64,000 nucleotides of DNA from Paludisphaera mucosa (lineage in GTDB: Bacteria > Planctomycetota > Planctomycetia > Isosphaerales > Isosphaeraceae): the NCBI RefSeq assembly GCF_029589435.1, contig NZ_JARRAG010000002.1, forward strand, positions 3,782,001 to 3,846,000, in the 5' to 3' direction. Every line of letters starts with the position of its first letter. The stretch's first letter is position 1. The notes under the pieces are model-generated. The model had not been told where the DNA came from. It did not search any database and saw nothing but the letters and a program-made list of their open reading frames with translations. This document shows positions 1-64,000 of the stretch, piece after piece. Made by a program: the position numbers and the translations under genes.

Positions 1-2
1 GC

Positions 3-416
3 GTCCGCTACCTGATCGTCTACCTCGCCTGCGGCCTGATGGGGTCGCTGGCCCAGATCGCCGCCGCGCCGAATTCGATGATCCCGACCCTCGGGGCCTC
101 GGGGGCGATCGCCGGGATCATGGGGGCCTACGTCGTCTGGTTCCCCCACAACCAGATCCGCGTCCTGGTCTTCCGTTTCATCACGGTCCTCCCGGCCGCG
201 ATCGTCATCGGCGGCTGGATCGCGCTCCAGATCTGGCTGGGCGTCCAGGGGATCGGCAAGATGGGGGAGTCGGGCGGAGTGGCCTACCTGGCCCACGTCG
301 GCGGTGCCCTGACCGGGATCCTCGTCGCCTTCCTCTTCTACGACCGCGCCCAGCAGGTCAAGGCGATGGACGAGTACGGCCAGGGCTGGCAGAGCATCCC
401 GCCCGACGGCTCCTGA
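3..416 (+). CDS. Rhomboid family protein, C-terminal part (5' end outside window)
   Basis: The frame is open from base 3, so the start lies upstream of the window. The visible 137 residues carry the rhomboid serine motif GASGAIAGIMG (about residue 32 of the fragment) and, near the end, the His-containing segment AHVGGALTG, the two halves of the Ser-His dyad of intramembrane rhomboid proteases. Hydrophobic helices lie on both sides, and a short hydrophilic tail rich in charged and polar residues ends the protein. Family knowledge: rhomboids cleave membrane proteins within the bilayer, but many bacterial members have no known substrate. A second, larger rhomboid is encoded on the other strand at 6165-7922. 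Confidence 0.85.
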   Translation, partial: VRYLIVYLACGLMGSLAQIAAAPNSMIPTLGASGAIAGIMGAYVVWFPHNQIRVLVFRFITVLPAAIVIGGWIALQIWLGVQGIGKMGESGGVAYLAHVGGALTGILVAFLFYDRAQQVKAMDEYGQGWQSIPPDGS

Positions 417-493
417 CGGCCCGCGCCGCACCAGCACGACCCTGGCGGTCCGTGGTCCCACGTCCGCTCCGGGCCCATCTTGCCGGAGCGTGG

Positions 494-499
494 TATAGT
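494..499 (+). promoter_or_regulatory. Possible -10 box (TATAGT) before the asparagine synthetase gene
   Basis: TATAGT within GTGGTATAGTTGG lies 88 bases upstream of the chosen start at 588. No good -35 hexamer is seen at 16-18 bases. Placement rests on the hexamer alone. Confidence 0.35.
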
Positions 500-587
500 T
501 GGAAGCCGGGCGCTCGGGGTAAACCCTGCCGTGCCCGGTCAGCCGGGTCCGTCGGACGACGCAACGAGCCCAGGAGATTCAGCAACC

Positions 588-2597
588 ATGTGCGGCATCG
601 CGGGCGCATTGGATTTACGGGGCCGGCGCGAGTTTCCGGCGGCTCGCCTGCTGGCGATGACCGCGGCGATCGCTCATCGCGGGCCGGAAGACGAGCAGGT
701 CCACATCGAGCCCGGCGTCGCCCTGGGCGCGCGGCGGCTGGCCATCGTCGACCTGGCGGGCGGACGCCAGCCCCTCTGCAACGAGGACGGCACCGTCTGG
801 GTCGCCCAGAACGGCGAGATCTTCGAGTACCCCGAGATCCAGCAGGAACTCCTGGCGCGGGGCCACACACTCTCCACCCGGTGCGACACCGAGCTGTGGG
901 TCCACCTCTACGAGGACCTGGGCCGGGGGATGTTCGACAAGGCCCGCGGCCAGTACGCCGTGTCGCTCTGGGACCGCAAGGAGCGGGCCCTCTTCCTGGG
1001 CCGCGACCGGGTGGGCATTTGCCCGCTCTACTACGCCGAGGTCGACGGCTGGCTGCTCTGGGGCTCGGAGATCAAGGCGATCCTGGCCTCGGGGATGATC
1101 GACGCCCGCGCCGACCGGCGGGGGATCGACGTCTTCTTCAACACCTTCTGCGCCAGCACGTCGCGGACGTTCTTCGAGGGGATCAACATCCTCTCCCCCG
1201 GCCATTTCCTGGCCGTGAAGGACGGGCGGATCGAGACGATCCGCTACTGGGACCTCGACTTCCCCGACGCGGGCGACGAGCGGCGTCTGAAGGACCCGAC
1301 GCCCCTGATCGACGAGCTGGAGCACCTGATGCGCCAGGCCGTCGAGCGCCGCCTGCGGGGCGACGTGCCGGTGGTCAGCTACATCAGCGGCGGCCTCGAC
1401 TCGACGGTCGTCCTGGGGCTCAGCTCGCGGCAGCGGGGCTACGCGGTGCCGTCGTTCACCATCGGCCTGAACAAGGCCGGGCCCGACGAGCGCTCGCAGG
1501 CCGTCGAGTCGGCCGAGGCGCTGGGCTCGAAGCTGACGATGGTGACGATGGACCGGGCGGACATCATCAACGCCTACCCCGAGCTGATCCGCGCCGCCGA
1601 GGGGCCGGTGATGGATTCGTCGGCGGCCTGCCTGATGCGGCTGGCCAAAGCGGTCCACGACCAGGGCTACAAGGTCGCCCTCACCGGCGAGGGGGCCGAC
1701 GAGGCGCTCGCCGGCTATCCCTGGTTCAAGTCGCAGCAGGTGCGCAACGTCCTGCGGCGGACGGTCGGCAATTGGGCGCCCTCGAAGATCCGCGACGTCA
1801 TCGTCGGCTCGATGCACGGCGACCCGGCCCACCTGCCCCCGCGGCACGGCTTCCAGGGCGTCCGCACGGCGCAGCAGGACGTCTACGACCTGATGGGCCA
1901 GGCTCGCACGTTCCTCTACTCGGGCGCGATGTGGAGCGACCTCGGGGCCTATTCGGCCTACGACGACCTGGACATCAGCAACGAGCGGTTCACCCGCTGG
2001 GCACCGCTGAACCAGTCGCTCTACGTCGGCTACAAGGTGATGCTGGCCGGGCTCCTGCTCCACGGCAAGGGGGACCGGGTGGCCATGAACTCGTCGGTCG
2101 AGGCCCGCTACCCGCTGCTCGACGAGGACGTGGTCGCCTTCTGCGCCTCGATCGCCCCCGAGTACAAGCTCAAGGGACTGACCGACAAGTGGATCCTCCG
2201 CCAGGTCGCCGCGCGGACGCTCCCGAAGAAGATCGCCAACCGGCCCAAGACCATGTTCCGCGCCAGCCGCTCCGAGGCTTTCTTCGACGCCGGCCGCCCC
2301 GCCTGGGTCGATCAGCTCCTCAGCCCGGAGTCGCTGCGACGGACCGGTTACTTCGACGTCGAAAGCGTCGCCCGCGAGGTCGCCTCGCACGGCCGGTTCC
2401 CGAAGTTCACGCCCAAGCGGATCATCATGGACCTGAGCCTGACCTGCGTGGCCGCCACCCAGCTCTGGCACCACACGTTCCTCGGCGGCGGCCTCTGCGA
2501 ACTGCCCACGTGGACGCCCCCTCGATCGGCCTCCGCGGACCTGCCCGACGGCCTGGACGCGACCTCATATCACGGGGCCGTCGCCTCGGGCGTCTGA
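588..2597 (+). CDS. asnB: Asparagine synthase (glutamine-hydrolysing)
   Basis: Makes asparagine from aspartate, glutamine and ATP in the cytosol. I place the start at the ATG at 588 because it gives MCGIAG, leaving Cys2 as the N-terminal nucleophile of the class II glutaminase domain (about residues 1-220); an AGGAG lies 11 bases upstream. The synthetase domain (about 230-620) has the PP-loop SGGLDS and the conserved GEGADEALAGY segment. At 669 residues it matches bacterial AsnB-type enzymes. In-frame upstream sequence up to 480 is open but would hide the catalytic Cys. The gene stands alone and is closed by a strong terminator at 2617. Related AsnB proteins also act in amidotransfer reactions of polysaccharide or peptide biosynthesis, which cannot be excluded. 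Confidence 0.92.
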   Translation: MCGIAGALDLRGRREFPAARLLAMTAAIAHRGPEDEQVHIEPGVALGARRLAIVDLAGGRQPLCNEDGTVWVAQNGEIFEYPEIQQELLARGHTLSTRCDTELWVHLYEDLGRGMFDKARGQYAVSLWDRKERALFLGRDRVGICPLYYAEVDGWLLWGSEIKAILASGMIDARADRRGIDVFFNTFCASTSRTFFEGINILSPGHFLAVKDGRIETIRYWDLDFPDAGDERRLKDPTPLIDELEHLMRQAVERRLRGDVPVVSYISGGLDSTVVLGLSSRQRGYAVPSFTIGLNKAGPDERSQAVESAEALGSKLTMVTMDRADIINAYPELIRAAEGPVMDSSAACLMRLAKAVHDQGYKVALTGEGADEALAGYPWFKSQQVRNVLRRTVGNWAPSKIRDVIVGSMHGDPAHLPPRHGFQGVRTAQQDVYDLMGQARTFLYSGAMWSDLGAYSAYDDLDISNERFTRWAPLNQSLYVGYKVMLAGLLLHGKGDRVAMNSSVEARYPLLDEDVVAFCASIAPEYKLKGLTDKWILRQVAARTLPKKIANRPKTMFRASRSEAFFDAGRPAWVDQLLSPESLRRTGYFDVESVAREVASHGRFPKFTPKRIIMDLSLTCVAATQLWHHTFLGGGLCELPTWTPPRSASADLPDGLDATSYHGAVASGV

Positions 2598-2616
2598 GGA
2601 TCGGCCGGAAACGACG

Positions 2617-2661
2617 AGAGCCGCCGCGCGACCCTTCAGGCGTCGCGCGGCGGCTCTTTTT
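2617..2661 (+). terminator. Rho-independent terminator after asnB
   Basis: A perfect 15-bp stem (2618-2632 with 2642-2656), a 9-base loop and a run of five T directly after. It starts 20 bases beyond the asnB stop. The downstream membrane-protein gene reads toward it from the other strand. Confidence 0.92.
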
Positions 2662-2680
2662 GACTCATCCCCGTGGGAGC

Positions 2681-3346
2681 TCAGTGCGTGCGGCGGATGT
2701 GGGCCGCGACGCCGCAGAGGGCCAGGCACCACGAGACGCCGTAGATCGCGTAGGCGTAGGGGTCGAACGTGGCCATGAGCAGGCCCGTCCCCCACATCTG
2801 GACCGCCGGGATGAAGAAGAGGGGGCTGAACAGCCAGGCGAGCGACGCGAAGAAGAACGTGCTCAGGGTGCACCAGACGGCCTTGAACCAGGGATGCTCG
2901 ATCCCCACCAGCGAGTTCAGGCTCACCACGTTGAACGACAGGATCAGGAAGGTCGTCCAGAGCTTGGCCACCAGGTTGACCGCGGCGTTGCGGCGGATCC
3001 AGTGCCGTCCGGCCAGCAGCCGCATCGCCACGAAGACGGCGACCAGCTCGACGAACCAGATCGCCAGATAACGCAGGTCGCGGCGCGAGACCGGCTCGGC
3101 CAGCACCTGGCAGACCACGAACGCGGTCAGGTGGACCACGCCGACGCCCATCAGGGCCCGGGGCCAGCGCGGGTCGGCCAGCTCCCGGCTCATGTCCTCG
3201 CGAAGGGCCGCCCGCCAGCCCTCCAGCGTGGCCGCCGAGCCCTCGACGGGACCCCAGGCCGACGCTTCGTCCGACGAGCCCTCCTGCAAGGCGAGCCCGC
3301 CGTTCGCCCTGCGGGCGTTCGTCTTCTGCCGGGAAACCACGGCCAT
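2681..3346 (-). CDS. Multi-pass membrane protein of unknown function
   Basis: 221 residues. The first ~70 are hydrophilic (acidic linker, then ADPRWPRALMGVG) and are followed by about five hydrophobic segments, spread from residue ~65 to ~213, separated by short basic loops such as GRHWIRRN. I recognise no family. It ends near the asnB terminator and starts 99 bases from the divergent desaturase gene, so the two may share a bidirectional promoter region. The start ATG was taken at 3346 as the only ATG before the hydrophobic core that gives a normal cytosolic N-terminus; this is not certain. Confidence 0.7.
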   Translation of the reverse strand: MAVVSRQKTNARRANGGLALQEGSSDEASAWGPVEGSAATLEGWRAALREDMSRELADPRWPRALMGVGVVHLTAFVVCQVLAEPVSRRDLRYLAIWFVELVAVFVAMRLLAGRHWIRRNAAVNLVAKLWTTFLILSFNVVSLNSLVGIEHPWFKAVWCTLSTFFFASLAWLFSPLFFIPAVQMWGTGLLMATFDPYAYAIYGVSWCLALCGVAAHIRRTH

Positions 3347-3470
3347 GTTTCTCTCCCTATCGCTCCATGATTCCGCCCGGCGACGTCGCCGACCCGCTCC
3401 AGATCCAGCCTTAACTCTAGCCGATGGTGTGATAAGATAAGATGGATGCGGGAAATAAACCGTTGTCGAT

Positions 3471-3476
3471 TATACT
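3471..3476 (+). promoter_or_regulatory. Possible -10 box (TATACT) of the desaturase gene
   Basis: TATACT lies 12 bases before the ATG at 3488, inside a locally AT-rich stretch (3421-3480). If used, transcription would start about 3483 and the ATG at 3446 could not be the start codon. No convincing -35 element is seen. Confidence 0.35.
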
Positions 3477-3487
3477 GGGTGGATGGA

Positions 3488-4576
3488 ATGAATCAGCTGG
3501 AAAGCCAGGACGTCTCGTCCTCCTCGGCGTTCGAGACTGAGGCGGACTGGAGCTGGGACCGGACGCACCGCGCGCTGGTGCCCTTGCTGAGGGCCGACGA
3601 CCACACCAACATCCGCTACCTGTTGGGCGAGTACGCGGGGCTGCTGTCCGCGCTGGCGGGATGCGTCTGGGCGTATCGCGCGTGGAGTGCGGGCGGGTTG
3701 TCGAACTTGGCGTTCGCCGGGCTGGCGGCGTTGGGCGTCGTGGTCGTGGCGGTGTTCCAGCACCGCCTGTCGGGGCTGGGGCACGAGGGGTCGCACTACG
3801 CCCTCTTCCGGAACCGGCTGGCGAACGAGCTGGCGTCGGACCTGCTCTGCATGTTCCCGCTGATGGCGATGACCCAGCGGTTCCGGGTCACCCACATGGG
3901 GCATCACCAGTTCCTCAACGACCCCGAGCGCGACCCCGACGTCGCGCGGCTGCATTTCGACGGCGACCGATATCCATTCCCGATGCCGCGGCCGCGGTTC
4001 TGGTACCGCTACGTCGTGCTCTCGGCATGGCTGCCGTCGCTCGTCCGCTACCTGTACGGCCAGGCGAAGAACGCCAACGTGACGATGGGGCTGCGGGAGC
4101 CGAAGGCGCCGTATCGGTTCAAGGTGGGCCGCTGCCTTCGCGGCTCGTACTGGCTGCCGATGCTGAGCCTCGTCCACGTGACGGGCTCGTGGCCGATCTT
4201 CTTCCTGTTCTGGGTGCTGCCGCTGGTGACGGCCTATCCGTTCCTGATGCAGCTCCGCGAGATCGCCCACCACAGCAACGCGCCGACGGACGGGGAGTTC
4301 GCGCACTCGCGGAACTTCCACTGCAGTCCGATCTTCAACTTCTGCGTCTTCCCGTACGGCCAGGACTACCACCTGACGCACCACGTCTTCGGCCTGATGC
4401 CGCACTACCGGCTGGCCGAGGCGCACCGGACCCTGCAGAACTACCGTCCCTACCGCGAGCAGGCTGTCGCCTGCTACGGCTATTTCTTCCGACGCTGGGG
4501 GAAGCCCGGCCCGACGGTCCTGGACGTGCTGGCCGACCGCCGGACGCTCGCCGGGCCCCACGCGGCCCGCGCCTGA
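3488..4576 (+). CDS. Membrane fatty acid desaturase
   Basis: A di-iron membrane desaturase or hydroxylase acting on fatty acyl chains or related lipids. All three histidine boxes are visible: HEGSH (about residue 98), HMGHH (about 136) and HLTHH (about 294), with an additional AHH (about 262). Hydrophobic segments lie between them as in this superfamily. The chosen start gives 362 residues; an ATG at 3446 adds 14 residues, but GGGTGGATGG precedes 3488 and a TATACT lies between the two. The substrate (acyl-CoA, acyl lipid, sterol or carotenoid) cannot be told from sequence. It ends tail to tail with the hydrolase gene at 4615. Confidence 0.85.
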   Translation: MNQLESQDVSSSSAFETEADWSWDRTHRALVPLLRADDHTNIRYLLGEYAGLLSALAGCVWAYRAWSAGGLSNLAFAGLAALGVVVVAVFQHRLSGLGHEGSHYALFRNRLANELASDLLCMFPLMAMTQRFRVTHMGHHQFLNDPERDPDVARLHFDGDRYPFPMPRPRFWYRYVVLSAWLPSLVRYLYGQAKNANVTMGLREPKAPYRFKVGRCLRGSYWLPMLSLVHVTGSWPIFFLFWVLPLVTAYPFLMQLREIAHHSNAPTDGEFAHSRNFHCSPIFNFCVFPYGQDYHLTHHVFGLMPHYRLAEAHRTLQNYRPYREQAVACYGYFFRRWGKPGPTVLDVLADRRTLAGPHAARA

Positions 4577-4597
4577 TCGGGCGGACCGATCGGCGCG
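4568..4597. terminator. Hairpin between convergent genes, possible bidirectional terminator
   Basis: CGCGCC plus GATCGG pair with CCGATC plus GGCGCG (12 bp, one bulged T, 5-base loop). It spans the desaturase stop codon and sits between two tail-to-tail genes. No T-run follows on either strand, so it may only slow polymerase or protect 3' ends. Confidence 0.4.
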
Positions 4598-4614
4598 GGG
4601 CCGGTTCCGTCGGG

Positions 4615-5991
4615 TCAGGGCGTGGCCGCGCCGACCGGCTCGACCTTGAGTTCTTTCTTCTTGACCTTGGCCCCGAGGCCGGGCTCGAAGAAGGACGTGG
4701 TCAGGTGGTAGGAGAGGCCGTCGACCTCGTACTCCAGGTCGGCGAAGACGGCCTTGCCGCCCGACTCGGGCGCGGTGACGACCGCCGAGACGATCGCGCC
4801 GGGCTCCAGCGGGCTGCTGGTCCACTTGGACTCGCGGAAGTCGCGGTTCTTGGACTCGGCGCTCCAGAGGCGGGCCGACTTCGGCGGCGGGTCGGCGCTG
4901 ACCTTCAGCGTATACTGGTTCTTCGCGGCGGGCTCCAGCTTCCAATCGAGCTTGGGCATCGGTCGGCCGGTCACGCTGCTGCGGAAGAAGGCGCCCAGGC
5001 CGTTGAAGACCCAAGAACGGTCGCCGTCGAGGCCGTGGCCGGCGTTGGGCAGCTCCATCAGGTACTTGGGGCCGACGAGCTCGTCCCAGTACAGGTCGAG
5101 CGCGTTGAGGGTCCAGTAGCGGTCGTTCGTGCCGTTGAGCAGGAACTTGGGCTTCTTCGCCAGCCGCTCGCGGAACGTGAAGGGGTCGACCATCTGCCAG
5201 AGCTTGGTGCCGGGGCCGGTCTTGACCTCTTCCATCAGCCCGCGCTTGACGTAGTCGTCGATCTGCTCGCTGTAGTTGCCCCAGACGTCGAGCTGGTTCG
5301 GGCCCTGGGTGCCGATGTTGAGCATGACGATGACCATCGGGGCGAGGGCGATGACGCGGTCGTCGACCGCGGCGGTCAGCCAGGTGGTCCAGCCCCGCTT
5401 CGAGGCGCCGGTGACGACGAACCGCGTGACGTCGACCTTGCGTTTCTCCTTGGCCCAGGCCTGGACGGCGTCCATCGCCTTGACGGCGCTCTTGGCCATG
5501 GGGAACAGGAGCGGCCAGTTCTCGTCCTTCGTCTCCAGGTAGCGGATGAAGGTCTCGGCGATCAGCTCGTCTTCCTTCTTGTCGCCCAGGAGCGGCTGGT
5601 TGGGGACCTGGCTGAGCAGGGCGACCCGAGAGCCGCAGAGCTTGGACAGGGTCAGGGCGAGCATCTCCATGTCGGGGCCGGGCTTGTTGCCGGTGCTGCC
5701 GCCGGTGATGAACAGGAGGACGGCGTCGTCGTGGTCGGGCTTGCCGGCCTCGTAGATCCGCAGGCTGTGGGTCCAGGTGATGCCCTGCCACACCTGCGAG
5801 GTCAGCTGCAGCGCCGTGACCTTGCCGGCGGGGGTCTCTTGCTCCTCGACCTGCTTCCATGCGAAGGCGGGATCGGGCTTCTTGACGTACTCGTCCAGGT
5901 CCGCGCGGCAAGGGGAGGCCGCGAACACCAGGCCCGCCGCGACCGCGAACAGCGGCGCGACGAGGGAACCGCGATGGGGGAAGAACCGCAC
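4615..5991 (-). CDS. PhoPQ-activated pathogenicity-related family protein (exported alpha/beta hydrolase)
   Basis: 458 residues from a GTG start at 5991, chosen because AGGAG (6000-6004) lies 8 bases upstream; the longer frame to 6129 lacks such a site. Residues 1-30 form a Sec signal peptide ending near SPCRA. The mature part has the PhoPQ_related fold markers: FITGGSTG, the nucleophile-elbow-like VTGASKRGWTTW, LLNGTNDRYW and GHGLDGDRSW, consistent with a Ser-Asp-His hydrolase. The name comes from Salmonella and Dictyostelium (AprA) relatives; the substrate is unknown and the name does not imply pathogenicity. The gene is oriented like the rhomboid gene 173 bases upstream. Confidence 0.85.
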   Translation of the reverse strand: MRFFPHRGSLVAPLFAVAAGLVFAASPCRADLDEYVKKPDPAFAWKQVEEQETPAGKVTALQLTSQVWQGITWTHSLRIYEAGKPDHDDAVLLFITGGSTGNKPGPDMEMLALTLSKLCGSRVALLSQVPNQPLLGDKKEDELIAETFIRYLETKDENWPLLFPMAKSAVKAMDAVQAWAKEKRKVDVTRFVVTGASKRGWTTWLTAAVDDRVIALAPMVIVMLNIGTQGPNQLDVWGNYSEQIDDYVKRGLMEEVKTGPGTKLWQMVDPFTFRERLAKKPKFLLNGTNDRYWTLNALDLYWDELVGPKYLMELPNAGHGLDGDRSWVFNGLGAFFRSSVTGRPMPKLDWKLEPAAKNQYTLKVSADPPPKSARLWSAESKNRDFRESKWTSSPLEPGAIVSAVVTAPESGGKAVFADLEYEVDGLSYHLTTSFFEPGLGAKVKKKELKVEPVGAATP

Positions 5992-6164
5992 CGATGACGC
6001 TCCTGGGAGAAGGAAATGTGCCGACCGTGACGCCGCATCCGACTGGGACGGCGTCGGTCTCGCCCCCCGGAACGTCCCGGGGGGCTCGCGGCCGGCGTGA
6101 TCGTAGCACGCGGCTCTGGATGCAGGCAATCCGCCGGGCGCGAAGTCCCCGCGGCCACCGAGGA

Positions 6165-7922
6165 TCAGGGCTCGGGGCCGTCCTCGGCCGGCTCCTCGGC
6201 CCCTCCTCCGCCGTTTTCGCGGACGAACGCCCGCTCGCGGTCGCCCCAGTCCTTCTCAAGCCGGGCCATGTCGGCGGCGCGCGCCAGGAAGCCCTCCGGG
6301 CCCTCGATCCAGTCGCGGTCGCCCGACTCGCGGAACCGCCGGACGGCCTCCACGCCGGCCACCTGCTGGCGCTGGGCCGAGGCCAGCAGCCGCGCCACCT
6401 CCGCCAGCCTCGGCTCGGGCGTCCACAGCCGCGCGACCTCGACCAGGTTGGTCCGGCCCTCGCGTTCGAGCCGCGCGAGCAGCTCGGGGAACCGCGATTT
6501 CCGCTCGGCCTCGTCATTGGCCTTGAGCAGCGCGAAGATCTCGCGGTTCCCATCCGCCGTCTCGCGGAACCGCTCGTAGACGGGCTGGAACTGGATCGCG
6601 AAATCCTGGAATCGGTCCGCCGGCGAGATCGTGGCCGCGCGCCAGCGGACGGCCCCCGCGCCGAGCCCGATCACGGCGACCGTCACCAGCGCCGCCAGGG
6701 CGGCCGAGCGGGCCAGGCCCCCGGCGTCCGCCTTCCGCGGCCAGGCGGGCGCGAGCACCAGGCCGGCCAGGAAGCCGGTGGCCAGGCCCCCGAGGTGGGC
6801 GGCCTGGTCGATCCCGGTGGCGACCGCGCCGAAGACCGTGTTGAACGCGACGAAGCTCAGGCCGCTGGACCGGAGCGAGGCCAGCACCGTCGGCGGAACG
6901 GCCCGGCGGCGGACGAGCAGGAAGGCGAGCAGGGCGCCGAGCACCCCGAAGATCGCCCCCGAGGCGCCCACGCTGACCCGCGCCGGGGGGACCGCCATGC
7001 TGGCGACCGCCCCGCCGACGCCGGCCGCCAGGTACACCGCGGCGAACCGGACGTTGCCGTAGAGCCGCTCGACGAGCGGCCCGACGTTCATCAGGCACCA
7101 CATGTTCATCGCCAAATGGAACAGACCGCCGTGCAGGAAGACGCTCGCCGGCAGACGCCAGGGCTCGCCCCGGAGCGTCACGCGGACGGCGTCGTTGGCC
7201 CCCCAGGCGAGCAGGTCTTCGAGCGAGGGGCTCATCGGGTCGACGCCTCTCGCCACCATGGCCACGTACACCAGCACGCATGCGGCGAACATCGCGCGGG
7301 TGACGAAGGCCATCGGCGTCGCGGCGAACAGGTCATCGCGGAACTGCGCCTTGTGCTCGCCGAACGCCCGCAGGTTGGCGTCGACCACGACGACCTTCGG
7401 GAGCGCCTCGGCCACGCGGCGGGCCAGCTCGGGGTCGACGGCCGGGGCCTCGCCGGTCCGCGCCGCGAGCGCGAGGCTGCGCAGGGCCGTCGCCAGGGCG
7501 TCGACGAGGCCGGGCGGCGCCCCCGGCATCGGCACGACGACGCCCCGCCCGAGATCCAGCCCCGGCGTCCCGGACGCGGAGGACGGGGCCGCGTCGTGGC
7601 CGACGTCCTCATAGGCCGCAGCGCGGCCGTTGAACATCGCTCGCGCGCCGGCGGGGCCGCCGGGGGCCGCCTCCACCCGTTCGAACCAGATGATCCGGTG
7701 GGTCGTGAGCAGGGCGGGCGCCGGCCCCTCGCCGACCGTGGCGACCAGCAGCTCGCCCGGGGCGCGGGGGAAGACGAGGCCGGCCGCGACCCCCAGGTCC
7801 TGCCGCGTCAACCGGGGCGAGAGTCGGACGTCGGGGAACGCTCCGAGGGGGGCGAAGGACGCCAGCACGAGCACGTTCCAGGGGCGGATCGCCGCCTCCG
7901 CCTCACCCCCCACTTCCATCAT
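6165..7922 (-). CDS. Rhomboid intramembrane protease with long N- and C-terminal soluble domains
   Basis: 585 residues. The rhomboid core (about 215-420) has the first-loop segment HGGLFHLAMNMW, the catalytic Ser motif GASGAIFG and the catalytic His in QAAHLGG, with six or more hydrophobic helices. The N-terminal ~200 residues are soluble and include LLTTHRIIWFE, a pattern seen in bacterial PH/GRAM-like domains, so the core may be recruited to or gated by a membrane-binding module; this is inference. The C-terminal ~150 residues are charged and helical (FRETADGNREIFALLK, then LARLEREG) and lack a recognised motif. It starts at the first of two adjacent ATG codons. Confidence 0.85.
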   Translation of the reverse strand: MMEVGGEAEAAIRPWNVLVLASFAPLGAFPDVRLSPRLTRQDLGVAAGLVFPRAPGELLVATVGEGPAPALLTTHRIIWFERVEAAPGGPAGARAMFNGRAAAYEDVGHDAAPSSASGTPGLDLGRGVVVPMPGAPPGLVDALATALRSLALAARTGEAPAVDPELARRVAEALPKVVVVDANLRAFGEHKAQFRDDLFAATPMAFVTRAMFAACVLVYVAMVARGVDPMSPSLEDLLAWGANDAVRVTLRGEPWRLPASVFLHGGLFHLAMNMWCLMNVGPLVERLYGNVRFAAVYLAAGVGGAVASMAVPPARVSVGASGAIFGVLGALLAFLLVRRRAVPPTVLASLRSSGLSFVAFNTVFGAVATGIDQAAHLGGLATGFLAGLVLAPAWPRKADAGGLARSAALAALVTVAVIGLGAGAVRWRAATISPADRFQDFAIQFQPVYERFRETADGNREIFALLKANDEAERKSRFPELLARLEREGRTNLVEVARLWTPEPRLAEVARLLASAQRQQVAGVEAVRRFRESGDRDWIEGPEGFLARAADMARLEKDWGDRERAFVRENGGGGAEEPAEDGPEP

Positions 7923-8053
7923 CGTCGCCAGGACCTTTCCGGATCGCCGTCCAGCCGCGGCGAGGATGCTGCTCCGAGTCGTCCTGCATTGTCGGTATCC
8001 TGGTGTGCGGCGTAAAGGCGGGTTGCGGGCGCGGTCGGGGGGCGGGACGAGCC

Positions 8054-8839
8054 ATGAAGACGCTGATCCTCGGGTCGCTCGCCCGCGCCGGCCGGTTCCC
8101 GGCCTTCGCGGCCCGGACCCTGCTGGCGGTCCCGCCCGCCCTGCTCCGCCGCGGCGGCGAGGTCGCCCGGCTGTTCGAGCAGGTCGCGGTGCGGAGCCTG
8201 CCGATCGTGGCGGGCGCCGGCCTGAGCGTCGGCCTGGTGACGTGGTTCCAGACCCACCGGCTGCTGGCCGCCCACGGCGCGGAGGCGGCGCTGCCGAGCT
8301 TCCTGGCGGTGGCCGTCGTGGTCGAGCTGGGGCCGCTGCTGGCGGGCGTGCTCGCGGCCGGTCGCGTCGGCGCGGGGCTCGCGGCCGAGATGGGGGTCAT
8401 GTCCCTCAACGAGGAGATCGACGCCCGGATCGTCCTGGGCGCCGACCCGATCGCCGGCCTGGTCGCCCCCCGGGTGATCGCCTGCATCCTGGCGGTGCCG
8501 CTGCTGACCGTCCTGGTCGACGCCTCGGCCCTGGTCGGGGCGCTGGCCGCCGAGGGGATGGCCGGCAACCTCTCGCCCCAACTGTTCTGGCGGCAGTCGC
8601 TGGTCTTCCTGCGGCTCTCGGACGTGATCCCGGCCACGCTCAAGACCGCCGTCTTCGGCCTGATGGTCGGCCTCGTCGGCTGCTGGGTGGGGCTGGAATC
8701 CGAGCGCTCGGCCGAGGCCGTCGGCCGCGCCGCCACCCGGGGCGTCGTGGCGTCGACGCTGGCCGTCTTCGCCGCCAACGTCGCCCTGGTCCCGTTCATC
8801 CCCTGGGCGACGGGCCTGATGGGGCTGGCGGGGCTGTGA
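8054..8839 (+). CDS. MlaE-like ABC transporter permease
   Basis: 261 residues from the ATG at 8054 (a longer frame begins at 8003). It has the MlaE permease layout: an amphipathic N-terminal region, then about five hydrophobic helices, with the conserved stretch VVVELGPLLAGVLAAGRVG, the cytoplasmic-loop segment EMGVMSLNEEIDA and LGADPIAGLVAPR. Family members form the inner-membrane part of transporters that move phospholipids or other lipids across the envelope. No MlaF ATPase or MlaD-type MCE protein is adjacent, so its partners lie elsewhere. Confidence 0.82.
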   Translation: MKTLILGSLARAGRFPAFAARTLLAVPPALLRRGGEVARLFEQVAVRSLPIVAGAGLSVGLVTWFQTHRLLAAHGAEAALPSFLAVAVVVELGPLLAGVLAAGRVGAGLAAEMGVMSLNEEIDARIVLGADPIAGLVAPRVIACILAVPLLTVLVDASALVGALAAEGMAGNLSPQLFWRQSLVFLRLSDVIPATLKTAVFGLMVGLVGCWVGLESERSAEAVGRAATRGVVASTLAVFAANVALVPFIPWATGLMGLAGL

Positions 8840-8930
8840 GGGGGAGGATCCCGAAGGTTCGAGGAGAAGGCGTCGGGGTCTGGAGCGGCCGATTCGCGGC
8901 GAATGGGCGTCGCCGTGGTCGGGCGTGCGG

Positions 8931-8936
8931 TAGAAT
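8931..8936 (+). promoter_or_regulatory. Possible -10 box (TAGAAT)
   Basis: TAGAAT in GCGGTAGAATGGAG, 47 bases before the start of the small exported protein at 8983. No -35 element is evident. Confidence 0.35.
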
Positions 8937-8982
8937 GGAGGAGGTTGCGACGGTCCCGCCCATCCTTGAGGTTGATCCCACC

Positions 8983-9432
8983 ATGCGACGTCTCGCCCTG
9001 ATGGTCTCGGCCGCCGCCCTCTGGACCTCCTCGCCGGCCTTCGGCCAGGCGGTCTCCGGCGGCCCCGCGGTCGGTTCGTACCGCGTCAGCGACTACTTCG
9101 CCGCGCCGGGGATGTACGGCACGAGCTACGGCGTCGCCAGCTACGGCGTGCCGCGGACTTACACGTCGTTCTCGGCCCAGCCCTGGTCGTCGTACTACGG
9201 CAGCAACCTCCCCTCGCCCGGGTACATGCCGGGCCGGTTCGGCGTGGGCCTGTGGCGGCCCGGGTTCGTCGCGCCGGGTTACGTCTACGGCGCCCCGACG
9301 GCCGCCGGCTCGTACCGGACCTTCCCGGTCGTCGCGGGCACGGGCCTGACGCCCGACCAGATCGCCCCGCCGCCGCCGATCGGCGTCTACGCGCCGGCCC
9401 TGGGCCCGGGCGTCGGCCTGTACGGCGAGTGA
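8983..9432 (+). CDS. Small exported Gly/Tyr-rich protein
   Basis: 149 residues. A clear signal peptide (MRRLALMVSAAALW, cleavage near AFGQA) is followed by a low-complexity sequence rich in Gly, Tyr, Pro and Ser, with repeated patterns such as GTSYGVASYGVP and ending in PALGPGVGLYGE. No Cys and no charged core, so it is likely an extended, secreted or wall-associated polypeptide. No family recognised. An upstream in-frame ATG at 8935 would put 16 residues before the signal peptide and is less likely. Confidence 0.72.
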   Translation: MRRLALMVSAAALWTSSPAFGQAVSGGPAVGSYRVSDYFAAPGMYGTSYGVASYGVPRTYTSFSAQPWSSYYGSNLPSPGYMPGRFGVGLWRPGFVAPGYVYGAPTAAGSYRTFPVVAGTGLTPDQIAPPPPIGVYAPALGPGVGLYGE

Positions 9433-9594
9433 GCCGGCCGCCCCCGGCCGGCGTCGATCCCCCGCGAGCCGGGGGGAGGTCTTGTGTCGGCGGCGGCCGT
9501 CAAGGATGATGAGGGCCGCGGTCCGGCTCGCCGGGGAGGCCCCAGCGGCCCTGATCCCCGGGCCGCACCGGGGATCTCGAAGGCGAGGAAGACG

Positions 9595-10797
9595 TTGATA
9601 GCAACCGATGTGGCGATCGTCGGTGGGGGGATCGTCGGCCTGGCGACCGCCTACCAGCTCACCCGGACCCTCCCTCGGAGCCGCGTGGTCGTGCTGGAGA
9701 AGGAGGCCGACGTCGGCCGCCACCAGACCGGGCACAACTCGGGCGTGCTCCATTCCGGCATCTACTACAAGCCGGGCTCCCTCAAGGCGATCAACTGCCG
9801 CCTCGGCAAGAAGCTGATGGAGGAGTTCTGCGCCGCCGAGGGGATCCCCTACGAGATCTGCGGCAAGGTCATCGTGGCGATCGACGAGTCCGACCTGCCG
9901 GCCCTGGAGCGGATCTACGAGCGCGGCGTGGCCAACGGGGTCGTCTGCGAAAAGATCGACAAGGCCCGACTGGCCGAGCTGGAGCCGCACTCCGCCGGCA
10001 TCCGGGCGATCCACGTCCCCGAGGCCGGCATCGTCGACTACAAGGCGGTCTGCCACCGCCTGGTCGAGCGGATCCGCGAGGCCGGCGGCCAGGTCCTCAC
10101 CGACGCCCGGGTGGCGAAGATCGTCCGGACCCGCGAGAAGGCCGTCCTGACCACGGTCGCCGGCGAGCAGGTCGAGACCCAGCAGATCGTCAATTGCGCG
10201 GGGCTGCAATGCGACCGGGTCACGGCCCTCAGCGGCCAGAAGCCCGAGGTCAAGATCATCCCCTTCCGCGGCGAGTACTTCGAGCTGAAGCCCGAGGCCG
10301 CCCACCTCTGCAAGAACCTGATCTACCCCGTCCCCGACCCGGCCTTCCCGTTCCTGGGCGTCCACTTCACGCGGATGATCGAGGGGGGCGTCGAGTGCGG
10401 CCCCAACGCCGTCCTGGCCATGGGCCGCGAGGCCTACCGCAAGACCGACTTCAACCTCTCCGACGTGATGGAGACGATGGGCTACTCGGGCTTCCGGAAG
10501 CTCGCGTTCAAGTACTGGAAGACGGGCCTCGGCGAGATGTGGCGGTCGGCCAGCAAGGGGGCCTTCGTCAAGGCGCTCTCGCGGCTGGTCCCGGAGATCC
10601 GCGCCGAGCACCTGGAGCCCGCCCCGGCCGGCATCCGCGCCCAGGCCGTCGCCCCCGACGGGGGGATGGTGGACGACTTCCTGATCCAGGAGGCCGAGCA
10701 CGTCATCAACGTGAACAACGCGCCGTCGCCCGCGGCGACCGCCTCGCTCAACATCGGCAAGACGATCGTCGAACGGCTCGTCCCCCGGCTGACCTGA
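9595..10797 (+). CDS. lhgO: L-2-hydroxyglutarate oxidase (LhgO-like FAD protein)
   Basis: FAD-dependent oxidation of L-2-hydroxyglutarate to 2-oxoglutarate, usually with electrons passed to the membrane quinone pool. The N-terminus carries the dinucleotide motif [11 protein letters not shown], then [18 protein letters not shown], the FAD/substrate region typical of LhgO. The TTG at 9595, after GAGGAA, gives about 400 residues, the usual length, with the FAD motif close to the N-terminus as in E. coli LhgO. The frame also reaches a GTG at 9484 preceded by GGAGG; that adds 37 low-complexity residues and cannot be excluded. It is the first gene of a same-strand series with a dehydrogenase, a LarA-like protein and a HAD phosphatase. 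Confidence 0.85.
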
Positions 10798-10858
10798 GCC
10801 CGGCCGAGCGGTCATCCCCCTTGACGCGACCCCGACCGACGACCCCGGAGGCCCCGCC

Positions 10859-11902
10859 ATGAACCGCCGCTCGTTCCTCGCCGCCGCGTCCGCCACGACC
10901 GCCGTCCTCGCCGCGACCGAGGCCCCGGCGGCCGCCCGGGCCGAGGGCCGGCTCAAGGTCATCGTCCCCAAGCTGCGCCCCGAGGAGATGTCCGACCTCC
11001 AGGCCGCCGCCCCCGGGCTCGACCTGATCGTCTGCGGGGGCGAGGACGAGGCCGTCGCCCGCGTCGCCGAGGCGCAGGGGCTCTGTTACATAGTCACCCC
11101 GCGCGTCCTCCGCGCCGGGGCCAAGTCGCTGCAATGGGCCCAGAACCCCAGCGCGGGCGTCGAGCACCTGATGGGGATCCCCGAGCTGGTCGAAGGCCCC
11201 ATCGTCCTGACCAACATGCAGCGCGCCTTCGCCCCCGAGATCGCCGACCAGGCGCTCGCGTACCTGCTGGCCTTCACCCGCGACATCCCCCACTTCCTGC
11301 GCGACAACGCCGAGAAGCGCTGGGGCGACCGTCGCCGCGGGGTCGTGCTCGAGGAGCTGGCGGGCAAGACGATGGTCGTCGTCGGCCTGGGCGGGATCGG
11401 CACCGAGATCGCCCGCCGGGCCTACGGCTTCGGCGTTCGGGTCGTCGCCACCGACCCCAAGGTCTGGGAGCGTCCCCTATTCGTCGACGAGCTGCACAAG
11501 CCGGAGAAGCTCCACGACCTGCTGCCGACGGCCGACGTCGTCGCCAGCGCCGTGCCGCTGACTAAGGCGTCGACGAAGCTGATCGGCGCCAAGGAATTCG
11601 GCCTGATGAAGCAGGGCGCGATCCTGATCAACGTGTCGCGCGGCAAGGTCGTCGACACCGATGCCCTGGTCGCCGCGCTCGACTCGGGCAAGGTCGCGGC
11701 GGCGGGCCTCGACGTGACCGACCCCGAGCCCCTGCCCGACGGCCACCCGCTCTGGTCGCGCAACGTCATCATCACCCCCCACACCGCCGGCCAGTCCCCC
11801 GGCGGCGAGCGGCGGCGGCACGAGATCCTCCGCGAGAACCTCCGCCGCTTCGCCGCCGGCGAGACCCTGCTCAACGTCGTCGACAAGAAGGCCGGATATT
11901 GA
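10859..11902 (+). CDS. D-2-hydroxyacid dehydrogenase with a Tat signal
   Basis: 347 residues. The NAD-dependent D-isomer-specific 2-hydroxyacid dehydrogenase fold is clear: the nucleotide-binding motif GLGGIGTE, the catalytic Arg in NVSRGKVVD, the Glu in DPEPLPDGHPLW and the His in ITPHTAG. Unusually, the N-terminus MNRRSFLAAASATTAVLAA is a twin-arginine signal ending near PAAARA, so the enzyme should be exported folded and with its cofactor. It lies 61 bases after lhgO and 28 bases before the LarA-like gene. The substrate is not determined; the family includes glyoxylate/hydroxypyruvate, lactate and phosphoglycerate dehydrogenases. Confidence 0.88.
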   Translation: MNRRSFLAAASATTAVLAATEAPAAARAEGRLKVIVPKLRPEEMSDLQAAAPGLDLIVCGGEDEAVARVAEAQGLCYIVTPRVLRAGAKSLQWAQNPSAGVEHLMGIPELVEGPIVLTNMQRAFAPEIADQALAYLLAFTRDIPHFLRDNAEKRWGDRRRGVVLEELAGKTMVVVGLGGIGTEIARRAYGFGVRVVATDPKVWERPLFVDELHKPEKLHDLLPTADVVASAVPLTKASTKLIGAKEFGLMKQGAILINVSRGKVVDTDALVAALDSGKVAAAGLDVTDPEPLPDGHPLWSRNVIITPHTAGQSPGGERRRHEILRENLRRFAAGETLLNVVDKKAGY

Positions 11903-11930
11903 TCGGTCCACAACCCCAGGCCTCCGCACC

Positions 11931-13235
11931 ATGAACCTGCCACCGATCGCGCGCGTCCGCCAGAGCTACTCCCAACCCCGCGTGGAGGACGTCCCCGGGA
12001 CGGTCCGTCGCCTGATCCACGAGAGCCGGATCCGCGAGCGCGTGCCGGCCGGCGGCACGATCGCCGTCGGCGTCGGCAGCCGGGGCATCAAGGGGATCGG
12101 CCTGATGGCCCGCGCGGCCGTCGACGCGCTCAAGGAGCTGGGCTACCGGCCGTTCATCGTCGCCGCGATGGGGAGCCACGGCGGCGCCACGCCCGACGGC
12201 CAGCGCGAGCTGCTCGCCGGCTACGACGTCACGACCGAGTCGATGGGCGTCCCCGTGAAGACCGAGATGGACACCGTCGTCCTGGGGACCAACCCCGTCG
12301 GCCTGCCGATCTACTTCGACAAGAACGCCTACGAGGCCGACGGCATCGTCCTGCTCAACCGCGTGAAGCCCCACTCCGACTTCCACGCGACGTACGAGTC
12401 GGGGATCGTCAAGATGATGACCATCGGCCTGGGCAAGCGCGACGGCGCGACCCAGGTCCACAAGTTGGGCCTCCGCGGGCTCCAGGAGGTCCTGCCCGCG
12501 GTCGGCCGGTTCCTCGTCGCGAACACCAAATTCGCCCTCGGCCTGGCCATCCTGGAGAACGCCCGCGACGAGACCGCCGAGATCGTCCCGCTGGAGCCGG
12601 AGAATCTCTTCGAGCTGGAGCCCGGCCTGGTCCACAGGGCCCGCGAGCTGATGGGCCGGCTGCCGTTCGACCAGATCGACCTGCTGGTGGTCGGCGAGCT
12701 GGGCAAGAACTACTCGGGCGCCGGCATGGACCCCAACGTCATCGGCCGGCTCATGATCGAGACCCAGGCCGATTTCCCGCGGCCCGTCGTCACCCGCCTG
12801 GTCGTGCTCGACGTCTCCGACGAGAGCCACGGCAACATCGTCGGCGTGGGCTTCGCCGACCTGACCACCGAGCGGCTGGTCGCGAAGGTCGACCAGGAGG
12901 CCTTCCGGATCAACGTCCTGACCTCCTGCTGCCTGGAGCGGGCGCGGATCCCGATCACCCTGGCCACCGACCGCGAGGTGATCGAGAAGGCCCTCGAGAC
13001 CTGCTGGCGGATCGACCCGGCCGAGGCCCGCATCGTGGTGATCCCCAACAGCCTGGAGACCGACGAGCTGTGGATCTCGCGGCCCCTGGAGCAGGAGGTC
13101 GTCGCCAATCCCGCCCTGAAGCGGGAGACCGACTACCTGCCGATGCCGATCGACGCCGAGGGCCGCCTGGACCAGGTCGGCCTCTTCCCGCACAGCGTGC
13201 AGGGGCGTCGGGCCGCAAGGGCCGCGCAGGCATGA
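11931..13235 (+). CDS. LarA-like (DUF2088) protein, putative hydroxy-acid racemase family
   Basis: 434 residues. It resembles the N-terminal domain family of the nickel-pincer lactate racemase LarA: AMGSHGGATPDGQ, LLNRVKPHSDFHATYESGIVKM and VVGELGKNYSGAGMDPN. The two His clusters occupy the places where LarA holds its cofactor. In known members, LarA racemises lactate, and relatives act on other short 2-hydroxy acids. No larB, larC or larE cofactor genes are nearby. It overlaps the following HAD gene by ATGA, so the two are translationally coupled. The cytoplasmic location is inferred from the lack of a signal peptide. Confidence 0.75.
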   Translation: MNLPPIARVRQSYSQPRVEDVPGTVRRLIHESRIRERVPAGGTIAVGVGSRGIKGIGLMARAAVDALKELGYRPFIVAAMGSHGGATPDGQRELLAGYDVTTESMGVPVKTEMDTVVLGTNPVGLPIYFDKNAYEADGIVLLNRVKPHSDFHATYESGIVKMMTIGLGKRDGATQVHKLGLRGLQEVLPAVGRFLVANTKFALGLAILENARDETAEIVPLEPENLFELEPGLVHRARELMGRLPFDQIDLLVVGELGKNYSGAGMDPNVIGRLMIETQADFPRPVVTRLVVLDVSDESHGNIVGVGFADLTTERLVAKVDQEAFRINVLTSCCLERARIPITLATDREVIEKALETCWRIDPAEARIVVIPNSLETDELWISRPLEQEVVANPALKRETDYLPMPIDAEGRLDQVGLFPHSVQGRRAARAAQA

Positions 13236-14065
13236 GCCGGCCTCGATACCGGATGCTGGCCCTGGACGTCGACGGCACCCTGCTCAACCGCTGGGGCGAG
13301 CTGTTGCCGAGCACCAAGGCCGCCGTCGCCCGCGCCGCGGCGGCCGGGATCCGGCCGATCCTCTGCACCGGCCGGCGCTACCGCCGCGCCTGGCCGGTGG
13401 CGGAGATGCTGGGCCTCGACGCGCCGATCGTCTGCAATTCCGGCTCGATCGTGAAGGAGCCCTCCGACGACCGGACGCTCTGGCGCGCCGACCTCGACCC
13501 GGGGCTCGCCGCCGCCCTGCTCGACCTCTTCCGCGAGCACGGCCACGATGTCGTCGCCTTCAACGACCGTCCCCACGACCAGCCCGACTTCCGGGTCTCG
13601 CGCCACCCTTCGGGACGGGGGCCGTTCGACGATTACGTGGGCCAGAACCTCTCCCACGCCGAGATCGCCGCCGACTGGGCCGCCGGGCCCTTCTTCCACG
13701 TCTGCGCCGTCGGGTTGCGCGAGGAGATGCTCGCGTTCCAGAGCCACGTGCTCGACGCCTTCGGCGACCGGGTGCGGACGTTCGTCCAGAAGAGCCCGCG
13801 CTACGCCGGGACGATGTGCGAGGTCATCCGGGCGGACGCGAGCAAGTGGTCGGCCGTGCTCCACGTCGCCGAGCAATGGGGCGTGGCCCCCGAGGAGATC
13901 TGCGCCGTGGGCGACGACGTCAACGACGTGCCGATGATCCGCGGCGCGGGCCTCGGCGTCGCCATGGGCCACGCCGCCCCCGAGGTCCTCGCCGCCGCCG
14001 ACCTGGTCGTCCCCGACCATGACAACGACGGGGTCGCGGCGCTCATCGACGGCCGCCTGCTCTGA
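13232..14065 (+). CDS. HAD-superfamily (Cof-type, IIB) phosphatase
   Basis: 277 residues from the ATG that overlaps the previous stop (ATGA). Motifs of a Cof-like HAD hydrolase are present in order: LDVDGTLL (nucleophile and acid/base Asp), CTGRRY, the Lys region ADASKW and VGDDVNDVPM (acidic motif IV). A C2-type cap lies between motifs 2 and 3. Such enzymes dephosphorylate sugar phosphates, nucleotides or coenzymes; the substrate is not readable. Coupling to the LarA-like gene suggests a role with 2-hydroxy-acid compounds, for example clearing a phosphorylated side product. That is inference. Confidence 0.88.
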   Translation: MSRPRYRMLALDVDGTLLNRWGELLPSTKAAVARAAAAGIRPILCTGRRYRRAWPVAEMLGLDAPIVCNSGSIVKEPSDDRTLWRADLDPGLAAALLDLFREHGHDVVAFNDRPHDQPDFRVSRHPSGRGPFDDYVGQNLSHAEIAADWAAGPFFHVCAVGLREEMLAFQSHVLDAFGDRVRTFVQKSPRYAGTMCEVIRADASKWSAVLHVAEQWGVAPEEICAVGDDVNDVPMIRGAGLGVAMGHAAPEVLAAADLVVPDHDNDGVAALIDGRLL

Positions 14066-14267
14066 GCCGCGCCAACCTCGATATCTTCATCGCCGCTTCA
14101 TCATTTCACGCTTGAAACCGTCGCCGCGTGGAGGTTAGACTCCTGCCGCGACGAGTCACGATCCACGCGCCCGGCGACGCCGCCCGGACGCCCGGAGGGC
14201 TCGTCCCCGCCCCCCCCTCAGCCCTGGCAACATCCCCCCAAAAATCGATCGACGGAGGACGCCGGCC

Positions 14268-15365
14268 ATGTCCCGGAATACGCGCAGCGGTTTCACGCTC
14301 ATCGAGCTTCTGGTCGTGATCGCGATCATCGCGGTGCTGATCGCGCTGTTGCTGCCCGCGGTGCAGTCGGCCCGCGAGGCCGCCCGGCGGGCCCAGTGCG
14401 TCAACAACCTCAAGCAGCTCGGGCTGGCCGCGCACAACTTCGAATCGACCAACGGCTTCTTCCCGCCCGGCTTCGGCGCGACGCCGACGATCGCCGTGCC
14501 GCTGTATCCCCGGCCGACGCCCCTGGTGACGATGCTCGGATACCTGGAAGGATCGAACCTCTACAACACTTACAACTTTCAGCACAACCTCAACGGCATC
14601 TTCAATCAGACGGTCAACAACCCGAACTACACGGCGGGCAGCCAGCTCATCTCGGCGTACATCTGCCCGTCCGACCCGTCGAACGTCAAGTTCGGCGGCT
14701 TCATCGGCTACAACAACTACTTCGGGTCGATCGGCGGCACCGCCTGCGCCGAGCTGGGCGCGCCGCCGGCCGGTTATGCGGCCAACAAGACCGAGGTCGA
14801 CACCAGCCAGGCCGGCCTGTTCAACGTCCGGCTCGACTACGGCGCCCCGGCGCAGGTGGGCGGGGCCAACAATCCCGACTACCAGAAGGTGATCGGCCCC
14901 ACGACCATCGCCTCGATCAGCGACGGCACGAGCAACACGTCGATGTTCTCCGAGACCGTCCGCTCGGTCTCCAGCACGAACGCCGTGACCGAGGTGCCCG
15001 TGACGAGCCCCCTGAACGTCTTCGGGATCGCGGCCGGCTCGTTCACCACCAGCGTCATTCCGCCCGTCGAGACCTGCATCGCCGGCGGCCGCGTGCGCTA
15101 TCGCGGCCAGCAGTATTATCGCGGGATCGCCCCGATGGCCTTCTTCGCGCACACGCAGACGCCCAACCCCAGGACGTTCGACTGCGCCAACAGCAGCGAC
15201 TACGTCTGCGCCCACATCGCGGCCCGGAGCACCCACTCGGGCGGCGTGAACGTCTCGTTCGCCGACGGCTCGGTCCGCTTCGTCAAGGATTCGGTCAATC
15301 CCGCGACCTGGCGGGCCCTCGGCACCAAGGCCGGCGGCGAGGTCGTCAGCTCCGACGCCTACTGA
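14268..15365 (+). CDS. DUF1559 protein with prepilin-type N-terminus
   Basis: 365 residues. The N-terminus has a short basic leader, the prepilin peptidase motif GFTLIE and a hydrophobic helix, followed by [19 protein letters not shown], the hallmark of planctomycete DUF1559 proteins. The C-terminus carries the family's [19 protein letters not shown] and the ending [14 protein letters not shown]. These proteins are thought to be pseudopilin-like surface or secretion components; function is unknown. GGAGGA lies 8 bases before the start. It is followed by a lipoprotein gene and another DUF1559 gene. Confidence 0.92.
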
Positions 15366-15463
15366 GCCCGGACCGCTTGGCGATCGACACGAGCCCGCGC
15401 GGACGGGATCGGGGATTGACCTCCGACCCAGCCCGGCGGGCGGCCCCTTCGAGGTGCAACCTG

Positions 15464-15889
15464 ATGAAGACCTGGATCCGATGCCTCGCCCTGCTGTTCG
15501 CCTCGGCGATCGTCGCCGGCTGCGGCGACCCCGCGAGCGGCCCCCCCACGGCCGACAAGTCCGAGGAGATGAACCTGGAGCAGGTCGCCGAGATGCTCCG
15601 CGAGTTCCAGCTCAACAATGGGAAGCCGCCCAAGAACCTCAAGGAGCTAAAGGCCAACCCCGGCGGTGCCCTCGGCGGCGTGGAACTCGTGGCCTCCGGG
15701 GCGGTCGTCGTCCCCTTCGGCGTCACCCTCCCCGACACCAAGGAAGAGCCCGGCGGCAGCCCCAACGAGGAGGTCCTGGCCTACGGCAAAGACGTCCCCA
15801 CACAGGGAGGCGCCGTCCTGCTCCTCAACCGCACGGTCAGGCGCATGACCGCCGACGAGTTCAAGGCCGCCACCCTAGCCATGCCCTGA
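15464..15889 (+). CDS. Small lipoprotein downstream of a DUF1559 gene
   Basis: 141 residues. Signal peptide with lipobox IVAGC (Cys20), then a soluble part with NLEQVAEMLREFQLNNGKPPKNLKEL, reminiscent of the short helical segment seen in pseudopilin-like or 'type II secretion G-like' planctomycete lipoproteins. The C-terminal part, AVLLLNRTVRRMTADEFKAA, is likely a beta/alpha element. GAGGTG precedes the ATG. Position between two DUF1559 genes suggests a common envelope role. No enzyme motif. Confidence 0.8.
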   Translation: MKTWIRCLALLFASAIVAGCGDPASGPPTADKSEEMNLEQVAEMLREFQLNNGKPPKNLKELKANPGGALGGVELVASGAVVVPFGVTLPDTKEEPGGSPNEEVLAYGKDVPTQGGAVLLLNRTVRRMTADEFKAATLAMP

Positions 15890-15995
15890 CCGCCGGGGGT
15901 CGTTGAATCCCCGACCAGCGCGAGCTAGGCTCAAGGTCGTCGCCCTTGCCGTGGGTGGGGCGATTCTCCGACAGCCTCGTCAAGGGAGGACGATG

Positions 15996-17108
15996 ATGAC
16001 GCCTCGGCGACCGCACCGCGGGATCACGCTCCTCGAAGTCGTCGCGGTGATCTTCATCCTCCTGGTGCTCGTCGCGCTCATACTCCCCGCGCTCGGGCCT
16101 GCGAGCGACCTGTCCCGACGCGCGCGGTGCATCAACAATCTCAAGCAGATGGCCCTGGCGACGCTCAATTACGAGTCCGCCCACGGCGTCTTCCCGCCGG
16201 CGTTCGGACCGTCGCCCACGATCGAGGTCTTGAATTATCCGCGAGCGTCGGTCCAGGTCGCGATCCTGCCGTTTCTGGGCGGGATCGAAGAGGTTAGGCT
16301 CTACGACGGCTTCAATTTCCGCTTCGGACTTCAGGGGGTTGCGGATCACCCGAATCAAGATCCCAACCTCACCGCGGCGAGCACTCAGGTTTCCACTTTC
16401 ATTTGCCCGTCCGACCCCGCCGAGGCGAAGTTGCAGGGGAGGATCGGCTTCGACAATTACTTCGCGTCGATCGGCGCGACGGCCTGCGCCGAGCTAGGGC
16501 CCGCGCCACCCCACTACCCCGCCAACATGGTTGAGACCGACGTCCGTCTGGCCGGGATCTTCAACGTGACGCTCGACCACGCCGCGCCAGCCGTCCTTCC
16601 GGACGGGTCGTACAACCCCGACTACCGCAAGGTCGCGGGATGGTCGACGATCGCCTCGGCGACCGACGGGACGGCCGCAACTTCACTATTCTCCGAGACG
16701 CTCCGCTCGGCGTCGGTGCATGGCGAAGCGGAATCGATCGCGGCCGACAGCCTGCGGAACGTCTACGGCGTCTCGACAGCCTCTTTCACGACCCCCGCCC
16801 CACCATCGCCCGCGACCTGCCGCGAGGGGCGGCGGATCGCCTACCGCGGCCAGCAGTATTATCGAGCCTCCGCCGCCACGTCCTTCTATTCGCACACGAT
16901 GACGCCGAACGCTCCCGTCTCCGACTGCGCCAACGTCGATTCCGACTTCGTCGCCGGCCATACCGCCGCGCGGAGCGCACACCCCGGCGGCGTGGATGTC
17001 GGCCTCGCGGACGGCTCGGTCCGCTTCATCAAAAACACCATCGACCCGGCGGTCTGGCGTGCCCTGGGCACGAAGGCCGGCGGCGAAAAGATCCCCGCCG
17101 ACTACTAG
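15996..17108 (+). CDS. DUF1559 protein, divergent paralogue with atypical prepilin motif
   Basis: About 370 residues. The leader is MTPRRPHRG and the cleavage/helix motif reads GITLLEV instead of GFTLIEL, followed by SRRARCINNLKQMALATLNYES. The C-terminus keeps [19 protein letters not shown] and GTKAGGEKIPADY. Start: two adjacent ATGs at 15993 and 15996; GGAGG at 15985-15989 favours 15996. It is close in layout to the paralogue at 14268 (shared CAELG, MVETDV/KTEVDT and RGQQYYR segments), which points to a tandem duplication with the lipoprotein gene between them. Confidence 0.9.
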   Translation: MTPRRPHRGITLLEVVAVIFILLVLVALILPALGPASDLSRRARCINNLKQMALATLNYESAHGVFPPAFGPSPTIEVLNYPRASVQVAILPFLGGIEEVRLYDGFNFRFGLQGVADHPNQDPNLTAASTQVSTFICPSDPAEAKLQGRIGFDNYFASIGATACAELGPAPPHYPANMVETDVRLAGIFNVTLDHAAPAVLPDGSYNPDYRKVAGWSTIASATDGTAATSLFSETLRSASVHGEAESIAADSLRNVYGVSTASFTTPAPPSPATCREGRRIAYRGQQYYRASAATSFYSHTMTPNAPVSDCANVDSDFVAGHTAARSAHPGGVDVGLADGSVRFIKNTIDPAVWRALGTKAGGEKIPADY

Positions 17109-17120
17109 GAACCCCGCCCG

Positions 17121-17912
17121 ATGACCACGCGCCTCCGGACGATCGCACTCGCCCTCCTCGCCTTCTCCGCCGCCTCGACCCTCGCCGACGAGCCGAAGCA
17201 ACTACGCATCCTGAGCTACAACATCCACCACGGCGAGGGGATGGACGGCAAGCTCGACCTGGAGCGGATCGCCAAGGTCATCACGGCCGTCGAGCCCCAC
17301 GTCGTCGCCCTGCAGGAGGTCGACCGCGGCTGCAAGCGCACCCAGGGCGTCGACGAACCCGGCGAGCTGGGCCGCCTGACCGGGATGACCCCGATCTTCG
17401 AGCGGAACATCGTGTTCCAGGGGGGCGACTACGGCAACGCCGTCCTGACCCGCCTTCCCGTGACCGCCTGGCGCAACGTCCACGTCCCGTCGCACTACGT
17501 CGGCGAGCAGCGCGGGGCGCTCGTCGTCGAATTGACGGCCCCCGATGCGAAGAAGACGCCGATCCGCTTCATGGCGACCCACATCGACTACCGCCCCGAC
17601 GACGCCGAACGTATGGACTCGGTCAAGAAGCTCGAAGAGGTCGCCCGCGAGCACCCCGACCTGCCCACACTCCTCGTCGGCGACCTCAACTCCCGTCCCG
17701 ACACCCGCGTAATGCGGGCGTTCGGCGAGAACTGGACCCGCACCGACACGGCCCCCCTCCTCACCTTCCCCGCCGACAAGCCCGACCGCCAGATCGATTA
17801 CGTCCTCGTCCGCCCCGCCCCCCGCTGGAAGGTCGTCGAATCCCGCGTCCTCGACGAGCCCGTCGCCTCCGACCACCGGCCCTTGCTGGTGGTGCTGGAA
17901 CTGGTGGATTGA
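17121..17912 (+). CDS. Exported endonuclease/exonuclease/phosphatase-family hydrolase
   Basis: 263 residues with a signal peptide (MTTRLRTIALALLAFSAAS, cleavage near TLADE). The metal-dependent phosphoesterase fold is shown by LSYNIHHGEG, VALQEVDRG (catalytic Glu), THIDYR, VGDLNSRPD (Asp/Asn pair), IDYVLVR and the terminal SDHRPLL with the catalytic His. It is 12 bases after the DUF1559 gene. Family members cleave nucleic acids, phospholipids or inositol phosphates; an exported form could take extracellular phosphate esters or DNA. The exact substrate is open. Confidence 0.88.
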   Translation: MTTRLRTIALALLAFSAASTLADEPKQLRILSYNIHHGEGMDGKLDLERIAKVITAVEPHVVALQEVDRGCKRTQGVDEPGELGRLTGMTPIFERNIVFQGGDYGNAVLTRLPVTAWRNVHVPSHYVGEQRGALVVELTAPDAKKTPIRFMATHIDYRPDDAERMDSVKKLEEVAREHPDLPTLLVGDLNSRPDTRVMRAFGENWTRTDTAPLLTFPADKPDRQIDYVLVRPAPRWKVVESRVLDEPVASDHRPLLVVLELVD

Positions 17913-17918
17913 CCGACG

Positions 17919-17924
17919 TACAAT
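17919..17924 (+). promoter_or_regulatory. Possible -10 box (TACAAT) just before the Nudix gene
   Basis: TACAAT ends 8 bases before the Nudix ATG at 17933. If it is a real -10, the transcript would begin at or within two or three bases of the start codon, i.e. near leaderless. No Shine-Dalgarno-like sequence is seen before that ATG, which fits. Confidence 0.35.
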
Positions 17925-17932
17925 CTCAACCC

Positions 17933-18517
17933 ATGAAAGACGACTCGACTCAACCTGCCTCCTGGTCGCACGTGGACGAGGGGCGGCATGACCGGACGAT
18001 CGAGGAGAACTGGCTGTTCACGCTCCGCAAGGAGCGGTTCCGGTCGCGGCTCTCCGGGCTGACGCACGACTTCTTCGTGATCCGCCTGGCCGACGCGGTG
18101 CACGCGGTCGCGATCACGACCGAGGGCGAGGTGCTGTTCGTCCGCCAGTTCCGGGCCGGGTCGGGGCGCGACAGCCTGGAGACCCCGGGCGGGCTCGTCG
18201 ACCCGAACGAGGATCCGCTCGTCGCCGGCCCTCGCGAGCTGCTGGAGGAGACCGGGTACGCCGGCGACCCGCCCGAGCTGGTCGGGACGCTCTGGTCGAA
18301 CCCGTCGCTGGTGACCTCGCGGACCACGACCATCGTGATCCGGAACGCCCGCAAGGTGGCCGAGCCCAAGCTCGACCATACCGAGGAGCTGACCGTCGAG
18401 AAGGTCCCGGCGCGGGACGTCCTCGGGCTGATCCGCCAGGGCCGCGTCGACCACGCGCTGGTGGTCGCGGGACTCCTCTGGTGGCTGACGACCGAGGCCA
18501 ACCCCGCGCGGGTCTGA
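17933..18517 (+). CDS. Nudix hydrolase
   Basis: 194 residues. A perfect Nudix box: G-x5-E-x7-REU-x-EE-x-GU is met around residues 85-106 (GGLVDPNE ... RELLEETGY). Upstream segments AVAITTEGEVLFVRQFRAG resemble ADP-ribose pyrophosphatases (NudF/ADPRase type), which hydrolyse ADP-ribose and other nucleoside diphosphate derivatives. The stop lies 4 bases from that of the convergent HtrA-type protease. Substrate assignment within the Nudix family is not possible here. Confidence 0.88.
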   Translation: MKDDSTQPASWSHVDEGRHDRTIEENWLFTLRKERFRSRLSGLTHDFFVIRLADAVHAVAITTEGEVLFVRQFRAGSGRDSLETPGGLVDPNEDPLVAGPRELLEETGYAGDPPELVGTLWSNPSLVTSRTTTIVIRNARKVAEPKLDHTEELTVEKVPARDVLGLIRQGRVDHALVVAGLLWWLTTEANPARV

Positions 18518-18521
18518 AGGG

Positions 18522-19769
18522 TCAGGACGACTTGCCGAGCTGGACGGGGACGTCGACCGGCTGGCCCTCGCGGACGAGGGTGATCCGCACGGTCTCGCCG
18601 GGCTGATGCTTCTCGACCTCGGTCAGCAGCTCGTCGACCGACTTCACCCGCTTGTGATCGACGGCGACGATCAGGTCCGCCGAGTCGGGGTCCAGCGAGC
18701 GCCGGACGAAGCCAGGCCCCAGCCGCTCGATCTTGACCTGGATCGGCCGGATGCCGGCGCGTTCGGCCGGGCCGCCCTCGGCGACCGCCAGGACGAGCAG
18801 CCCCTCCTCGGTCGTGTAGACGCGGGCGACGCCCAGCTCGGCGCGGGTCACGCGGCCGTCGTCGATGAGCTGGCGGAGGATGCGCGCGATCGAGTTGATC
18901 GGCACCGCGAAGCTGACCCCCGCCGACTGGCCGACGCTGCTGACGATGGCCGTGTTCATGCCGATCACCTTCCCGCGCGCGTTCAGCAGCGGGCCCCCGG
19001 AGTTGCCCGGGTTGATCGCCGCGTCGGTCTGGATGATCCCCTTGATCATCCGGCCGTTCTTGGCCTTGAGCGAGCGGTCGAGGCTGCTGACGACCCCCGT
19101 GGTGAGCGTGCGCTCCAGGCCGAAGGGGTTGCCGATCGCCATGATCTTCTGGCCCACCAGCAGCCGCGAGGAGTCGCCGAGGGACACGGGATGGAGCTTC
19201 TCGGCGTCGACCTCGACCTTGAGCACGGCGACGTCGTTCGAGGCGTCGACGCCGACGACCTTGGCCGGGTACGCCGAGCCGTCGAAGAGCGTGACGCGGA
19301 CGACGTCGGCCCCCTGGACGACGTGGAAGTTCGTCAGCAGGTGCCCCTTCGTGTCGACGATGAAGCCCGAGCCGGTACCTGTGGACGTCTCCTCCCCGCC
19401 GAAGAACCCCTGGGCCTCGGATTCGGTGGTGATGTTCACCACGCTCTTGTTGACCGAGGCGTATACGAGGACGTTGTTGCGCTCCTCGGCGTCCAGATCC
19501 TTGAGGGCGTCGGGCTCCGGGATCGCGCCCGGGGCCGTCGCGCGGTCGGCCGGCTCGAGTTCGGGCGTGACCGTCGCCCGCCCCGGCGGCGCCTGGACGG
19601 CCTCGACCTCACCGCCTTGCGGGCGCGGGGGCGGGGGGGCCTGGGCGGCGATCTCGGGGCGGGGATGGGGCCGCCCGCCGAAGAGCAGCACGGCCAGGGC
19701 CAGCGTAGCCCCGGCCGTGATCAGGTGGCCGACGATCGTCGCCGTCGGGGACGTCCTGCCGTTCGTCAT
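18522..19769 (-). CDS. HtrA/DegP-type serine protease (S1C), membrane-anchored, one PDZ domain
   Basis: 415 residues. One N-terminal hydrophobic anchor (about 10-25), a Pro-rich linker, a trypsin-like domain with the triad His in TNFHVVQ, Asp in SNDVAVLKV and Ser in NPGNSGGPL, then a single PDZ domain (about 320-410). Known HtrA proteins degrade or refold damaged envelope proteins. The single anchor fits a DegS-like or HhoA-like enzyme facing the periplasm. On the minus strand TACAAT/TACTAT hexamers lie at 19815-19825 and may be its -10. Confidence 0.9.
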   Translation of the reverse strand: MTNGRTSPTATIVGHLITAGATLALAVLLFGGRPHPRPEIAAQAPPPPRPQGGEVEAVQAPPGRATVTPELEPADRATAPGAIPEPDALKDLDAEERNNVLVYASVNKSVVNITTESEAQGFFGGEETSTGTGSGFIVDTKGHLLTNFHVVQGADVVRVTLFDGSAYPAKVVGVDASNDVAVLKVEVDAEKLHPVSLGDSSRLLVGQKIMAIGNPFGLERTLTTGVVSSLDRSLKAKNGRMIKGIIQTDAAINPGNSGGPLLNARGKVIGMNTAIVSSVGQSAGVSFAVPINSIARILRQLIDDGRVTRAELGVARVYTTEEGLLVLAVAEGGPAERAGIRPIQVKIERLGPGFVRRSLDPDSADLIVAVDHKRVKSVDELLTEVEKHQPGETVRITLVREGQPVDVPVQLGKSS

Positions 19770-20004
19770 CGTCTTCTCCCCCGATGCATCCCTCTCGATA
19801 CCCTAGCCGTGCGAATAGTATTGTAAGAGTCCCGATGCCGATGAAAAGGCCGGCTCGGCGGCGCGGCTCGTCGAGCCTGCTCGCCCCTTGCAGGGCGGGT
19901 CGGCCGCGGGTAGATTCGGCCTCATTCACAAGTCTCCACGTCAGGGAGGCGTCGCGGGCCGGGTTCCGGCCGCCTCGCCACCGTCAGGCAACTTGCGAGC
20001 GGTC

Positions 20005-20418
20005 ATGGCGGCTCATCCCTCGATCTCGACGCGGACGAACGCAGGCGTGCTGCTGGCGCTCCTGGCGTTCGGCATGGCGTCGCCCCTCGCGGCGCGGGCC
20101 GGCTGCCTCCACCCGCCCGGCGGCGCGAGTCGTCCCGGGGCCGGCCGGCTGGACCTGCTGGCCGCCGCCGGGGCGCTGGCGATCGACGAACCGCTGAGTC
20201 CGCCGCCGCCCCGCTCGCCTTGCGACGGCCTGCGATGCTCGGGCGACCCCGCACCGACGCCCTCGCCGACGATGCTCGCGGACGTCCGGGTCGAGAGCTG
20301 GGGCTGCCTGCCGAAGGCGCCCCCGCCGCTGAATCCCGACTCCGACCACCTCCCCCCCTCCTCTTCCGCCCTGCAGTCCTCGCACGGCGGACCGGTGCCC
20401 TTCCACCCCCCGCGCTGA
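20005..20418 (+). CDS. Small exported Pro-rich protein
   Basis: 137 residues beginning MAAHPSISTRTNAGVLL, a signal peptide with cleavage near LAARAG. The mature chain is rich in Pro, Ser and Cys: AGCLHPPGG, PCDGLRCSGDPAPTPSPT and WGCLPKAPPPLNPDSD. Four Cys suggest disulfides or metal binding outside the cytosol. No family recognised. Evidence for coding is the signal peptide and codon position GC bias; the reverse-strand frames here look like shadows. The start could also lie at an upstream in-frame codon near 19888. Confidence 0.55.
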   Translation: MAAHPSISTRTNAGVLLALLAFGMASPLAARAGCLHPPGGASRPGAGRLDLLAAAGALAIDEPLSPPPPRSPCDGLRCSGDPAPTPSPTMLADVRVESWGCLPKAPPPLNPDSDHLPPSSSALQSSHGGPVPFHPPR

Positions 20419-20734
20419 CTCTCTGGGCCGACGACCCGCCGTCCGCCCCGTCGGCATGACCGACCGATCGTCGCCGCTGCGCCGGTGGCCGCAGAACGTC
20501 TCATTTCGCCGTCCCCGAGCCTGGGGTCGCGGTCGCGATCCCTTCGTGACGCGCCCGAAGTCGACGAACCGCCCGGCGCGACCGGAGGCGGGGCCGCGGC
20601 TCGCCCCGATACGCCGGCCGCACAAGGAACGTCGCCCTGCGCGCCGAAAGGGACCCGCAGGGGCGAGATCATCAGCTCCGACAGCCTCCAAGGACCGAAT
20701 ACCCATGATTCCTCCACATTTCGAAGGGACCACG
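20419..20734. other. Gap of 316 bases without a supported gene
   Basis: The plus frame leading into the AhpD-like gene is open from 20456 but reads Arg/Pro-rich sequence with no motif. No terminator hairpin with a T-run and no convincing promoter are seen. It probably holds the promoter of the gene at 20735. Confidence 0.5.
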
Positions 20735-21988
20735 ATGATGAAGTCCGATCGCAAGATTCTCGCGAGCTGGCTGGCCGCCCTGATGCTCGCCACGGGCTCG
20801 GCCCGCGCCGGCGGCGGAGACGAGGGCCCGAGCACCTCGCTCCTCGACGACCTGGCCGGCTGGAAGAAGCTGCCGGCGGTCGCATTGGGCGGCGGGGGGC
20901 CGCTGCCGAGCTGGGCGAAGGCGGTGGCCGTGCGAATGCCCCGGACCGCCGCCGCGATGCTGGAACTGGACCTCGCCCAGCGCGTCCGCAGCCCGCTCGA
21001 CCCCAAGCTCCGCGCCTCGTTGCGGTGGGTCGTCGCCCGCAACAACCGCTGCGCCTACTCGGAAGCCTACGCCCTCGCCGACGCCCGCCGCGCCGGGATG
21101 GACGAGGAATCCATTCGCGCCGTGACGGGCGACCCGGCGAACTGGCCGGCGGCCTACCGTGACGCGATGGAATTCGCCCGCCTGCACACGGTCGACGCGC
21201 CGACGATCCCCGACGAGCTGTTCGCCCGCCTCGTCGAGACTTACGGGGAGAAGAAGGCCGCGGCGATCGTCTTGCTCGGCGCCTACGGCAACTTCCAGGA
21301 CCGCGTCGTGCTGGGCCTGAATCTGCCGATGGAGCCGTCGGGACCGCTGCCGCCGATCGACGTCGCCTTCGCCCCGGGCGCGTTCCAGTCGCAGCCGCTG
21401 CTGCCGCCCCAGGCCGACCTCAAGCCGCTGAAGGACGGCGGCGAGACGGTCGTCGAACGCGACCCGGAATGGTCGAAGCTCTCGTACGACGACCTGCAAT
21501 CGCGCCTGGAGGGCCAGCGGGCGCGCACGCCTCGCCTGCCCATCCCCGCCTGGGACGAGGTCAAGAAAGGCCTGCCCCCCGAGTTCGCCACGCGGCCCAC
21601 GCGGATCGTCTGGAACCTCGTCTGCTCGGGCTACGTCCCCGAACTGGCCGTCCCCTGGAGCCGGGCGACGCGGACGATGTGGGCCGAGGCGAAGCCCGAC
21701 CGCGTCTTCGAGGAGAGCCTCTTCTGGATCCAGACCCGGGCCGTCCGCTGCAACTACTGCATGGGCCACTGCGAGATGCTGCTGGAGGTCGCCGGGCTGG
21801 ACAAGGCGGCCATCGCCGACCGCACGCGGCGGCTCGCCGGCGACGACTGGTCGGCCTTCCCGCCCCAGGAACAGCGGGCCTACGCCTATGCCCGCAAGCT
21901 CTCGAAGGCCCCCTGGACGCTGACCGCCGCCGACTACCGCCGGCTCGAAACGGACCTCGGCCCCGACATGGGCATGGCGACCTTCTGA
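20735..21988 (+). CDS. Exported two-domain AhpD-like (carboxymuconolactone decarboxylase family) protein, interrupted by an in-frame TGA
   Basis: 417 residues up to the first stop. The signal peptide begins MMKSDRKILASWLAALML and ends near ARAGGG; the start at 20735/20738 follows GAAGGGACC. Two AhpD-like halves: the first contains RNNRCAYSEAYALADARRAG (one Cys lost from the CxxC motif), the second VRCNYCMGHCEMLLEVAG with an intact CxxC. Such proteins are peroxidase/disulfide reductases or decarboxylase relatives. The reading frame stops at TGA (21986-21988) but continues for 41 codons with sequence that looks conserved (see next entry). The TGA may be a nonsense mutation of TGG, a sequencing error or a selenocysteine codon. 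Confidence 0.82.
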   Translation: MMKSDRKILASWLAALMLATGSARAGGGDEGPSTSLLDDLAGWKKLPAVALGGGGPLPSWAKAVAVRMPRTAAAMLELDLAQRVRSPLDPKLRASLRWVVARNNRCAYSEAYALADARRAGMDEESIRAVTGDPANWPAAYRDAMEFARLHTVDAPTIPDELFARLVETYGEKKAAAIVLLGAYGNFQDRVVLGLNLPMEPSGPLPPIDVAFAPGAFQSQPLLPPQADLKPLKDGGETVVERDPEWSKLSYDDLQSRLEGQRARTPRLPIPAWDEVKKGLPPEFATRPTRIVWNLVCSGYVPELAVPWSRATRTMWAEAKPDRVFEESLFWIQTRAVRCNYCMGHCEMLLEVAGLDKAAIADRTRRLAGDDWSAFPPQEQRAYAYARKLSKAPWTLTAADYRRLETDLGPDMGMATF

Positions 21989-22114
21989 TGGCTCTGCCGC
22001 GGCCTCTACATGACCCGGATCTCCGACGGCTTCCAGCTCCCGCTGGAGCGCGACAACGTCTTCATGGACTTCTACGGCCCCCGCGGGCCGGCCGAGAAGG
22101 CGGCGAAGAGATGA
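21989..22114 (+). other. Coding-like extension of the AhpD-like protein beyond the in-frame TGA
   Basis: The same frame continues WLCRGLYMTRISDGFQLPLE and on to GPAEKAAKR before a TGA at 22112. Codon use is like the upstream gene and the sequence reads as the natural C-terminal helix of the second domain. Together the gene would have 459 codons (including the internal TGA). Without this part the second domain is truncated. Confidence 0.65.
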
Positions 22115-22226
22115 CCGAGCGGGAAGCCGGGCGGCGGCGACTGGACCGTCGCGGGCCGCTCGGCCAGAATGGGGGCGTCGCCTCGCGAAGGGCGCGCCCC
22201 CTCCCCTCGATCTCGCGGAGCCGTCG

Positions 22227-25200
22227 ATGGATCTCCTCTCTGCGTCGCCTCGCCGTCGGGCCTTGCTCTCGCTGACGTTCATCGGGGCCTGGCTGGGATC
22301 GACGCCGGCCTCGCCCGCGCAGACGAGCCCGGAGGAATCCGCGAAGAAGGTCAAGCCGGCCGAGGGCCTGCAGGCGACCCTCTGGGCGGCCGAGCCCCTG
22401 CTGTTCAACCCGACCAGCCTCGACGTCGACTCCCGGGGCCGCGTGTGGGTGGCCGAGGGGCTCAACTACCGGCTCACCCGGGGCGGCAACAAGAAGTTCC
22501 CGAAGGTCGAGGAGTCGGACAAGATCAAGATCCTGGAAGACACCGACGGCGACGGCAAGGCCGACAAGGTCACCGTCTTCGCCGACCGGATCTTCCCGAT
22601 CCCGATGGGCATGGCCGTCGAGGAGCGCTACGACGATTCGGGCAAGTACCGCGGCTGCCGCGTCTACGTCGGCAACAGCCCCAACATCCTGGTGCTGGAA
22701 GACACCGACGGCGACGACAAGGCCGACAATCGCTTCAACCTCCTCACCGGCTTCGGCGGGATCGACTCCGACCACGGCGTCCACGGCATGACGCTCGGGC
22801 TCGACGGCAAGCTCTACTTCACGCACGGCGACGGCTGCTGCTCGGTCCAGGGGGACAGGTCGGAGCGCTATCAGAACTTCGACGTCGTCGACAAGTCGGG
22901 CCGGCACGTGGTCGCCGACAAGTACGCGAACACGCTCCGCGTGAACCGCGACGGCACCGAGTTCGAGGTCGTCTGCGACGGCCAGCGCAACAATTACGAG
23001 ACCTGCCGCGACGCCTTCGGCAACGGCTTCACCAGCGACAACGACGACGACGGCAACCGCGGCTGCCGCGTGATCCACACCATGGACGGCGGCCGGTTCG
23101 GCTACAAGACCCCCGGCAGCCCCCGGCACTGGGGCGAGGACGTCCCGGGCATGGTCCCCAAGCTCGTCGGCACCGGCAACGGCAGCCCCTGCGGCATCGC
23201 CGTCTACGAGGGCCGGCTGCTCCCCGCCGGCTACTTCGGCGGCCTGTTCGAGGCCGAGGCCGGCACCCGGCAGATCAACTTCTTCCCGCTGACCCGGCAC
23301 GGGGCCACGTTCCGCACCGAGTCCAAGGTCCTGCTCGCGAGCGACGACCCGTGGTTCCGCCCCGTCGACATGACCGTCGCCCCCGACGGCTCGGTCTTCG
23401 TCGCCGACTGGTACGACGCCGGCGTCGGCGGCCACGCCTTCGCCGACCAGGACACCGGCCGCATCTACCGCGTCGCGCCCAAGGACGATCAGCCGAAGCC
23501 CGCCAGTCCCGATTTCGCCACGATCGAGGGCCTGATCTCCGGCCTGAAGTCGCCGTGCGTCGCCACCCAGGACGCCGCGCGGCGGGGGCTGATCGCGAAG
23601 GGCGACGCCTCGGCCGAGGCGCTCCTCGGACTGGTCCGATCGGGTACGCCCGAGGAAGCCGCGCGGGCGATCTGGACCGCCTCGGCCCTGCCCAACCTGG
23701 CGACGATCGCCATCGAGATCCTCAAGCACCCCGAAACCTACCACGGCGACGACCCGCGGTTCCGCGAGCTGGCCGTGCGGATGCTGGGCCGCGACTGCCG
23801 CGACAACGGGATCGTCGAGTACAAGGACCCCGCCGCCCGCAAGGCCGCGCCGGCGCTGGCGCATCTCGACGTCTTGCTGCCGCTGGCCGCGGACCCCGAC
23901 CCGGGCGTACGTCGCGAGTTGATCCTGGCCCTGCGCAACGTCCCGACCCCGAAGGTCGCCGAGGCGCTTCGCAAGCTCATCGTCGGCTGGGACGGTCGCG
24001 ACCGCTGGTATCTGGAAGCCCTCGGCCTGGCGTTGGAGAAGCGTGAGGCCGAGTACGTCACGAGCCTGATGGACCCCTCGCTCTTCGGCGACTCCGGCGA
24101 CCTCGACAAGCAGGCGGGCGACGACAAGGTCGCGCTGCCGCCGTACTTCCCAGTCGACCGCAACGAGGCGTTCATCCCGGCCGCCGCGGCCGAGCCCGCG
24201 GCGAACGCCACGAGCAAGTTCCTGGGCTTCCTGTGGCGGCTCCAACGCCCCGAGGCGCTTCCGGTCCTGGAGCAGATCCTGCCGAGGCTGAAGGCCCCGG
24301 GCCTCCAGCAGGCGGGCGACGACGTCTTGCGACGGGTCCGCACGCCCTACGCGGCCGACGTCGCGGCGCTGCTGGCCGAGCGAACCGACGATCCGGTCCG
24401 CCGACGGATGTTGTTCGAGATGCTGACGACCCAATTGACCGGCGCCTGGAACGAGGCGAAGGGCCGCCCGCCGGTCCTGCGGGTCATCGAGCGAGCCCTG
24501 AACGAGCCCGACTGGCGGCGGCAGGGGATCGCGATGGCCGCCGCCACCCGCGACACCCGGTACCGGTCCAGCCTGGAAGCGATCGCCGTCGACCCCGCCC
24601 AGCCCGACGAGGTCGGCGCGGCCGCCGCGGAGGCGATCGGCGTCCTGGGCGGTACTCCCGACCGCGTGCTCGCCGGCCTGATCGCGGCGGTGAAGGGCAA
24701 GCCCGAGTCGAGCGCCCGGGCCGAGGCCGCCGTCCGCACGCTGCCGAAGCTGTTCGACGCCCGCGACCGCCTCTTCGAGATCCTGGCGGACCGCACCTTC
24801 CCGGCCGCCCTGCGACGCGAGGCCCTGCGCACCGTGGCCCGGCTGCCCGGCGGCGGCATGAGGCTCGTCGAGCTGGCCCGCGGCGGCGGATTGCCCGACG
24901 ACCTCAAGACCGAGGCGACGACGACGCTCCACGGCCTGGGCGACCCCCGCGTCCGCGAGGCCGCCGCGTCCGTCCTGCCGCCCCCCGCGACCTCGACCGG
25001 ACGCCCGCTGCCTCCGCTCGCCGAGCTGCTCCGTCGCGAGGGCGACCCGCTTCGCGGCGAGGCGGTGTTCTTCCGCAAGCGGGAGGACGCCTTCTCCTGC
25101 GGCGCGTGCCATCGCGTGCAGGGCCGCGGCCAGTGGGTCGGCCCCGACCTCTCGACGGTCGGCACGAAATACGGCAAGGACGAGCTGCTCCGCTCGGTCC

Positions 25201-25955
25201 TCAACCCCAGCTCGGCGATCAGCTACAACTTCCGCTCGCTCGTCCTGGCCCTCTCCGACGGCCGGGTCCTCACCGGGCTGCCGGTCGAGGAGACGCCGCA
25301 GCGGCTGGTGATCAAGACGGCCCAGGGCGAGCGTATCGCGGTCGCCCCCGGCGACGTCGAGGAGCGGGGGGTCAGCCCGGTCTCGCTCATGCCCGAAAAC
25401 CTGGCCTCGACGATGACCGATGGCGAGCTGGTCGACCTGCTCGCCTACCTGGCGACGCTCCGCAAGCCGGTGAGCGTGGTGGGCCAGTACCGCGTCGTCG
25501 GGCCGCTCGCCGAGGCCGGAGGGCCCGCGCCCGACGCGAACGGCCGGATCGACCTGGACGCCGCCGTGCCCGACGGCGCGGGGGGCACGCTCGCGTGGCG
25601 GCGGCTCGACGCCGACGCCGAGGGCCGCGTCGACTTCCAGCCGTTCGTGAAGGCCGGCGAGCGGAAGACGGCCCTGGCCTACACGCCGATCGTCTCGGCC
25701 GCGGCGCAGGAAGCGACGCTGGTCGTGGACACGGCGGCCGACGTCGCCGTCTGGCACGACGGCCGGCCCGTCGCCCTCGCGCGGGCCGACGCCGCCGCGC
25801 CGCTGACCGCGGTGCTGAACCTGCCGGCGGGCCCGGGCTCGCTGACGATCCGGGTGACGGGGGGGAAGGCGGACCAGGCCGCGATTGCGACGACCCTCGT
25901 CTCGCCTCAGCCGATCGCCTTCGACGCCGAGGCGGCCGACGCGCCCGGCCGCTGA
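22227..25955 (+). CDS. PVC-type heme-binding CxxCH protein (membrane-bound dehydrogenase-like, HEAT repeats)
   Basis: 1242 residues. Signal peptide (cleavage near ASPAQ); a beta-propeller dehydrogenase-like domain (about 40-420) with repeated KILEDTDGDGKADK-type calcium-binding-like segments; HEAT-type helical repeats (about 430-920); and a c-type heme domain with CGACH near residue 957 and a distal Met candidate in MPENL. The last ~150 residues are beta-rich and include a pattern of Asp-rich loops. These proteins are expanded in planctomycetes and verrucomicrobia and are thought to oxidise sugars or other substrates with electron transfer to cytochromes; substrate unknown. Confidence 0.93.
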   Translation: MDLLSASPRRRALLSLTFIGAWLGSTPASPAQTSPEESAKKVKPAEGLQATLWAAEPLLFNPTSLDVDSRGRVWVAEGLNYRLTRGGNKKFPKVEESDKIKILEDTDGDGKADKVTVFADRIFPIPMGMAVEERYDDSGKYRGCRVYVGNSPNILVLEDTDGDDKADNRFNLLTGFGGIDSDHGVHGMTLGLDGKLYFTHGDGCCSVQGDRSERYQNFDVVDKSGRHVVADKYANTLRVNRDGTEFEVVCDGQRNNYETCRDAFGNGFTSDNDDDGNRGCRVIHTMDGGRFGYKTPGSPRHWGEDVPGMVPKLVGTGNGSPCGIAVYEGRLLPAGYFGGLFEAEAGTRQINFFPLTRHGATFRTESKVLLASDDPWFRPVDMTVAPDGSVFVADWYDAGVGGHAFADQDTGRIYRVAPKDDQPKPASPDFATIEGLISGLKSPCVATQDAARRGLIAKGDASAEALLGLVRSGTPEEAARAIWTASALPNLATIAIEILKHPETYHGDDPRFRELAVRMLGRDCRDNGIVEYKDPAARKAAPALAHLDVLLPLAADPDPGVRRELILALRNVPTPKVAEALRKLIVGWDGRDRWYLEALGLALEKREAEYVTSLMDPSLFGDSGDLDKQAGDDKVALPPYFPVDRNEAFIPAAAAEPAANATSKFLGFLWRLQRPEALPVLEQILPRLKAPGLQQAGDDVLRRVRTPYAADVAALLAERTDDPVRRRMLFEMLTTQLTGAWNEAKGRPPVLRVIERALNEPDWRRQGIAMAAATRDTRYRSSLEAIAVDPAQPDEVGAAAAEAIGVLGGTPDRVLAGLIAAVKGKPESSARAEAAVRTLPKLFDARDRLFEILADRTFPAALRREALRTVARLPGGGMRLVELARGGGLPDDLKTEATTTLHGLGDPRVREAAASVLPPPATSTGRPLPPLAELLRREGDPLRGEAVFFRKREDAFSCGACHRVQGRGQWVGPDLSTVGTKYGKDELLRSVLNPSSAISYNFRSLVLALSDGRVLTGLPVEETPQRLVIKTAQGERIAVAPGDVEERGVSPVSLMPENLASTMTDGELVDLLAYLATLRKPVSVVGQYRVVGPLAEAGGPAPDANGRIDLDAAVPDGAGGTLAWRRLDADAEGRVDFQPFVKAGERKTALAYTPIVSAAAQEATLVVDTAADVAVWHDGRPVALARADAAAPLTAVLNLPAGPGSLTIRVTGGKADQAAIATTLVSPQPIAFDAEAADAPGR

Positions 25956-25995
25956 TCCTCAACCGCGTCCCCGAACGAGCCGAGACCGCATCGCC

Positions 25996-26775
25996 GTGCA
26001 ACCCCCCGAAGACCCCGGCCGATCGCCGAGGATCGCCGTCGCCATCCCGTGCTACAACGAGGCCGCCGCCGTGGGCCGCGTCGTCGACGACTTCCGCGCG
26101 CACCTGCCGGGGGCCGAGATCGTCGTCTTCGACAACGCCTCCGACGACGCCACGGCCGCCATCGCCGCCGATCGCGGGGCGAGGGTCGTGCCGGTGCCCG
26201 ACCGGGGCAAGGGGTTCGCCGTCCGCGCGGCGTTCGCGACCCTGAAGGACTACGACGTGGTCGTCATGGTCGACGGCGACGGCACGTATCCGGCCGAGGC
26301 CGCCCCCCGGCTCGTCGAGCCGGTGCTGGGCGGGCGGGCCGAGATGACCGTCGGGGCGCGGCGGCCGGTCCCCGGGGCGCAGGCCATGGCCCCGATCCGC
26401 GCCCTGGGGAACGTCCTGATCCGGAGCACGTTCCGGATCTTGATCGGGCCCGGGACCGGCGACCTGCTCTCCGGGTACCGCGCCTTCAGCCGCCGTTTCG
26501 TCGAAGCTGTGGATCTTCGCTCCGAGGGCTTCGAGATCGAGACCGAGCTGGCGGTCGCGGCGACGGCCCGAGGATTCCCGACGATCGAGATCGACGTCCC
26601 GTACCATCCCCGAATCGCCGGCACCGAGAGCAAACTGCGAGCCTTCCGCGACGGCCGGCGGATCCTGGCGACCATCGCCCGCGAGTCGCTGCGGCTCCGT
26701 CCGTGGCGGGCCGCCACGCTCGCAACGGCCGTCGCGGTCGGGGCGGCCGCGCTGCTGTATCTGGCGATTCGATGA
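25996..26775 (+). CDS. Family 2 glycosyltransferase with C-terminal membrane helix
   Basis: 259 residues from a GTG at 25996; a longer frame begins at 25885 inside the cytochrome gene and is less likely. GT-A fold signs: IAVAIPCYNEAAAVG, VVFDNASDDAT and the metal-binding VMVDGDGTYP. Later segments LLSGYRAFSRRFVEA and GFEIETELAVAA are typical of polyprenyl-phosphate (dolichol-phosphate mannose synthase-like) transferases. One or two hydrophobic segments at the C-terminus anchor it. Likely transfers a hexose to a lipid carrier for envelope glycans. It starts 40 bases after the cytochrome stop. Confidence 0.87.
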   Translation: MQPPEDPGRSPRIAVAIPCYNEAAAVGRVVDDFRAHLPGAEIVVFDNASDDATAAIAADRGARVVPVPDRGKGFAVRAAFATLKDYDVVVMVDGDGTYPAEAAPRLVEPVLGGRAEMTVGARRPVPGAQAMAPIRALGNVLIRSTFRILIGPGTGDLLSGYRAFSRRFVEAVDLRSEGFEIETELAVAATARGFPTIEIDVPYHPRIAGTESKLRAFRDGRRILATIARESLRLRPWRAATLATAVAVGAAALLYLAIR

Positions 26776-26787
26776 TCCGAGCCCGCG

Positions 26788-29700
26788 TCACTCGGCGGGC
26801 GGGGCCTCGCGGAGCTTGATGGTATGGTCGAGGGCGGCCGAGCTGACCAGGTCGCCGTTCCGGCCGACGGCGAGGGCGGTCACGGGCGTGCTGTGGTCTT
26901 CGAGCGTGAGGAGCGATCGCTTCTCGGCCACGTCCCAGACGCGGACGGACCTGTCGAGGCCTCCCGAGACCAGTCGGCCGTCGGGGGTGAACCCCAGACA
27001 GGTGACGTGGCGGACGTGGCCTTCCAGGGTGTGCGGGAACTCGGGGGCGGCGGGATTCCAGACCTGGAGGGGCCCGTCGCGGACGGCGGAGGCGAGCCAG
27101 CGGCCGTCGTCGGAGAACGCTAGCGCGAGGACGTCGCCGCCGAGCGGGATCGTGCTCTTGAGGACGCCCGAGGGCAGGTCCCACAACTTCATCGCGTCGT
27201 CGTCGGCCCCCGACGCCAGGGTCCGGCCGTCGCGGCTCAGGGCGAGGCGACGGACGGCGTCGGAGTGGCCTTCCAGGGTCATGCGGAGTCGGCCCGTCTC
27301 CGCGTCCCAGACGTGGATCTTGTGATCGCCGCCGGCGGAGGCGATCAGCGAGGCGTCGGCGAGGAACACCACTTCGTCGACGACGCCGTCATGACCCGTG
27401 TAGGTCTGGACCGGCCGGGCTTTCGCCACGTCCCAGATGGTCACGGCCCCCCGGAGCGCGGGCGGGGCGTCCGGATCTCCGCCCGCCGAGGCGAGCAGGC
27501 GGCCGTCGGGGCTGAAGGCGAGAGACCGGACCGAAGAGGGGAATCCCTTGAACTCCTGCAAGAGCACGCCCGACTTCGCGTTCCAGATCCGTGTGAAGGC
27601 ATCGAGGTGACCCGACGCGAGCAACTGGCCGTCGGGGCTCAGCGCCAGGGCGCCGGCCCCGCCGGTGGGGGCGAGCATCGTCTGGGTCTGGAGCGTGCGA
27701 GGCCGGGTCGGGCTGAGCGGCTCCCAGACCTTGGCGACCCCCTCGGTGGAGGCCGAGATCAGGCTTCGGCCGTCGGGGGCGATCGCCAGGGTCCGGACGC
27801 CCTCGGTGTGGCCCAGGAACCTGTGGATCAGGCGTCCGGAATCGGCGTCCCAGACCCGAACCGCGTCGTCGTTGCCCCCGGAGGCGATCCAGCCGCCGGA
27901 TCGGGGGCAGGCCAGGCTGAGGACGCCCCCCTTGTGCGCCTGGATCACGGTCAGCAGCGCCCCGGTCGCGACGTCCCAGATCCGGATCGATCCGTCCAGC
28001 CCCCCCGAGATCAGCCGCGAGCCTTCGGGGCTGAACGCCACGGCGCGGACGTCGCCCTCGTGTCCCGCCAGGGTCCGATGAAGGCCGGGCGTCTCGCCGT
28101 AGCTCCAGATCATGACCAGGCCGTCCAGGCCGCCCGTGGCGGCGACTCGCCCGTCGGGGCTCACGGCGATCGCGGCGATCGAACTGCGGTGCCCCCCGGG
28201 GAGCGACGGGAGTTCCACGCCGGTCTCGGGGTCCCAGATGTGGACGACGTGGGTGGCGTAGGCCGCCGCCAGCCGCGAGCCGTCCGGGCTCCAGGCCAGC
28301 GAGAGCACGGCCGCCCGGCCCTCGCCCAGGGTCCGGAGCCGCTCCCCGGTCGCGGCGTCGTAGATCCCGACGAGGCCGTCGCCGCCCGGGCCGGCGATCC
28401 GCCGGCCGTCCGGGCTGTACGCCAGGGCGTGGACGCCGCGTCGGAGGTCGGACGGCCGGTTCCTGGGATTGGGGGCCTCCACGACCCAGCCCGCGCGGCC
28501 GTCGACCAGCCCCCATACGCGGATCGTGCCGTCGAGGCCGAGCGTCGCGAAGCTCGTCCCGTCGGGCCGCGCGGCGACGGCGACGAAGGCCTCTCCGCGC
28601 TCCCTCACCGTCAGCCGTTCCTCGCCGTCGAGCCCGCGCAGGTAGCGCCACTCCCAGCCCCGGAGGTCGGCCTCGCCGGGCCGGGGGCGCATCAGGTCGA
28701 GGAGCTTCCGATACGGGCCGTAGTCGTCGCCCCCCCAGGCGGCGGCGGCCAGGTTGGAGCGGGTGGCGTAGAGCGTCTGATGCAGCTCGTCCCGGGCCGC
28801 CTTCAGGTTGCCGAGGGCGGCGTCGGCGAGGCGGTGGGCCTCGGCCTCCTCGTCGCGGGCCTTCCGGGCTTCGAGGCGGCCGGCCTCGCGCTCCTCGGCC
28901 AGGCCGCGCTGGACCTCGGCCTGGGAGCGGAACCGGCTGGCCGCGACCAGCGACGCAGCCGTCGCCGTCACCAGGACCGCCGTCAGGAGGCCGCCCAGGA
29001 TCGCGATCGTCGGGTTCCGTCGCGCCCACCGCCAGTAGCGTTCGGCCAGCGAGGCCCGTCGCGCCAGGACCGGCCGGTCCTCCAGGAAACGCTGCAGGTC
29101 CGCCTCCAACGCGGCCGCGGACGCGTAGCGGTCCTCGGGCCGCCGCTCGATCGCCTTGTGGACGACCGTCGCCAGGTCGATCGGGATCCGTCGGTCCAGC
29201 TTGCGCAGGGGGGGCGGCGACGCCTGCGAGACCTGGCGGATCAGCCGGGCGCGGTCGCGCTCGTCGAACGCGGGCCGCCTCCCCAGCAGTTCGTACAGCG
29301 TCAGGCCCAGGCCGTAGACGTCGCCCGAGCGGTCGTAGACGCCGTCGAGCGCCTCCGGGGCCATGTAGCGGAGCGTGCCGACCACGTCGTCGCTCTGGGT
29401 CAGGTCTTGGTACTCGCCCCAGCGCGCCAGGCCGAAATCGGTCACCCAGACGGTCCCTCGCTCGTCCAGCATGAGGTTCGACGGCTTGACGTCGCGATGC
29501 AGGACGCCCTGCGAGTGGGCGAACTCGAGCCCGCTCGCGGCCTGGACGCCCAGGCGGGCGATCCACTTCCAACGGTCCGGGCCGGCCTCGTCGTCCTTCG
29601 CTTCCGCGGGTGCGGGCGTCTCGGCAGGGGCGTCGTGGGCGGCGACGGCCCCCGGAGGCCCGCCCCCTCGAACGGGGTCGCGCGGCGGCCCGACGAAACC

Positions 29701-30261
29701 GAACGCACTATCGCGGTGGGTGTCGGAGGCGGAGCCGCCCAGGGGGATCTCGACGAGCGCGGTCGGCTCGTCGCCGGCCACGTCGCCGGCGTGCCCCTCC
29801 GTCGGGTCCCAGGCCGCGGTCGATCCGCTCAGCTCGTCGGTCGACGCCATGCGGAACGGCGCGCGACGCGACCTGTCGAGCACGGCGTCCAGGCCGACGC
29901 CCGTGATGAACTGCATGACGTAATACGGCGTCCCCTCGTGCTCGCCGACGCCGAAGACGGGGACGATGTTGGTATGGTGGAGCCGCCCGGCGGACCGGGC
30001 CTCGCGCTCGAACCGGCGGCGGCGGCGGGCGTCACCCAGGCCGTGCGAGAGAACCTTCAACGCCACGCGGCGCCCCAGCGAGACCTGCCAGGCCTCGTAC
30101 ACGACCCCCATGCCGCCGCGCCCGACTTCCCGCACGATCCGGTAATCGCCGAACGAACGCGGCGGTGCCGGCGCCTCCTGAGCCGGGCCGGCGGACGCGT
30201 CGGCGTCCGTCCGGGGATGGTCGCCTCGCGAGTCGTCCGGGTCGCAGCCAAGGGCAATCAT
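26788..30261 (-). CDS. Serine/threonine protein kinase with C-terminal WD40 repeats
   Basis: 1157 residues. Hanks-type kinase (about 38-400): glycine loop GRGGMGVVYEA, ATP-binding Lys69 in VALKVL, catalytic HRDVKPSN (about 255) and DFGLA. Between the N-lobe hinge and the catalytic loop lies an extra low-complexity insert (about 140-230). A membrane helix (about 418-440) and a coiled-coil-like charged segment follow. The rest is a long set of WD40 repeats (roughly 13 or 14, recognisable by SPDG and IRIWD/VRVWD endings). The kinase faces the cytosol and the WD40 part the far side of the membrane, where it may sense a ligand; that topology is inferred. Stand-alone gene. Confidence 0.94.
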   Translation of the reverse strand: MIALGCDPDDSRGDHPRTDADASAGPAQEAPAPPRSFGDYRIVREVGRGGMGVVYEAWQVSLGRRVALKVLSHGLGDARRRRRFEREARSAGRLHHTNIVPVFGVGEHEGTPYYVMQFITGVGLDAVLDRSRRAPFRMASTDELSGSTAAWDPTEGHAGDVAGDEPTALVEIPLGGSASDTHRDSAFGFVGPPRDPVRGGGPPGAVAAHDAPAETPAPAEAKDDEAGPDRWKWIARLGVQAASGLEFAHSQGVLHRDVKPSNLMLDERGTVWVTDFGLARWGEYQDLTQSDDVVGTLRYMAPEALDGVYDRSGDVYGLGLTLYELLGRRPAFDERDRARLIRQVSQASPPPLRKLDRRIPIDLATVVHKAIERRPEDRYASAAALEADLQRFLEDRPVLARRASLAERYWRWARRNPTIAILGGLLTAVLVTATAASLVAASRFRSQAEVQRGLAEEREAGRLEARKARDEEAEAHRLADAALGNLKAARDELHQTLYATRSNLAAAAWGGDDYGPYRKLLDLMRPRPGEADLRGWEWRYLRGLDGEERLTVRERGEAFVAVAARPDGTSFATLGLDGTIRVWGLVDGRAGWVVEAPNPRNRPSDLRRGVHALAYSPDGRRIAGPGGDGLVGIYDAATGERLRTLGEGRAAVLSLAWSPDGSRLAAAYATHVVHIWDPETGVELPSLPGGHRSSIAAIAVSPDGRVAATGGLDGLVMIWSYGETPGLHRTLAGHEGDVRAVAFSPEGSRLISGGLDGSIRIWDVATGALLTVIQAHKGGVLSLACPRSGGWIASGGNDDAVRVWDADSGRLIHRFLGHTEGVRTLAIAPDGRSLISASTEGVAKVWEPLSPTRPRTLQTQTMLAPTGGAGALALSPDGQLLASGHLDAFTRIWNAKSGVLLQEFKGFPSSVRSLAFSPDGRLLASAGGDPDAPPALRGAVTIWDVAKARPVQTYTGHDGVVDEVVFLADASLIASAGGDHKIHVWDAETGRLRMTLEGHSDAVRRLALSRDGRTLASGADDDAMKLWDLPSGVLKSTIPLGGDVLALAFSDDGRWLASAVRDGPLQVWNPAAPEFPHTLEGHVRHVTCLGFTPDGRLVSGGLDRSVRVWDVAEKRSLLTLEDHSTPVTALAVGRNGDLVSSAALDHTIKLREAPPAE

Positions 30262-30486
30262 GGTCGCCTCGCCCTCGATGTGGGGCGTCGTCCGTGGGCC
30301 GAGGATCGGTCTCGTTCGTGGTCGTCGAAGGAGCGTCCCGACGCGCCCGGCCGCGGAGAGTATGGGCCTGGGCGACGCCGCGGACCTGCGGTGCGGGTCG
30401 GAGGCCGTCTGATTCCATCCTGATCACCCGCTCAGCTTTTTGCAACCCAGCGTGCCAAGCCGACCGCCGGCCCGCCGCAGCCACGC

Positions 30487-31521
30487 TCAATGCGACCTCG
30501 AACGCCCCGGCGAAGGCTCGCGGCGGCCGGCCGCGCCGTCGTCGGCGGCTCGGCCGTCGCCCGCGGCGGCGTCGGCCTCGAGCATCGCCAGCAGGTCGGT
30601 CTCGATCTTGAGGCAGATCTCGTCAAGCGGCAGGTGGTTGAGGCTCGTCTCGAGGAATGGGTACTGCAGCTCGGTTCCGATCTTGTCGAGGGCCAGGATC
30701 GGCGCGGCGACGAGCATGGTGACCAGCGGCGTGAGCCAGCCGGCGTCTTCGAGCAGGGCGAAGGGGAGCGTGACCAGGAAGAGGAGGATGAACCGGCGGA
30801 TCTCGATCCGATACGCCAGCGGCAGCGGCGAGGCGCGGATCCGCTCGCAGGCGCCCATGTGGTCGATCAGCAGGCCGCGCTGTTCCTCGGCCTGATGGAA
30901 GGCGAAGGCGTCCATCCCCAGCTTCTCGTGCGCCTCGCGAAGGAGTCGCGCGATGTGGAGGGAACTCGCATTGGGAATGTTGCGGGCTTCGAAGACGCGC
31001 TCGGCGGCCTCGCGACCCAAGAGGCCGATCATCGACGTGCTGTGCCGCTGGTCGCGCAGGTCGAGGCGCACGCCGTGCGGGAAGGCCGCCGACCAGCGGA
31101 TGAACTCGTCCCGCCAGCGACGGTCCGCCGGGCCGTACGCCAGGGCCTGGATGGCCAGGTTTCGCGACTGGTTGACGATCCCGCCCCAGAGCTTCCGCCC
31201 TTCCCACCAGCGCTCGTAGCCGGCGTTGGTCCGCAAGACCAGCAAGAGGCCCAGGGCGGCGCCCGCGACCTCGTGCGGGCCCACGCCGATGTGCAGGTTC
31301 AGCTCCTCGTATTTGGGGCTGAGGTGGAGCGCCGTGACGAACATCGCGTACAGGCCGAAGACGAACACCCGGAGGAGGGTGAGCGGCATCGCCGAGCCGT
31401 GGATGCCGAACACTTCCCTCCAGAACAGCAGCTCCTTGTCGCGGAATCTCACGGGCCGACTTCTCCAGGGCGGGTTTTCGAAGACCGTGCGCGCAGGGGC
31501 GCCGGGATTATGAATAACCAT
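30487..31521 (-). CDS. Bestrophin-family chloride channel
   Basis: 344 residues. Bestrophin/UPF0187 features: an N-terminal basic segment, LRVFVFGLYAMFVTALHL as the first transmembrane helix, the conserved LLVLRTNAGYERWWEGRKLWGGIVNQSRN and, further on, RIEIRRFILLFLVTLPFALLE and DKIGTELQYPFLE. Known bacterial homologues are pentameric chloride or cation channels. The tail after residue 310 is disordered and Arg/Gly-rich. 225 bases separate it from the kinase gene upstream on the same strand side (kinase start 30261). Confidence 0.88.
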   Translation of the reverse strand: MVIHNPGAPARTVFENPPWRSRPVRFRDKELLFWREVFGIHGSAMPLTLLRVFVFGLYAMFVTALHLSPKYEELNLHIGVGPHEVAGAALGLLLVLRTNAGYERWWEGRKLWGGIVNQSRNLAIQALAYGPADRRWRDEFIRWSAAFPHGVRLDLRDQRHSTSMIGLLGREAAERVFEARNIPNASSLHIARLLREAHEKLGMDAFAFHQAEEQRGLLIDHMGACERIRASPLPLAYRIEIRRFILLFLVTLPFALLEDAGWLTPLVTMLVAAPILALDKIGTELQYPFLETSLNHLPLDEICLKIETDLLAMLEADAAAGDGRAADDGAAGRREPSPGRSRSH

Positions 31522-31555
31522 TCACGAATCGAATCGAGGCTCGCCGTCCGGATCG

Positions 31556-33793
31556 CTAGCGATCCATCCGATACGACGGCGAGGCGAACAGGAGCGAGCC
31601 CGAGCCCCCCTTGTCGCGGTCGGGCGAGTCGAGGAGGAGCACCGACTCCCAGGCCAGGGGGAGGTGCGGCACGCCGTCGCCCGCGCCTCCCCAGTGCCCC
31701 CCGGGCGCGGATCCGTCGAGCGGGATGCGGACGATCCGCCAGCCGTCGCCGTCGAGCCGCCCCAGGTCGGGCTGGAAGGTCTGCCCCGACGCGTCGCGGA
31801 TCCGGCAACGCAGGTAGGCGTGCGAGTCGTCGCCCTTGATCCAGAACAGCACTTCGCGCGCCTTCGCCGGGATCGGCAGGGGCCGCCGGGGCTGGACGCC
31901 CAGGTAACGCCAACCCGGATCGAAGCGGAAGGGGACCTGGAGCGTGCGCTCGCTACGCCCGCCGACCGAGGTCATCGACGCCTCCAGCGGCTTCCCGGGC
32001 GTCGCCGCGTTGTCGACGAAGAGGACGGCTTCGAACGCCCCCTGCATGTCGCGATGGCTTGGGCCCAGCAGCCTCTCGAAGCGGCCCGAGATCGGCTCGA
32101 CGACCGCCGCGCCGTCGGCGTCCACGAGGGCGAAGTCGACCTCGCTCGCCTTGACCTCGAGGCTCGCACGACCCTCCGCCTCGCCCTTCCCGATCGCCAC
32201 GACCGCCGACGCCGTCTCCTCGCCGTCGCGGTTCCTGGCGACGAGCCGGCTGCGGAACGGCAGCTTCGACGGGTTGGCGATCACGGCCTCGAACTCGCTC
32301 CCCCGGGGCGCGACCGCCAGGCTCAGCGGGTCGATCCGCCAAACTTGCAGGGCGGCGAGGGCCGGCAGGGGGCGGCCCTTGTACGAGATCTCAAGGGGCA
32401 CGTCGCGCCGGGGAGTCCGCATGGGGTGGGCGGGGAGGCTGAGTTCGACGGTCTGGACGCCGCCGATCGAGTGGCTGGTCGCCGGCAGCTTCTCGGATGT
32501 CCCGGCGACCCGGAATTCGAGTTCGGCCGCCTTCGGCTGCGATCCGTTGATCCGGGCTTGAAGCTTCGGCGGGGCGTCGCGCCCTTCGACGAGCGGCCCG
32601 GCCTCGACGACGATCGCGGCCAGGGTGCGGAGGTCGGCGGCGTCGGGGTCGGAGTTCTTCACCAGGCGGATCGAGGGCGTCCGCGCGGCGTCGGGGGCGT
32701 TCGCGTCGGTGGTCCACGACACGATCGCCGCGGATCCGTCGGCCTTTTTCTGGAAGAGCAACTTCCACTCGGCCGAGTTCGCCCCCTGAAGCCGATGCCG
32801 ATAGCCGTAGCCCCGCAACGTCTGCATCAGGCGCTTCGCGGCCAGGAACGACGGCTTGGGCGACAGGTCCTGGTGGACGGTGCCGAACCGGTGCTCGTTC
32901 TCCTTGGGGTCGGGGCCGTCGTCCTTCCAGTCGTAGAAGATCGACAGGTTCACGCCGTTGGCCAGGTTCGACAGGTACTCGCGGACGATGTAGCGGGCCT
33001 GCTCGTCCTCGCTGAACCGCTTCTCGGCCGTGGAATAGCCCCACTCGCCCGAGACGATCGGCAGCATCCGGCGCCCCGGCGAGGCGTATCGGGCGATCAT
33101 CGAGCGGAGCCTTCCGTAGTCCTCGGCGGCGGTCTCGGGATGCGACTCGCGGTAGGGGTGGACCGAGACGGCGTCGATGTGTTCGAGGATGCCGGAGGCG
33201 AATAGGGTCTCGAAGAAGTCCCAGGGGAACGCCGACGAGGCCGGGGCCATGATGAACGCGTCCGGGTCGCCGGCGTGGACGGCCCTGGCGGTCTCGTTCG
33301 CGAGCTTCGCGTAGTCGTCGGCGTTCGGCTGGGGTTTCCAGAAGCTGATGTTGGGCTCGTTCCAGATCTCCCAGATCACCTTCCGGCCCTTGAAGTGCGC
33401 GGCCCCGGCCTTCGCGAAGGCGGCGAACGCCGCTCGGCCCTCCGGCGTGTGGGGCGACAGCCCCTCGTCGTACCGGCGATGGCCGTAGTCGAAGATGAAG
33501 TACGCGCGGGCGCCGACCTTGTCGAGGTGGCCGACCAGGCGGTCGTAGGCGGAAAAGTCGTATTTCCCCGGCTCGCGCTCGACGCCCTCCCAGTGGAAGT
33601 CCATGCGGACCCACTTGAAGCCCCCCTCGGCGAATCGCTCCATCTCGCCGGCCGCCGGGTCGGTGAAGTGGATGTTGACGCCGAACCCTTCGGGGACCAC
33701 GGGCGGGGGAAGGCCGTCTTTCGCCCGGAGGGTGCCGGCGAGCAACGCGGTCGCCGCCATGGGGAGGAGGAGCCGGGGGAGGGAGAGAGTCAT
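31556..33793 (-). CDS. Exported glycoside hydrolase of clan GH-A
   Basis: 745 residues from the ATG at 33793, chosen for GGAG 7 bases upstream (the frame extends to 33844). Signal peptide ending near GTLRAKD. The (beta/alpha)8 barrel has the acid/base in WEIWNEPN (E146) and the nucleophile in VSGEWGYS (E250), and an EHIDAVSVHPY strand, like family 5/39/44-type enzymes. The C-terminal half consists of beta-sandwich domains. The glycan cleaved is unknown. It follows the TPR metallopeptidase gene (stop at 33841) by 47 bases and is probably cotranscribed with it. Confidence 0.85.
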   Translation of the reverse strand: MTLSLPRLLLPMAATALLAGTLRAKDGLPPPVVPEGFGVNIHFTDPAAGEMERFAEGGFKWVRMDFHWEGVEREPGKYDFSAYDRLVGHLDKVGARAYFIFDYGHRRYDEGLSPHTPEGRAAFAAFAKAGAAHFKGRKVIWEIWNEPNISFWKPQPNADDYAKLANETARAVHAGDPDAFIMAPASSAFPWDFFETLFASGILEHIDAVSVHPYRESHPETAAEDYGRLRSMIARYASPGRRMLPIVSGEWGYSTAEKRFSEDEQARYIVREYLSNLANGVNLSIFYDWKDDGPDPKENEHRFGTVHQDLSPKPSFLAAKRLMQTLRGYGYRHRLQGANSAEWKLLFQKKADGSAAIVSWTTDANAPDAARTPSIRLVKNSDPDAADLRTLAAIVVEAGPLVEGRDAPPKLQARINGSQPKAAELEFRVAGTSEKLPATSHSIGGVQTVELSLPAHPMRTPRRDVPLEISYKGRPLPALAALQVWRIDPLSLAVAPRGSEFEAVIANPSKLPFRSRLVARNRDGEETASAVVAIGKGEAEGRASLEVKASEVDFALVDADGAAVVEPISGRFERLLGPSHRDMQGAFEAVLFVDNAATPGKPLEASMTSVGGRSERTLQVPFRFDPGWRYLGVQPRRPLPIPAKAREVLFWIKGDDSHAYLRCRIRDASGQTFQPDLGRLDGDGWRIVRIPLDGSAPGGHWGGAGDGVPHLPLAWESVLLLDSPDRDKGGSGSLLFASPSYRMDR

Positions 33794-33840
33794 CGGAGTC
33801 TCCGTCAGGAGGGGCGGCGGCGAACGGGGCCGCCGGCGGG

Positions 33841-36690
33841 TCACCCGGCCGCGGCGCGGTCCGCTTCCTCGCGGAGCGACCTGGCCTCGGGGTGTTCGGG
33901 GTCGGCCTTGAGCACCTCGTCGAGCGTGGCCCTGGCCTCATCCTTGCGGCCCAGGGCGAGCTGGGCGCGGGCCAACTTGACCTTGATGTCGGCGGTCTTC
34001 TTGGGCTTCAGTCCCAGCGCGACGTCGTATTCCGTCACGGCCTCGGCGTACTTCTTGCCGGCGGCGAGGGCGTCGGCCAACAGGACGTGCGAGCCCGGGT
34101 TGTAGACGTCGACGTACAGGCATTCCCGGCCCCACTTCTCGGCCGCGATCGGGTCCTTGGCGGCCAGCCAGCGCTCGGCCAGGGTGGTGCGGACGGCGAG
34201 GTTGTCGGCGTCGTTCTCGGCGATCTGGGCCATGTCGGCGAGGAACGCGTCGGAACGCTTCTGGCGGAGGTGGACGCGCGCCAGGTTGGCGATCCACTTG
34301 GTGTGCTGGGGGTCGCCCTTGCGCGCCGTCTCGTAGAGCCGCTCGGCCTCGTCGAGCCGGCCCGCGTTGAGGTACAGCTCGGCGAGCTGGTCGACCACCC
34401 GTTCGTCGGGGTGCTCGGCGTCGAGGGCCGGCTCCAGCAGGGCGAGGGCCGCGTCGTCGTCGCCGATCGAACGCAGGAGCCGGGCCTTGACGTAGCTGGC
34501 GAGCGGGTGGTTCGGCTTGAGCTTGAGCGCCTTGTCGGCGAGCGGCCGGGCCGCCTTGAGGTCGCGGCGGGCGAACTGCTCGTACGCCACGCGGGCGTTC
34601 AAATCGGGGTCGTCGGGCTTGGCCTTGAGATCGCGTTCGAGCTGCGAGAACTTGACCGGCGCCTCGGAATCGACTCGGGTCTTGATCGTCTTGACGATCT
34701 CGTCGAGATATTCCAGGTACGCCTTCTCGAAGTCCGCCTTGTCGACGTGGAAGCATTCCTTGATAGCCAGGTCGGTCGTCAAACCGCGGCGGTAGGCGGC
34801 GAGCATCTTGATCTGGGCGTCGGGGCCGAACCGCTTGGCCATGTAGCGGGCGTAGAGTTGGGCCTGGCAATAGGCCATCTGGCGGTCGTCGGCCTCGTCG
34901 GGGCGGATGAAGCCGAGGTTGATCGTATCCAGGTTGAGCAGCTTCTTGCGGGCCGGAACGCGTTCCAGCAGCAGCTTGTTCCACTCCTGGGGCCGGGGGG
35001 ACTGCTCGCTCTCGACGGCGAGGGCCTCGGTGTACCAGTGGGGGATGTTGAACTCGGTCTCCTGCAGGGTCACGACGTGGGTGAACTCGTGCTTGATGAC
35101 CCGGGCCCAGTTGTAGGGCTTGTTGGTCGACCGGGGGCTCGCCATCGCCACGACCTTGCCGGTGCACGCGCCGACGGTGGGGATGAACGGCAGGGCGACG
35201 GTCCGGCCGCTGAACCACTGGTGGTCCTTCATGATCTCGATCTTGGTCCGGCTCGGCGGCGTATAACCGAACATCGCGGTCAGCTCGGGCATGACCGATT
35301 CCAGGTACTCCGACATGTACTTCGCCAGCAGCTCGTCCTGGCCGGGGACGTACGTGGTGATGAAGTGCTCCGTGTCCACGGCCTTGTAGCTGCTCATGTG
35401 CTTGAGCACGCGGATCATGTTGTCGGCGCGGACGTTGAACGGGTCGGCGGCGAAGGCGGCGTTGAACAGGCTCGAAGCCTCGTCCTCCCGGCCGATCTGC
35501 ATGTAGAGCATCCCCAGGCCGATCGGGACGTCGGCGCGGCCGGGGTCGGCCTCGGCGGCGAGCAGGAACGCGCGCTCGGCCGTGAAGTACTTGCGGCGAT
35601 CGGCCAGGCGCTCGGCGAGCGCGGCGTAGAAGGTCGCGGGCCGGGGGTTGTTCGAGACCGCGGTCAGCTCGGCCGCCGCGGCCCCCGCCGGGTCGACCAG
35701 CAGCCGGCACGACGCGGCGAGACGGGCCAGCCCGTCCTCGTCGCGGGGGTTCGCGGCGACGGCCTTCTTGGCCGCCTCCAGCGCGTCCAGGAACCGTTCG
35801 TCGGAGATGTTCAGGTCGGCGATCAGGACGTGCGCGGGACCGTAGTTCGGGTTGACCTTCAGGGCGCGCTCGGCCTTCGCGCGACCGGCGGCCAGGCGAT
35901 AACCCTGCAGGTCGGCCTGGCCGAGAGTCACCAGCACCTCGGGGGCGAGCGGGTTGAGCTGCGAGGCCCGCGCCAGCTCCTTGGTGGCGGCCCGTTCGTT
36001 GTAGCCGGACAGGAACAGCCGGCCTTCGAGCCACGGGGCCTTCCAGCAGGTCGGGTCGGCCTTGAGCGCCCCTTCGTAGATCTCGTTGATGACGTCGTTG
36101 AGCGCGGCGGCCAACTCCTCGCCCCGCGCCGAGGCCCGGTAGTAACGCTCGGCGGCCTGGCCGACCACGACCAGCGCCTCGGCGTCCTTGACGAAGGCCT
36201 CGCGGTTCGCGTTATACCGGTCGACGAACCACTTGCAGGCGGCGACGGCCTTCTCCAGGTCGCCGCGGGCCTCGAGCAGGCGGACGGCGACCCAGCGCGC
36301 CTGGAGGTCGTCGGCGTCGATCGCCAGCGCCCTGCGCACGGCCTCGTCGGCGGCCTCCCAACGGCCCCGGCCGAAGTGCAGGTCGGCCAGCCGCGCGGGG
36401 ATCGCGGCCGATTTGGGGTCCTTGGCCTCGATCGGCTCAAGGATCGCGACCGCGGCGTCGGCCTCGCCCTGGGCGGCCTTGGCCTCGGCCTTGCCGAGGG
36501 CGACGGTCCGCTCCAGCGCGGGGGAGAGCCCGTCGGGCGTCTTGCGGGCCGCCTCGGCGAGGGCGTCGTACGCCTCCTCGGCCTCGGCGTACCGCCCTCC
36601 CGCCATGAGCCGCCTGGCCCCGTCCGCATCGACCGCCCCGCCCGCCTCGGCGACCAGCGCGGCCAGCAAGATGAACGTTCCATAACCCAT
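33841..36690 (-). CDS. TPR protein with a gluzincin-type metallopeptidase domain
   Basis: 949 residues. Short signal sequence (MGYGTFILLAALVAEAGGA), then TPR repeats (about 20-420), a peptidase_MA-like gluzincin domain with HEFTH (about residue 532) and a downstream Glu in WYTEALA (about 552), and a second block of TPR repeats to the C-terminus. The HExxH plus Glu arrangement supports zinc peptidase activity, probably in the periplasm. GGAGGG lies 8 bases before the start. It is upstream of the glycoside hydrolase on the same strand, so both may serve breakdown of glycoprotein or polysaccharide material. Divergent from the cobalamin riboswitch. Confidence 0.88.
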   Translation of the reverse strand: MGYGTFILLAALVAEAGGAVDADGARRLMAGGRYAEAEEAYDALAEAARKTPDGLSPALERTVALGKAEAKAAQGEADAAVAILEPIEAKDPKSAAIPARLADLHFGRGRWEAADEAVRRALAIDADDLQARWVAVRLLEARGDLEKAVAACKWFVDRYNANREAFVKDAEALVVVGQAAERYYRASARGEELAAALNDVINEIYEGALKADPTCWKAPWLEGRLFLSGYNERAATKELARASQLNPLAPEVLVTLGQADLQGYRLAAGRAKAERALKVNPNYGPAHVLIADLNISDERFLDALEAAKKAVAANPRDEDGLARLAASCRLLVDPAGAAAAELTAVSNNPRPATFYAALAERLADRRKYFTAERAFLLAAEADPGRADVPIGLGMLYMQIGREDEASSLFNAAFAADPFNVRADNMIRVLKHMSSYKAVDTEHFITTYVPGQDELLAKYMSEYLESVMPELTAMFGYTPPSRTKIEIMKDHQWFSGRTVALPFIPTVGACTGKVVAMASPRSTNKPYNWARVIKHEFTHVVTLQETEFNIPHWYTEALAVESEQSPRPQEWNKLLLERVPARKKLLNLDTINLGFIRPDEADDRQMAYCQAQLYARYMAKRFGPDAQIKMLAAYRRGLTTDLAIKECFHVDKADFEKAYLEYLDEIVKTIKTRVDSEAPVKFSQLERDLKAKPDDPDLNARVAYEQFARRDLKAARPLADKALKLKPNHPLASYVKARLLRSIGDDDAALALLEPALDAEHPDERVVDQLAELYLNAGRLDEAERLYETARKGDPQHTKWIANLARVHLRQKRSDAFLADMAQIAENDADNLAVRTTLAERWLAAKDPIAAEKWGRECLYVDVYNPGSHVLLADALAAGKKYAEAVTEYDVALGLKPKKTADIKVKLARAQLALGRKDEARATLDEVLKADPEHPEARSLREEADRAAAG

Positions 36691-36830
36691 GGCAGATCCC
36701 TCCTCTGAGTCGTTGCCTTCACGTTACCAGAAGAACGTCGGAGATGGCACCATCTCTCGGGGGCGAGGTCGGCGTTCGCGGGGCCTCGGGCTTGCGTGAC
36801 CGAGGGGGGCCCGGGTACATTCCGGCCAAT

Positions 36831-36998
36831 CCGATGGGCGTTCAGCACCGAACCGCTGAACAGGAAGCCGGTGAGAATCCGGCGCGGGACCGCCGCTGTA
36901 AGCGAGGAGGTCCCAGGACGACATGCCACTGCGGGCCTCGGCCCGCGGGAAGGCGTCCGGGGGCCGTCCGACTCGCGAGCCAGAATACGGCCCATCGG
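36831..36998 (+). promoter_or_regulatory. Cobalamin (B12) riboswitch aptamer
   Basis: A class with the complete conserved core: GGAAGCCGGTGAGAATCCGG (36863-36882), ACCGCCGCTGTAAGC, GCCACTGCGGG (36925-36935), GGGAAGGCG (36947-36955) and GAGCCAGAATACGG (36977-36990). A 9-bp closing P1 stem pairs 36831-36839 with 36990-36998. It is oriented toward the PEP-CTERM gene at 37392, 393 bases downstream. Family knowledge: it binds adenosyl- or other cobalamins and usually turns off expression. Confidence 0.95.
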
Positions 36999-37391
36999 GC
37001 ACCCGATCGATGCTTCGGCCTCAAGCATCCGGGGGAAGGCGTCCCGATGCGCTGCGCGCAGAGGCCCCCGCCTTTTCCTTCCGCGAGGCCGTCCCCCAGG
37101 GCCCCGGAATGGCTTCCTTCTTGAGCGCCTCACCGCCTTCCCATCGCGATCGACCCCGGCCTCGATCCGTCGTCCCCTCGCGTGGCCTCCACGGCCGTCG
37201 CGCGGGTCGCGGACCGGCCACGCGCCGATCGCGGCGGAGGCCGAAGACGCCCTGATCGAGGCCTTCCGGACGCCCCGGGTGACGTGCGCCGAGACCCGGA
37301 CCCGCCCCGTCGCGACTGCGGCGAGACGCGGGATTGGGGAGCGTGCGCGCTCAGGCGTCCGCACAGGTTCGTTTTACGAAAGGGAATCTTG
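36999..37391 (+). promoter_or_regulatory. Leader between the B12 aptamer and the PEP-CTERM gene
   Basis: No gene is supported here. Right after the aptamer, GATGCTT (37009-37015) can pair with AAGCATC (37023-37029), while GCATC (37025-37029) can pair instead with GATGC (37046-37050) around CGGG/CCCG. The two hairpins exclude each other and may be the expression platform. The remaining ~340 bases are GC-rich with no motif I recognise. Confidence 0.45.
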
Positions 37392-38258
37392 ATGAGTCTC
37401 GCGACGTTTCTTCCGTTAAAGCGTTTCGGAATCGCTCTGTCGGCTCTCGGCCTCACCTGGGGCGTTTCGCCGGCCCGCGCCGGCTTCGACCCGCAGGTGG
37501 GTCAGTCCGGCTCTCGGGGAATCGCGGCGTCGAGCCCGCTCTTCCAGGGCTGGGCGTCGTCCGCGGTCGACTTCGACCGCGGCCCGCAGAACATCGCCAA
37601 CCCCGGCGGACCGCTGGCGACCGTCGGCAAGGCCGAGGACGCGCTCGGGTCGCCGTCGAGCGGCCTCGTCTCGCTGGGCGACGGCGGGTCCATCACGCTG
37701 GGCTTCGACGCGCCGATCTCGGACGGCGCGGGGGCCGATTTCGCGGTCTTCGAGAACGGCTTCCTCGCCTCGGCGGGGAGCTTCCTGGCCTACCTGGAGC
37801 TGGCGTTCGTCGAGGTCTCGACCGACGGCGTGAACTTCTTCCGGTTCGACGCGACCTCGCTGACCCAGACGGCCGCGCAAGTCGGCGGCTTCGGGATGCT
37901 CGACGCCCGCGACCTCAACAACCTCGCCGGGAAATACGTCGCCGGCTACGGGACGGGCTTCGACCTGGCGGAGTTGGCCGGAGTTTCGCCTTTGCTGGAC
38001 GTCCACAACGTGACTTTCGTCCGGATCATCGACGTCGTCGGCTCGATCGACCCGGCGCACGGCCGTTACGACGCGCACGGGCACCTGGTCAACGACCCCT
38101 ACGCGACCCCCTTCGGGTCGAGCGGCTTCGACCTGACCGGCGTGGGCGTGATCCACTTTGCAACCCAGGCCGTGCCGGAGCCGTCGAGCTTGGCGCTCGG
38201 CGGACTCGGCCTGCTGTTCGCGACGGCGGTCGTCCGATGCCGCCGATTCGTCGCATAA
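37392..38258 (+). CDS. PEP-CTERM protein controlled by a cobalamin riboswitch
   Basis: 288 residues. Signal peptide (cleavage near PARAG), an all-beta mature domain and a C-terminal PEP-CTERM signal: VPEPSS, a hydrophobic stretch (LALGGLGLLFATAVV) and RCRR. The central segments GADFAVFENGF, AYLELAFVEVSTDGVNFFRF and NVTFVRIIDVVG form repeated beta strands and suggest a small extracellular binding or carbohydrate-associated module. Its regulation by cobalamin suggests it helps capture or use corrinoids at the cell surface; this is inference. No btuB, btuCDF or other cobalamin transport gene lies in the window. Confidence 0.82.
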   Translation: MSLATFLPLKRFGIALSALGLTWGVSPARAGFDPQVGQSGSRGIAASSPLFQGWASSAVDFDRGPQNIANPGGPLATVGKAEDALGSPSSGLVSLGDGGSITLGFDAPISDGAGADFAVFENGFLASAGSFLAYLELAFVEVSTDGVNFFRFDATSLTQTAAQVGGFGMLDARDLNNLAGKYVAGYGTGFDLAELAGVSPLLDVHNVTFVRIIDVVGSIDPAHGRYDAHGHLVNDPYATPFGSSGFDLTGVGVIHFATQAVPEPSSLALGGLGLLFATAVVRCRRFVA

Positions 38259-38295
38259 GCGAAAGGCCGTCGCAGACGTCGCGTCGGGGGCCGGC

Positions 38296-38733
38296 TCAGG
38301 CTTCCGACGCGGCGGTCTCTTCGGCTTCCTCGAGGTCTTCGGCGTAGAAGTCGAAGAACTCCTGGCCGGCGAAGGAGTCGGCCATGGCCTTGCGCACGGT
38401 CTTGAGCTGGCCGGCGAACTTGATGTATTCGCGGACCAGGCGGTCGCGGCGATCTTCGGGCATCTTGAGGATGTCGGCGTAGTACCGGCGGCCGCGCCGT
38501 CGGTCCCGAAAGCTCCAGAGCCGCTTGACCCGCATCCCGAACTCGGCGTCGTCGTACTCCAGCATCCGAGCGTACTGGCGGGCCTTCATCTTCTTGGCGA
38601 ACTGGATCAGCTCGACCTCGGACTCGTAGCCGCCCATCGCCTCGATCCAGTCGACGATCTCTTCGGTGACCAGGTTCGGCCCCTTCTCCTCGCAAAGCTC
38701 CTTCAGGCTGGCGACGATCTCGGCTGGCCCCAT
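38296..38733 (-). CDS. Conserved small cytosolic protein of unknown function
   Basis: 145 residues from the ATG at 38733, chosen because GGGGAGGG lies 6 bases upstream; the frame extends to 38814. Helix-rich, charged sequence: IVASLKELCEEKGPNLVTEEIVDWIEAMGG, VKRLWSFRDRRRGRRYYADI and an acidic C-terminus (EDLEEAEETAASEA). No signal, no Cys motif. The pattern fits a soluble adaptor or nucleic-acid-associated protein but I recognise no family. Confidence 0.72.
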   Translation of the reverse strand: MGPAEIVASLKELCEEKGPNLVTEEIVDWIEAMGGYESEVELIQFAKKMKARQYARMLEYDDAEFGMRVKRLWSFRDRRRGRRYYADILKMPEDRRDRLVREYIKFAGQLKTVRKAMADSFAGQEFFDFYAEDLEEAEETAASEA

Positions 38734-39197
38734 GCGTAACCCTCCCCGAACGGGCGGACGGAATGTGCGCATCTTTCCGACATCCCTCATTCCGTCGATT
38801 CTAGGCGCGCGCATGTCACCTGTCGATGGACTTCCGTGCAGATTGTCAGATGTTTCTTCAAGCCGGACCGCGGGGAAGGCGGCAAGGTTTTCGGGACCGC
38901 TCCAGGTTTCCGTTTAGGGGCTTTACTCGGCCTTGGCGAGTGTTTTCCGCGTGGTCCCCTTGAGCTGGGGCTCGGCCAGGTTGATGGCCTGGGTGCGACC
39001 CTCGCGTCAATCTCGGCATCGGTCGCCCCCTCGGTAGCTGGATGTTGCAGAAAGCACCTCGGTTCACGCCGTTCGGGACAATCTGCAGGTATACCCGCAC
39101 ATGCACTCTGAGGCGGCGGGCCCCTGGCCCGCGGGGGCACTGATGTATAGAATCAACCAGTGAACGGAAACCCATCCAACCTCGTCGATCCGGACTC
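38734..39197. other. 464-base gap with an 11-bp inverted repeat
   Basis: No supported gene. TGCAGATTGTC (38837-38847) and GACAATCTGCA (39077-39087) are an 11-bp inverted repeat 229 bases apart. Base composition is less GC-rich than the neighbours. A short open frame (38836-39111) on the plus strand has no motif. TAGAAT at 39148-39153 may be the -10 of the cytochrome gene. Confidence 0.45.
39148..39153 (+). promoter_or_regulatory. Possible -10 box (TAGAAT)
   Basis: TAGAAT within GATGTATAGAATC, 44 bases before the cytochrome start at 39198. No -35 is evident. Confidence 0.35.
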
Positions 39198-40571
39198 ATG
39201 CGAACAGCCACCATGCGACTCCGCCCGGGCCTGGTCGTCCTCGCGTTCCTGGTCGTTTCCTCGGGCCTCGGGACGTGGGCCCGGGCCGGCGAGCCGCCCG
39301 ACCCGGCGGCCGTCGAGCGGGGCCGCAAGGCGCTCCTGGAGCGGAGCTTCCTCAACGCCGAGTGGTCCGACGCGGCCTACAAGACTGCGTCGAAGTACTG
39401 GAACGAGGTTGCGCCCGACCCGGAGTCCGACCCCGAGGGTTACGCGCGGGCGTTCGCCACGCGTTACGGCTTCCATCCCGCCCCCTTCCCCAACGACGGC
39501 CTGCCGATGGGCCTGAAGCGAGGCGTCAAGGCAGACGGCGTTACGAAAGGGATGCAGGTCGACTGCTTGGTCTGCCACGGCGGATCGATCGGAGGTCAGA
39601 GCTACGTCGGACTGCCGAATACGCAGATCGACTACGCCGGCTTCTTCCCCGACCTCTTCCGCGCCGACGGCCATCGCCTGCCGCTGCTCCCGTTCATCCT
39701 CAACACGGCGCGGGGTACGACCAACGCGGGGATGATGTCGATCGTCCTGATGAGCATGCGGAACCCGGACCTTTCGATCCGGACGTTCCCGCTGGCCATG
39801 GGTTCCAACCTGCCCGAGCTGGACGCCCCGCCCTGGTGGGTCCTCAAGTACAAGACGACGATGTATTACGACGGCCGCACGCCGTCGGCCTCGGTCCGCT
39901 CGATCATGCAGTTCCTGCTCGCCGAGAAGTCCGCCGCCCAGTTCCGCGACCTGGAACCGGCGTTCACGGACATTCACGCCTACATCCGCAGCCTCGAAGC
40001 GCCCAGGTATCCGTTCCCGATCGACGCCCCCTCGGCCGAACGGGGGCGGGCCGTCTTCGAGAAGTCGTGCGCCGAGTGCCACGGGACGTATGGGAGGACC
40101 GTCGACTATCCGAACGAAGTCGTCCCGCTCGACGTCGTCGGGACCGATCCCGCGCGGATCGAAGGGCTCTCGGATCGCTCGGTGGCCCACTACAACGAGA
40201 CGTGGTTCGCCGAGAACCATCCCGTCGAGATCGGCGGAGAGCGCGGCTATCAGGCCCCCCCGCTGGTCGGGATCTGGGCGAGCGCGCCGTACCTCCACAA
40301 CGGCTCCGTCCCGACGCTCCGCGCCCTGCTCGACTCCCCGCGTCGCCCTCGGCGGTATCTCCGACCGCCGTCGACCGACTTCGAGCACTACGATCAGCGC
40401 GACGTGGGTTGGAAGGCCGTCGAGTTCCCCGAAGGCGGTCCCCTGCCCCGGCAACCTCGACGTCTGTTCGACGCCTCGCGTTACGGCCTGGGCAACGGCG
40501 GCCACACGTTCGGCGACAAGCTCGACGAGGCCCAGCGGACGGACCTCATCGAGTATCTCAAAACGCTGTAA
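39198..40571 (+). CDS. Exported di-heme cytochrome, RoxA-like
   Basis: 457 residues. Signal peptide (cleavage near ARAGEP). Two c-type heme sites: CLVCH (about 124) and CAECH (about 291). Segments FFPDLFRADG, GIWASAPYLHNGSVPTLRALL and DAPSAERGRAVFEKSCAECHG are characteristic of the RoxA/di-heme peroxidase-like cytochrome group. Known RoxA cleaves polyisoprene; related proteins oxidise other substrates or relay electrons. The substrate here is unknown. Its stop is 15 bases from the convergent dipeptidase stop. Confidence 0.83.
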   Translation: MRTATMRLRPGLVVLAFLVVSSGLGTWARAGEPPDPAAVERGRKALLERSFLNAEWSDAAYKTASKYWNEVAPDPESDPEGYARAFATRYGFHPAPFPNDGLPMGLKRGVKADGVTKGMQVDCLVCHGGSIGGQSYVGLPNTQIDYAGFFPDLFRADGHRLPLLPFILNTARGTTNAGMMSIVLMSMRNPDLSIRTFPLAMGSNLPELDAPPWWVLKYKTTMYYDGRTPSASVRSIMQFLLAEKSAAQFRDLEPAFTDIHAYIRSLEAPRYPFPIDAPSAERGRAVFEKSCAECHGTYGRTVDYPNEVVPLDVVGTDPARIEGLSDRSVAHYNETWFAENHPVEIGGERGYQAPPLVGIWASAPYLHNGSVPTLRALLDSPRRPRRYLRPPSTDFEHYDQRDVGWKAVEFPEGGPLPRQPRRLFDASRYGLGNGGHTFGDKLDEAQRTDLIEYLKTL

Positions 40572-40586
40572 CCGGCCGCGGGACCG

Positions 40587-41876
40587 TTAGTCGTCCTCGT
40601 CCTTCTTGACGTGCTTGACGTCGTCGACCTGAGGGGGCGTGGAGGCCTGGAGTTTCGCCGCGGCGACCTCGGCCTCGCGGAGGGCGCGGAGGGCGTTGCC
40701 GCCGAGGACCTTGTGGACGTCGGGCTCGGAGTAGCCGCGGCGGAGGAGTTCCTCGGTGATCCGCGGGTAGTCGGAGACGTCGTCGAGGCCGACGGGCCAG
40801 CTGTTGATCCCGTCGAAGTCGGAGCCGATTCCGACGTGGTCGATCCCCGCGACCTTCGCGATGTGGTCGATGTGGTCCACGACCGTCGCGACGGTGCCGC
40901 GGATCGCGCCAGGCTCGTTCTTGTACCAGTCGGCGAGCGCCTTGGCCCTTTCGGCCTTGTCGGGGTGGGCCTTGCGTATGGCGTCCCTGGCCTCGCGGGC
41001 CTTCGCGTTCGAGTCGGGGACGAGGAATGCGGAATAGAAGTTGACCATGACCACGCCGCCGTTGGCCTTGAGGCCCGTCAGGATCGCGTCCGGGACGTTG
41101 CGGGGGACGGGGCAGAGGGCGAAGGCGCTGGAGTGGCTGGCGATCACCGGGGCCCGGGCGACGCGGAGCACGTCGGCCATCGTCTCGGCCGAGACGTGCG
41201 AGATGTCGACGAGCATCCCCAGCCGGTTCATCTCGGCGACGACCCGCTCGCCGAACGGCGTCAGCCCGCCGTGGAGCTGCTCGCCGTTGGCGGCGTCGGC
41301 CCAGGCCAGGGTCTTGTTGTGGGTCAGGGTCATGTAGCGCGCGCCCAGCTTGTAGAAGGCGCGAAGCTCGGCGAAGCTGTCGTCGATCGCGACGCCCCCC
41401 TCGATGCCGATCAGGCTGGCGATCTTCCCGGCCTGCACGGCCTTCGCGACGTCGTCGGCGGTCAGCGCGAGCGCCAGGTCGGCGGGATACTTCTCGACGA
41501 GGCGATTCACGAAGTCGATCTGCTCGACGACCGTCTTCGTCGGATTCGGCTGCTCGCTGGGGATGTAGACCGACCAGAATTGGGCCTTAAGCCCCCCCTT
41601 GCGGAGTCGGGGGATGTCGGTCTGGCCGACGTTGATTCGACCGGCGAAATCGAGCCTCGTCAGGCCCAGGTCGTTCTCGGTCCGGATCAACCAGGGATAG
41701 TCGTTGTGGCCGTCGAACAGCATCCCGGCGGCGTGGACGGCGAGGGCCCGCTCCGAGATCGGCGGCAGCGTCCGCGGCGCGACCGGATCGTCGGCCTTCG
41801 CCCGCCCCTGGATCAAGATCGCCGCCAGGGCCGCCGCGCACGCCCAGCGGCCCGCCGATTTCGGATCCACCATCAT
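40587..41876 (-). CDS. Membrane dipeptidase (M19 family)
   Basis: 429 residues from the ATG at 41876 (GGGAG 6 bases upstream), not the longer frame to 42251 that lacks a site. Signal peptide MMVDPKSAGRWACAAALAA with cleavage near GRAKA. Zinc ligands of renal-dipeptidase-like enzymes are seen: HNDYPW (His/Asp), GIEGG (Glu bridging), DISHVS and the SHSSA His, then GSDFDG. The enzyme cleaves dipeptides, including D-amino-acid-containing ones, outside the cytosol. A charged tail DDVKHVKKDEDD ends the protein. Confidence 0.9.
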   Translation of the reverse strand: MMVDPKSAGRWACAAALAAILIQGRAKADDPVAPRTLPPISERALAVHAAGMLFDGHNDYPWLIRTENDLGLTRLDFAGRINVGQTDIPRLRKGGLKAQFWSVYIPSEQPNPTKTVVEQIDFVNRLVEKYPADLALALTADDVAKAVQAGKIASLIGIEGGVAIDDSFAELRAFYKLGARYMTLTHNKTLAWADAANGEQLHGGLTPFGERVVAEMNRLGMLVDISHVSAETMADVLRVARAPVIASHSSAFALCPVPRNVPDAILTGLKANGGVVMVNFYSAFLVPDSNAKAREARDAIRKAHPDKAERAKALADWYKNEPGAIRGTVATVVDHIDHIAKVAGIDHVGIGSDFDGINSWPVGLDDVSDYPRITEELLRRGYSEPDVHKVLGGNALRALREAEVAAAKLQASTPPQVDDVKHVKKDEDD

Positions 41877-42081
41877 CTCGAACTCCCGCGCGAAGGCCCC
41901 TGGTCGTCGACCGGCCCATATTCTGTTCGCGGGACATCGCCCGGCACAACCACCCACCTCGGCGCGAACCGCGAAACGCCGGAGCTGCATCCAACCGGTC
42001 CGCCGAAAGAATTCAGGTTCGAGGTTCAATGCGGGAAGAAGAGCGAGGCGCGGGTTCGCGACTCGTCGGGGGCGGATCGGC

Positions 42082-42423
42082 TCAGACCTTGTCGTCGACG
42101 CCCAGTACGAGGATGGGCATCTCGCCGGAATCGGCCAGGAACTTGGGGGCCTCGTCGGGGAGCCGACGGGGTTCGTACGAGACGATCCCGCGACGGGTGG
42201 CGCAGCCCAGGCACAGCCGCTCGGAGTCCTGATGGAGGTGCAGTTCGCCATCCATCAGGCGATGGTAGAAATCCTGGCCGGGCGTCATCGTGTGGCAGAA
42301 GACGCGATCGCTGCCGCGCTTGATGCTGACCCGCCAGCCGGGCTCATGGACGTAAAGGCGCATCCCCGGCTGTTGCGCCGGGGCCTTGACGACCGCGCCG
42401 GAGTCGAAATTCTCGCTCTTCAT
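42082..42423 (-). CDS. Small conserved protein, third gene of the HTTM operon
   Basis: 113 residues from the ATG at 42423. Beta-rich sequence with RLYVHEPGWRVSIKRGSDRVFCHTM, LMDGELHLHQDSERLCLGCA and YEPRRLPDEAPKFLADSG. His and Cys residues (FCHTM, HLHQDSERLC) may bind a metal. No family recognised. It starts 7 bases after the HTTM-DCC stop, so the genes are probably cotranscribed. Confidence 0.7.
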   Translation of the reverse strand: MKSENFDSGAVVKAPAQQPGMRLYVHEPGWRVSIKRGSDRVFCHTMTPGQDFYHRLMDGELHLHQDSERLCLGCATRRGIVSYEPRRLPDEAPKFLADSGEMPILVLGVDDKV

Positions 42424-42430
42424 CGCTGTC

Positions 42431-43891
42431 TCACCGTTGTTGCGAGTGGACCCGGCCGAGCCCGTCGGTCGAAGGAGAGGTTCGACCTTGAGAGGAGGGG
42501 CTCGCCGGCGGGGCCATGGGGTGGAGGCCGCAGGCGTCGTCCGTACAGACCGCGTCGCGCGATCGCGAGGACGCGATTCGATTATAGACGGTCCTCCCCA
42601 TGGTCGCGACCCCTGGCAACCCCCCGACGACCGCCAGGGGGCGGGCGAGCGGCAGCCACGAGCCGATCCGGAGGACCGCATCGAATCCGGACGTCACCTT
42701 ACCAGACCGCGAAACGACGTGCATGGCTTTCATGCAATCTTCGCGCCTCAGGCTGGGGTGGATCGCGGTCACGTCCACCGCGGACAGGTCGATCGGCTCG
42801 ACGACCCGATCGGGATCGGCCGCCGCCACGAGGGCCATCGTCGCGCGGCACTTGGGGCAGGCCCCGTCGAACAGGACCCGAAGCGCCGGCTGCTCGTCCT
42901 CGCGGCCGGTCGCCAGGCTGCGGATCCAGGTGCCCGAGACGAACGCCAGGTTGGCCGCGATCATCGCCAGGCCGAACTCGCCCAGACCGGGGCTGACCAC
43001 GGCGATCCCCAGGTGCAGCAGCACCGCGCCGGCGATCATCAGGGGACGCGTCGCCCGCAACCAGATGAGGACCGGATAAGCGAGCTCGAGCGCGAGGCTC
43101 CCGTGCGTCATGGCGTTCAGGACCATCGGCCAGGCGGCGAGGCCGGTGAAGTCGCGGCTGACGAACTCGCCCGCGGTCATGGTCCCCCAGAGGGCCATGC
43201 CGGTCCACCACGACGGCCCCTGGAGCTTCGCCAGCCCCGCCGTGCCGTAGATGAACGCCAGGTGGAGCTGGATCAGCCGCAGGCCCAGGTTCGCCGAGAC
43301 CGTCGGCCGCGGCTTGCCGGGCTCGATCGGAGAGACCACGCGTGCCCCCTGAGGGCGGACGACCGCCGCCCGCTCGCGCGCCTCGCGATAACGCTTCAGG
43401 AAGCGGTCGAGCGAGACCGCCTGCCCGCTGGCCCCGCTCGCCGCCAGGTAGAGCGCCAGTGTCGAGAGGATCTGGTCGAAGCCGAAGACCGCCACCGGCG
43501 CGCGACGGACCGTGGACACGATGATGATCCACGCCAGGACCGCCGTCGTGCGGCTGAACAGGCCGAGCGTCAGCAAGGCGAAGACGCCCAGCCCTCCCAG
43601 CCAGAAGGCGCGCAGCATCGAGTCGGGAACAAAGAACCAGAACGACCAGGCGTAGGCGGGCAAGGACTGATACGCTCCCTCGGCGTCGGCCCAGCCCTGC
43701 GAGCCCAGGTAGGCGTGGAGATCGAGCCCGAGGATGAAGAGGCTCCAGAAGCCCAGCAGCCCCACCGCGATCCGGATCAGCCCCAGAGGCGTCGGGTCGG
43801 CGGGGCGGAAGAAGAACCGCGACCAACCCTGGGCGAATCCCGACGCCAGGCCGGCGAGGTACTCCGACGCGTCGATTAGAAGCCGTCGCAC
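42431..43891 (-). CDS. HTTM membrane domain fused to a DCC-type thiol-disulfide oxidoreductase domain
   Basis: 486 residues from a GTG at 43891 (GGAGA about 7 bases upstream); an ATG at 43909 gives 6 more residues and overlaps the previous gene by 34 bases. Residues ~20-350 are the HTTM domain with several hydrophobic helices (WSFWFFVPD, LLTLGLFSRTTAVL, LIQLHLAFIYGTAGLAKL), homologous in layout to the vitamin K-dependent gamma-carboxylase membrane domain. After it comes a soluble domain with VLFDGACPKCRATM, the DCC (DUF393) motif. Such fusions are rare to my knowledge; the carboxylase-like activity and substrate are unproven. Confidence 0.83.
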   Translation of the reverse strand: MRRLLIDASEYLAGLASGFAQGWSRFFFRPADPTPLGLIRIAVGLLGFWSLFILGLDLHAYLGSQGWADAEGAYQSLPAYAWSFWFFVPDSMLRAFWLGGLGVFALLTLGLFSRTTAVLAWIIIVSTVRRAPVAVFGFDQILSTLALYLAASGASGQAVSLDRFLKRYREARERAAVVRPQGARVVSPIEPGKPRPTVSANLGLRLIQLHLAFIYGTAGLAKLQGPSWWTGMALWGTMTAGEFVSRDFTGLAAWPMVLNAMTHGSLALELAYPVLIWLRATRPLMIAGAVLLHLGIAVVSPGLGEFGLAMIAANLAFVSGTWIRSLATGREDEQPALRVLFDGACPKCRATMALVAAADPDRVVEPIDLSAVDVTAIHPSLRREDCMKAMHVVSRSGKVTSGFDAVLRIGSWLPLARPLAVVGGLPGVATMGRTVYNRIASSRSRDAVCTDDACGLHPMAPPASPSSQGRTSPSTDGLGRVHSQQR

Positions 43892-44556
43892 GGGAAGTCT
43901 CCGATCCATCGGGGCGTGGTGAAGAGCGACTCGTCGAAGAGGTCGAAGCGGCCGTCGGACTCCCGCATCGAATCCAGGACGCGGTCGGGAGCCGGCATGA
44001 GGTGCTGCTGGACGCGCAAGGTCACGCTCGACGTCCCGGGATGCGTCCGGCCCAGGTGCCGCGCGTACGAGCGGGCGAGCCACGACTCGTGAGGCTCGCC
44101 CTCCTCGTCGCGATGGACCGCGCGAGTGCCGGCGAACAGGGCGTTGGCCAGGGCGAGTTGCCGCTGCCGCCGCATCGGGGGGCCGACCGACTCGCGAGCC
44201 GGAATCCGGACCGACTCGTCGGGGCCGCCGTCGGCCCGATGCAGCGTCGCGACGACCACGGGCGTGGGGGGTGGCTCCGCGTAGTAGCGATAGGCGTAGC
44301 CCTGGTCGAACAAGCCGTGATGCCAGGTGAACAGGTCGGCGAACCGACGCTCGAGCGGGGACGACGGCGGCACCCCCATCGCGCCGCCGGCCACCGCGGC
44401 GATGTGCAGAGCCAGGGCGACCGTCGCCAACCGTCGCGCCCAGGGCGGCCACGCGGCCGGGTCTTCCTCGGGCATTCTGGCCCCCGCGAGCGCAGTCGTC
44501 GCCGGCGTCTCGACCACCGCCTCCGGCACCCTCCGGATTCCCGGCTTCCTCCCCAC
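43876..44556 (-). CDS. Single-pass membrane protein encoded with the HTTM-DCC protein
   Basis: 226 residues from a GTG at 44556 with GGGGGA 6 bases upstream; an ATG at 44475 is the alternative. One hydrophobic helix (about 42-62, ARRLATVALALHIAAVAGG) follows an N-terminal cytosolic stretch; the rest is soluble, His/Arg-rich and probably on the outer face. Segments DLFTWHHGLFDQGYAYRYYAEPP and WLARSYARHLGRTHPG are unmatched to families. It overlaps the next gene by 16 bases, so the two are translationally coupled. Confidence 0.72.
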   Translation of the reverse strand: MGRKPGIRRVPEAVVETPATTALAGARMPEEDPAAWPPWARRLATVALALHIAAVAGGAMGVPPSSPLERRFADLFTWHHGLFDQGYAYRYYAEPPPTPVVVATLHRADGGPDESVRIPARESVGPPMRRQRQLALANALFAGTRAVHRDEEGEPHESWLARSYARHLGRTHPGTSSVTLRVQQHLMPAPDRVLDSMRESDGRFDLFDESLFTTPRWIGDFPCDGF

Positions 44557-44887
44557 GCGGTCCCCCTTTCGGCGAAGGCTCGATGCGGCTCGCGACTCTT
44601 AGTGCCTAATCATAGCCGACCGACCCTCGAAGCCTTCCCCATCGCTTCGAGCGAAAGCCCCTCCACCGAGGTGGTCCAACCGCGCCAAACACTAAGAACA
44701 TTTTATCCAGATGTCGTGGGTTACCTATTCCTCCGAGTTTCAGTTGAACATGGAGGGATCAGGCACTAGAATTTGGTCTGCCTGGACAGAGAATAGCGAT
44801 CAAGGCGACCCAACAGGCTGCGGGACGTGCGCGGATTTCTTCCTTGAGACCGTCCCGCTCATTCGAATTCGCAACGGGAGCAATGAC
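44557..44887. other. 331-base divergent intergenic region
   Basis: It lies between the HTTM operon and the repeat-rich exported protein. The part from 44590 to 44720 is AT-rich for this genome (TAATCATAGCC, AACATTTTATCC) and likely holds promoters for both directions. CTTAGTG at 44600 and CACTAAG at 44691 form a short inverted repeat. No gene is supported. Confidence 0.5.
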
Positions 44888-45550
44888 ATGCATGGGACGG
44901 TTGTGATGCTGATGGCCCTCAGCGGCCTGGGCTGTCACCACAAGCACGCGGACGTTGCGTACGTCCCGTCGTGCTACAGCAGCATCTCCGACGGCTGCTA
45001 CAGCGGCTGCTATTCTTCGACGTCTTACGAGACGCCGTACGCCACCGGCTGCTACTCGTCGGCCGACTACATCGGCGGCTGCTACAGCGAGAGCTGCTAC
45101 TCCGGCGGCTTCCCGAGCTGCTACAGCGAGCGCAGGGGCTGCTTCCTGACGCGGCTATTCCACGGCGGCCTGTTCAAGAAGCATCATCGCGGCTCGTACG
45201 CCCCGATCGAGACGAGCTGCTACTCGTCGTGCTATTCGTCGTCGTACGAACCGGCCGTCTTCGGCACCTCGCTGCCGATCTACGAGACGCCTTGGGCCTC
45301 GGCCCAGGTCCCCTCGAAGTCGATCTACACGATCCCTTCGACCCAGCTGCCGACGACCAGCGAAGCCCCGGCCACCCCGGCCCCGACGGCGCCCGCCCCG
45401 GCTGCGGCCCCGGCCGACGCCCCCAAGACGACGACCCCGGACGAGACCGCGGCCCCCTCGACTACGCCCCCGCCGCCGCCGACCCCGGCCTCGGCCGTTG
45501 AGGACGCCGTCAAGTCGGTGACGCCCGCCGCCCCGAACGCCAAGCCCTGA
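44888..45550 (+). CDS. Exported protein with many Cys-Tyr-Ser repeats and a Pro/Ala-rich tail
   Basis: 220 residues from the ATG at 44888 (GGGAG 7 bases upstream). The N-terminus MHGTVVMLMALSGLGC is a signal sequence, possibly of a lipoprotein, though the lipobox is not canonical. The next ~140 residues hold about ten CYS(S/G/E) units (VPSCYSS, GCYSGCYSS, SGCYSSADYIGGCYSE), giving a very high Cys and Tyr content. Residues ~150-220 are Pro/Ala/Thr-rich. No family known to me. Such repeats could cross-link by disulfides or dityrosine, or bind metals. It is closed by a strong terminator at 45596. Confidence 0.72.
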   Translation: MHGTVVMLMALSGLGCHHKHADVAYVPSCYSSISDGCYSGCYSSTSYETPYATGCYSSADYIGGCYSESCYSGGFPSCYSERRGCFLTRLFHGGLFKKHHRGSYAPIETSCYSSCYSSSYEPAVFGTSLPIYETPWASAQVPSKSIYTIPSTQLPTTSEAPATPAPTAPAPAAAPADAPKTTTPDETAAPSTTPPPPPTPASAVEDAVKSVTPAAPNAKP

Positions 45551-45595
45551 TCGCGGCGATCGCTCGAAGCCCGAGAACATCCTGAACCCCATGCG

Positions 45596-45643
45596 AACGC
45601 GACCGCCGACGGCCACACCTGGCCGCGGCGGTCGCGTTTGTTT
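45596..45643 (+). terminator. Rho-independent terminator after the Cys-Tyr-Ser repeat gene
   Basis: Stem 45596-45614 with 45621-45638 (18 bp, one bulged A), 6-base loop, followed by TTTGTTT. It lies 46 bases beyond the stop codon. Confidence 0.9.
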
Positions 45644-45710
45644 CGAATGACGCGCCCGACGGCCGCCGCGATGAGCCTGTGCGCCGGGCGGCCCTTCAAG
45701 GAGCGTGTTT

Positions 45711-46412
45711 TCACGAACGCCGGACCGCCCGTTGCTTCCTGCTCCAAGCTCCCAGGCCCGCACTCGCGGCGATCCCGATCAAAGCCAGCGAGGAAGGCTC
45801 GGGGACGGCCGCGGTCGTGGTGAAGGTGAAATTGTCGAGGAAGACGCTGTTCTCGAAGCCTAACGCGGACGACGTCCCCATGATGGTGAAGCTCAGGATC
45901 TGGGCCCCCGCGACCGACGCCGTCGCGAAGGTAGGGAAGCCCGAGGTACCGAGGTCGACCGTCGTGGTCGCGAGGAGGGTTCCAGTGCCGTCGAGCCCGC
46001 TATAGGCGCTCAGTGTCAGGGTGTCTGCATCCGCGCCGTAGTCGCCGAAATCCAGGCTGACGCCCGAGACGGCCGAGGAGAGATTGCCGATGAAACCGCT
46101 CGTCCCCGGGGCGAAGAACGGATCCACGCTGCGCTCGCCGAACGACGCGGGCTTGCCGCTTTGAGCGTCCGAATTCTGGACGATATCGAACGCGGCGCCG
46201 TTCTCGCGAGACAGCGAGAGGGTCAATCCGCTCTCGGAGAGCACGAGACTCGTCAATGCGCCCGGACGTGAGCCTTGCGGCGGGCTGATGTAGGTGGCGG
46301 GGGTCGACTCGAAGTCGAAAAGGACCGTGTCCGCGCCGGCATCGGATACCGCCGCGCAAGTCGCCGCGAAAACGCCGAGGACGAGCCGAAGAGGCGTTCG
46401 ATTCCTGAGCAT
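45711..46412 (-). CDS. PEP-CTERM protein
   Basis: 233 residues. Signal peptide (MLRNRTPLRLVLGVFAATCA, cleavage near SDAGAD); beta-sandwich-like mature part with DTVLFDFESTPATYISPP, SGVSLDFGDYGADADTLTLSAYSG and FLDNFTF; C-terminal VPEPSS, a hydrophobic segment and RKQRAVRRS. The strand pattern resembles small carbohydrate-associated domains seen in planctomycete PEP-CTERM proteins. The PEP-CTERM tail is recognised by an exosortase that places the protein on the cell surface. Function unknown. Confidence 0.85.
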   Translation of the reverse strand: MLRNRTPLRLVLGVFAATCAAVSDAGADTVLFDFESTPATYISPPQGSRPGALTSLVLSESGLTLSLSRENGAAFDIVQNSDAQSGKPASFGERSVDPFFAPGTSGFIGNLSSAVSGVSLDFGDYGADADTLTLSAYSGLDGTGTLLATTTVDLGTSGFPTFATASVAGAQILSFTIMGTSSALGFENSVFLDNFTFTTTAAVPEPSSLALIGIAASAGLGAWSRKQRAVRRS

Positions 46413-46948
46413 GCCGGACCTCCCTAAGTGTTTAGTCGAGCCGTCGTTGCATCGAGGGCGTGGGCTGGGTGAAGCCAGGCGATCTTGAGGCCATGGGGCT
46501 CAGCATGCAAGAAAAATCGAAAGCGATCCCAACTTTCCAATTCCATGTTCAGCTAAATCAACATCCGACTTGACGTCTCCCCCCGATTCGATCGAGAATT
46601 CAGGACATTTCGGCTCCGATGTGTCGGATCGGTGCCGCGGACAATCGCCGATCCCGCCCAGTCGAGATCGTTTTCCATCCTCACTCATCGAGGCGGCGGG
46701 AGACGGCCCGTGAGGCCTGGCTCGCTCGGGCTCAATTCGCGATCGGCTCGACCATCGTCGGGAGGGTTGCTCGAAGATCATGGGACGCTCGGCGGACCTC
46801 GGGATGGCCCCCCTGAGCGCCCCGCTCACGACCTTCCGGTTTCGGAAGGCGATCCTTCGACCGATTCTCGACGGTTCCTTGAGCAGGGCTCCTGGATCCG
46901 CAGGCGGGGCCGACGTCGACGCCGGCGGATCAGCACCCATTCACCACG
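46413..46948. other. 536-base gap without a supported gene
   Basis: Upstream of the PEP-CTERM gene on the minus strand. A 146-codon minus frame (46500-46940) has no motif and odd composition, and I do not call it. Stretches of lower GC (46500-46600) may carry the PEP-CTERM promoter. No repeats of note. Confidence 0.45.
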
Positions 46949-48685
46949 TCAGGCCGACGTGACCCGCTCGGCGGGCAGCGTGTAGCGATCCTCGATCGCT
47001 TCCTTGATCTGGGTCCGGCTCTCCTCTGCCGAGAGACCCTCGGTCGCGGCGACCTGCTCGGCGGCCTCGCCCAGCTCGTCGTCCTTGATCCCCTCGCGGA
47101 ACCAGCGAGCGTAGTCGCCCTGCTGAAGGTGATGTTGCCAGGTGGCGTCGTCGACCCCCTCGGCGAGTTGCAGGAACGCCACAAGGTTCTGGGCGCGGAG
47201 GTTGAGCTTGCCCTCCGGACCCTTGAAATAGAAGCTGCGGTCGGGCCCGAGGTTGCCCTCGGCATATTTGCGGCTGTGCCGGCGTCGCTGGATCTTGGGC
47301 GGGGCCGTCTTCACCCGGAACGGCGGCCGGTCCTCCTTGAGGAACCACGCCAGGGTCTCGCCGCGATCCAGCTCGACGGCCTCCAAACCCGCCGGCTCGG
47401 GCTTGCCCGAAGTCTCGCAGAACAGGCGGATCGTCTTCTCCGGATGCTCGCCGATGGCCAGCAGGACGTCGACCGACTCCAGCAAAGCCGGCGCGACGCT
47501 GTCGGGATGGACGGTGATGTAGAGCATCCCCTGCAACTCCTTGGGTATCACCAGGGGGGCGGGCTGCCATGCGGCGGGCATCAGGTGGTGGACCTCGTCC
47601 ACCACGACCCAGTGGGGACGCCCCGTGTGCGCGCGAAGGTCCTGGAGTCGGGGCAGGAGTTGGTCCGAGAAACCGGGCCGATCCTTCAGATCGATCCCCA
47701 GCATGTTGACCGAGACGTTCGGCGTCTCGGGCCGGGAGAGGAGCTCCTCGACCTCGTCGACGGTCGGCGCGTTCTTGGGGTCGCCGAGCTTCATGGTCAG
47801 CTCAAGCTCGTCGTAATCCCCCTCGGGGTCGACGATGACGAACTGGTAGCGGGACTCGCTCAGCCGCTCCAGCAGGCCCGTCGTCAAGGTGGACTTGCCG
47901 CCGCCCGACGTCCCGGCGACGAGGATGTTGAGCCCATAGGGGCTGATGCGGACCTCCTGCTTCTGGTCGTCCTCGCCGAGCAGGACGTGGTGCCGAATCA
48001 GCTTCGGCGCGAGTCCGGCGAGGTCGTCCTCCAGGAGGCCGCGGATGAGCTGGACCACGCCCCGGCCGTGATCGCGCGAGGTGATCCAGTCGGCGCGCTC
48101 CTTCAAAGTCGGCAGCGCGTTGGAAACGGCCACGGCGCACTCGCTGGAGCTCAGGAACGCGTGGTCGTTCTCGGCGTCGCCGACCGCGACGACGTTGTGC
48201 GCCGAGAGGCCCAGGTCGCGGAGCGCCGCATCCAACCCGGTCGCCTTGTTGACGCCCGAGGGGAGGATCATCACGGCCCCCTTGTTGAAGATGACCTGGA
48301 GTTCCAGCCCCATCTCCCGGACGACGTCGAGCACCGCGGCCTGGTGCGGCTCCCAGGTGGCCACGATCACCCGACCGACCGAGATCGGCCCGACCCCGCG
48401 AGCCTTGAGACGGTCGATGAAATCGGCCGGCGGCGCCTCGGCCAGCTTGACCTCTTCCTTGTCCTGGGGTCGATAGAGGAGGGCCCCGTTCTCGGCGACG
48501 ACGCGGTCGAACAGGTCGATCTCGGGCATGATCTCCAGCAGCTGATCCAGCTCCCGGCCCGTGACCATCACCAGCTTGCGGCCCGATTCTTTCAGGAGGC
48601 GCAGGGCCTCGACCGTGGGGGGGTCGACGCGGCCGTCGGTGGCGAGCGTCCCATCATAATCGGCGGCGAGGACGTGATAGCGCAT
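46949..48685 (-). CDS. HAD-IIB phosphatase fused to a HerA/DUF87-type ATPase
   Basis: 578 residues from the ATG at 48685 (MRYHVLAADYDG). Residues 1-225 form a HAD-IIB hydrolase: AADYDGTLA (nucleophile), MVTGREL and VGDAENDHAF. Then a P-loop domain: GTSGGGKST (Walker A, about 262), the conserved VIVDPEGDYDEL and VVVDEVHHLMP (Walker B, about 363), which resemble DUF87/HerA-family ATPases. A C-terminal helical segment follows. The combination suggests a phosphatase regulated by, or coupled to, an ATPase motor. Neither substrate nor partner is known. Stand-alone gene. Confidence 0.88.
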   Translation of the reverse strand: MRYHVLAADYDGTLATDGRVDPPTVEALRLLKESGRKLVMVTGRELDQLLEIMPEIDLFDRVVAENGALLYRPQDKEEVKLAEAPPADFIDRLKARGVGPISVGRVIVATWEPHQAAVLDVVREMGLELQVIFNKGAVMILPSGVNKATGLDAALRDLGLSAHNVVAVGDAENDHAFLSSSECAVAVSNALPTLKERADWITSRDHGRGVVQLIRGLLEDDLAGLAPKLIRHHVLLGEDDQKQEVRISPYGLNILVAGTSGGGKSTLTTGLLERLSESRYQFVIVDPEGDYDELELTMKLGDPKNAPTVDEVEELLSRPETPNVSVNMLGIDLKDRPGFSDQLLPRLQDLRAHTGRPHWVVVDEVHHLMPAAWQPAPLVIPKELQGMLYITVHPDSVAPALLESVDVLLAIGEHPEKTIRLFCETSGKPEPAGLEAVELDRGETLAWFLKEDRPPFRVKTAPPKIQRRRHSRKYAEGNLGPDRSFYFKGPEGKLNLRAQNLVAFLQLAEGVDDATWQHHLQQGDYARWFREGIKDDELGEAAEQVAATEGLSAEESRTQIKEAIEDRYTLPAERVTSA

Positions 48686-49017
48686 GGATTGGCTCTCGAA
48701 TAGGTGAGGTACGTCGCCACATCCCCGAAGCAACTCACGCGCCAATCAAGACGGAGTCCGCCCCAGCCCTCTCGGCGCCGGGGCCCGGACGCCCGGCGAT
48801 CATCGACGGCGGTTCCCGGTCGATCTCGGGAGTGAAGGCCGGCCATCGAACCGCCCGCGGCCCGGCCTCGTCCCGAACGTCTTGATGCCGAAGGCCCGAT
48901 CTCTCGAGCGCGAGAAAGCCGCCCGCAAGATTGACGCCACACTCGCGAGGGTTTATCTTCGGCGCGTTCCGCCTGCGCGAGGCAGGCCACCCCCACTTCG
49001 TAGTAATAGGGTCTAAC
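48686..49017. other. 332-base divergent intergenic region
   Basis: Lies between the HAD-ATPase gene (minus) and a lipoprotein gene (plus). A few AT-rich spots (TAATAGGGTC at 49004-49013) may form the promoter of the lipoprotein gene. No gene or repeat is supported. Confidence 0.5.
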
Positions 49018-49206
49018 ATGAACAGGCGATACTTCTTGACGGGCCTCGGCGTCGTCCTGGGCGCGGGCTGCCTCACCCTGGCCGGCTGCGGCACGGCCGT
49101 CGACTCCAACGTCCCCGAGGAAAAGCTGGCGACGAAGGAGAGTTCCGAAGACATGAAGAAGGCGATCGACGCCGGCCTGAAGGGGATGGGCAAGACGCCC
49201 AAGTGA
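49018..49206 (+). CDS. Small Tat-type lipoprotein
   Basis: 62 residues. Twin-Arg N-terminus MNRRYFLTGLGVVLGAG followed by the lipobox LAGC (Cys24), so it is likely exported by Tat (or Sec) and lipidated. The mature part is only about 39 residues: NVPEEKLATKESSEDMKKAIDAGLKGMGK, a short helix of mixed charge. No family. It is followed by a hairpin terminator at 49225. Confidence 0.78.
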   Translation: MNRRYFLTGLGVVLGAGCLTLAGCGTAVDSNVPEEKLATKESSEDMKKAIDAGLKGMGKTPK

Positions 49207-49224
49207 CCCGTCTTCGAAACGCGA

Positions 49225-49264
49225 CGAGGCCGCCGCCGGGGGTTCCCGGCGGCGGCCTCGTTCT
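49225..49264 (+). terminator. Terminator-like hairpin shared by convergent genes
   Basis: A perfect 16-bp GC stem (49225-49240 with 49245-49260) and a 4-base loop, followed by TTCT. It lies between the lipoprotein stop and the end of the DUF1559 gene on the minus strand, so it may act in both directions. Confidence 0.75.
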
Positions 49265-49287
49265 GCGTCACGGCCGAGTCGATCCGA

Positions 49288-50361
49288 TCAATAGCTGTCG
49301 GAGCCGACGACCTCGCCGCCCGACCTGGTGCCGAGGGCGTACCAGGTCTGCAAGGCGATCGAGTCCTTGATGAAGCGGACGGAGCCGTCGGCCAGGCCCA
49401 CGTTCACGCCGCCCGCGTGGTAGCTGCGGGGCGTGTGGAAGCCGTAGCCGATGCCGATGCCGCCCCAGTTGGAGCAGTCGGGCGTCTTGCTGTTGGGGGT
49501 GATCATGAAGTTGAACGTCGTCTGGCTGTAGTTGCTGTTGCCCCAGCTCCCGCCGGTGTTGTTCCAGGTCGAGGTCGGGTTGGCCTGGGCGAACGCGGCG
49601 CACGCGGGCATCATCTGGGTCGTGATGACCTGGGTGTCGGCGGCGTTCGAGGCGACGAAGGTCGGCGGGTTGGGCATGCCGGCCCCGACGTAGATGTCGC
49701 TGATGGACTTCTTGCCGCCGCTGTTGTCGCCGCGGGGACGCTCGGCGAAGGCGACCGTGTTCGAGGTGCCGTCGGTGATCGCGGCGATCGTGCCGGCGCC
49801 GTACCGGGTGTCCGCCTCATTGGTGGCGTCGTTGTCCGGACGGCCGAACACGCCGGCCCCTTCCGTCCGCGAGTGCCAGTCGTAGTTGGTGCCGTTCGAC
49901 ACCAGGTAGCAGTTGCGGCCGACGCCCAGGCCGTCGCTGGGGCAGAGGAAGCCCGAGATCACCGTGCGGACGGCCGTCGCCTGGACGACGGGCAGCTCGA
50001 GCCCCGTGAACTGGACGCCCCACGAGTAGTTGAAGGCGTTGGCGACGGTCTGCTGCTCGATGTAGGGGAGCATCAGCGAGTGCGCGCTGCGGCCGTGGGC
50101 GACCTGGTAGTCGTTCCAGTTGTAGTCGGCGCGGCCGCTGCACTGGTTCCAGGGGAACCCGCCGTTGGCCGACTCGTAGTTGTGGAGGGCCAGCCCGAGC
50201 TGCTTGAGGTTGTTCGTGCACTGCGAGCGGCGGGCGGCTTCGCGGGCCGCCTGGACGGCCGGCAGCAACAAGGCGATGAGAACCGCGATGATGGCGATCA
50301 CGACGAGCAATTCGATCAGCGTGAATCCGCGCTTACGTGAGGCTGCGACATGCATGCGCAT
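49288..50361 (-). CDS. DUF1559 protein with prepilin-type N-terminus
   Basis: 357 residues from the ATG at 50361; a second in-frame ATG at 50355 is closer to ideal spacing from GAGG. Leader [12 protein letters not shown], motif [13 protein letters not shown] and helix, then [20 protein letters not shown]-terminus [19 protein letters not shown] and [14 protein letters not shown]. Same architecture as the copies at 14268, 15996 and 51533. It starts 300 bases from the duplicated orphan gene at 50661. Confidence 0.92.
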
Positions 50362-50660
50362 TTCCCTCAAGGAGAGTGAGACGTGAGAACGAATTATTTC
50401 GCACACCCGAGATCAAAGGCGGACTTGAAGAGTGAAGTGGAGCAAGTCCGGTTTGACATTTAAACAACATCGCCCCCGATGAACAAGGGCCTACCCCTCC
50501 AAAATTTCATGGATGCGCCGACACAACGATCAAATTCATTTCGGCCCGGGCAGGCCTTCCCGAGAAATCGGCGATTCACGCCTCGGCCTGGGTTTGACGA
50601 ACGTCTATGATGCGGAGCACGAGTAGGGTCGTGGGCGGTCATCCGGAGGAGTGCGCTGGC
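50362..50660. other. Divergent intergenic region before duplicated gene copy 1
   Basis: 299 bases with AT-rich spots. TATGAT (50606-50611) is a possible -10 for the gene at 50661; no matching -35 at the normal distance. GGAGGAG lies 7 bases before the start. No gene. Confidence 0.45.
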
Positions 50661-50984
50661 ATGTCGAGACGTCCGTTGAATCGTCGCGAGCTGCGGGCGG
50701 AGGCCGACGCCGCCGCGGCGCGGGGCATCCCCCTGGGCCCGAAGCCGGCCCGCCCCCGGCCCGAGTCGGCGAGCCTGCGCCCCAAGCCGGCCGCCGCGGC
50801 GCGGATGAAGGTCGTCTGGGCCGTCTGCGACGTCGGCGGCCGCACCGTCGCCACCTTCGACTACGCCCGCAAGGCCGACGCCGAGGCCCGCGTCGCCGAG
50901 CTCAAGGCCAAGGGCAAGGGGACCCACTTCCTCCGCTCCCTCAAGGAGCCCATCGGCTTCGGCGGCACCTCCTCTCCCGATTGA
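50661..50984 (+). CDS. Small basic protein, copy 1 of an exact duplication
   Basis: 107 residues, identical to the gene at 53631. Basic, Ala/Arg/Pro-rich N-terminal half ([22 protein letters not shown], then [21 protein letters not shown]), then a small domain [37 protein letters not shown] resembling short beta-alpha proteins that bind nucleic acid. No signal peptide. GGAGGAG precedes the ATG. Function unknown. Confidence 0.78.
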   Translation: MSRRPLNRRELRAEADAAAARGIPLGPKPARPRPESASLRPKPAAAARMKVVWAVCDVGGRTVATFDYARKADAEARVAELKAKGKGTHFLRSLKEPIGFGGTSSPD

Positions 50985-50992
50985 TATCGGGC
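50661..50992 (+). repeat. Perfect 332-bp direct repeat, copy 1
   Basis: Identical base for base to 53631-53962. The identity begins exactly at the ATG and ends 8 bases after the stop codon; flanks differ. Offset between copies is 2970 bases. Confidence 0.97.
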
Positions 50993-51067
50993 GTCCCCGT
51001 GCGCTCGGTCCGGGGTCGCGGTCTTTCCAGCTCGTCCTGGGCGTCGCCTACAGTCGCGCCGAATACG

Positions 51068-51111
51068 AGGACGCCCAGCCTCCAGGCGGATTGCGATGGG
51101 CTGGGCGTTCG
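51068..51111 (+). terminator. Possible terminator hairpin after duplicated gene copy 1
   Basis: ACGCCCAGCC (51071-51080) pairs with GGCTGGGCGT (51099-51108), extended by two more pairs, with an 18-base loop. No T-run. It lies between two convergent genes. Confidence 0.4.
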
Positions 51112-51138
51112 TGTTGGAAACATCAAACAGGCCGCGCC

Positions 51139-51339
51139 TCAGTGACGGGCCTTCTTGGCGGCCCCGCCGGGCGGCGGGGGCTGCATCTGCTGGAGCTTCT
51201 TCGAGGCCTCGAGGCCGGCGTCCGGGCGGGTTTCTTCGACGGTCGGCGTAGTCCCGCCGCCGCCCTCGTCGCCGCAGCCGGAGCAGGCGCAGGATACCGC
51301 CAACACGAGGCCGACCGACGTCATTCGCAGGAAAGACAT
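51139..51339 (-). CDS. Very small lipoprotein
   Basis: 66 residues from the ATG at 51339 (AGAGG 7 bases upstream). Hydrophobic N-terminus MSFLRMTSVGLVLAVSCACSGC with Cys clusters at the end, the last a plausible lipid attachment site. The mature part is GDEGGGGTTPTVEETRP and KKLQQMQPPPPGGAAKKARH, probably disordered. It follows the DUF1559 gene on the same strand by 193 bases, like the lipoprotein after the DUF1559 gene at 14268. Confidence 0.7.
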   Translation of the reverse strand: MSFLRMTSVGLVLAVSCACSGCGDEGGGGTTPTVEETRPDAGLEASKKLQQMQPPPPGGAAKKARH

Positions 51340-51532
51340 GAAACGATCCTCTTCTCGTTCTTCAATCGGGGGAGGGAAAGGCCGCGCGTTTCGTGCGACC
51401 GGCCTTCGGGTCGTCGCTTGCAACGTCGAAGAGCTGTAAGAAAAGGCCCGACGACCACCGTCTCTCCTCGCAGGAGGAGAGACGGTTTCGCATCGCGAGC
51501 TTGTCCATGATCTCGACGGAGCCGACGTCGGA

Positions 51533-52630
51533 TCAGTAGGAGTCGGAGCTGACGACCTCGCCGCCGCTCCGGGTGCCCACGGCCCACCAGGTCGGGATCG
51601 AGATGCTGTCCTTGAAGAATCGGACGGAGCCGTCGGCCATGCAGGCGTTGACGCCGCCGGGGTGGTTGCCGCCGACGGTCATGGCGTCGATGGCCTGGCC
51701 AGGCGGGTAGTTCTCGGCCATGCACGAGAGGCCGTTGGGCGTGTTGACGTGGCTGTAAGTGTTGAATCGCAGGGTGTTGGCGTGTGAGCCCGCCCAGACC
51801 GCGCCGGCGATCCAGGAATTGTTGACCGTGCCGGCGGTGGTCGTGGTGGCCGGCAGGCTGCGACAGGCCGAGACGAACGCCTGGGCCTGCACCAGGCCTC
51901 CCGTGTCCGCCGTGACGGTCGGCACGGGGCCGAAGGTGACCCGCTTCGCGTTGGCCGAACCGACGGTGACCACCGCGTCGCCGGGCAGGCCGATCAATCG
52001 CTCGCTGAACGCCACGGTGTTCGACGTGCCGTCGGTCACGCTCTGAATGCCGATCGTCCCGCAGTTGGTGGGGTAGTTCGTCCCCACCCCCGTCTTCCCG
52101 GCCTCTTCCCGCATCGGGACGATGATGCCGCTCCAACTCCCCATCGACGCCGGGCCGCCGACGTTGGCGCAGTAATTCGTCCAGGAGGACGAGAGCCACG
52201 GCCCGGCGCCCAGGCTCTCCGACGGGCAGATGAACGTCGCCACCCGCGCCCGGCAGACCGTCTGGTAATTCTCCGGCTGGTCCGCACCGAACGAGTAGTT
52301 CGCCGCGTTGGCCAGCACCTGCTGCTCCATGTTCGGCATCAGCGAAGCGGCCCAGCCCAGCGGCCAGTTGCCCCAACCGGGGCTCGCGGGGCTGCCGGGG
52401 AGCCACATGTTCCCGCAGAGTGGCGGGAAGCTGTTCTGCTGGGACACGTAATTGTGGAGCCCCAGGCCGATCTGCTTGAGGTTGTTGACGCACTGGGCTC
52501 GACGGGCGGCCTCGCGGGCCGCCTGCACGGCGGGCAGGAGCAGGGCGATCAGGACCGCGATGATGGCGATGACCACGAGGAGCTCGATCAGAGTGAAGCC
52601 CGAGCGCCGACGCAAGGCGGGGGTACGCAT
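51533..52630 (-). CDS. DUF1559 protein with prepilin-type N-terminus
   Basis: 365 residues from the ATG at 52630 (AGGAAGGAA about 9 bases upstream); the frame runs further to 52738. Leader [11 protein letters not shown], motif GFTLIELL and helix, then [20 protein letters not shown]-terminus [19 protein letters not shown] and [14 protein letters not shown]. Followed on the same strand by the small lipoprotein gene. Confidence 0.92.
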
Positions 52631-52839
52631 GCGCACCGTTCCTTCCTGAAAAGACGTGATGACGAGAGACTCGCACGACAGAGAGTCGCGGGGCCGACTC
52701 AGAGAAAGGGATGGCCCCGCGAATCTAACTTTGGACACCGACTGGTCGCCCGGATCAAGGGTCGCCTAAAGAAATAAGGGTCGCCCCTCTTGATCACGGC
52801 CTGGGCCGTCCAAACCAGGGCGTCCATGGTTCGCATCGA

Positions 52840-52863
52840 TACGACGAAATCCGGTTCGTCGTA
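52840..52863. repeat. Inverted repeat TACGACGAA/TTCGTCGTA
   Basis: 9-bp perfect arms with a 6-base spacer, next to a 10-base palindrome GTCGTACGAC (52859-52868) and an AT-rich tract. It could be an operator or a hairpin. Confidence 0.6.
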
Positions 52864-53564
52864 CGACAAGACAATAATATCAGAATAATTTTATATTTAT
52901 GTACAAAAGGTGCGGTTGGGCCTTGGGCCGACGACGAACGAAACCGGCATTCTCGGGGGAATCATGGCGATCGCCTGCCACACGATCCCCCATCAAGCTG
53001 CTCCTCCACCTCCGCTTGGCAGGAAGTGTACGGGCTGCTCGGAAGCCCTGCGATCGGCCCCCCAGGGATCGCCGACGAGACCTTATTGCAAATCAGCGAC
53101 ACCCTACCTGAGTTCGTCCCGTTGCGTCTTTCAAGTCGACCGGGTTTGCGGCCGAGGGGACGTGACCATGGGTCGATGCGACCATCACTCGGCTCGACCG
53201 TTCGGTTTGTCGAGTCACGTTGAAATCGATGACTCGCTTCCTCAGAGCGAGGCTTCGACTCGGCCGCCGAATGGTCGAGCCAGCTTAATTTCGCTGCAAA
53301 CGGCGTGCCCTAAGTCCGCGGGTGCTGCACCCGGTCGACTTTTCGAGAGCGACGGCTCACGGGACTTGCAGGAAATCCTGGGTGAGCCCCAACCGTCACT
53401 CCCTGGTGGATTCATCAACCACGCCTCGCATGTTCACGGCCACTATGGGGAATGACCAACCCCAGACAGCGGCATCCCTCTCTCACGCTCGCCGAAGCCG
53501 CCGTCCGCTCTCGCTCCGCCTGGCTGGAATGGGTCGAAGATCTCGCCTCGTTTCGTCCAGTTCC

Positions 53565-53570
53565 TATAAT
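53565..53570 (+). promoter_or_regulatory. -10 box (TATAAT) before duplicated gene copy 2
   Basis: Consensus TATAAT in TTCCTATAATGTG, 61 bases before the start at 53631. The -35 position carries no good match. Confidence 0.5.
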
Positions 53571-53630
53571 GTGTCCCGGTGGGGCCGAACCCGGCCCGGG
53601 GACTGGGGCCGCCGGAGCGAGGAGTTTGGG

Positions 53631-53954
53631 ATGTCGAGACGTCCGTTGAATCGTCGCGAGCTGCGGGCGGAGGCCGACGCCGCCGCGGCGCGGGGCATCC
53701 CCCTGGGCCCGAAGCCGGCCCGCCCCCGGCCCGAGTCGGCGAGCCTGCGCCCCAAGCCGGCCGCCGCGGCGCGGATGAAGGTCGTCTGGGCCGTCTGCGA
53801 CGTCGGCGGCCGCACCGTCGCCACCTTCGACTACGCCCGCAAGGCCGACGCCGAGGCCCGCGTCGCCGAGCTCAAGGCCAAGGGCAAGGGGACCCACTTC
53901 CTCCGCTCCCTCAAGGAGCCCATCGGCTTCGGCGGCACCTCCTCTCCCGATTGA
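53631..53954 (+). CDS. Small basic protein, copy 2 of an exact duplication
   Basis: 107 residues, identical in protein and DNA to the gene at 50661 (see there for content). Its upstream region differs: GAGGAG 7 bases before the ATG and TATAAT at 53565. The two copies are probably under different promoters. It lies 225 bases before acetolactate synthase on the same strand. Confidence 0.78.
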
Positions 53955-53962
53955 TATCGGGC
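53631..53962 (+). repeat. Perfect 332-bp direct repeat, copy 2
   Basis: Identical to 50661-50992. No inverted terminal repeats or target-site duplications are visible at the borders. Confidence 0.97.
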
Positions 53963-54073
53963 CCGCGGCGCGAACATCGCACCGGGGCGACTCCTCTTGT
54001 TAGGGGAGTCGCGAGGCCCGGAAGGGCCGTGAACTTCGCGCGCGCCGGGTTGTGGCTGCGCGGGGGGATTCAT

Positions 54074-54079
54074 TACAAT
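54074..54079 (+). promoter_or_regulatory. Possible -10 box (TACAAT) of the acetolactate synthase gene
   Basis: TACAAT in ATTCATTACAATGATG, 100 bases before the GTG start at 54179. No -35 is evident. Confidence 0.4.
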
Positions 54080-54178
54080 GATGCGTTTCCGGGGGTGGGT
54101 CGCCGGCCCCCGGGAGCGTGTCTCGCGATCTCCGGACGCGGAAGCTGGTCAGCACGGCGAAGAAGACGAGGGACGCAC

Positions 54179-55948
54179 GTGGCCGCCATCGACGATCGTA
54201 AAGCTCCGACCGCAACAAGGCCCACGACCGGGGCGGACGTCCTGGTCGAGTCGCTGGCCAGGCACGGCGTCGACGTAGTGTTCGCCTATCCGGGCGGGGC
54301 GAGCATGCCCATGCACCAGGCGCTGACGCGCTACCGCGACCGGATCCGCACGATCCTCCCGCGCCACGAGCAGGGGGGCGTCTTCGCGGCCGAGGGCTAC
54401 GCGCGGGCCAGCGGCAAGCCGGGGGTCGTCATGGCCACCTCCGGGCCGGGCGCGCTGAACCTGGTGACCGGCCTCGCCGACGCCAAGATGGACTCGATCC
54501 CGCTGGTGGCCATCACCGGCCAGGTGCCGACCCACGTCATCGGCACCGACGCCTTCCAGGAGACGCCGACGGTCGAGGTCTGCCGGGCGATCACCAAGCA
54601 CGCCTACCTCGTGCAGGACGCCCGCGACGTCGCCCGCGTCGTCAAGGAGGCGTTCTACCTGGCCACCACCGGCCGGCCCGGGCCCGTCCTGATCGACATG
54701 CCCAAGGACGTCCAGAACACGATCGTGGCAAACCCGGACTACGACGTCGCGATGGACCTGCCGGGCTACCGCCTGCCCGCGCCCCCCTCCGCCGAGAAGC
54801 TCCGCGAGGTCCTCGAGGCGCTCAGGGCCAGCGAGCGGCCGATCATCTACTGCGGCGGCGGCGTGCTGGCGTCCGACGCCGGCGAGGCGCTGCGGGAGTT
54901 CGCCGCCAAGACCGGCATCCCCGTGGCGATGACGGTCCACGGCCTGGGCGCGATCCCCAGCGATCATTACCTGTCGCTGGGTATGCTCGGCATGCACGGC
55001 ACGGTCTACGCCAACATGGCCGTCAACCACGCCGACCTGCTGCTCGCCCTGGGCGTGCGGTTCGACGACCGGGTGACCGGCAAGCTCACCGAGTTCGCCA
55101 AGCACGGCCGGATCGTCCACGTCGACATCGACGCCTCGGAGATCAACAAGAACAAGTTCGCCCACATCCCGATCCACACCGACGTGGGCTCGTTCCTCCG
55201 CGAGCTGACGCCGCTGGTCTCGACCGGCGACTACCGGGCCTGGCACAAGCAGGTCGACGCCTGGCGCGCCTCCGACCCGATGGTCTACGACCAGCGCGAC
55301 GACGCCATCATGCCCCAGTACGTCCTCGACGAATTCTCCCGGCTCACCGAGGGCGAGTTCATCATGTCGACGGGGGTCGGCCAGCATCAGATGTGGGCCG
55401 CGCAGTGGACGAAGTTCAAGCGGCTGCGGACGTGGATCACCTCGGGCGGCCTGGGCTCGATGGGCTACGGCCTGCCCGCCGCGATGGGCGCGCAGGCCGC
55501 CTTCCCCGACGCCCTGGTCGTCGACATCGACGGCGACGGCAGCTTCCTGATGAACATCCAGGAGTTGGCGACGGTCTTCTGCGAGAACCTGCCCGTCAAG
55601 ATGATCGTCCTCAACAACCAGCACCTGGGCATGGTCGTCCAGTGGGAAGATCGCTTCCACCAGGGCAACCGGGCCCACACCTACCTCGGGCCGATCGATC
55701 ATCCCGAGGCGGTCGGCAAGGGGGACGGCGACCTGCCCGACGTCACCTATCCCGACTTCGTCGCGATCGCCAGGGGGTTCGGCGTGGCCTCGCGCCAGGT
55801 CCGCAAGAAGTCCGAGGTGGTCGACGCGCTCCGCGAGATGATCGCGCACAAGGGCCCCTACGTGCTCGACGTGCTGGTCCCGTACCAGGAGCACGTCCTG
55901 CCGATGATACCGGCCGGCGGCACGGTCCGCGACATCATCAAGAGCTGA
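54179..55948 (+). CDS. ilvB: Acetolactate synthase, large subunit
   Basis: 589 residues from a GTG at 54179 with GAGGGA about 5 bases upstream. Thiamine-diphosphate enzyme that condenses two pyruvates (or pyruvate and 2-oxobutyrate) in branched-chain amino acid synthesis. The N-terminal domain has the catalytic Glu in [19 protein letters not shown]; the C-terminal TPP domain has [15 protein letters not shown] and the Mg/TPP motif [13 protein letters not shown] (about 450) with the closing Asn in LNN. No ilvH small subunit or ilvC follows, so regulation and partners lie elsewhere. A terminator follows at 55981. Confidence 0.93.
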
Positions 55949-56261
55949 CGCCGGGCCTGACGTCGACCCGGACGATGCGAGCGACGGCGGCGGGGTCCTT
56001 CCCCGCCGCCGTCGTCGTCGTTTCCGGCGTTTGGTCCTTGCATGACCCCGGCGATCGGCGACAATGGAGTCTCAGGAGGGTCGGCCCTGGGGAACCGGCG
56101 GCCACTCCGTCCATCCCTTCGATGACTTCCCGATCGACGACTCCGCCCCGAGCCACGGACGCGACCCGTCGATCCCCGCCCCCGCTCTCCCGCAGGTTCC
56201 TCCCGACGATGGGTCGGAGACGCGCGGGGCTCATCGATCACAGAAAGTCCGGGTCTTACCG
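55949..56261. other. 313-base intergenic region with a terminator
   Basis: Holds the hairpin at 55981-56023 and then an open plus frame (from 56064) rich in Ser/Pro/Arg that lacks motifs and runs into the CoA-transferase gene. It is taken as noncoding. Confidence 0.5.
55981..56023 (+). terminator. Terminator hairpin after acetolactate synthase
   Basis: 13-bp perfect GC stem (55983-55995 with 56001-56013), 5-base loop, extended by a C-G and a G-T pair, then GTCGTTT. The T-run is weak but the stem is strong. Confidence 0.72.
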
Positions 56262-57767
56262 ATGGGAAGAGCATTTCCAACCCTCACCGCCGAGGACGCG
56301 GCGGAGCTGATCCCGCACGGCGCTCTCGTGGGCGTCAGCGGCTTCACCCCCGCCGGCTCGCCGAAGGTGGTCCCCGCCGCGCTGGCGCGGCGGGCGAAGG
56401 CCTTGCACGCGAAGGGCGAGGAATTCCAGATCCGCCTCCTCTCCGGCGCCTCGACCGGGCCGCTCTGCGACGACGCCCTGGCCGAGGCCGAGGCGATCGC
56501 CTGGCGCGCCCCCTACATGACCTCGGGGCCGCTGCGGAAGCTCGCCAATACGGGCCGGGTCGACTTCATCGACATGCATCTCTCGCACGTCGCCCAGGTG
56601 ACCGCCGGCGGGTTCCTCGGCAAGATGGACGTCGCCATCGTCGAGGCCGTCGACGTCACGCCGCAGGGCCGGGTCTACCTGACCACCGGGATCGGCAACG
56701 CGCCCACGTTCCTCCAGCAGGCGGAACGCGTGATCATCGAGCTGAACGCCTTCCACTCGCCCCGGATCTCCGAGCTGGCCGACATCTACACGCTGCCCCG
56801 GCCGCCCCATCGAGACCCGATCCCGATCTACGACCCGCTCGACCGGATCGGCCATCGCTACGCCGACGTCGACCCCCGCAAGGTGATCGGCGTCGTCGCC
56901 AGCGACGAGCCCGACGGCGGCCGCTCGTTCGCCGCCCCCGACGCCGTCAGCCGGTCGATCGGCGAGCGCGTCTGCGCGTTCCTGCTGAACGAGATGGCCG
57001 CCGGCCGAATCCCCCCGGAGTTCCTCCCCCTGCAGAGCGGCGTCGGCAACGTCTGCAACGCGGTCATGGCGTCGTTCTCGTCCAACCCCGACTTCCCCCG
57101 GTTCAAGCTCTACACCGAGGTCCTCCAGGACACCGTGATCGACCTGATCGGCGCGGGGTCGGTCCTGGGCGCGAGCACCTGCTCGCTGAGCCTGACCGAC
57201 GAGAAGCTCCGCTTCGTCTACGACAACTTCGACGACTTCGCCGACCGCATCGTGCTGCGGCCCCAGGAGATCTCGAACAACCCCGAGGTCTCGCGGCGGC
57301 TGGGCGTGATCGCGACCAACACGGCCATCGAGGTGGACGTCTACGGCCACGTCAACTCGTCGCACTTCTTCGGCACTCAGATGATGAACGGGCTGGGAGG
57401 CAGCGGCGATTTCGAACGCAACGCCTACCTCTCCCTGTTCATGTGCCCCTCGTTCGCGAAGGGGGGGAAGGTCTCGACCATCGTGCCGATGTGCTCGCAC
57501 GTCGACCACAGCGAGCATTCGGTCCAGGTGATCGTCACCGAGCAGGGGCTGGCCGACCTCCGCGGCCTCGCCCCGATGGCCCGGGCCCGCGCGATCATCG
57601 ACAACTGCGCGCACCCGGCCTACCGCGACTATCTCCACCACTACCTCGAAGCCGCGCCGATGGGGCATCTCCGCCACGATATGAGGCGCTGCTTCGAGCT
57701 CTGTAACAACTACCTTGAGACCGGGGCGATGCTGCCGGATCTGGATCTCAAGCAGTTCGAGGCGTAG
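56262..57767 (+). CDS. Acetyl-CoA hydrolase / succinate CoA-transferase family protein
   Basis: 501 residues from the ATG at 56262. Cat1/Ach1-type CoA transferase: N-terminal half with VGVSGFTPAGSPKVVPAAL; the catalytic Glu in KLYTEVLQD (about 284); GSVLGASTCSLSL and the downstream IVPMCSHVDHSEHSVQVIVTEQG typical of class I CoA transferases. Usual reaction: transfer of CoA between acetyl-CoA and succinate (or hydrolysis). It may link acetate and the TCA cycle. No partner genes are adjacent. The frame extends upstream to 56064 without homology. Confidence 0.9.
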   Translation: MGRAFPTLTAEDAAELIPHGALVGVSGFTPAGSPKVVPAALARRAKALHAKGEEFQIRLLSGASTGPLCDDALAEAEAIAWRAPYMTSGPLRKLANTGRVDFIDMHLSHVAQVTAGGFLGKMDVAIVEAVDVTPQGRVYLTTGIGNAPTFLQQAERVIIELNAFHSPRISELADIYTLPRPPHRDPIPIYDPLDRIGHRYADVDPRKVIGVVASDEPDGGRSFAAPDAVSRSIGERVCAFLLNEMAAGRIPPEFLPLQSGVGNVCNAVMASFSSNPDFPRFKLYTEVLQDTVIDLIGAGSVLGASTCSLSLTDEKLRFVYDNFDDFADRIVLRPQEISNNPEVSRRLGVIATNTAIEVDVYGHVNSSHFFGTQMMNGLGGSGDFERNAYLSLFMCPSFAKGGKVSTIVPMCSHVDHSEHSVQVIVTEQGLADLRGLAPMARARAIIDNCAHPAYRDYLHHYLEAAPMGHLRHDMRRCFELCNNYLETGAMLPDLDLKQFEA

Positions 57768-57810
57768 GAGGCGTCGGTAGGAAGAGGGCTTGTGGGTCGA
57801 CCGAGGGACC

Positions 57811-59367
57811 TCAGTCGACCCACATCGGCTCGTCGACGAGCAGCCGGTACTTCTTCATCTTCTTGTAGAGCGTCGTCCGGTTGATGTCGAGCATCCGGGC
57901 GGTCTCCTGGCGGTTCCAGTTGAGGGCCTGCAGGGCCTGGATGATGATCTGCTTCTCGGGCTCCTCGAGCGCCTCCTTGAGGGGCCGGATCCCGATCGGC
58001 AGGTGCGGCCGCCCCTGGGTCGTCCGCGCGCCCCGGGCGCCGCGGTGCGGGTTCAGGATGGGCCCGAGATGGGTCGCGGTGATCCGGGGCCCGTGGCACA
58101 TCACCACGGCGCGCTGGACGACCCCTTGCAGCTCGCGGACGTTCCCCGGCCAGTCGTGACGCCGCAGGACTTCCAGGGCGTCGCGGGTGAAGCCGACGAC
58201 GTTGCGGTCGAATTGGCGTGCGAACCGCGCCCGGAAATGCTCGGCCAACAGCTCGACGTCGTCGCCGCGATGCCGGAGGGGCGGCGCGGTGAGGCAGACC
58301 GAGCTGATGCGATGGAAGAGGTCCTGGCGGAACCTCCCCTGCTCGACCAGCGACGCCAGGTCCTCGCTCGTGGAGAGGATGAGGCGGACGAGGGCGCTCC
58401 GATCGCCGCCCGAGCGTCCCGAAGCCGCCTCCATGTCCTGGAGCTGAACCTCTCTCAGGAGCTGGATCTGAAGCTGGGCGTCGAGGGCGCCGACTTCCTC
58501 GATGTAGAGCGTGCCGCCGGCCGCCCGGGTCAACTTGCTCGTCCATTCGAGCGTGAGGTTTCGCTGCGAGGCCGCCGGCTCGGCGCGGGCGTCGCCCCCG
58601 GCGGCGTCGCTCAGCTCGGCCGCGTGGATCGCGACGAACGGTCGCTCGCCCGATGTGCCGTGGTGGAGCCAGCGGGCCAGCTCCGACTTGCCGGTGCCGG
58701 GCTCGCCCTGGATCAGGACCGTCGCCGAAGACGCGGCCAGGACGTTCGCCAGGCCGATGATCTGCCGGAGGCTGGGATCGGTCCCGACGAGGGTCGCCTC
58801 GCGGGGCGTCTCGGCCGCGACGGGCGTGGCTCGGGGTCGATCGGCGGGTGCCGCGTCTCCGCCCGGCCCCGCGACCGGCGGCTCGACGGGCGACGGCGAA
58901 GGGGCCGGGCCGACGTCCCCGAACAGCGGCCGCGGCCCCGCAGCCGGCTCGGCGGCGATCCCGAGTCCGGGGGGCGAGTTCGTCGCCGCCGTCGACCGTT
59001 CCGTTTCGGCGAGGGCTTGCAAGACCGCGGCGCGGAGCTCGGCGGCCGGGGCCGGGTATTTCAGCACCGCCGCCGCCCCCAGTCGCACCGCCTCTTTGAT
59101 CCGCTCGGGATGGACGCGGGGGAACATCAGCACGACGGCCGTCCGGGCGTGCTTCCGCCGCACGTAGGTCAACAGCTCGAGACAGTCGGAGTCGCCGGGG
59201 TCGACGCTCGCGAGCACGAGGTCCACCGGGTCGCGTTCCAGCAGCCGGACCGCCGCCCTGTCGTTCGGGGCCTCGTCGATGACGTGGCCCATCGATTTGA
59301 GCATCGACGTCAACAGCGCCAGCCCGCTGGCGTCCGGGCAGACGATGAGGATTCTACTCTTGTGCAT
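57811..59367 (-). CDS. NtrC-type regulator with degenerate receiver and AAA+ domain lacking GAFTGA
   Basis: 518 residues from the ATG at 59367 (MHKSRILIVCPDA). A receiver-like domain (about 1-115) lacks the phosphoacceptor: the usual DLVLLD reads DLVLAS, and the acidic pocket (normally VDDE) reads VCPDA. The AAA+ domain (about 185-420) has GEPGTGKS and a Walker B-like TLYIEEV, but between them the usual GAFTGA sigma-54 contact loop is missing. A Fis-type HTH ends it (NRQETARMLDINRTTLYKKMKK). So it looks like an enhancer-binding protein that may not need phosphorylation and may not activate sigma-54; it could bind DNA as a repressor. Stand-alone gene. Confidence 0.88.
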   Translation of the reverse strand: MHKSRILIVCPDASGLALLTSMLKSMGHVIDEAPNDRAAVRLLERDPVDLVLASVDPGDSDCLELLTYVRRKHARTAVVLMFPRVHPERIKEAVRLGAAAVLKYPAPAAELRAAVLQALAETERSTAATNSPPGLGIAAEPAAGPRPLFGDVGPAPSPSPVEPPVAGPGGDAAPADRPRATPVAAETPREATLVGTDPSLRQIIGLANVLAASSATVLIQGEPGTGKSELARWLHHGTSGERPFVAIHAAELSDAAGGDARAEPAASQRNLTLEWTSKLTRAAGGTLYIEEVGALDAQLQIQLLREVQLQDMEAASGRSGGDRSALVRLILSTSEDLASLVEQGRFRQDLFHRISSVCLTAPPLRHRGDDVELLAEHFRARFARQFDRNVVGFTRDALEVLRRHDWPGNVRELQGVVQRAVVMCHGPRITATHLGPILNPHRGARGARTTQGRPHLPIGIRPLKEALEEPEKQIIIQALQALNWNRQETARMLDINRTTLYKKMKKYRLLVDEPMWVD

Positions 59368-59598
59368 CAGTTGCCTTCTCTGGTTGTCCTTCAGAATCCG
59401 TCGCCGGGGGGACCGTCCTCGACGCACGACGCCCGAGGCCGCCGTTCGACCCATCGTCGAGCCGGAAACCTACAATCGTGCTCCGTTTGCAACGCCGGTT
59501 CGACCGAGGAATCGCACGTCCCTCTGTGTCAACGACTATGTCACCAATGATGCACCGTCAATCGAAAGTTGCATTCGCGACACCATCGCCGCGCCCGA

Positions 59599-60483
59599 TC
59601 AGGCGCGCGGGTGGGCGTCGTGGTAGGCGTCGAGGATTCGTTCCTGGGTCACATGGGTGTAGATCTGGGTGGTGGTCAGGTTGCGGTGGCCGAGCAATTC
59701 CTGGACGCTGCGGAGGTCGGCCCCACGGTCGAGCAGGTGCGTGGCGAAGCTGTGGCGAAGCGTGTGCGGGCTGGCCGCACTGCGGATCCCCGCGCGGGCC
59801 AGGTGCTCTTCCAGCAACCTCCCCACGCTGCGGACCGTCAGCCGGTCGCCATACCGATTGAGGAACACCGCCCGCTCCCCGGCGCTCCGCGGCGTGCGCG
59901 ACGCCAGGTGGACCTTGATCCAGTGGACGGCCATCGCGCCGACGGGGCAGAGACGCTCGCGCTTCCCCTTGCCCCGCACCCGGATCAGCGCCTCCTCGAG
60001 GTCGAGATCCTCCAGGTCGATCCCCACGACCTCGCTGACCCGAAGGCCGCCGCCATACAATGTCTCGAACATCGCCCGGTCCCGACGGCCAAGTGCCTCG
60101 TCGAGCGGGATCGTGTCGAGCAGGCGGACCACCTCCTCGACTCGCAGCAACTTCGGGAGCCGCTTGGCCTGCTTCGGATTGCGGAGCGAGGCGGCCGGGT
60201 CCGCGGCCACCTCGCCGCTGCGACGGAGGAAGCGGAAGTACGATCGCAGGCTCGCGAGCCGCCGCGCCACGGTCGAAGCCGCGTAACCCCGGCCGCTCAG
60301 CCAGGCCGAGTAGCGCCGCAGCCGCTTGGCGTCGACCGAGGCCGGGTCCACGCCGGCACCCTGCGTCTCCTCCAGAAAGCGCTCGAAGTGCCCGAGGTCG
60401 TCCTCATAGGAGCGCAACGTATGCGTCGAGGATTGCCGCTCCACCCGCAAGTGGTCCAGGAAGGACCGGATCGAAGCCTTCAC
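59599..60483 (-). CDS. xerC: Tyrosine recombinase, XerC/XerD type
   Basis: 294 residues from a GTG at 60483 (GGAGG 7 bases upstream; another GTG at 60489 is too close to that site). Core-binding domain (about 1-95) and catalytic domain with the Arg in GGLRVSE, the HTLRHSFATHLL His-Arg pair, the His in LLGHRNLTTTQ and the Tyr nucleophile in IYTHVT. Xer proteins resolve chromosome dimers at dif together with FtsK. Only one Xer gene is here. An integrase role cannot be excluded, but no att-like repeats or phage genes are near. Confidence 0.88.
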   Translation of the reverse strand: MKASIRSFLDHLRVERQSSTHTLRSYEDDLGHFERFLEETQGAGVDPASVDAKRLRRYSAWLSGRGYAASTVARRLASLRSYFRFLRRSGEVAADPAASLRNPKQAKRLPKLLRVEEVVRLLDTIPLDEALGRRDRAMFETLYGGGLRVSEVVGIDLEDLDLEEALIRVRGKGKRERLCPVGAMAVHWIKVHLASRTPRSAGERAVFLNRYGDRLTVRSVGRLLEEHLARAGIRSAASPHTLRHSFATHLLDRGADLRSVQELLGHRNLTTTQIYTHVTQERILDAYHDAHPRA

Positions 60484-60824
60484 GCCCACCCCTCCCCCCC
60501 AGCGAACCCCGCCACCTCACCGCCCGATGCGACGACGCGCCGGCCACCTCCTTCTAGTTTCGGCTCTCGCCCGGCGAGCCGGCCCACCTTTCTCCCGAAA
60601 TCACGCGTGCATGCATTTAGAATTATAGGGCCTCTGGTCTCTCTCCGCCGCTCATGGGAGCAGCCTGGTTTCGGCGGGTCGTTCGCTGAACGGAGTCATC
60701 GGAACATCAACCTTCATTGCGGCGTGACGAGTCGCCTGCGTCGCCGATCGTCGGTCTTCGAGAACTTCATGAAAAAGGGTCGGTGGGGCCTTCCCACGAA
60801 GGCCGACGTCAGGTAGTATTCAAG
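60484..60824. other. 341-base gap before the tRNA gene
   Basis: Mixed sequence with no gene. A hairpin GGCCTTC/GAAGGCC (60787-60793 with 60798-60804) lies shortly before the tRNA, and TAGTAT (60814-60819) with TTCCCA (60791-60796) 17 bases upstream is a plausible tRNA promoter. Confidence 0.5.
60791..60819 (+). promoter_or_regulatory. Promoter of the initiator tRNA gene
   Basis: TTCCCA (-35, four of six) and TAGTAT (-10) with a 17-base spacer, ending 5 bases before the tRNA. The -35 overlaps a small hairpin. Confidence 0.5.
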
Positions 60825-60897
60825 TGCGCCGTGGAGCAGCGGCTAGCTCGCCAGGCTCATAACCTGGAGGTCGTAGGTTCGATTCCTACCGGCGCAA
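60825..60897 (+). tRNA. tRNA-fMet (initiator), anticodon CAT
   Basis: 73-base cloverleaf: acceptor TGCGCCG/CGGCGCA, D-arm GAGC/GCTC, anticodon arm CCAGG-CTCATAA-CCTGG (anticodon CAT at 60858-60860), T-arm GTAGG-TTCGATT-CCTAC, discriminator A; CCA is not encoded. The D-arm TGGAGCAGC and A11-T24 pair mark an initiator. Oddities: position 1-72 is T-A rather than the usual C x A mismatch, and pair 29-41 is A-T, so the anticodon stem has only two of the three consecutive G-C pairs. Confidence 0.93.
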
Positions 60898-61127
60898 TTG
60901 GCTCCCACCTTTTCCTCCCCCCTCCCGTTTGCAAAGTTCCGATCGGCTTCCCCTCGATCGACTTTGCAACTCTCACCGCCCGCCCGTCCTCCGTCGACGG
61001 GTGCTTAGTTTTCGACGCTTCCTCGGAGGCCGTCGAAGGTTGCGGCGCGTCGCAGATCGTGCTAGATTCGAAGCCGTGATCGCGGTCGCACGACGATCGC
61101 ATTCGCATCGGCTGATTTTTGGGATGG

Positions 61128-61598
61128 ATGCGCATGGCACCTTCGCACTCGCACGACGCCGAGACGGTGACCCACCGGCTCGTCCTACCCCGCGACGCCA
61201 ATCACCACGGTACGCTCTACGCCGGGTCGCTCCTCTCGCTCGCCCTCGAAGCCGGCTATTCCACGGCCTATCGCGCCGCCGGCCTCGACGCCAATCTCGT
61301 TCTCAAACGGGTTCTCGACCTTCGTTGCTACGTCCCCGTCCCGATCGGCCGCGTGATCCAGATCCGCGGACGCCAGATCCATCGCGGCAGCGCCCAGATC
61401 GTCGTCGCCCTCTGGGGGCCCCCCCTCAACGACAAGACGTCTCCCTGGATGGACGGCGTCATGCAGTTCGTGCACGTCGACCTCGAAGGCCGCCCCGAAC
61501 CCCTCGCCGACGAACCCCAGGAGATCGCCGAAGAACTCGGCCACCCCTGGTCCCGTCTCCGCGAACGCACGCGTAAGCTCCTTCACGTCCGCAGATAG
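61128..61598 (+). CDS. Acyl-CoA thioesterase-like hotdog protein
   Basis: 156 residues from the ATG at 61128 (GGGATGG just before; ATG 61134 and TTG 61119 are alternatives). Hotdog-fold pattern: LVLPRDANHHGTLYAGSLLSLALEAGYSTAYRAAG with the conserved His-Gly and the helix, then ILD-type strands LDLRCYVPVPIGRVIQIRGRQIHRGSAQIVVAL. Typical acyl-CoA thioesterases of the 4HBT/YciA group share this layout. It may hydrolyse short acyl-CoAs. No partner genes; it is downstream of the tRNA by 230 bases. Confidence 0.8.
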   Translation: MRMAPSHSHDAETVTHRLVLPRDANHHGTLYAGSLLSLALEAGYSTAYRAAGLDANLVLKRVLDLRCYVPVPIGRVIQIRGRQIHRGSAQIVVALWGPPLNDKTSPWMDGVMQFVHVDLEGRPEPLADEPQEIAEELGHPWSRLRERTRKLLHVRR

Positions 61599-61840
61599 AC
61601 CAAACATGGATTGATGCACCGAGGCTTGAGAGCGACCATTCAGCGTCGGCTTCAGTAATCTTACGCACGATTTCGGGAACGGGGACAGCCGGGCGTGATT
61701 TTTTGAAGTCGGCCGTCCTCCCCAGGCCTCGCGACGGACGGCTCGGACCCCGAATTCGCAAGATTCCGGGGAATTGGCGTATCCGACCCGCCTGTGGCCC
61801 GCAGTACTCGTCCGGTCATCCTTGAGGCGGAGGGGGCGGT

Positions 61841-63814
61841 ATGTCGCAGGTCACCAGTGCGCGTCACGACGGCTATACCAGGGCCGTCGAACGGCTGTTC
61901 GAGGACGGTTCGGCGATCGGCTTCACGGAGTCGCAGCTCCTGGATCGATTCGCGAGCCGTCGCGACGAGGCGGCCTTCGCGGCGCTCGTCGATCGTCATG
62001 GGCCGATGGTCCAGGGCGTCTGCCGCCGGTTCCTCCGGGACCCGAACGACGTGGACGACGCCTTCCAGGCCGTCTTCCTGGTCCTCGCCCGCAAGGCGGG
62101 GAACCTGCGACGAAAGGACCTGGTCGCGAACTGGCTCTACGGCGTCGCCTGCCGCGTGGCGGTCCGCTCCCGCGTCATGGCGGCGCGGCGGATCCAGGAA
62201 GCGACGAACGAAGACGGCGGTCGGCTCGAAGTCGACTCGCGACGGCCGGCGGGCTGCCATCCCGCCGACGCACTCGCCCGCGACGAGGAGCGGATGAGGC
62301 TGCACGAGGAGGTGGAGCGGCTGCCGGGTCGCTACCGCGCCCCGGTGGTCGCCTGCTACCTCGAGGGCCGGACGCACGAGGAGGCCGCGGCGCTGCTGGG
62401 CTGCCCCGTCGGGACGGTCAAGGGTCGGCTCGCCCGCGCCCGCGACCTGCTCCGCAAGCGGCTCGAACGTCGCGGGGTCGCGGCGCCGGCCGCCGCGCTG
62501 GCGACGGCCCTGGCTTCGTCCGACCTCCGCGCCGCCGTGCCCGCCCCGCTCGCCTCGGAAACGGTCCGCCACGCCGTCGCGCTGGCCGCCTCTCCCGCCG
62601 CCTGGATGACCACCACGGCGATCTCGTCCTCGGTCCGTTCCCTCACCGAAGGAGCCATCCAGGCCATGTTTTATTCCCAGCTCAAGACGCTCGCGATCCC
62701 GGGCACGATCGTCGCCGCGGGCCTTCTCGCCGCCGGCGCGAGCCTCGCCGCCTATCCGCACGACGCGCCCAAAGCGGACGAGGGTCCGACGGCCATGCTG
62801 GCGGCCCAGGAGGAATCGAAGCCTTCCCCCGCGGCGGAATCACCCAAGTCCCGCAGTCCCCAGGAGACCGTCGCCCTGCTCCAGGAGGTCTTGAGCAAAT
62901 ACCAGAAATCCCTGGAACGCGCCGAGGCGGAAGCGGGCGAGGTCGAAGAGGAGGCCGCGAAGGAGAAGGCCGCCGAGCGACACAAGGGTCGCGCGGGGGA
63001 CATGTTGAAGGAGCTGCGCGAGCAGATCGGCGACGACGACGCCTCAGGCGGCTTGCTCGTCACGTTCGCCGACTTTCTTGAGAAGGCCGAGAAGCGGGAC
63101 GCCCCACGTGCCGGCGCCGAGGCGGCCGCTGAAGCGGCTCAACCGACCGAGACCGAGGAGCCGGCGTCCGAGTCGGCCCCGAAGCCCCAGGCCGAGCTGA
63201 AGAAGCCGTCGAGCCCCGAGGGTGGCGAGCAAGCCCCGCAAGCCGCCGGGATGGCGGCGGGCGGGTTCGGCGGCGAGGGGGGCGGCGGCTTTTCCGGACC
63301 GACGCCCGAGCAAACCCGCCAGCAGATCGCCTGGCTCGCGGCCGCGATCTCCAAGGTCGACGACAACCCGACCAGCGTGGCGGCCAACGAGGCGCTAGCC
63401 GCGCCCTTCACCCTGCGTTCGGGCGAGAAATCCACGCTCGGCGAACTGCTCAGCCAGATCCGCGGCTCCCTGACGACGTCCGACGGCAAGAAGCTCCCGG
63501 TGTACGTCGACCCCGTCGGAATCCAGGACGCCGGCGCGACGCTCGACTCGCCCGTCTCGATCGACCTGGAGGACGTCCCGCTGAAGCTCTCGCTTCGATT
63601 GATGCTCAAACAGCTTGGCCTGGCCTACTGCGTCCGCGACGGCGTGCTGATCATCAGCTCCCTCGAAGGCATCCAGCAGGAATTGCTGGAAGCCCAGAGA
63701 GAGATGATGGGCCTGCACCCCGACAAGGCCATCATGGGAGCCGGCGGGGGCGGCGGGATGGGCGGCATGGGCCAGGGGTTCGGCGGCGGGGCCGGCGGAT
63801 CCGGCATGATGTGA
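61841..63814 (+). CDS. Membrane-tethered ECF sigma factor with extracytoplasmic STN-like domain
   Basis: 657 residues (GGAGG 9-10 bases before the ATG). Sigma-70 region 2 (about 28-100, [18 protein letters not shown]) and region 4 (about 145-200, [26 protein letters not shown]) are intact. Then a linker, one transmembrane helix (about 281-302), a coiled-coil-like charged segment, a Gly-rich stretch and a small STN-like domain (about 545-605; [22 protein letters not shown]). It ends in a Gly/Met-rich tail. The sigma factor is therefore fused to its own membrane sensor, so release likely needs proteolysis or a conformational change. Known in planctomycetes as ECF groups with C-terminal extensions. 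Confidence 0.88.
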
Positions 63815-63854
63815 GGGGGAGCCGGATCACGGCCCGGACGCCGCGATTCCCGGC

Positions 63855-64000
63855 TCACGCGACGGCGGCTTTCCGATCCCGGAAGTCGCCGTCGCGGCGG
63901 GCGGAAGCGTCGCGATGGTGGGCTTTCTGGACCCGGATCGCCTGGTGGACGTCACGCAGCGCCAGCTTCGCGGGCTTGTACTTGGGATCGAGCTCGAGCG
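63855..64000 (-). CDS. C-terminal end of an unidentified protein (5' part outside window)
   Basis: Open minus-strand frame of 47 codons ending in TGA at 63857-63855: LELDPKYKPAKLALRDVHQAIRV ... RKAAVA. Codon use fits a real gene. It may be the tail of a helical-repeat or regulatory protein, but nothing can be assigned. Convergent with the sigma factor gene, which ends 40 bases away. Confidence 0.5.
   Translation of the reverse strand, partial: LELDPKYKPAKLALRDVHQAIRVQKAHHRDASARRDGDFRDRKAAVA
63858..63896. terminator. Long hairpin inside the end of the partial gene, possible terminator for the sigma factor gene
   Basis: CGCGACGGCG pairs with CGCCGTCGCG and the stem continues inward with further pairs (about 16, including G-T pairs), loop of 7. 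It begins 43 bases after the sigma factor stop and overlaps the last codons of the convergent gene. No T-run follows. Confidence 0.35.

Follow-up and report, generated by a model that had tools for sequence, protein, structure and literature searches.

Results

A cobalamin riboswitch stands in front of a single gene

The window, by which we mean the whole stretch of 64,000 nucleotides from Paludisphaera mucosa that was analysed, yields only two Rfam matches with cmscan. One of them is a cobalamin riboswitch aptamer, which is followed on the same strand by the gene for a protein of 288 amino acids. The locus contains the following features:

36818-37010, + strand: cobalamin riboswitch aptamer, RF00174 (cmscan, 77.1 bits, E 3e-17)
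37011-37391, + strand: leader between aptamer and start codon (sequence)
37392-38258, + strand: gene for the BtuH-like, putative PEP-CTERM surface protein P0001, 288 aa (translation)
37392-37481, + strand: signal-peptide-like N-terminus, cleavage predicted after ARA at residue 30 (inferred by reading the sequence)
37482-38162, + strand: BtuH-like (discoidin/CBM32-type) domain, residues 31 to about 257 (AlphaFold2, structure and profile matches)
37743-37763, + strand: conserved motif AVFENGF (alignment with the 7biz sequence)
38169-38255, + strand: PEP-CTERM sorting signal, comprising VPEPSS, a hydrophobic stretch and RCRR (PF07589)

The aptamer match spans the full model (positions 1-189; gathering score 31.5) and its core is intact. 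The 9-bp P1 helix, read off the sequence, is formed by 36831-36839 (CCGATGGGC) and 36990-36998 (GCCCATCGG). A preliminary description, made from the sequence alone, had claimed a cobalamin riboswitch with a full core and this P1, followed by a gene for a beta-rich PEP-CTERM protein with a FAVFENGF-type strand. Both claims held, the latter by virtue of the PF07589 match and of the strand itself, which occupies residues 117-124. Its statement that the window holds no genes for cobalamin uptake, synthesis or isozymes rests on that first reading alone, without an independent screen of the whole window.

About 390 nt separate the aptamer from the ATG at 37392, which has a plausible ribosome-binding site (AAAGGGA). 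A hairpin (GATGCTT-CGGCCTC-AAGCATC) lies close to the 5' start of the leader, and the RNA fold of the leader is unremarkable (z -1.57). Promoter and terminator scans of the + strand between 36690 and 37450 recognised neither a typical sigma-70 promoter nor an intrinsic terminator, so that the expression platform remains undefined. Because the genes on either side (33841-36690 and 38296-38814) both lie on the - strand, the riboswitch unit apparently consists of this single gene.

The PEP-CTERM match covers residues 260-285 (E 1.2e-5, 25.6 bits against a cut-off of 20.7) and was the only one in a Pfam scan of the protein at E up to 10; the main domain belongs to no family in Pfam or NCBIfam. The requirements of a lipoprotein signal are not met, the cleavage site being without a Cys, and the anchor is the PEP-CTERM signal instead. 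A single-sequence phmmer search against the PDB gave noise only, and a search for paralogues in the organism's own genome gave nothing beyond PEP-CTERM tails and short, weak matches. Two candidate identities were rejected: membership in DUF4465 (PF14717), for which there was no match at E up to 10, and identity with the LIC_13355 lipoproteins (NF033170), for which the score fell far below the curated cut-off.

The predicted fold matches the B12-binding domain of BtuH

An AlphaFold2 model based on an alignment of 55 homologues reached a pLDDT of 95.8 and a pTM of 0.92. Foldseek placed two structures at the top of the PDB, 8blw_B (BtuG1 including its BtuH domain; 1.9e-4) and 7biz (BtuH2). With VIA-align, 7biz_A was the best of 985 PDB chains (Z 12.5, rmsd 3.3 over 162 residues) and the BtuH domain in 8blw_B the second (Z 11.6 over 173), followed by many CBM32/F5/8C and generic discoidin chains at Z 7.7-9.1, with a maximum of 9.1. 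The model thus predicts the fold of the C-terminal, B12-binding domain of BtuH.

At the level of sequence, the likeness of the protein to BtuH is marginal. The family profile found the BtuH part of 8blw_B as its top hit among PDB sequences, at an insignificant E of 0.11, and hhalign of the family against a BtuH profile gave a probability of 95.6 with only about 50 columns aligned. A bridge is provided by distant planctomycete members, which were found by the family profile and match the BtuH profile at E 7e-25; the bridging Bacteroidales sequences are securely BtuH (E 8e-81 to 8blw_B).

Which parts of the BtuH2 binding site are retained? Contacting residues were taken from the published structure (PMC8941943) and located in the 7biz sequence, where an offset of 100 puts Asn399, Phe401, His476, Tyr510, Trp511, Trp577 and Leu578 all on the expected amino acid. 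Asn399-x-Phe401 of BtuH2, which contact the nucleotide loop of B12, correspond in the alignment to Asn122-x-Phe124 within the FENGF motif. The first position is Asn in 25 of 25 family rows, and in essentially all 128 family members, and the second is Phe in 20 of 25. At the corrin contacts His476, Tyr510, Trp511 and Trp577, every family row in the sequence alignment shows either a gap or a different residue, and the loop that carries Tyr510 and Trp511 is missing from the family; the mapping of Trp577 and Leu578 is unreliable because of an insertion at this place. We infer that the nucleotide-loop side of the site is retained and that the corrin side must differ if binding occurs. Since the corrin-ring loop is absent and no binding data exist, B12 binding itself is only an inference.

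A widespread family with different anchors

Homologues in close Isosphaeraceae are 64-82% identical to the 288-aa protein. When the protein itself served as query, a match came from 16 of the 45 genomes of the same order, in one case (G017) through the PEP-CTERM tail alone. Searching with the domain alignment, we found the family in 39 of 392 genomes sampled across the phylum. In the order to which a Bacteroidales locus belongs, 61 of 149 genomes were positive (E <= 0.01), a count that includes some distant BtuH-like matches. In a species-level collection at least 525 stretches matched, from Bacteroidota, Planctomycetota, Verrucomicrobiota and Armatimonadota-type genomes, and only the best 80 were kept for locus analysis. 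The preliminary description had not foreseen that the family is BtuH-like and widespread outside planctomycetes.

The anchor varies by phylum, being PEP-CTERM in planctomycetes and Verrucomicrobia and a T9SS-type tail in Bacteroidota. In the literature searched, the family is undescribed in planctomycetes or in connection with PEP-CTERM, and full-text searches for PEP-CTERM, cobalamin and riboswitch returned only unrelated work on c-di-GMP riboswitches upstream of PEP-CTERM genes. As a separate observation, long secreted proteins of rumen Bacteroidales (loci L050, L067, L084, L087, L096, L099 and L104) contain a BtuH-like domain; in L067 (8468-10891), the protein also carries a T9SS tail and matches DUF4430 (PF14478).

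Riboswitches and B12-acquisition genes accompany the family

All 15 of the Isosphaeraceae homologues, the one in the window among them, are preceded on their own strand by a cobalamin riboswitch, as are 21 of 25 further planctomycete loci; two sets of more distant planctomycete homologues were likewise positive (8/8 and 5/5 with a riboswitch upstream). The four loci without one (L158, L163, L166 and L169) sit at contig ends, and because these contigs stop just upstream of the gene, 49 of 49 informative planctomycete homologues are positive. The distance between riboswitch and gene is up to about 5 kb. Among 80 other genomes, mostly Bacteroidota, 77 have a riboswitch match (only 124 riboswitches in total), and 71 of the 80 loci have a riboswitch no more than 8 kb ahead of the gene and in the same orientation. 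For 63 of these 71 it is confirmed by a B12-box motif within the locus sequence; the remaining eight are supported by the coordinate match alone. The preliminary description would have been refuted had most homologues been free of riboswitches and unconnected to corrinoid genes. What we observed was the reverse: 49/49 planctomycete and 63-71/80 other homologues are positive, and family genes adjoin, or are fused to, B12-acquisition genes.

The usual set in Bacteroidota comprises, in variable order, a riboswitch, a DUF4465 or other secreted protein, the BtuH-like family, a TonB receptor and a BtuG-like protein. Among the neighbours, a BtuB-type TonB receptor (PF00593 and PF07715) was counted at 44 loci, a member of a BtuG-like cluster at 51 and a separate DUF4465 gene at 29. 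The BtuG-like label derives from clustering of the sequences and from the layout expected of such loci; the representative tested gave no Pfam match. Six genomes, from at least two phyla, encode the BtuH-like domain and DUF4465 as a fusion in one frame, and both domain orders occur. B12 binding by DUF4465 domains has been demonstrated in eight tested proteins, one of them from a planctomycete (PMC13398666).

In planctomycetes, the family is accompanied by DUF4465 and by a DUF1559 prepilin (about 15 of 48 loci), and BtuCD-like genes were seen in some loci (for example L160). One genome (G043) has riboswitch, DUF1559, the BtuH-like family, DUF4465 and DUF6580 in a single row. The DUF6580 membrane protein downstream of DUF4465 comes after this B12 operon (L025/L152) and could be a transporter component.

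More generally, the operons behind cobalamin riboswitches in planctomycetes, and in some Verrucomicrobia, repeatedly include a DUF1559 prepilin-like protein, recognised by PF07596 and an N-terminal methylation motif (L004/L182, at G000:C2:1934640-1934840, and L148, L150-L152, L154, L156, L157, L159, L160, L184-L186 and L188-L190). To our knowledge, no role of DUF1559 in B12 uptake has been described.

A B12 user without a TonB plug domain

The 8.2-Mb genome of P. mucosa contains five cobalamin riboswitches. Their targets are two DUF4465 proteins with PEP-CTERM, a btuCDF-like row (FecCD, ABC ATPase and Peripla_BP_2), a DUF1559 prepilin and the gene studied here. Three of the five lie within 142 kb (G000:C2 3677055-3819010), and the first gene after the btuCDF riboswitch encodes a DUF1289+DUF6925 protein (L002/L180, 8274-9164). 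The genome lacks CbiC, but the B12-binding domain PF02310 is matched seven times in it, with five matches above the cut-off, which identifies the organism as a B12 user without the CbiC step of de novo synthesis. Exosortase (PF09721) is encoded at two places (E 8e-66 and 1e-51).

No TonB plug domain was found in this genome or in the 14 other Isosphaeraceae genomes examined that carry the gene. Among other planctomycetes, 16 of 21 have one, the negatives being G401, G179, G322, G139 and G314. Since these Isosphaeraceae with B12-riboswitch surface genes lack the TonB plug, the route of B12 over their outer membrane is unexplained.

Discussion

We consider it likely, with a probability of roughly 0.75 and in the absence of binding or expression data, that the protein is a surface capture protein which Paludisphaera-type planctomycetes induce upon B12 starvation. 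How might such a system operate? At high intracellular levels, cobalamin would be bound by the RF00174 aptamer and the gene turned down. The aptamer, the gene behind it and the link of the family to riboswitches and uptake genes are shown here; repression by B12 is inferred, its direction being assumed by analogy with the riboswitch class. When cobalamin is scarce, synthesis and export of the protein would follow, and its PEP-CTERM signal and exosortase would fix it at the envelope, a location that is likewise inferred. There, the BtuH-like domain may bind and hold corrinoids. That the model predicts this fold is shown, and that the domain binds B12 is not more than an inference. We envision that the two riboswitch-controlled DUF4465 (BtuJ-type) PEP-CTERM proteins work alongside it; the fusions of the two domains in other genomes are a direct observation. 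The captured corrinoid would then be delivered to periplasmic BtuF and on to the BtuCD importer. The btuCDF-like genes, and the absence of the TonB plug and of CbiC, are established, and the hand-over itself is putative. The proposal of the preliminary description, a B12-repressed protein for corrinoid capture at the envelope, is thus largely supported, with binding, B12-responsive expression and repression still inferred.

It speaks against a capture function that the corrin contacts of BtuH2 are not conserved and that direct sequence likeness to BtuH is weak. The protein might instead be an adaptor or scaffold of B12 acquisition which does not bind corrinoids itself, and which recruits binders of the DUF4465 or BtuG type or aids the release of vesicles, a role that has been proposed for BtuL. 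The unconserved corrin-ring contacts would fit this alternative, as would the fusion of the family to true binders or its position next to them. Moreover, membership in a B12 locus does not guarantee B12 binding, which neither BtuL nor BtuK2 of B. theta showed (PMC12751083). Against it stand the nearest fold, which is a B12-binding BtuH domain ahead of generic discoidins, and the retained equivalents of Asn399 and Phe401, the Asn being almost invariant; we regard an adaptor as unlikely. Discoidin-type folds frequently bind sugars. The domain might be a CBM32/discoidin-like polysaccharide binder that ties B12 capture proteins, or cells, to extracellular polysaccharide and has come under B12 control through shared operons. 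The many CBM32/F5/8C chains among the structural matches speak for this, and an association of PEP-CTERM systems with exopolysaccharide has been described (Haft 2006, cited in PMC12530212). However, the BtuH structures lead by about 3 Z units, and because the gene in the window stands alone behind its own riboswitch, its B12 control is no by-product of an operon. We hold this explanation to be very improbable. Finally, a genuine riboswitch might no longer control the gene, or might be a decayed relic, and the unrecognised expression platform and the 390-nt leader would be compatible with such a coincidence; yet the pairing of family and riboswitch recurs across phyla and the aptamer core is intact, which all but rules it out.

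Capture by a B12-starvation-induced surface protein thus remains our preferred reading. A bolder version of it is conceivable, whereby Isosphaeraceae dispense with TonB-dependent receptors altogether and import B12 over the outer membrane by means of B12-repressed, PEP-CTERM-anchored BtuH-like and DUF4465 binders and a riboswitch-controlled DUF1559 pseudopilin, which feed BtuCDF. That DUF1559 might carry B12 over the outer membrane is no more than a guess, drawn from the order of the genes alone. The lack of a TonB plug in 15 of 15 Isosphaeraceae gene carriers exposes a gap, for which the recurrent DUF1559 prepilin is a concrete candidate. Beyond this lineage, our findings suggest a likely function for a large, secreted family without a Pfam entry that occurs in Bacteroidota, Planctomycetota, Verrucomicrobiota and others.

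Comparison with known systems

One point of comparison is the Leptospira LIC_13355 family of lipoproteins (NF033170), to which 44 of 55 family members show a weak but consistent match (best E 7e-8), with scores that stay far below the curated cut-off. LIC_13355 has been studied only as a candidate laminin- and plasminogen-binding adhesin (PMC11891782); possibly, it is a distant relative of B12-locus proteins. The surface lipoprotein BtuG shares with our family the proposed capture of B12 at the outer surface and the same Bacteroidota loci, but it is a seven-bladed beta-propeller, and none was found in the planctomycete loci examined. DUF4465/BtuJ proteins (PF14717; BtuJ1, 9FCT; D5EK51, 9HMU; the Mucisphaera protein 'Pan') are secreted, riboswitch-controlled and often adjoining or fused, whereas their augmented jelly roll differs from the discoidin-like BtuH fold, and by Pfam they are unrelated to the protein in the window.

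BtuH itself (B. thetaiotaomicron BtuH2, BT_1956, 7biz; the BtuG1 domain, 8blw) resembles the family in its place in riboswitch-controlled cobamide loci beside btuB and btuG and in being a secreted surface protein, a location that is inferred for the protein described here. It differs in being a lipoprotein, whereas the family is anchored by PEP-CTERM or T9SS. The family also has a conserved loop of its own (NDPxxTPFxSxGFDL) and lacks the corrin-contact loop, and the protein in the window has no PKD or propeller domain. If the capture reading is correct, BtuH-type B12 capture, which has been described in gut Bacteroidetes, would extend to soil bacteria that hold the protein by a different surface anchor.
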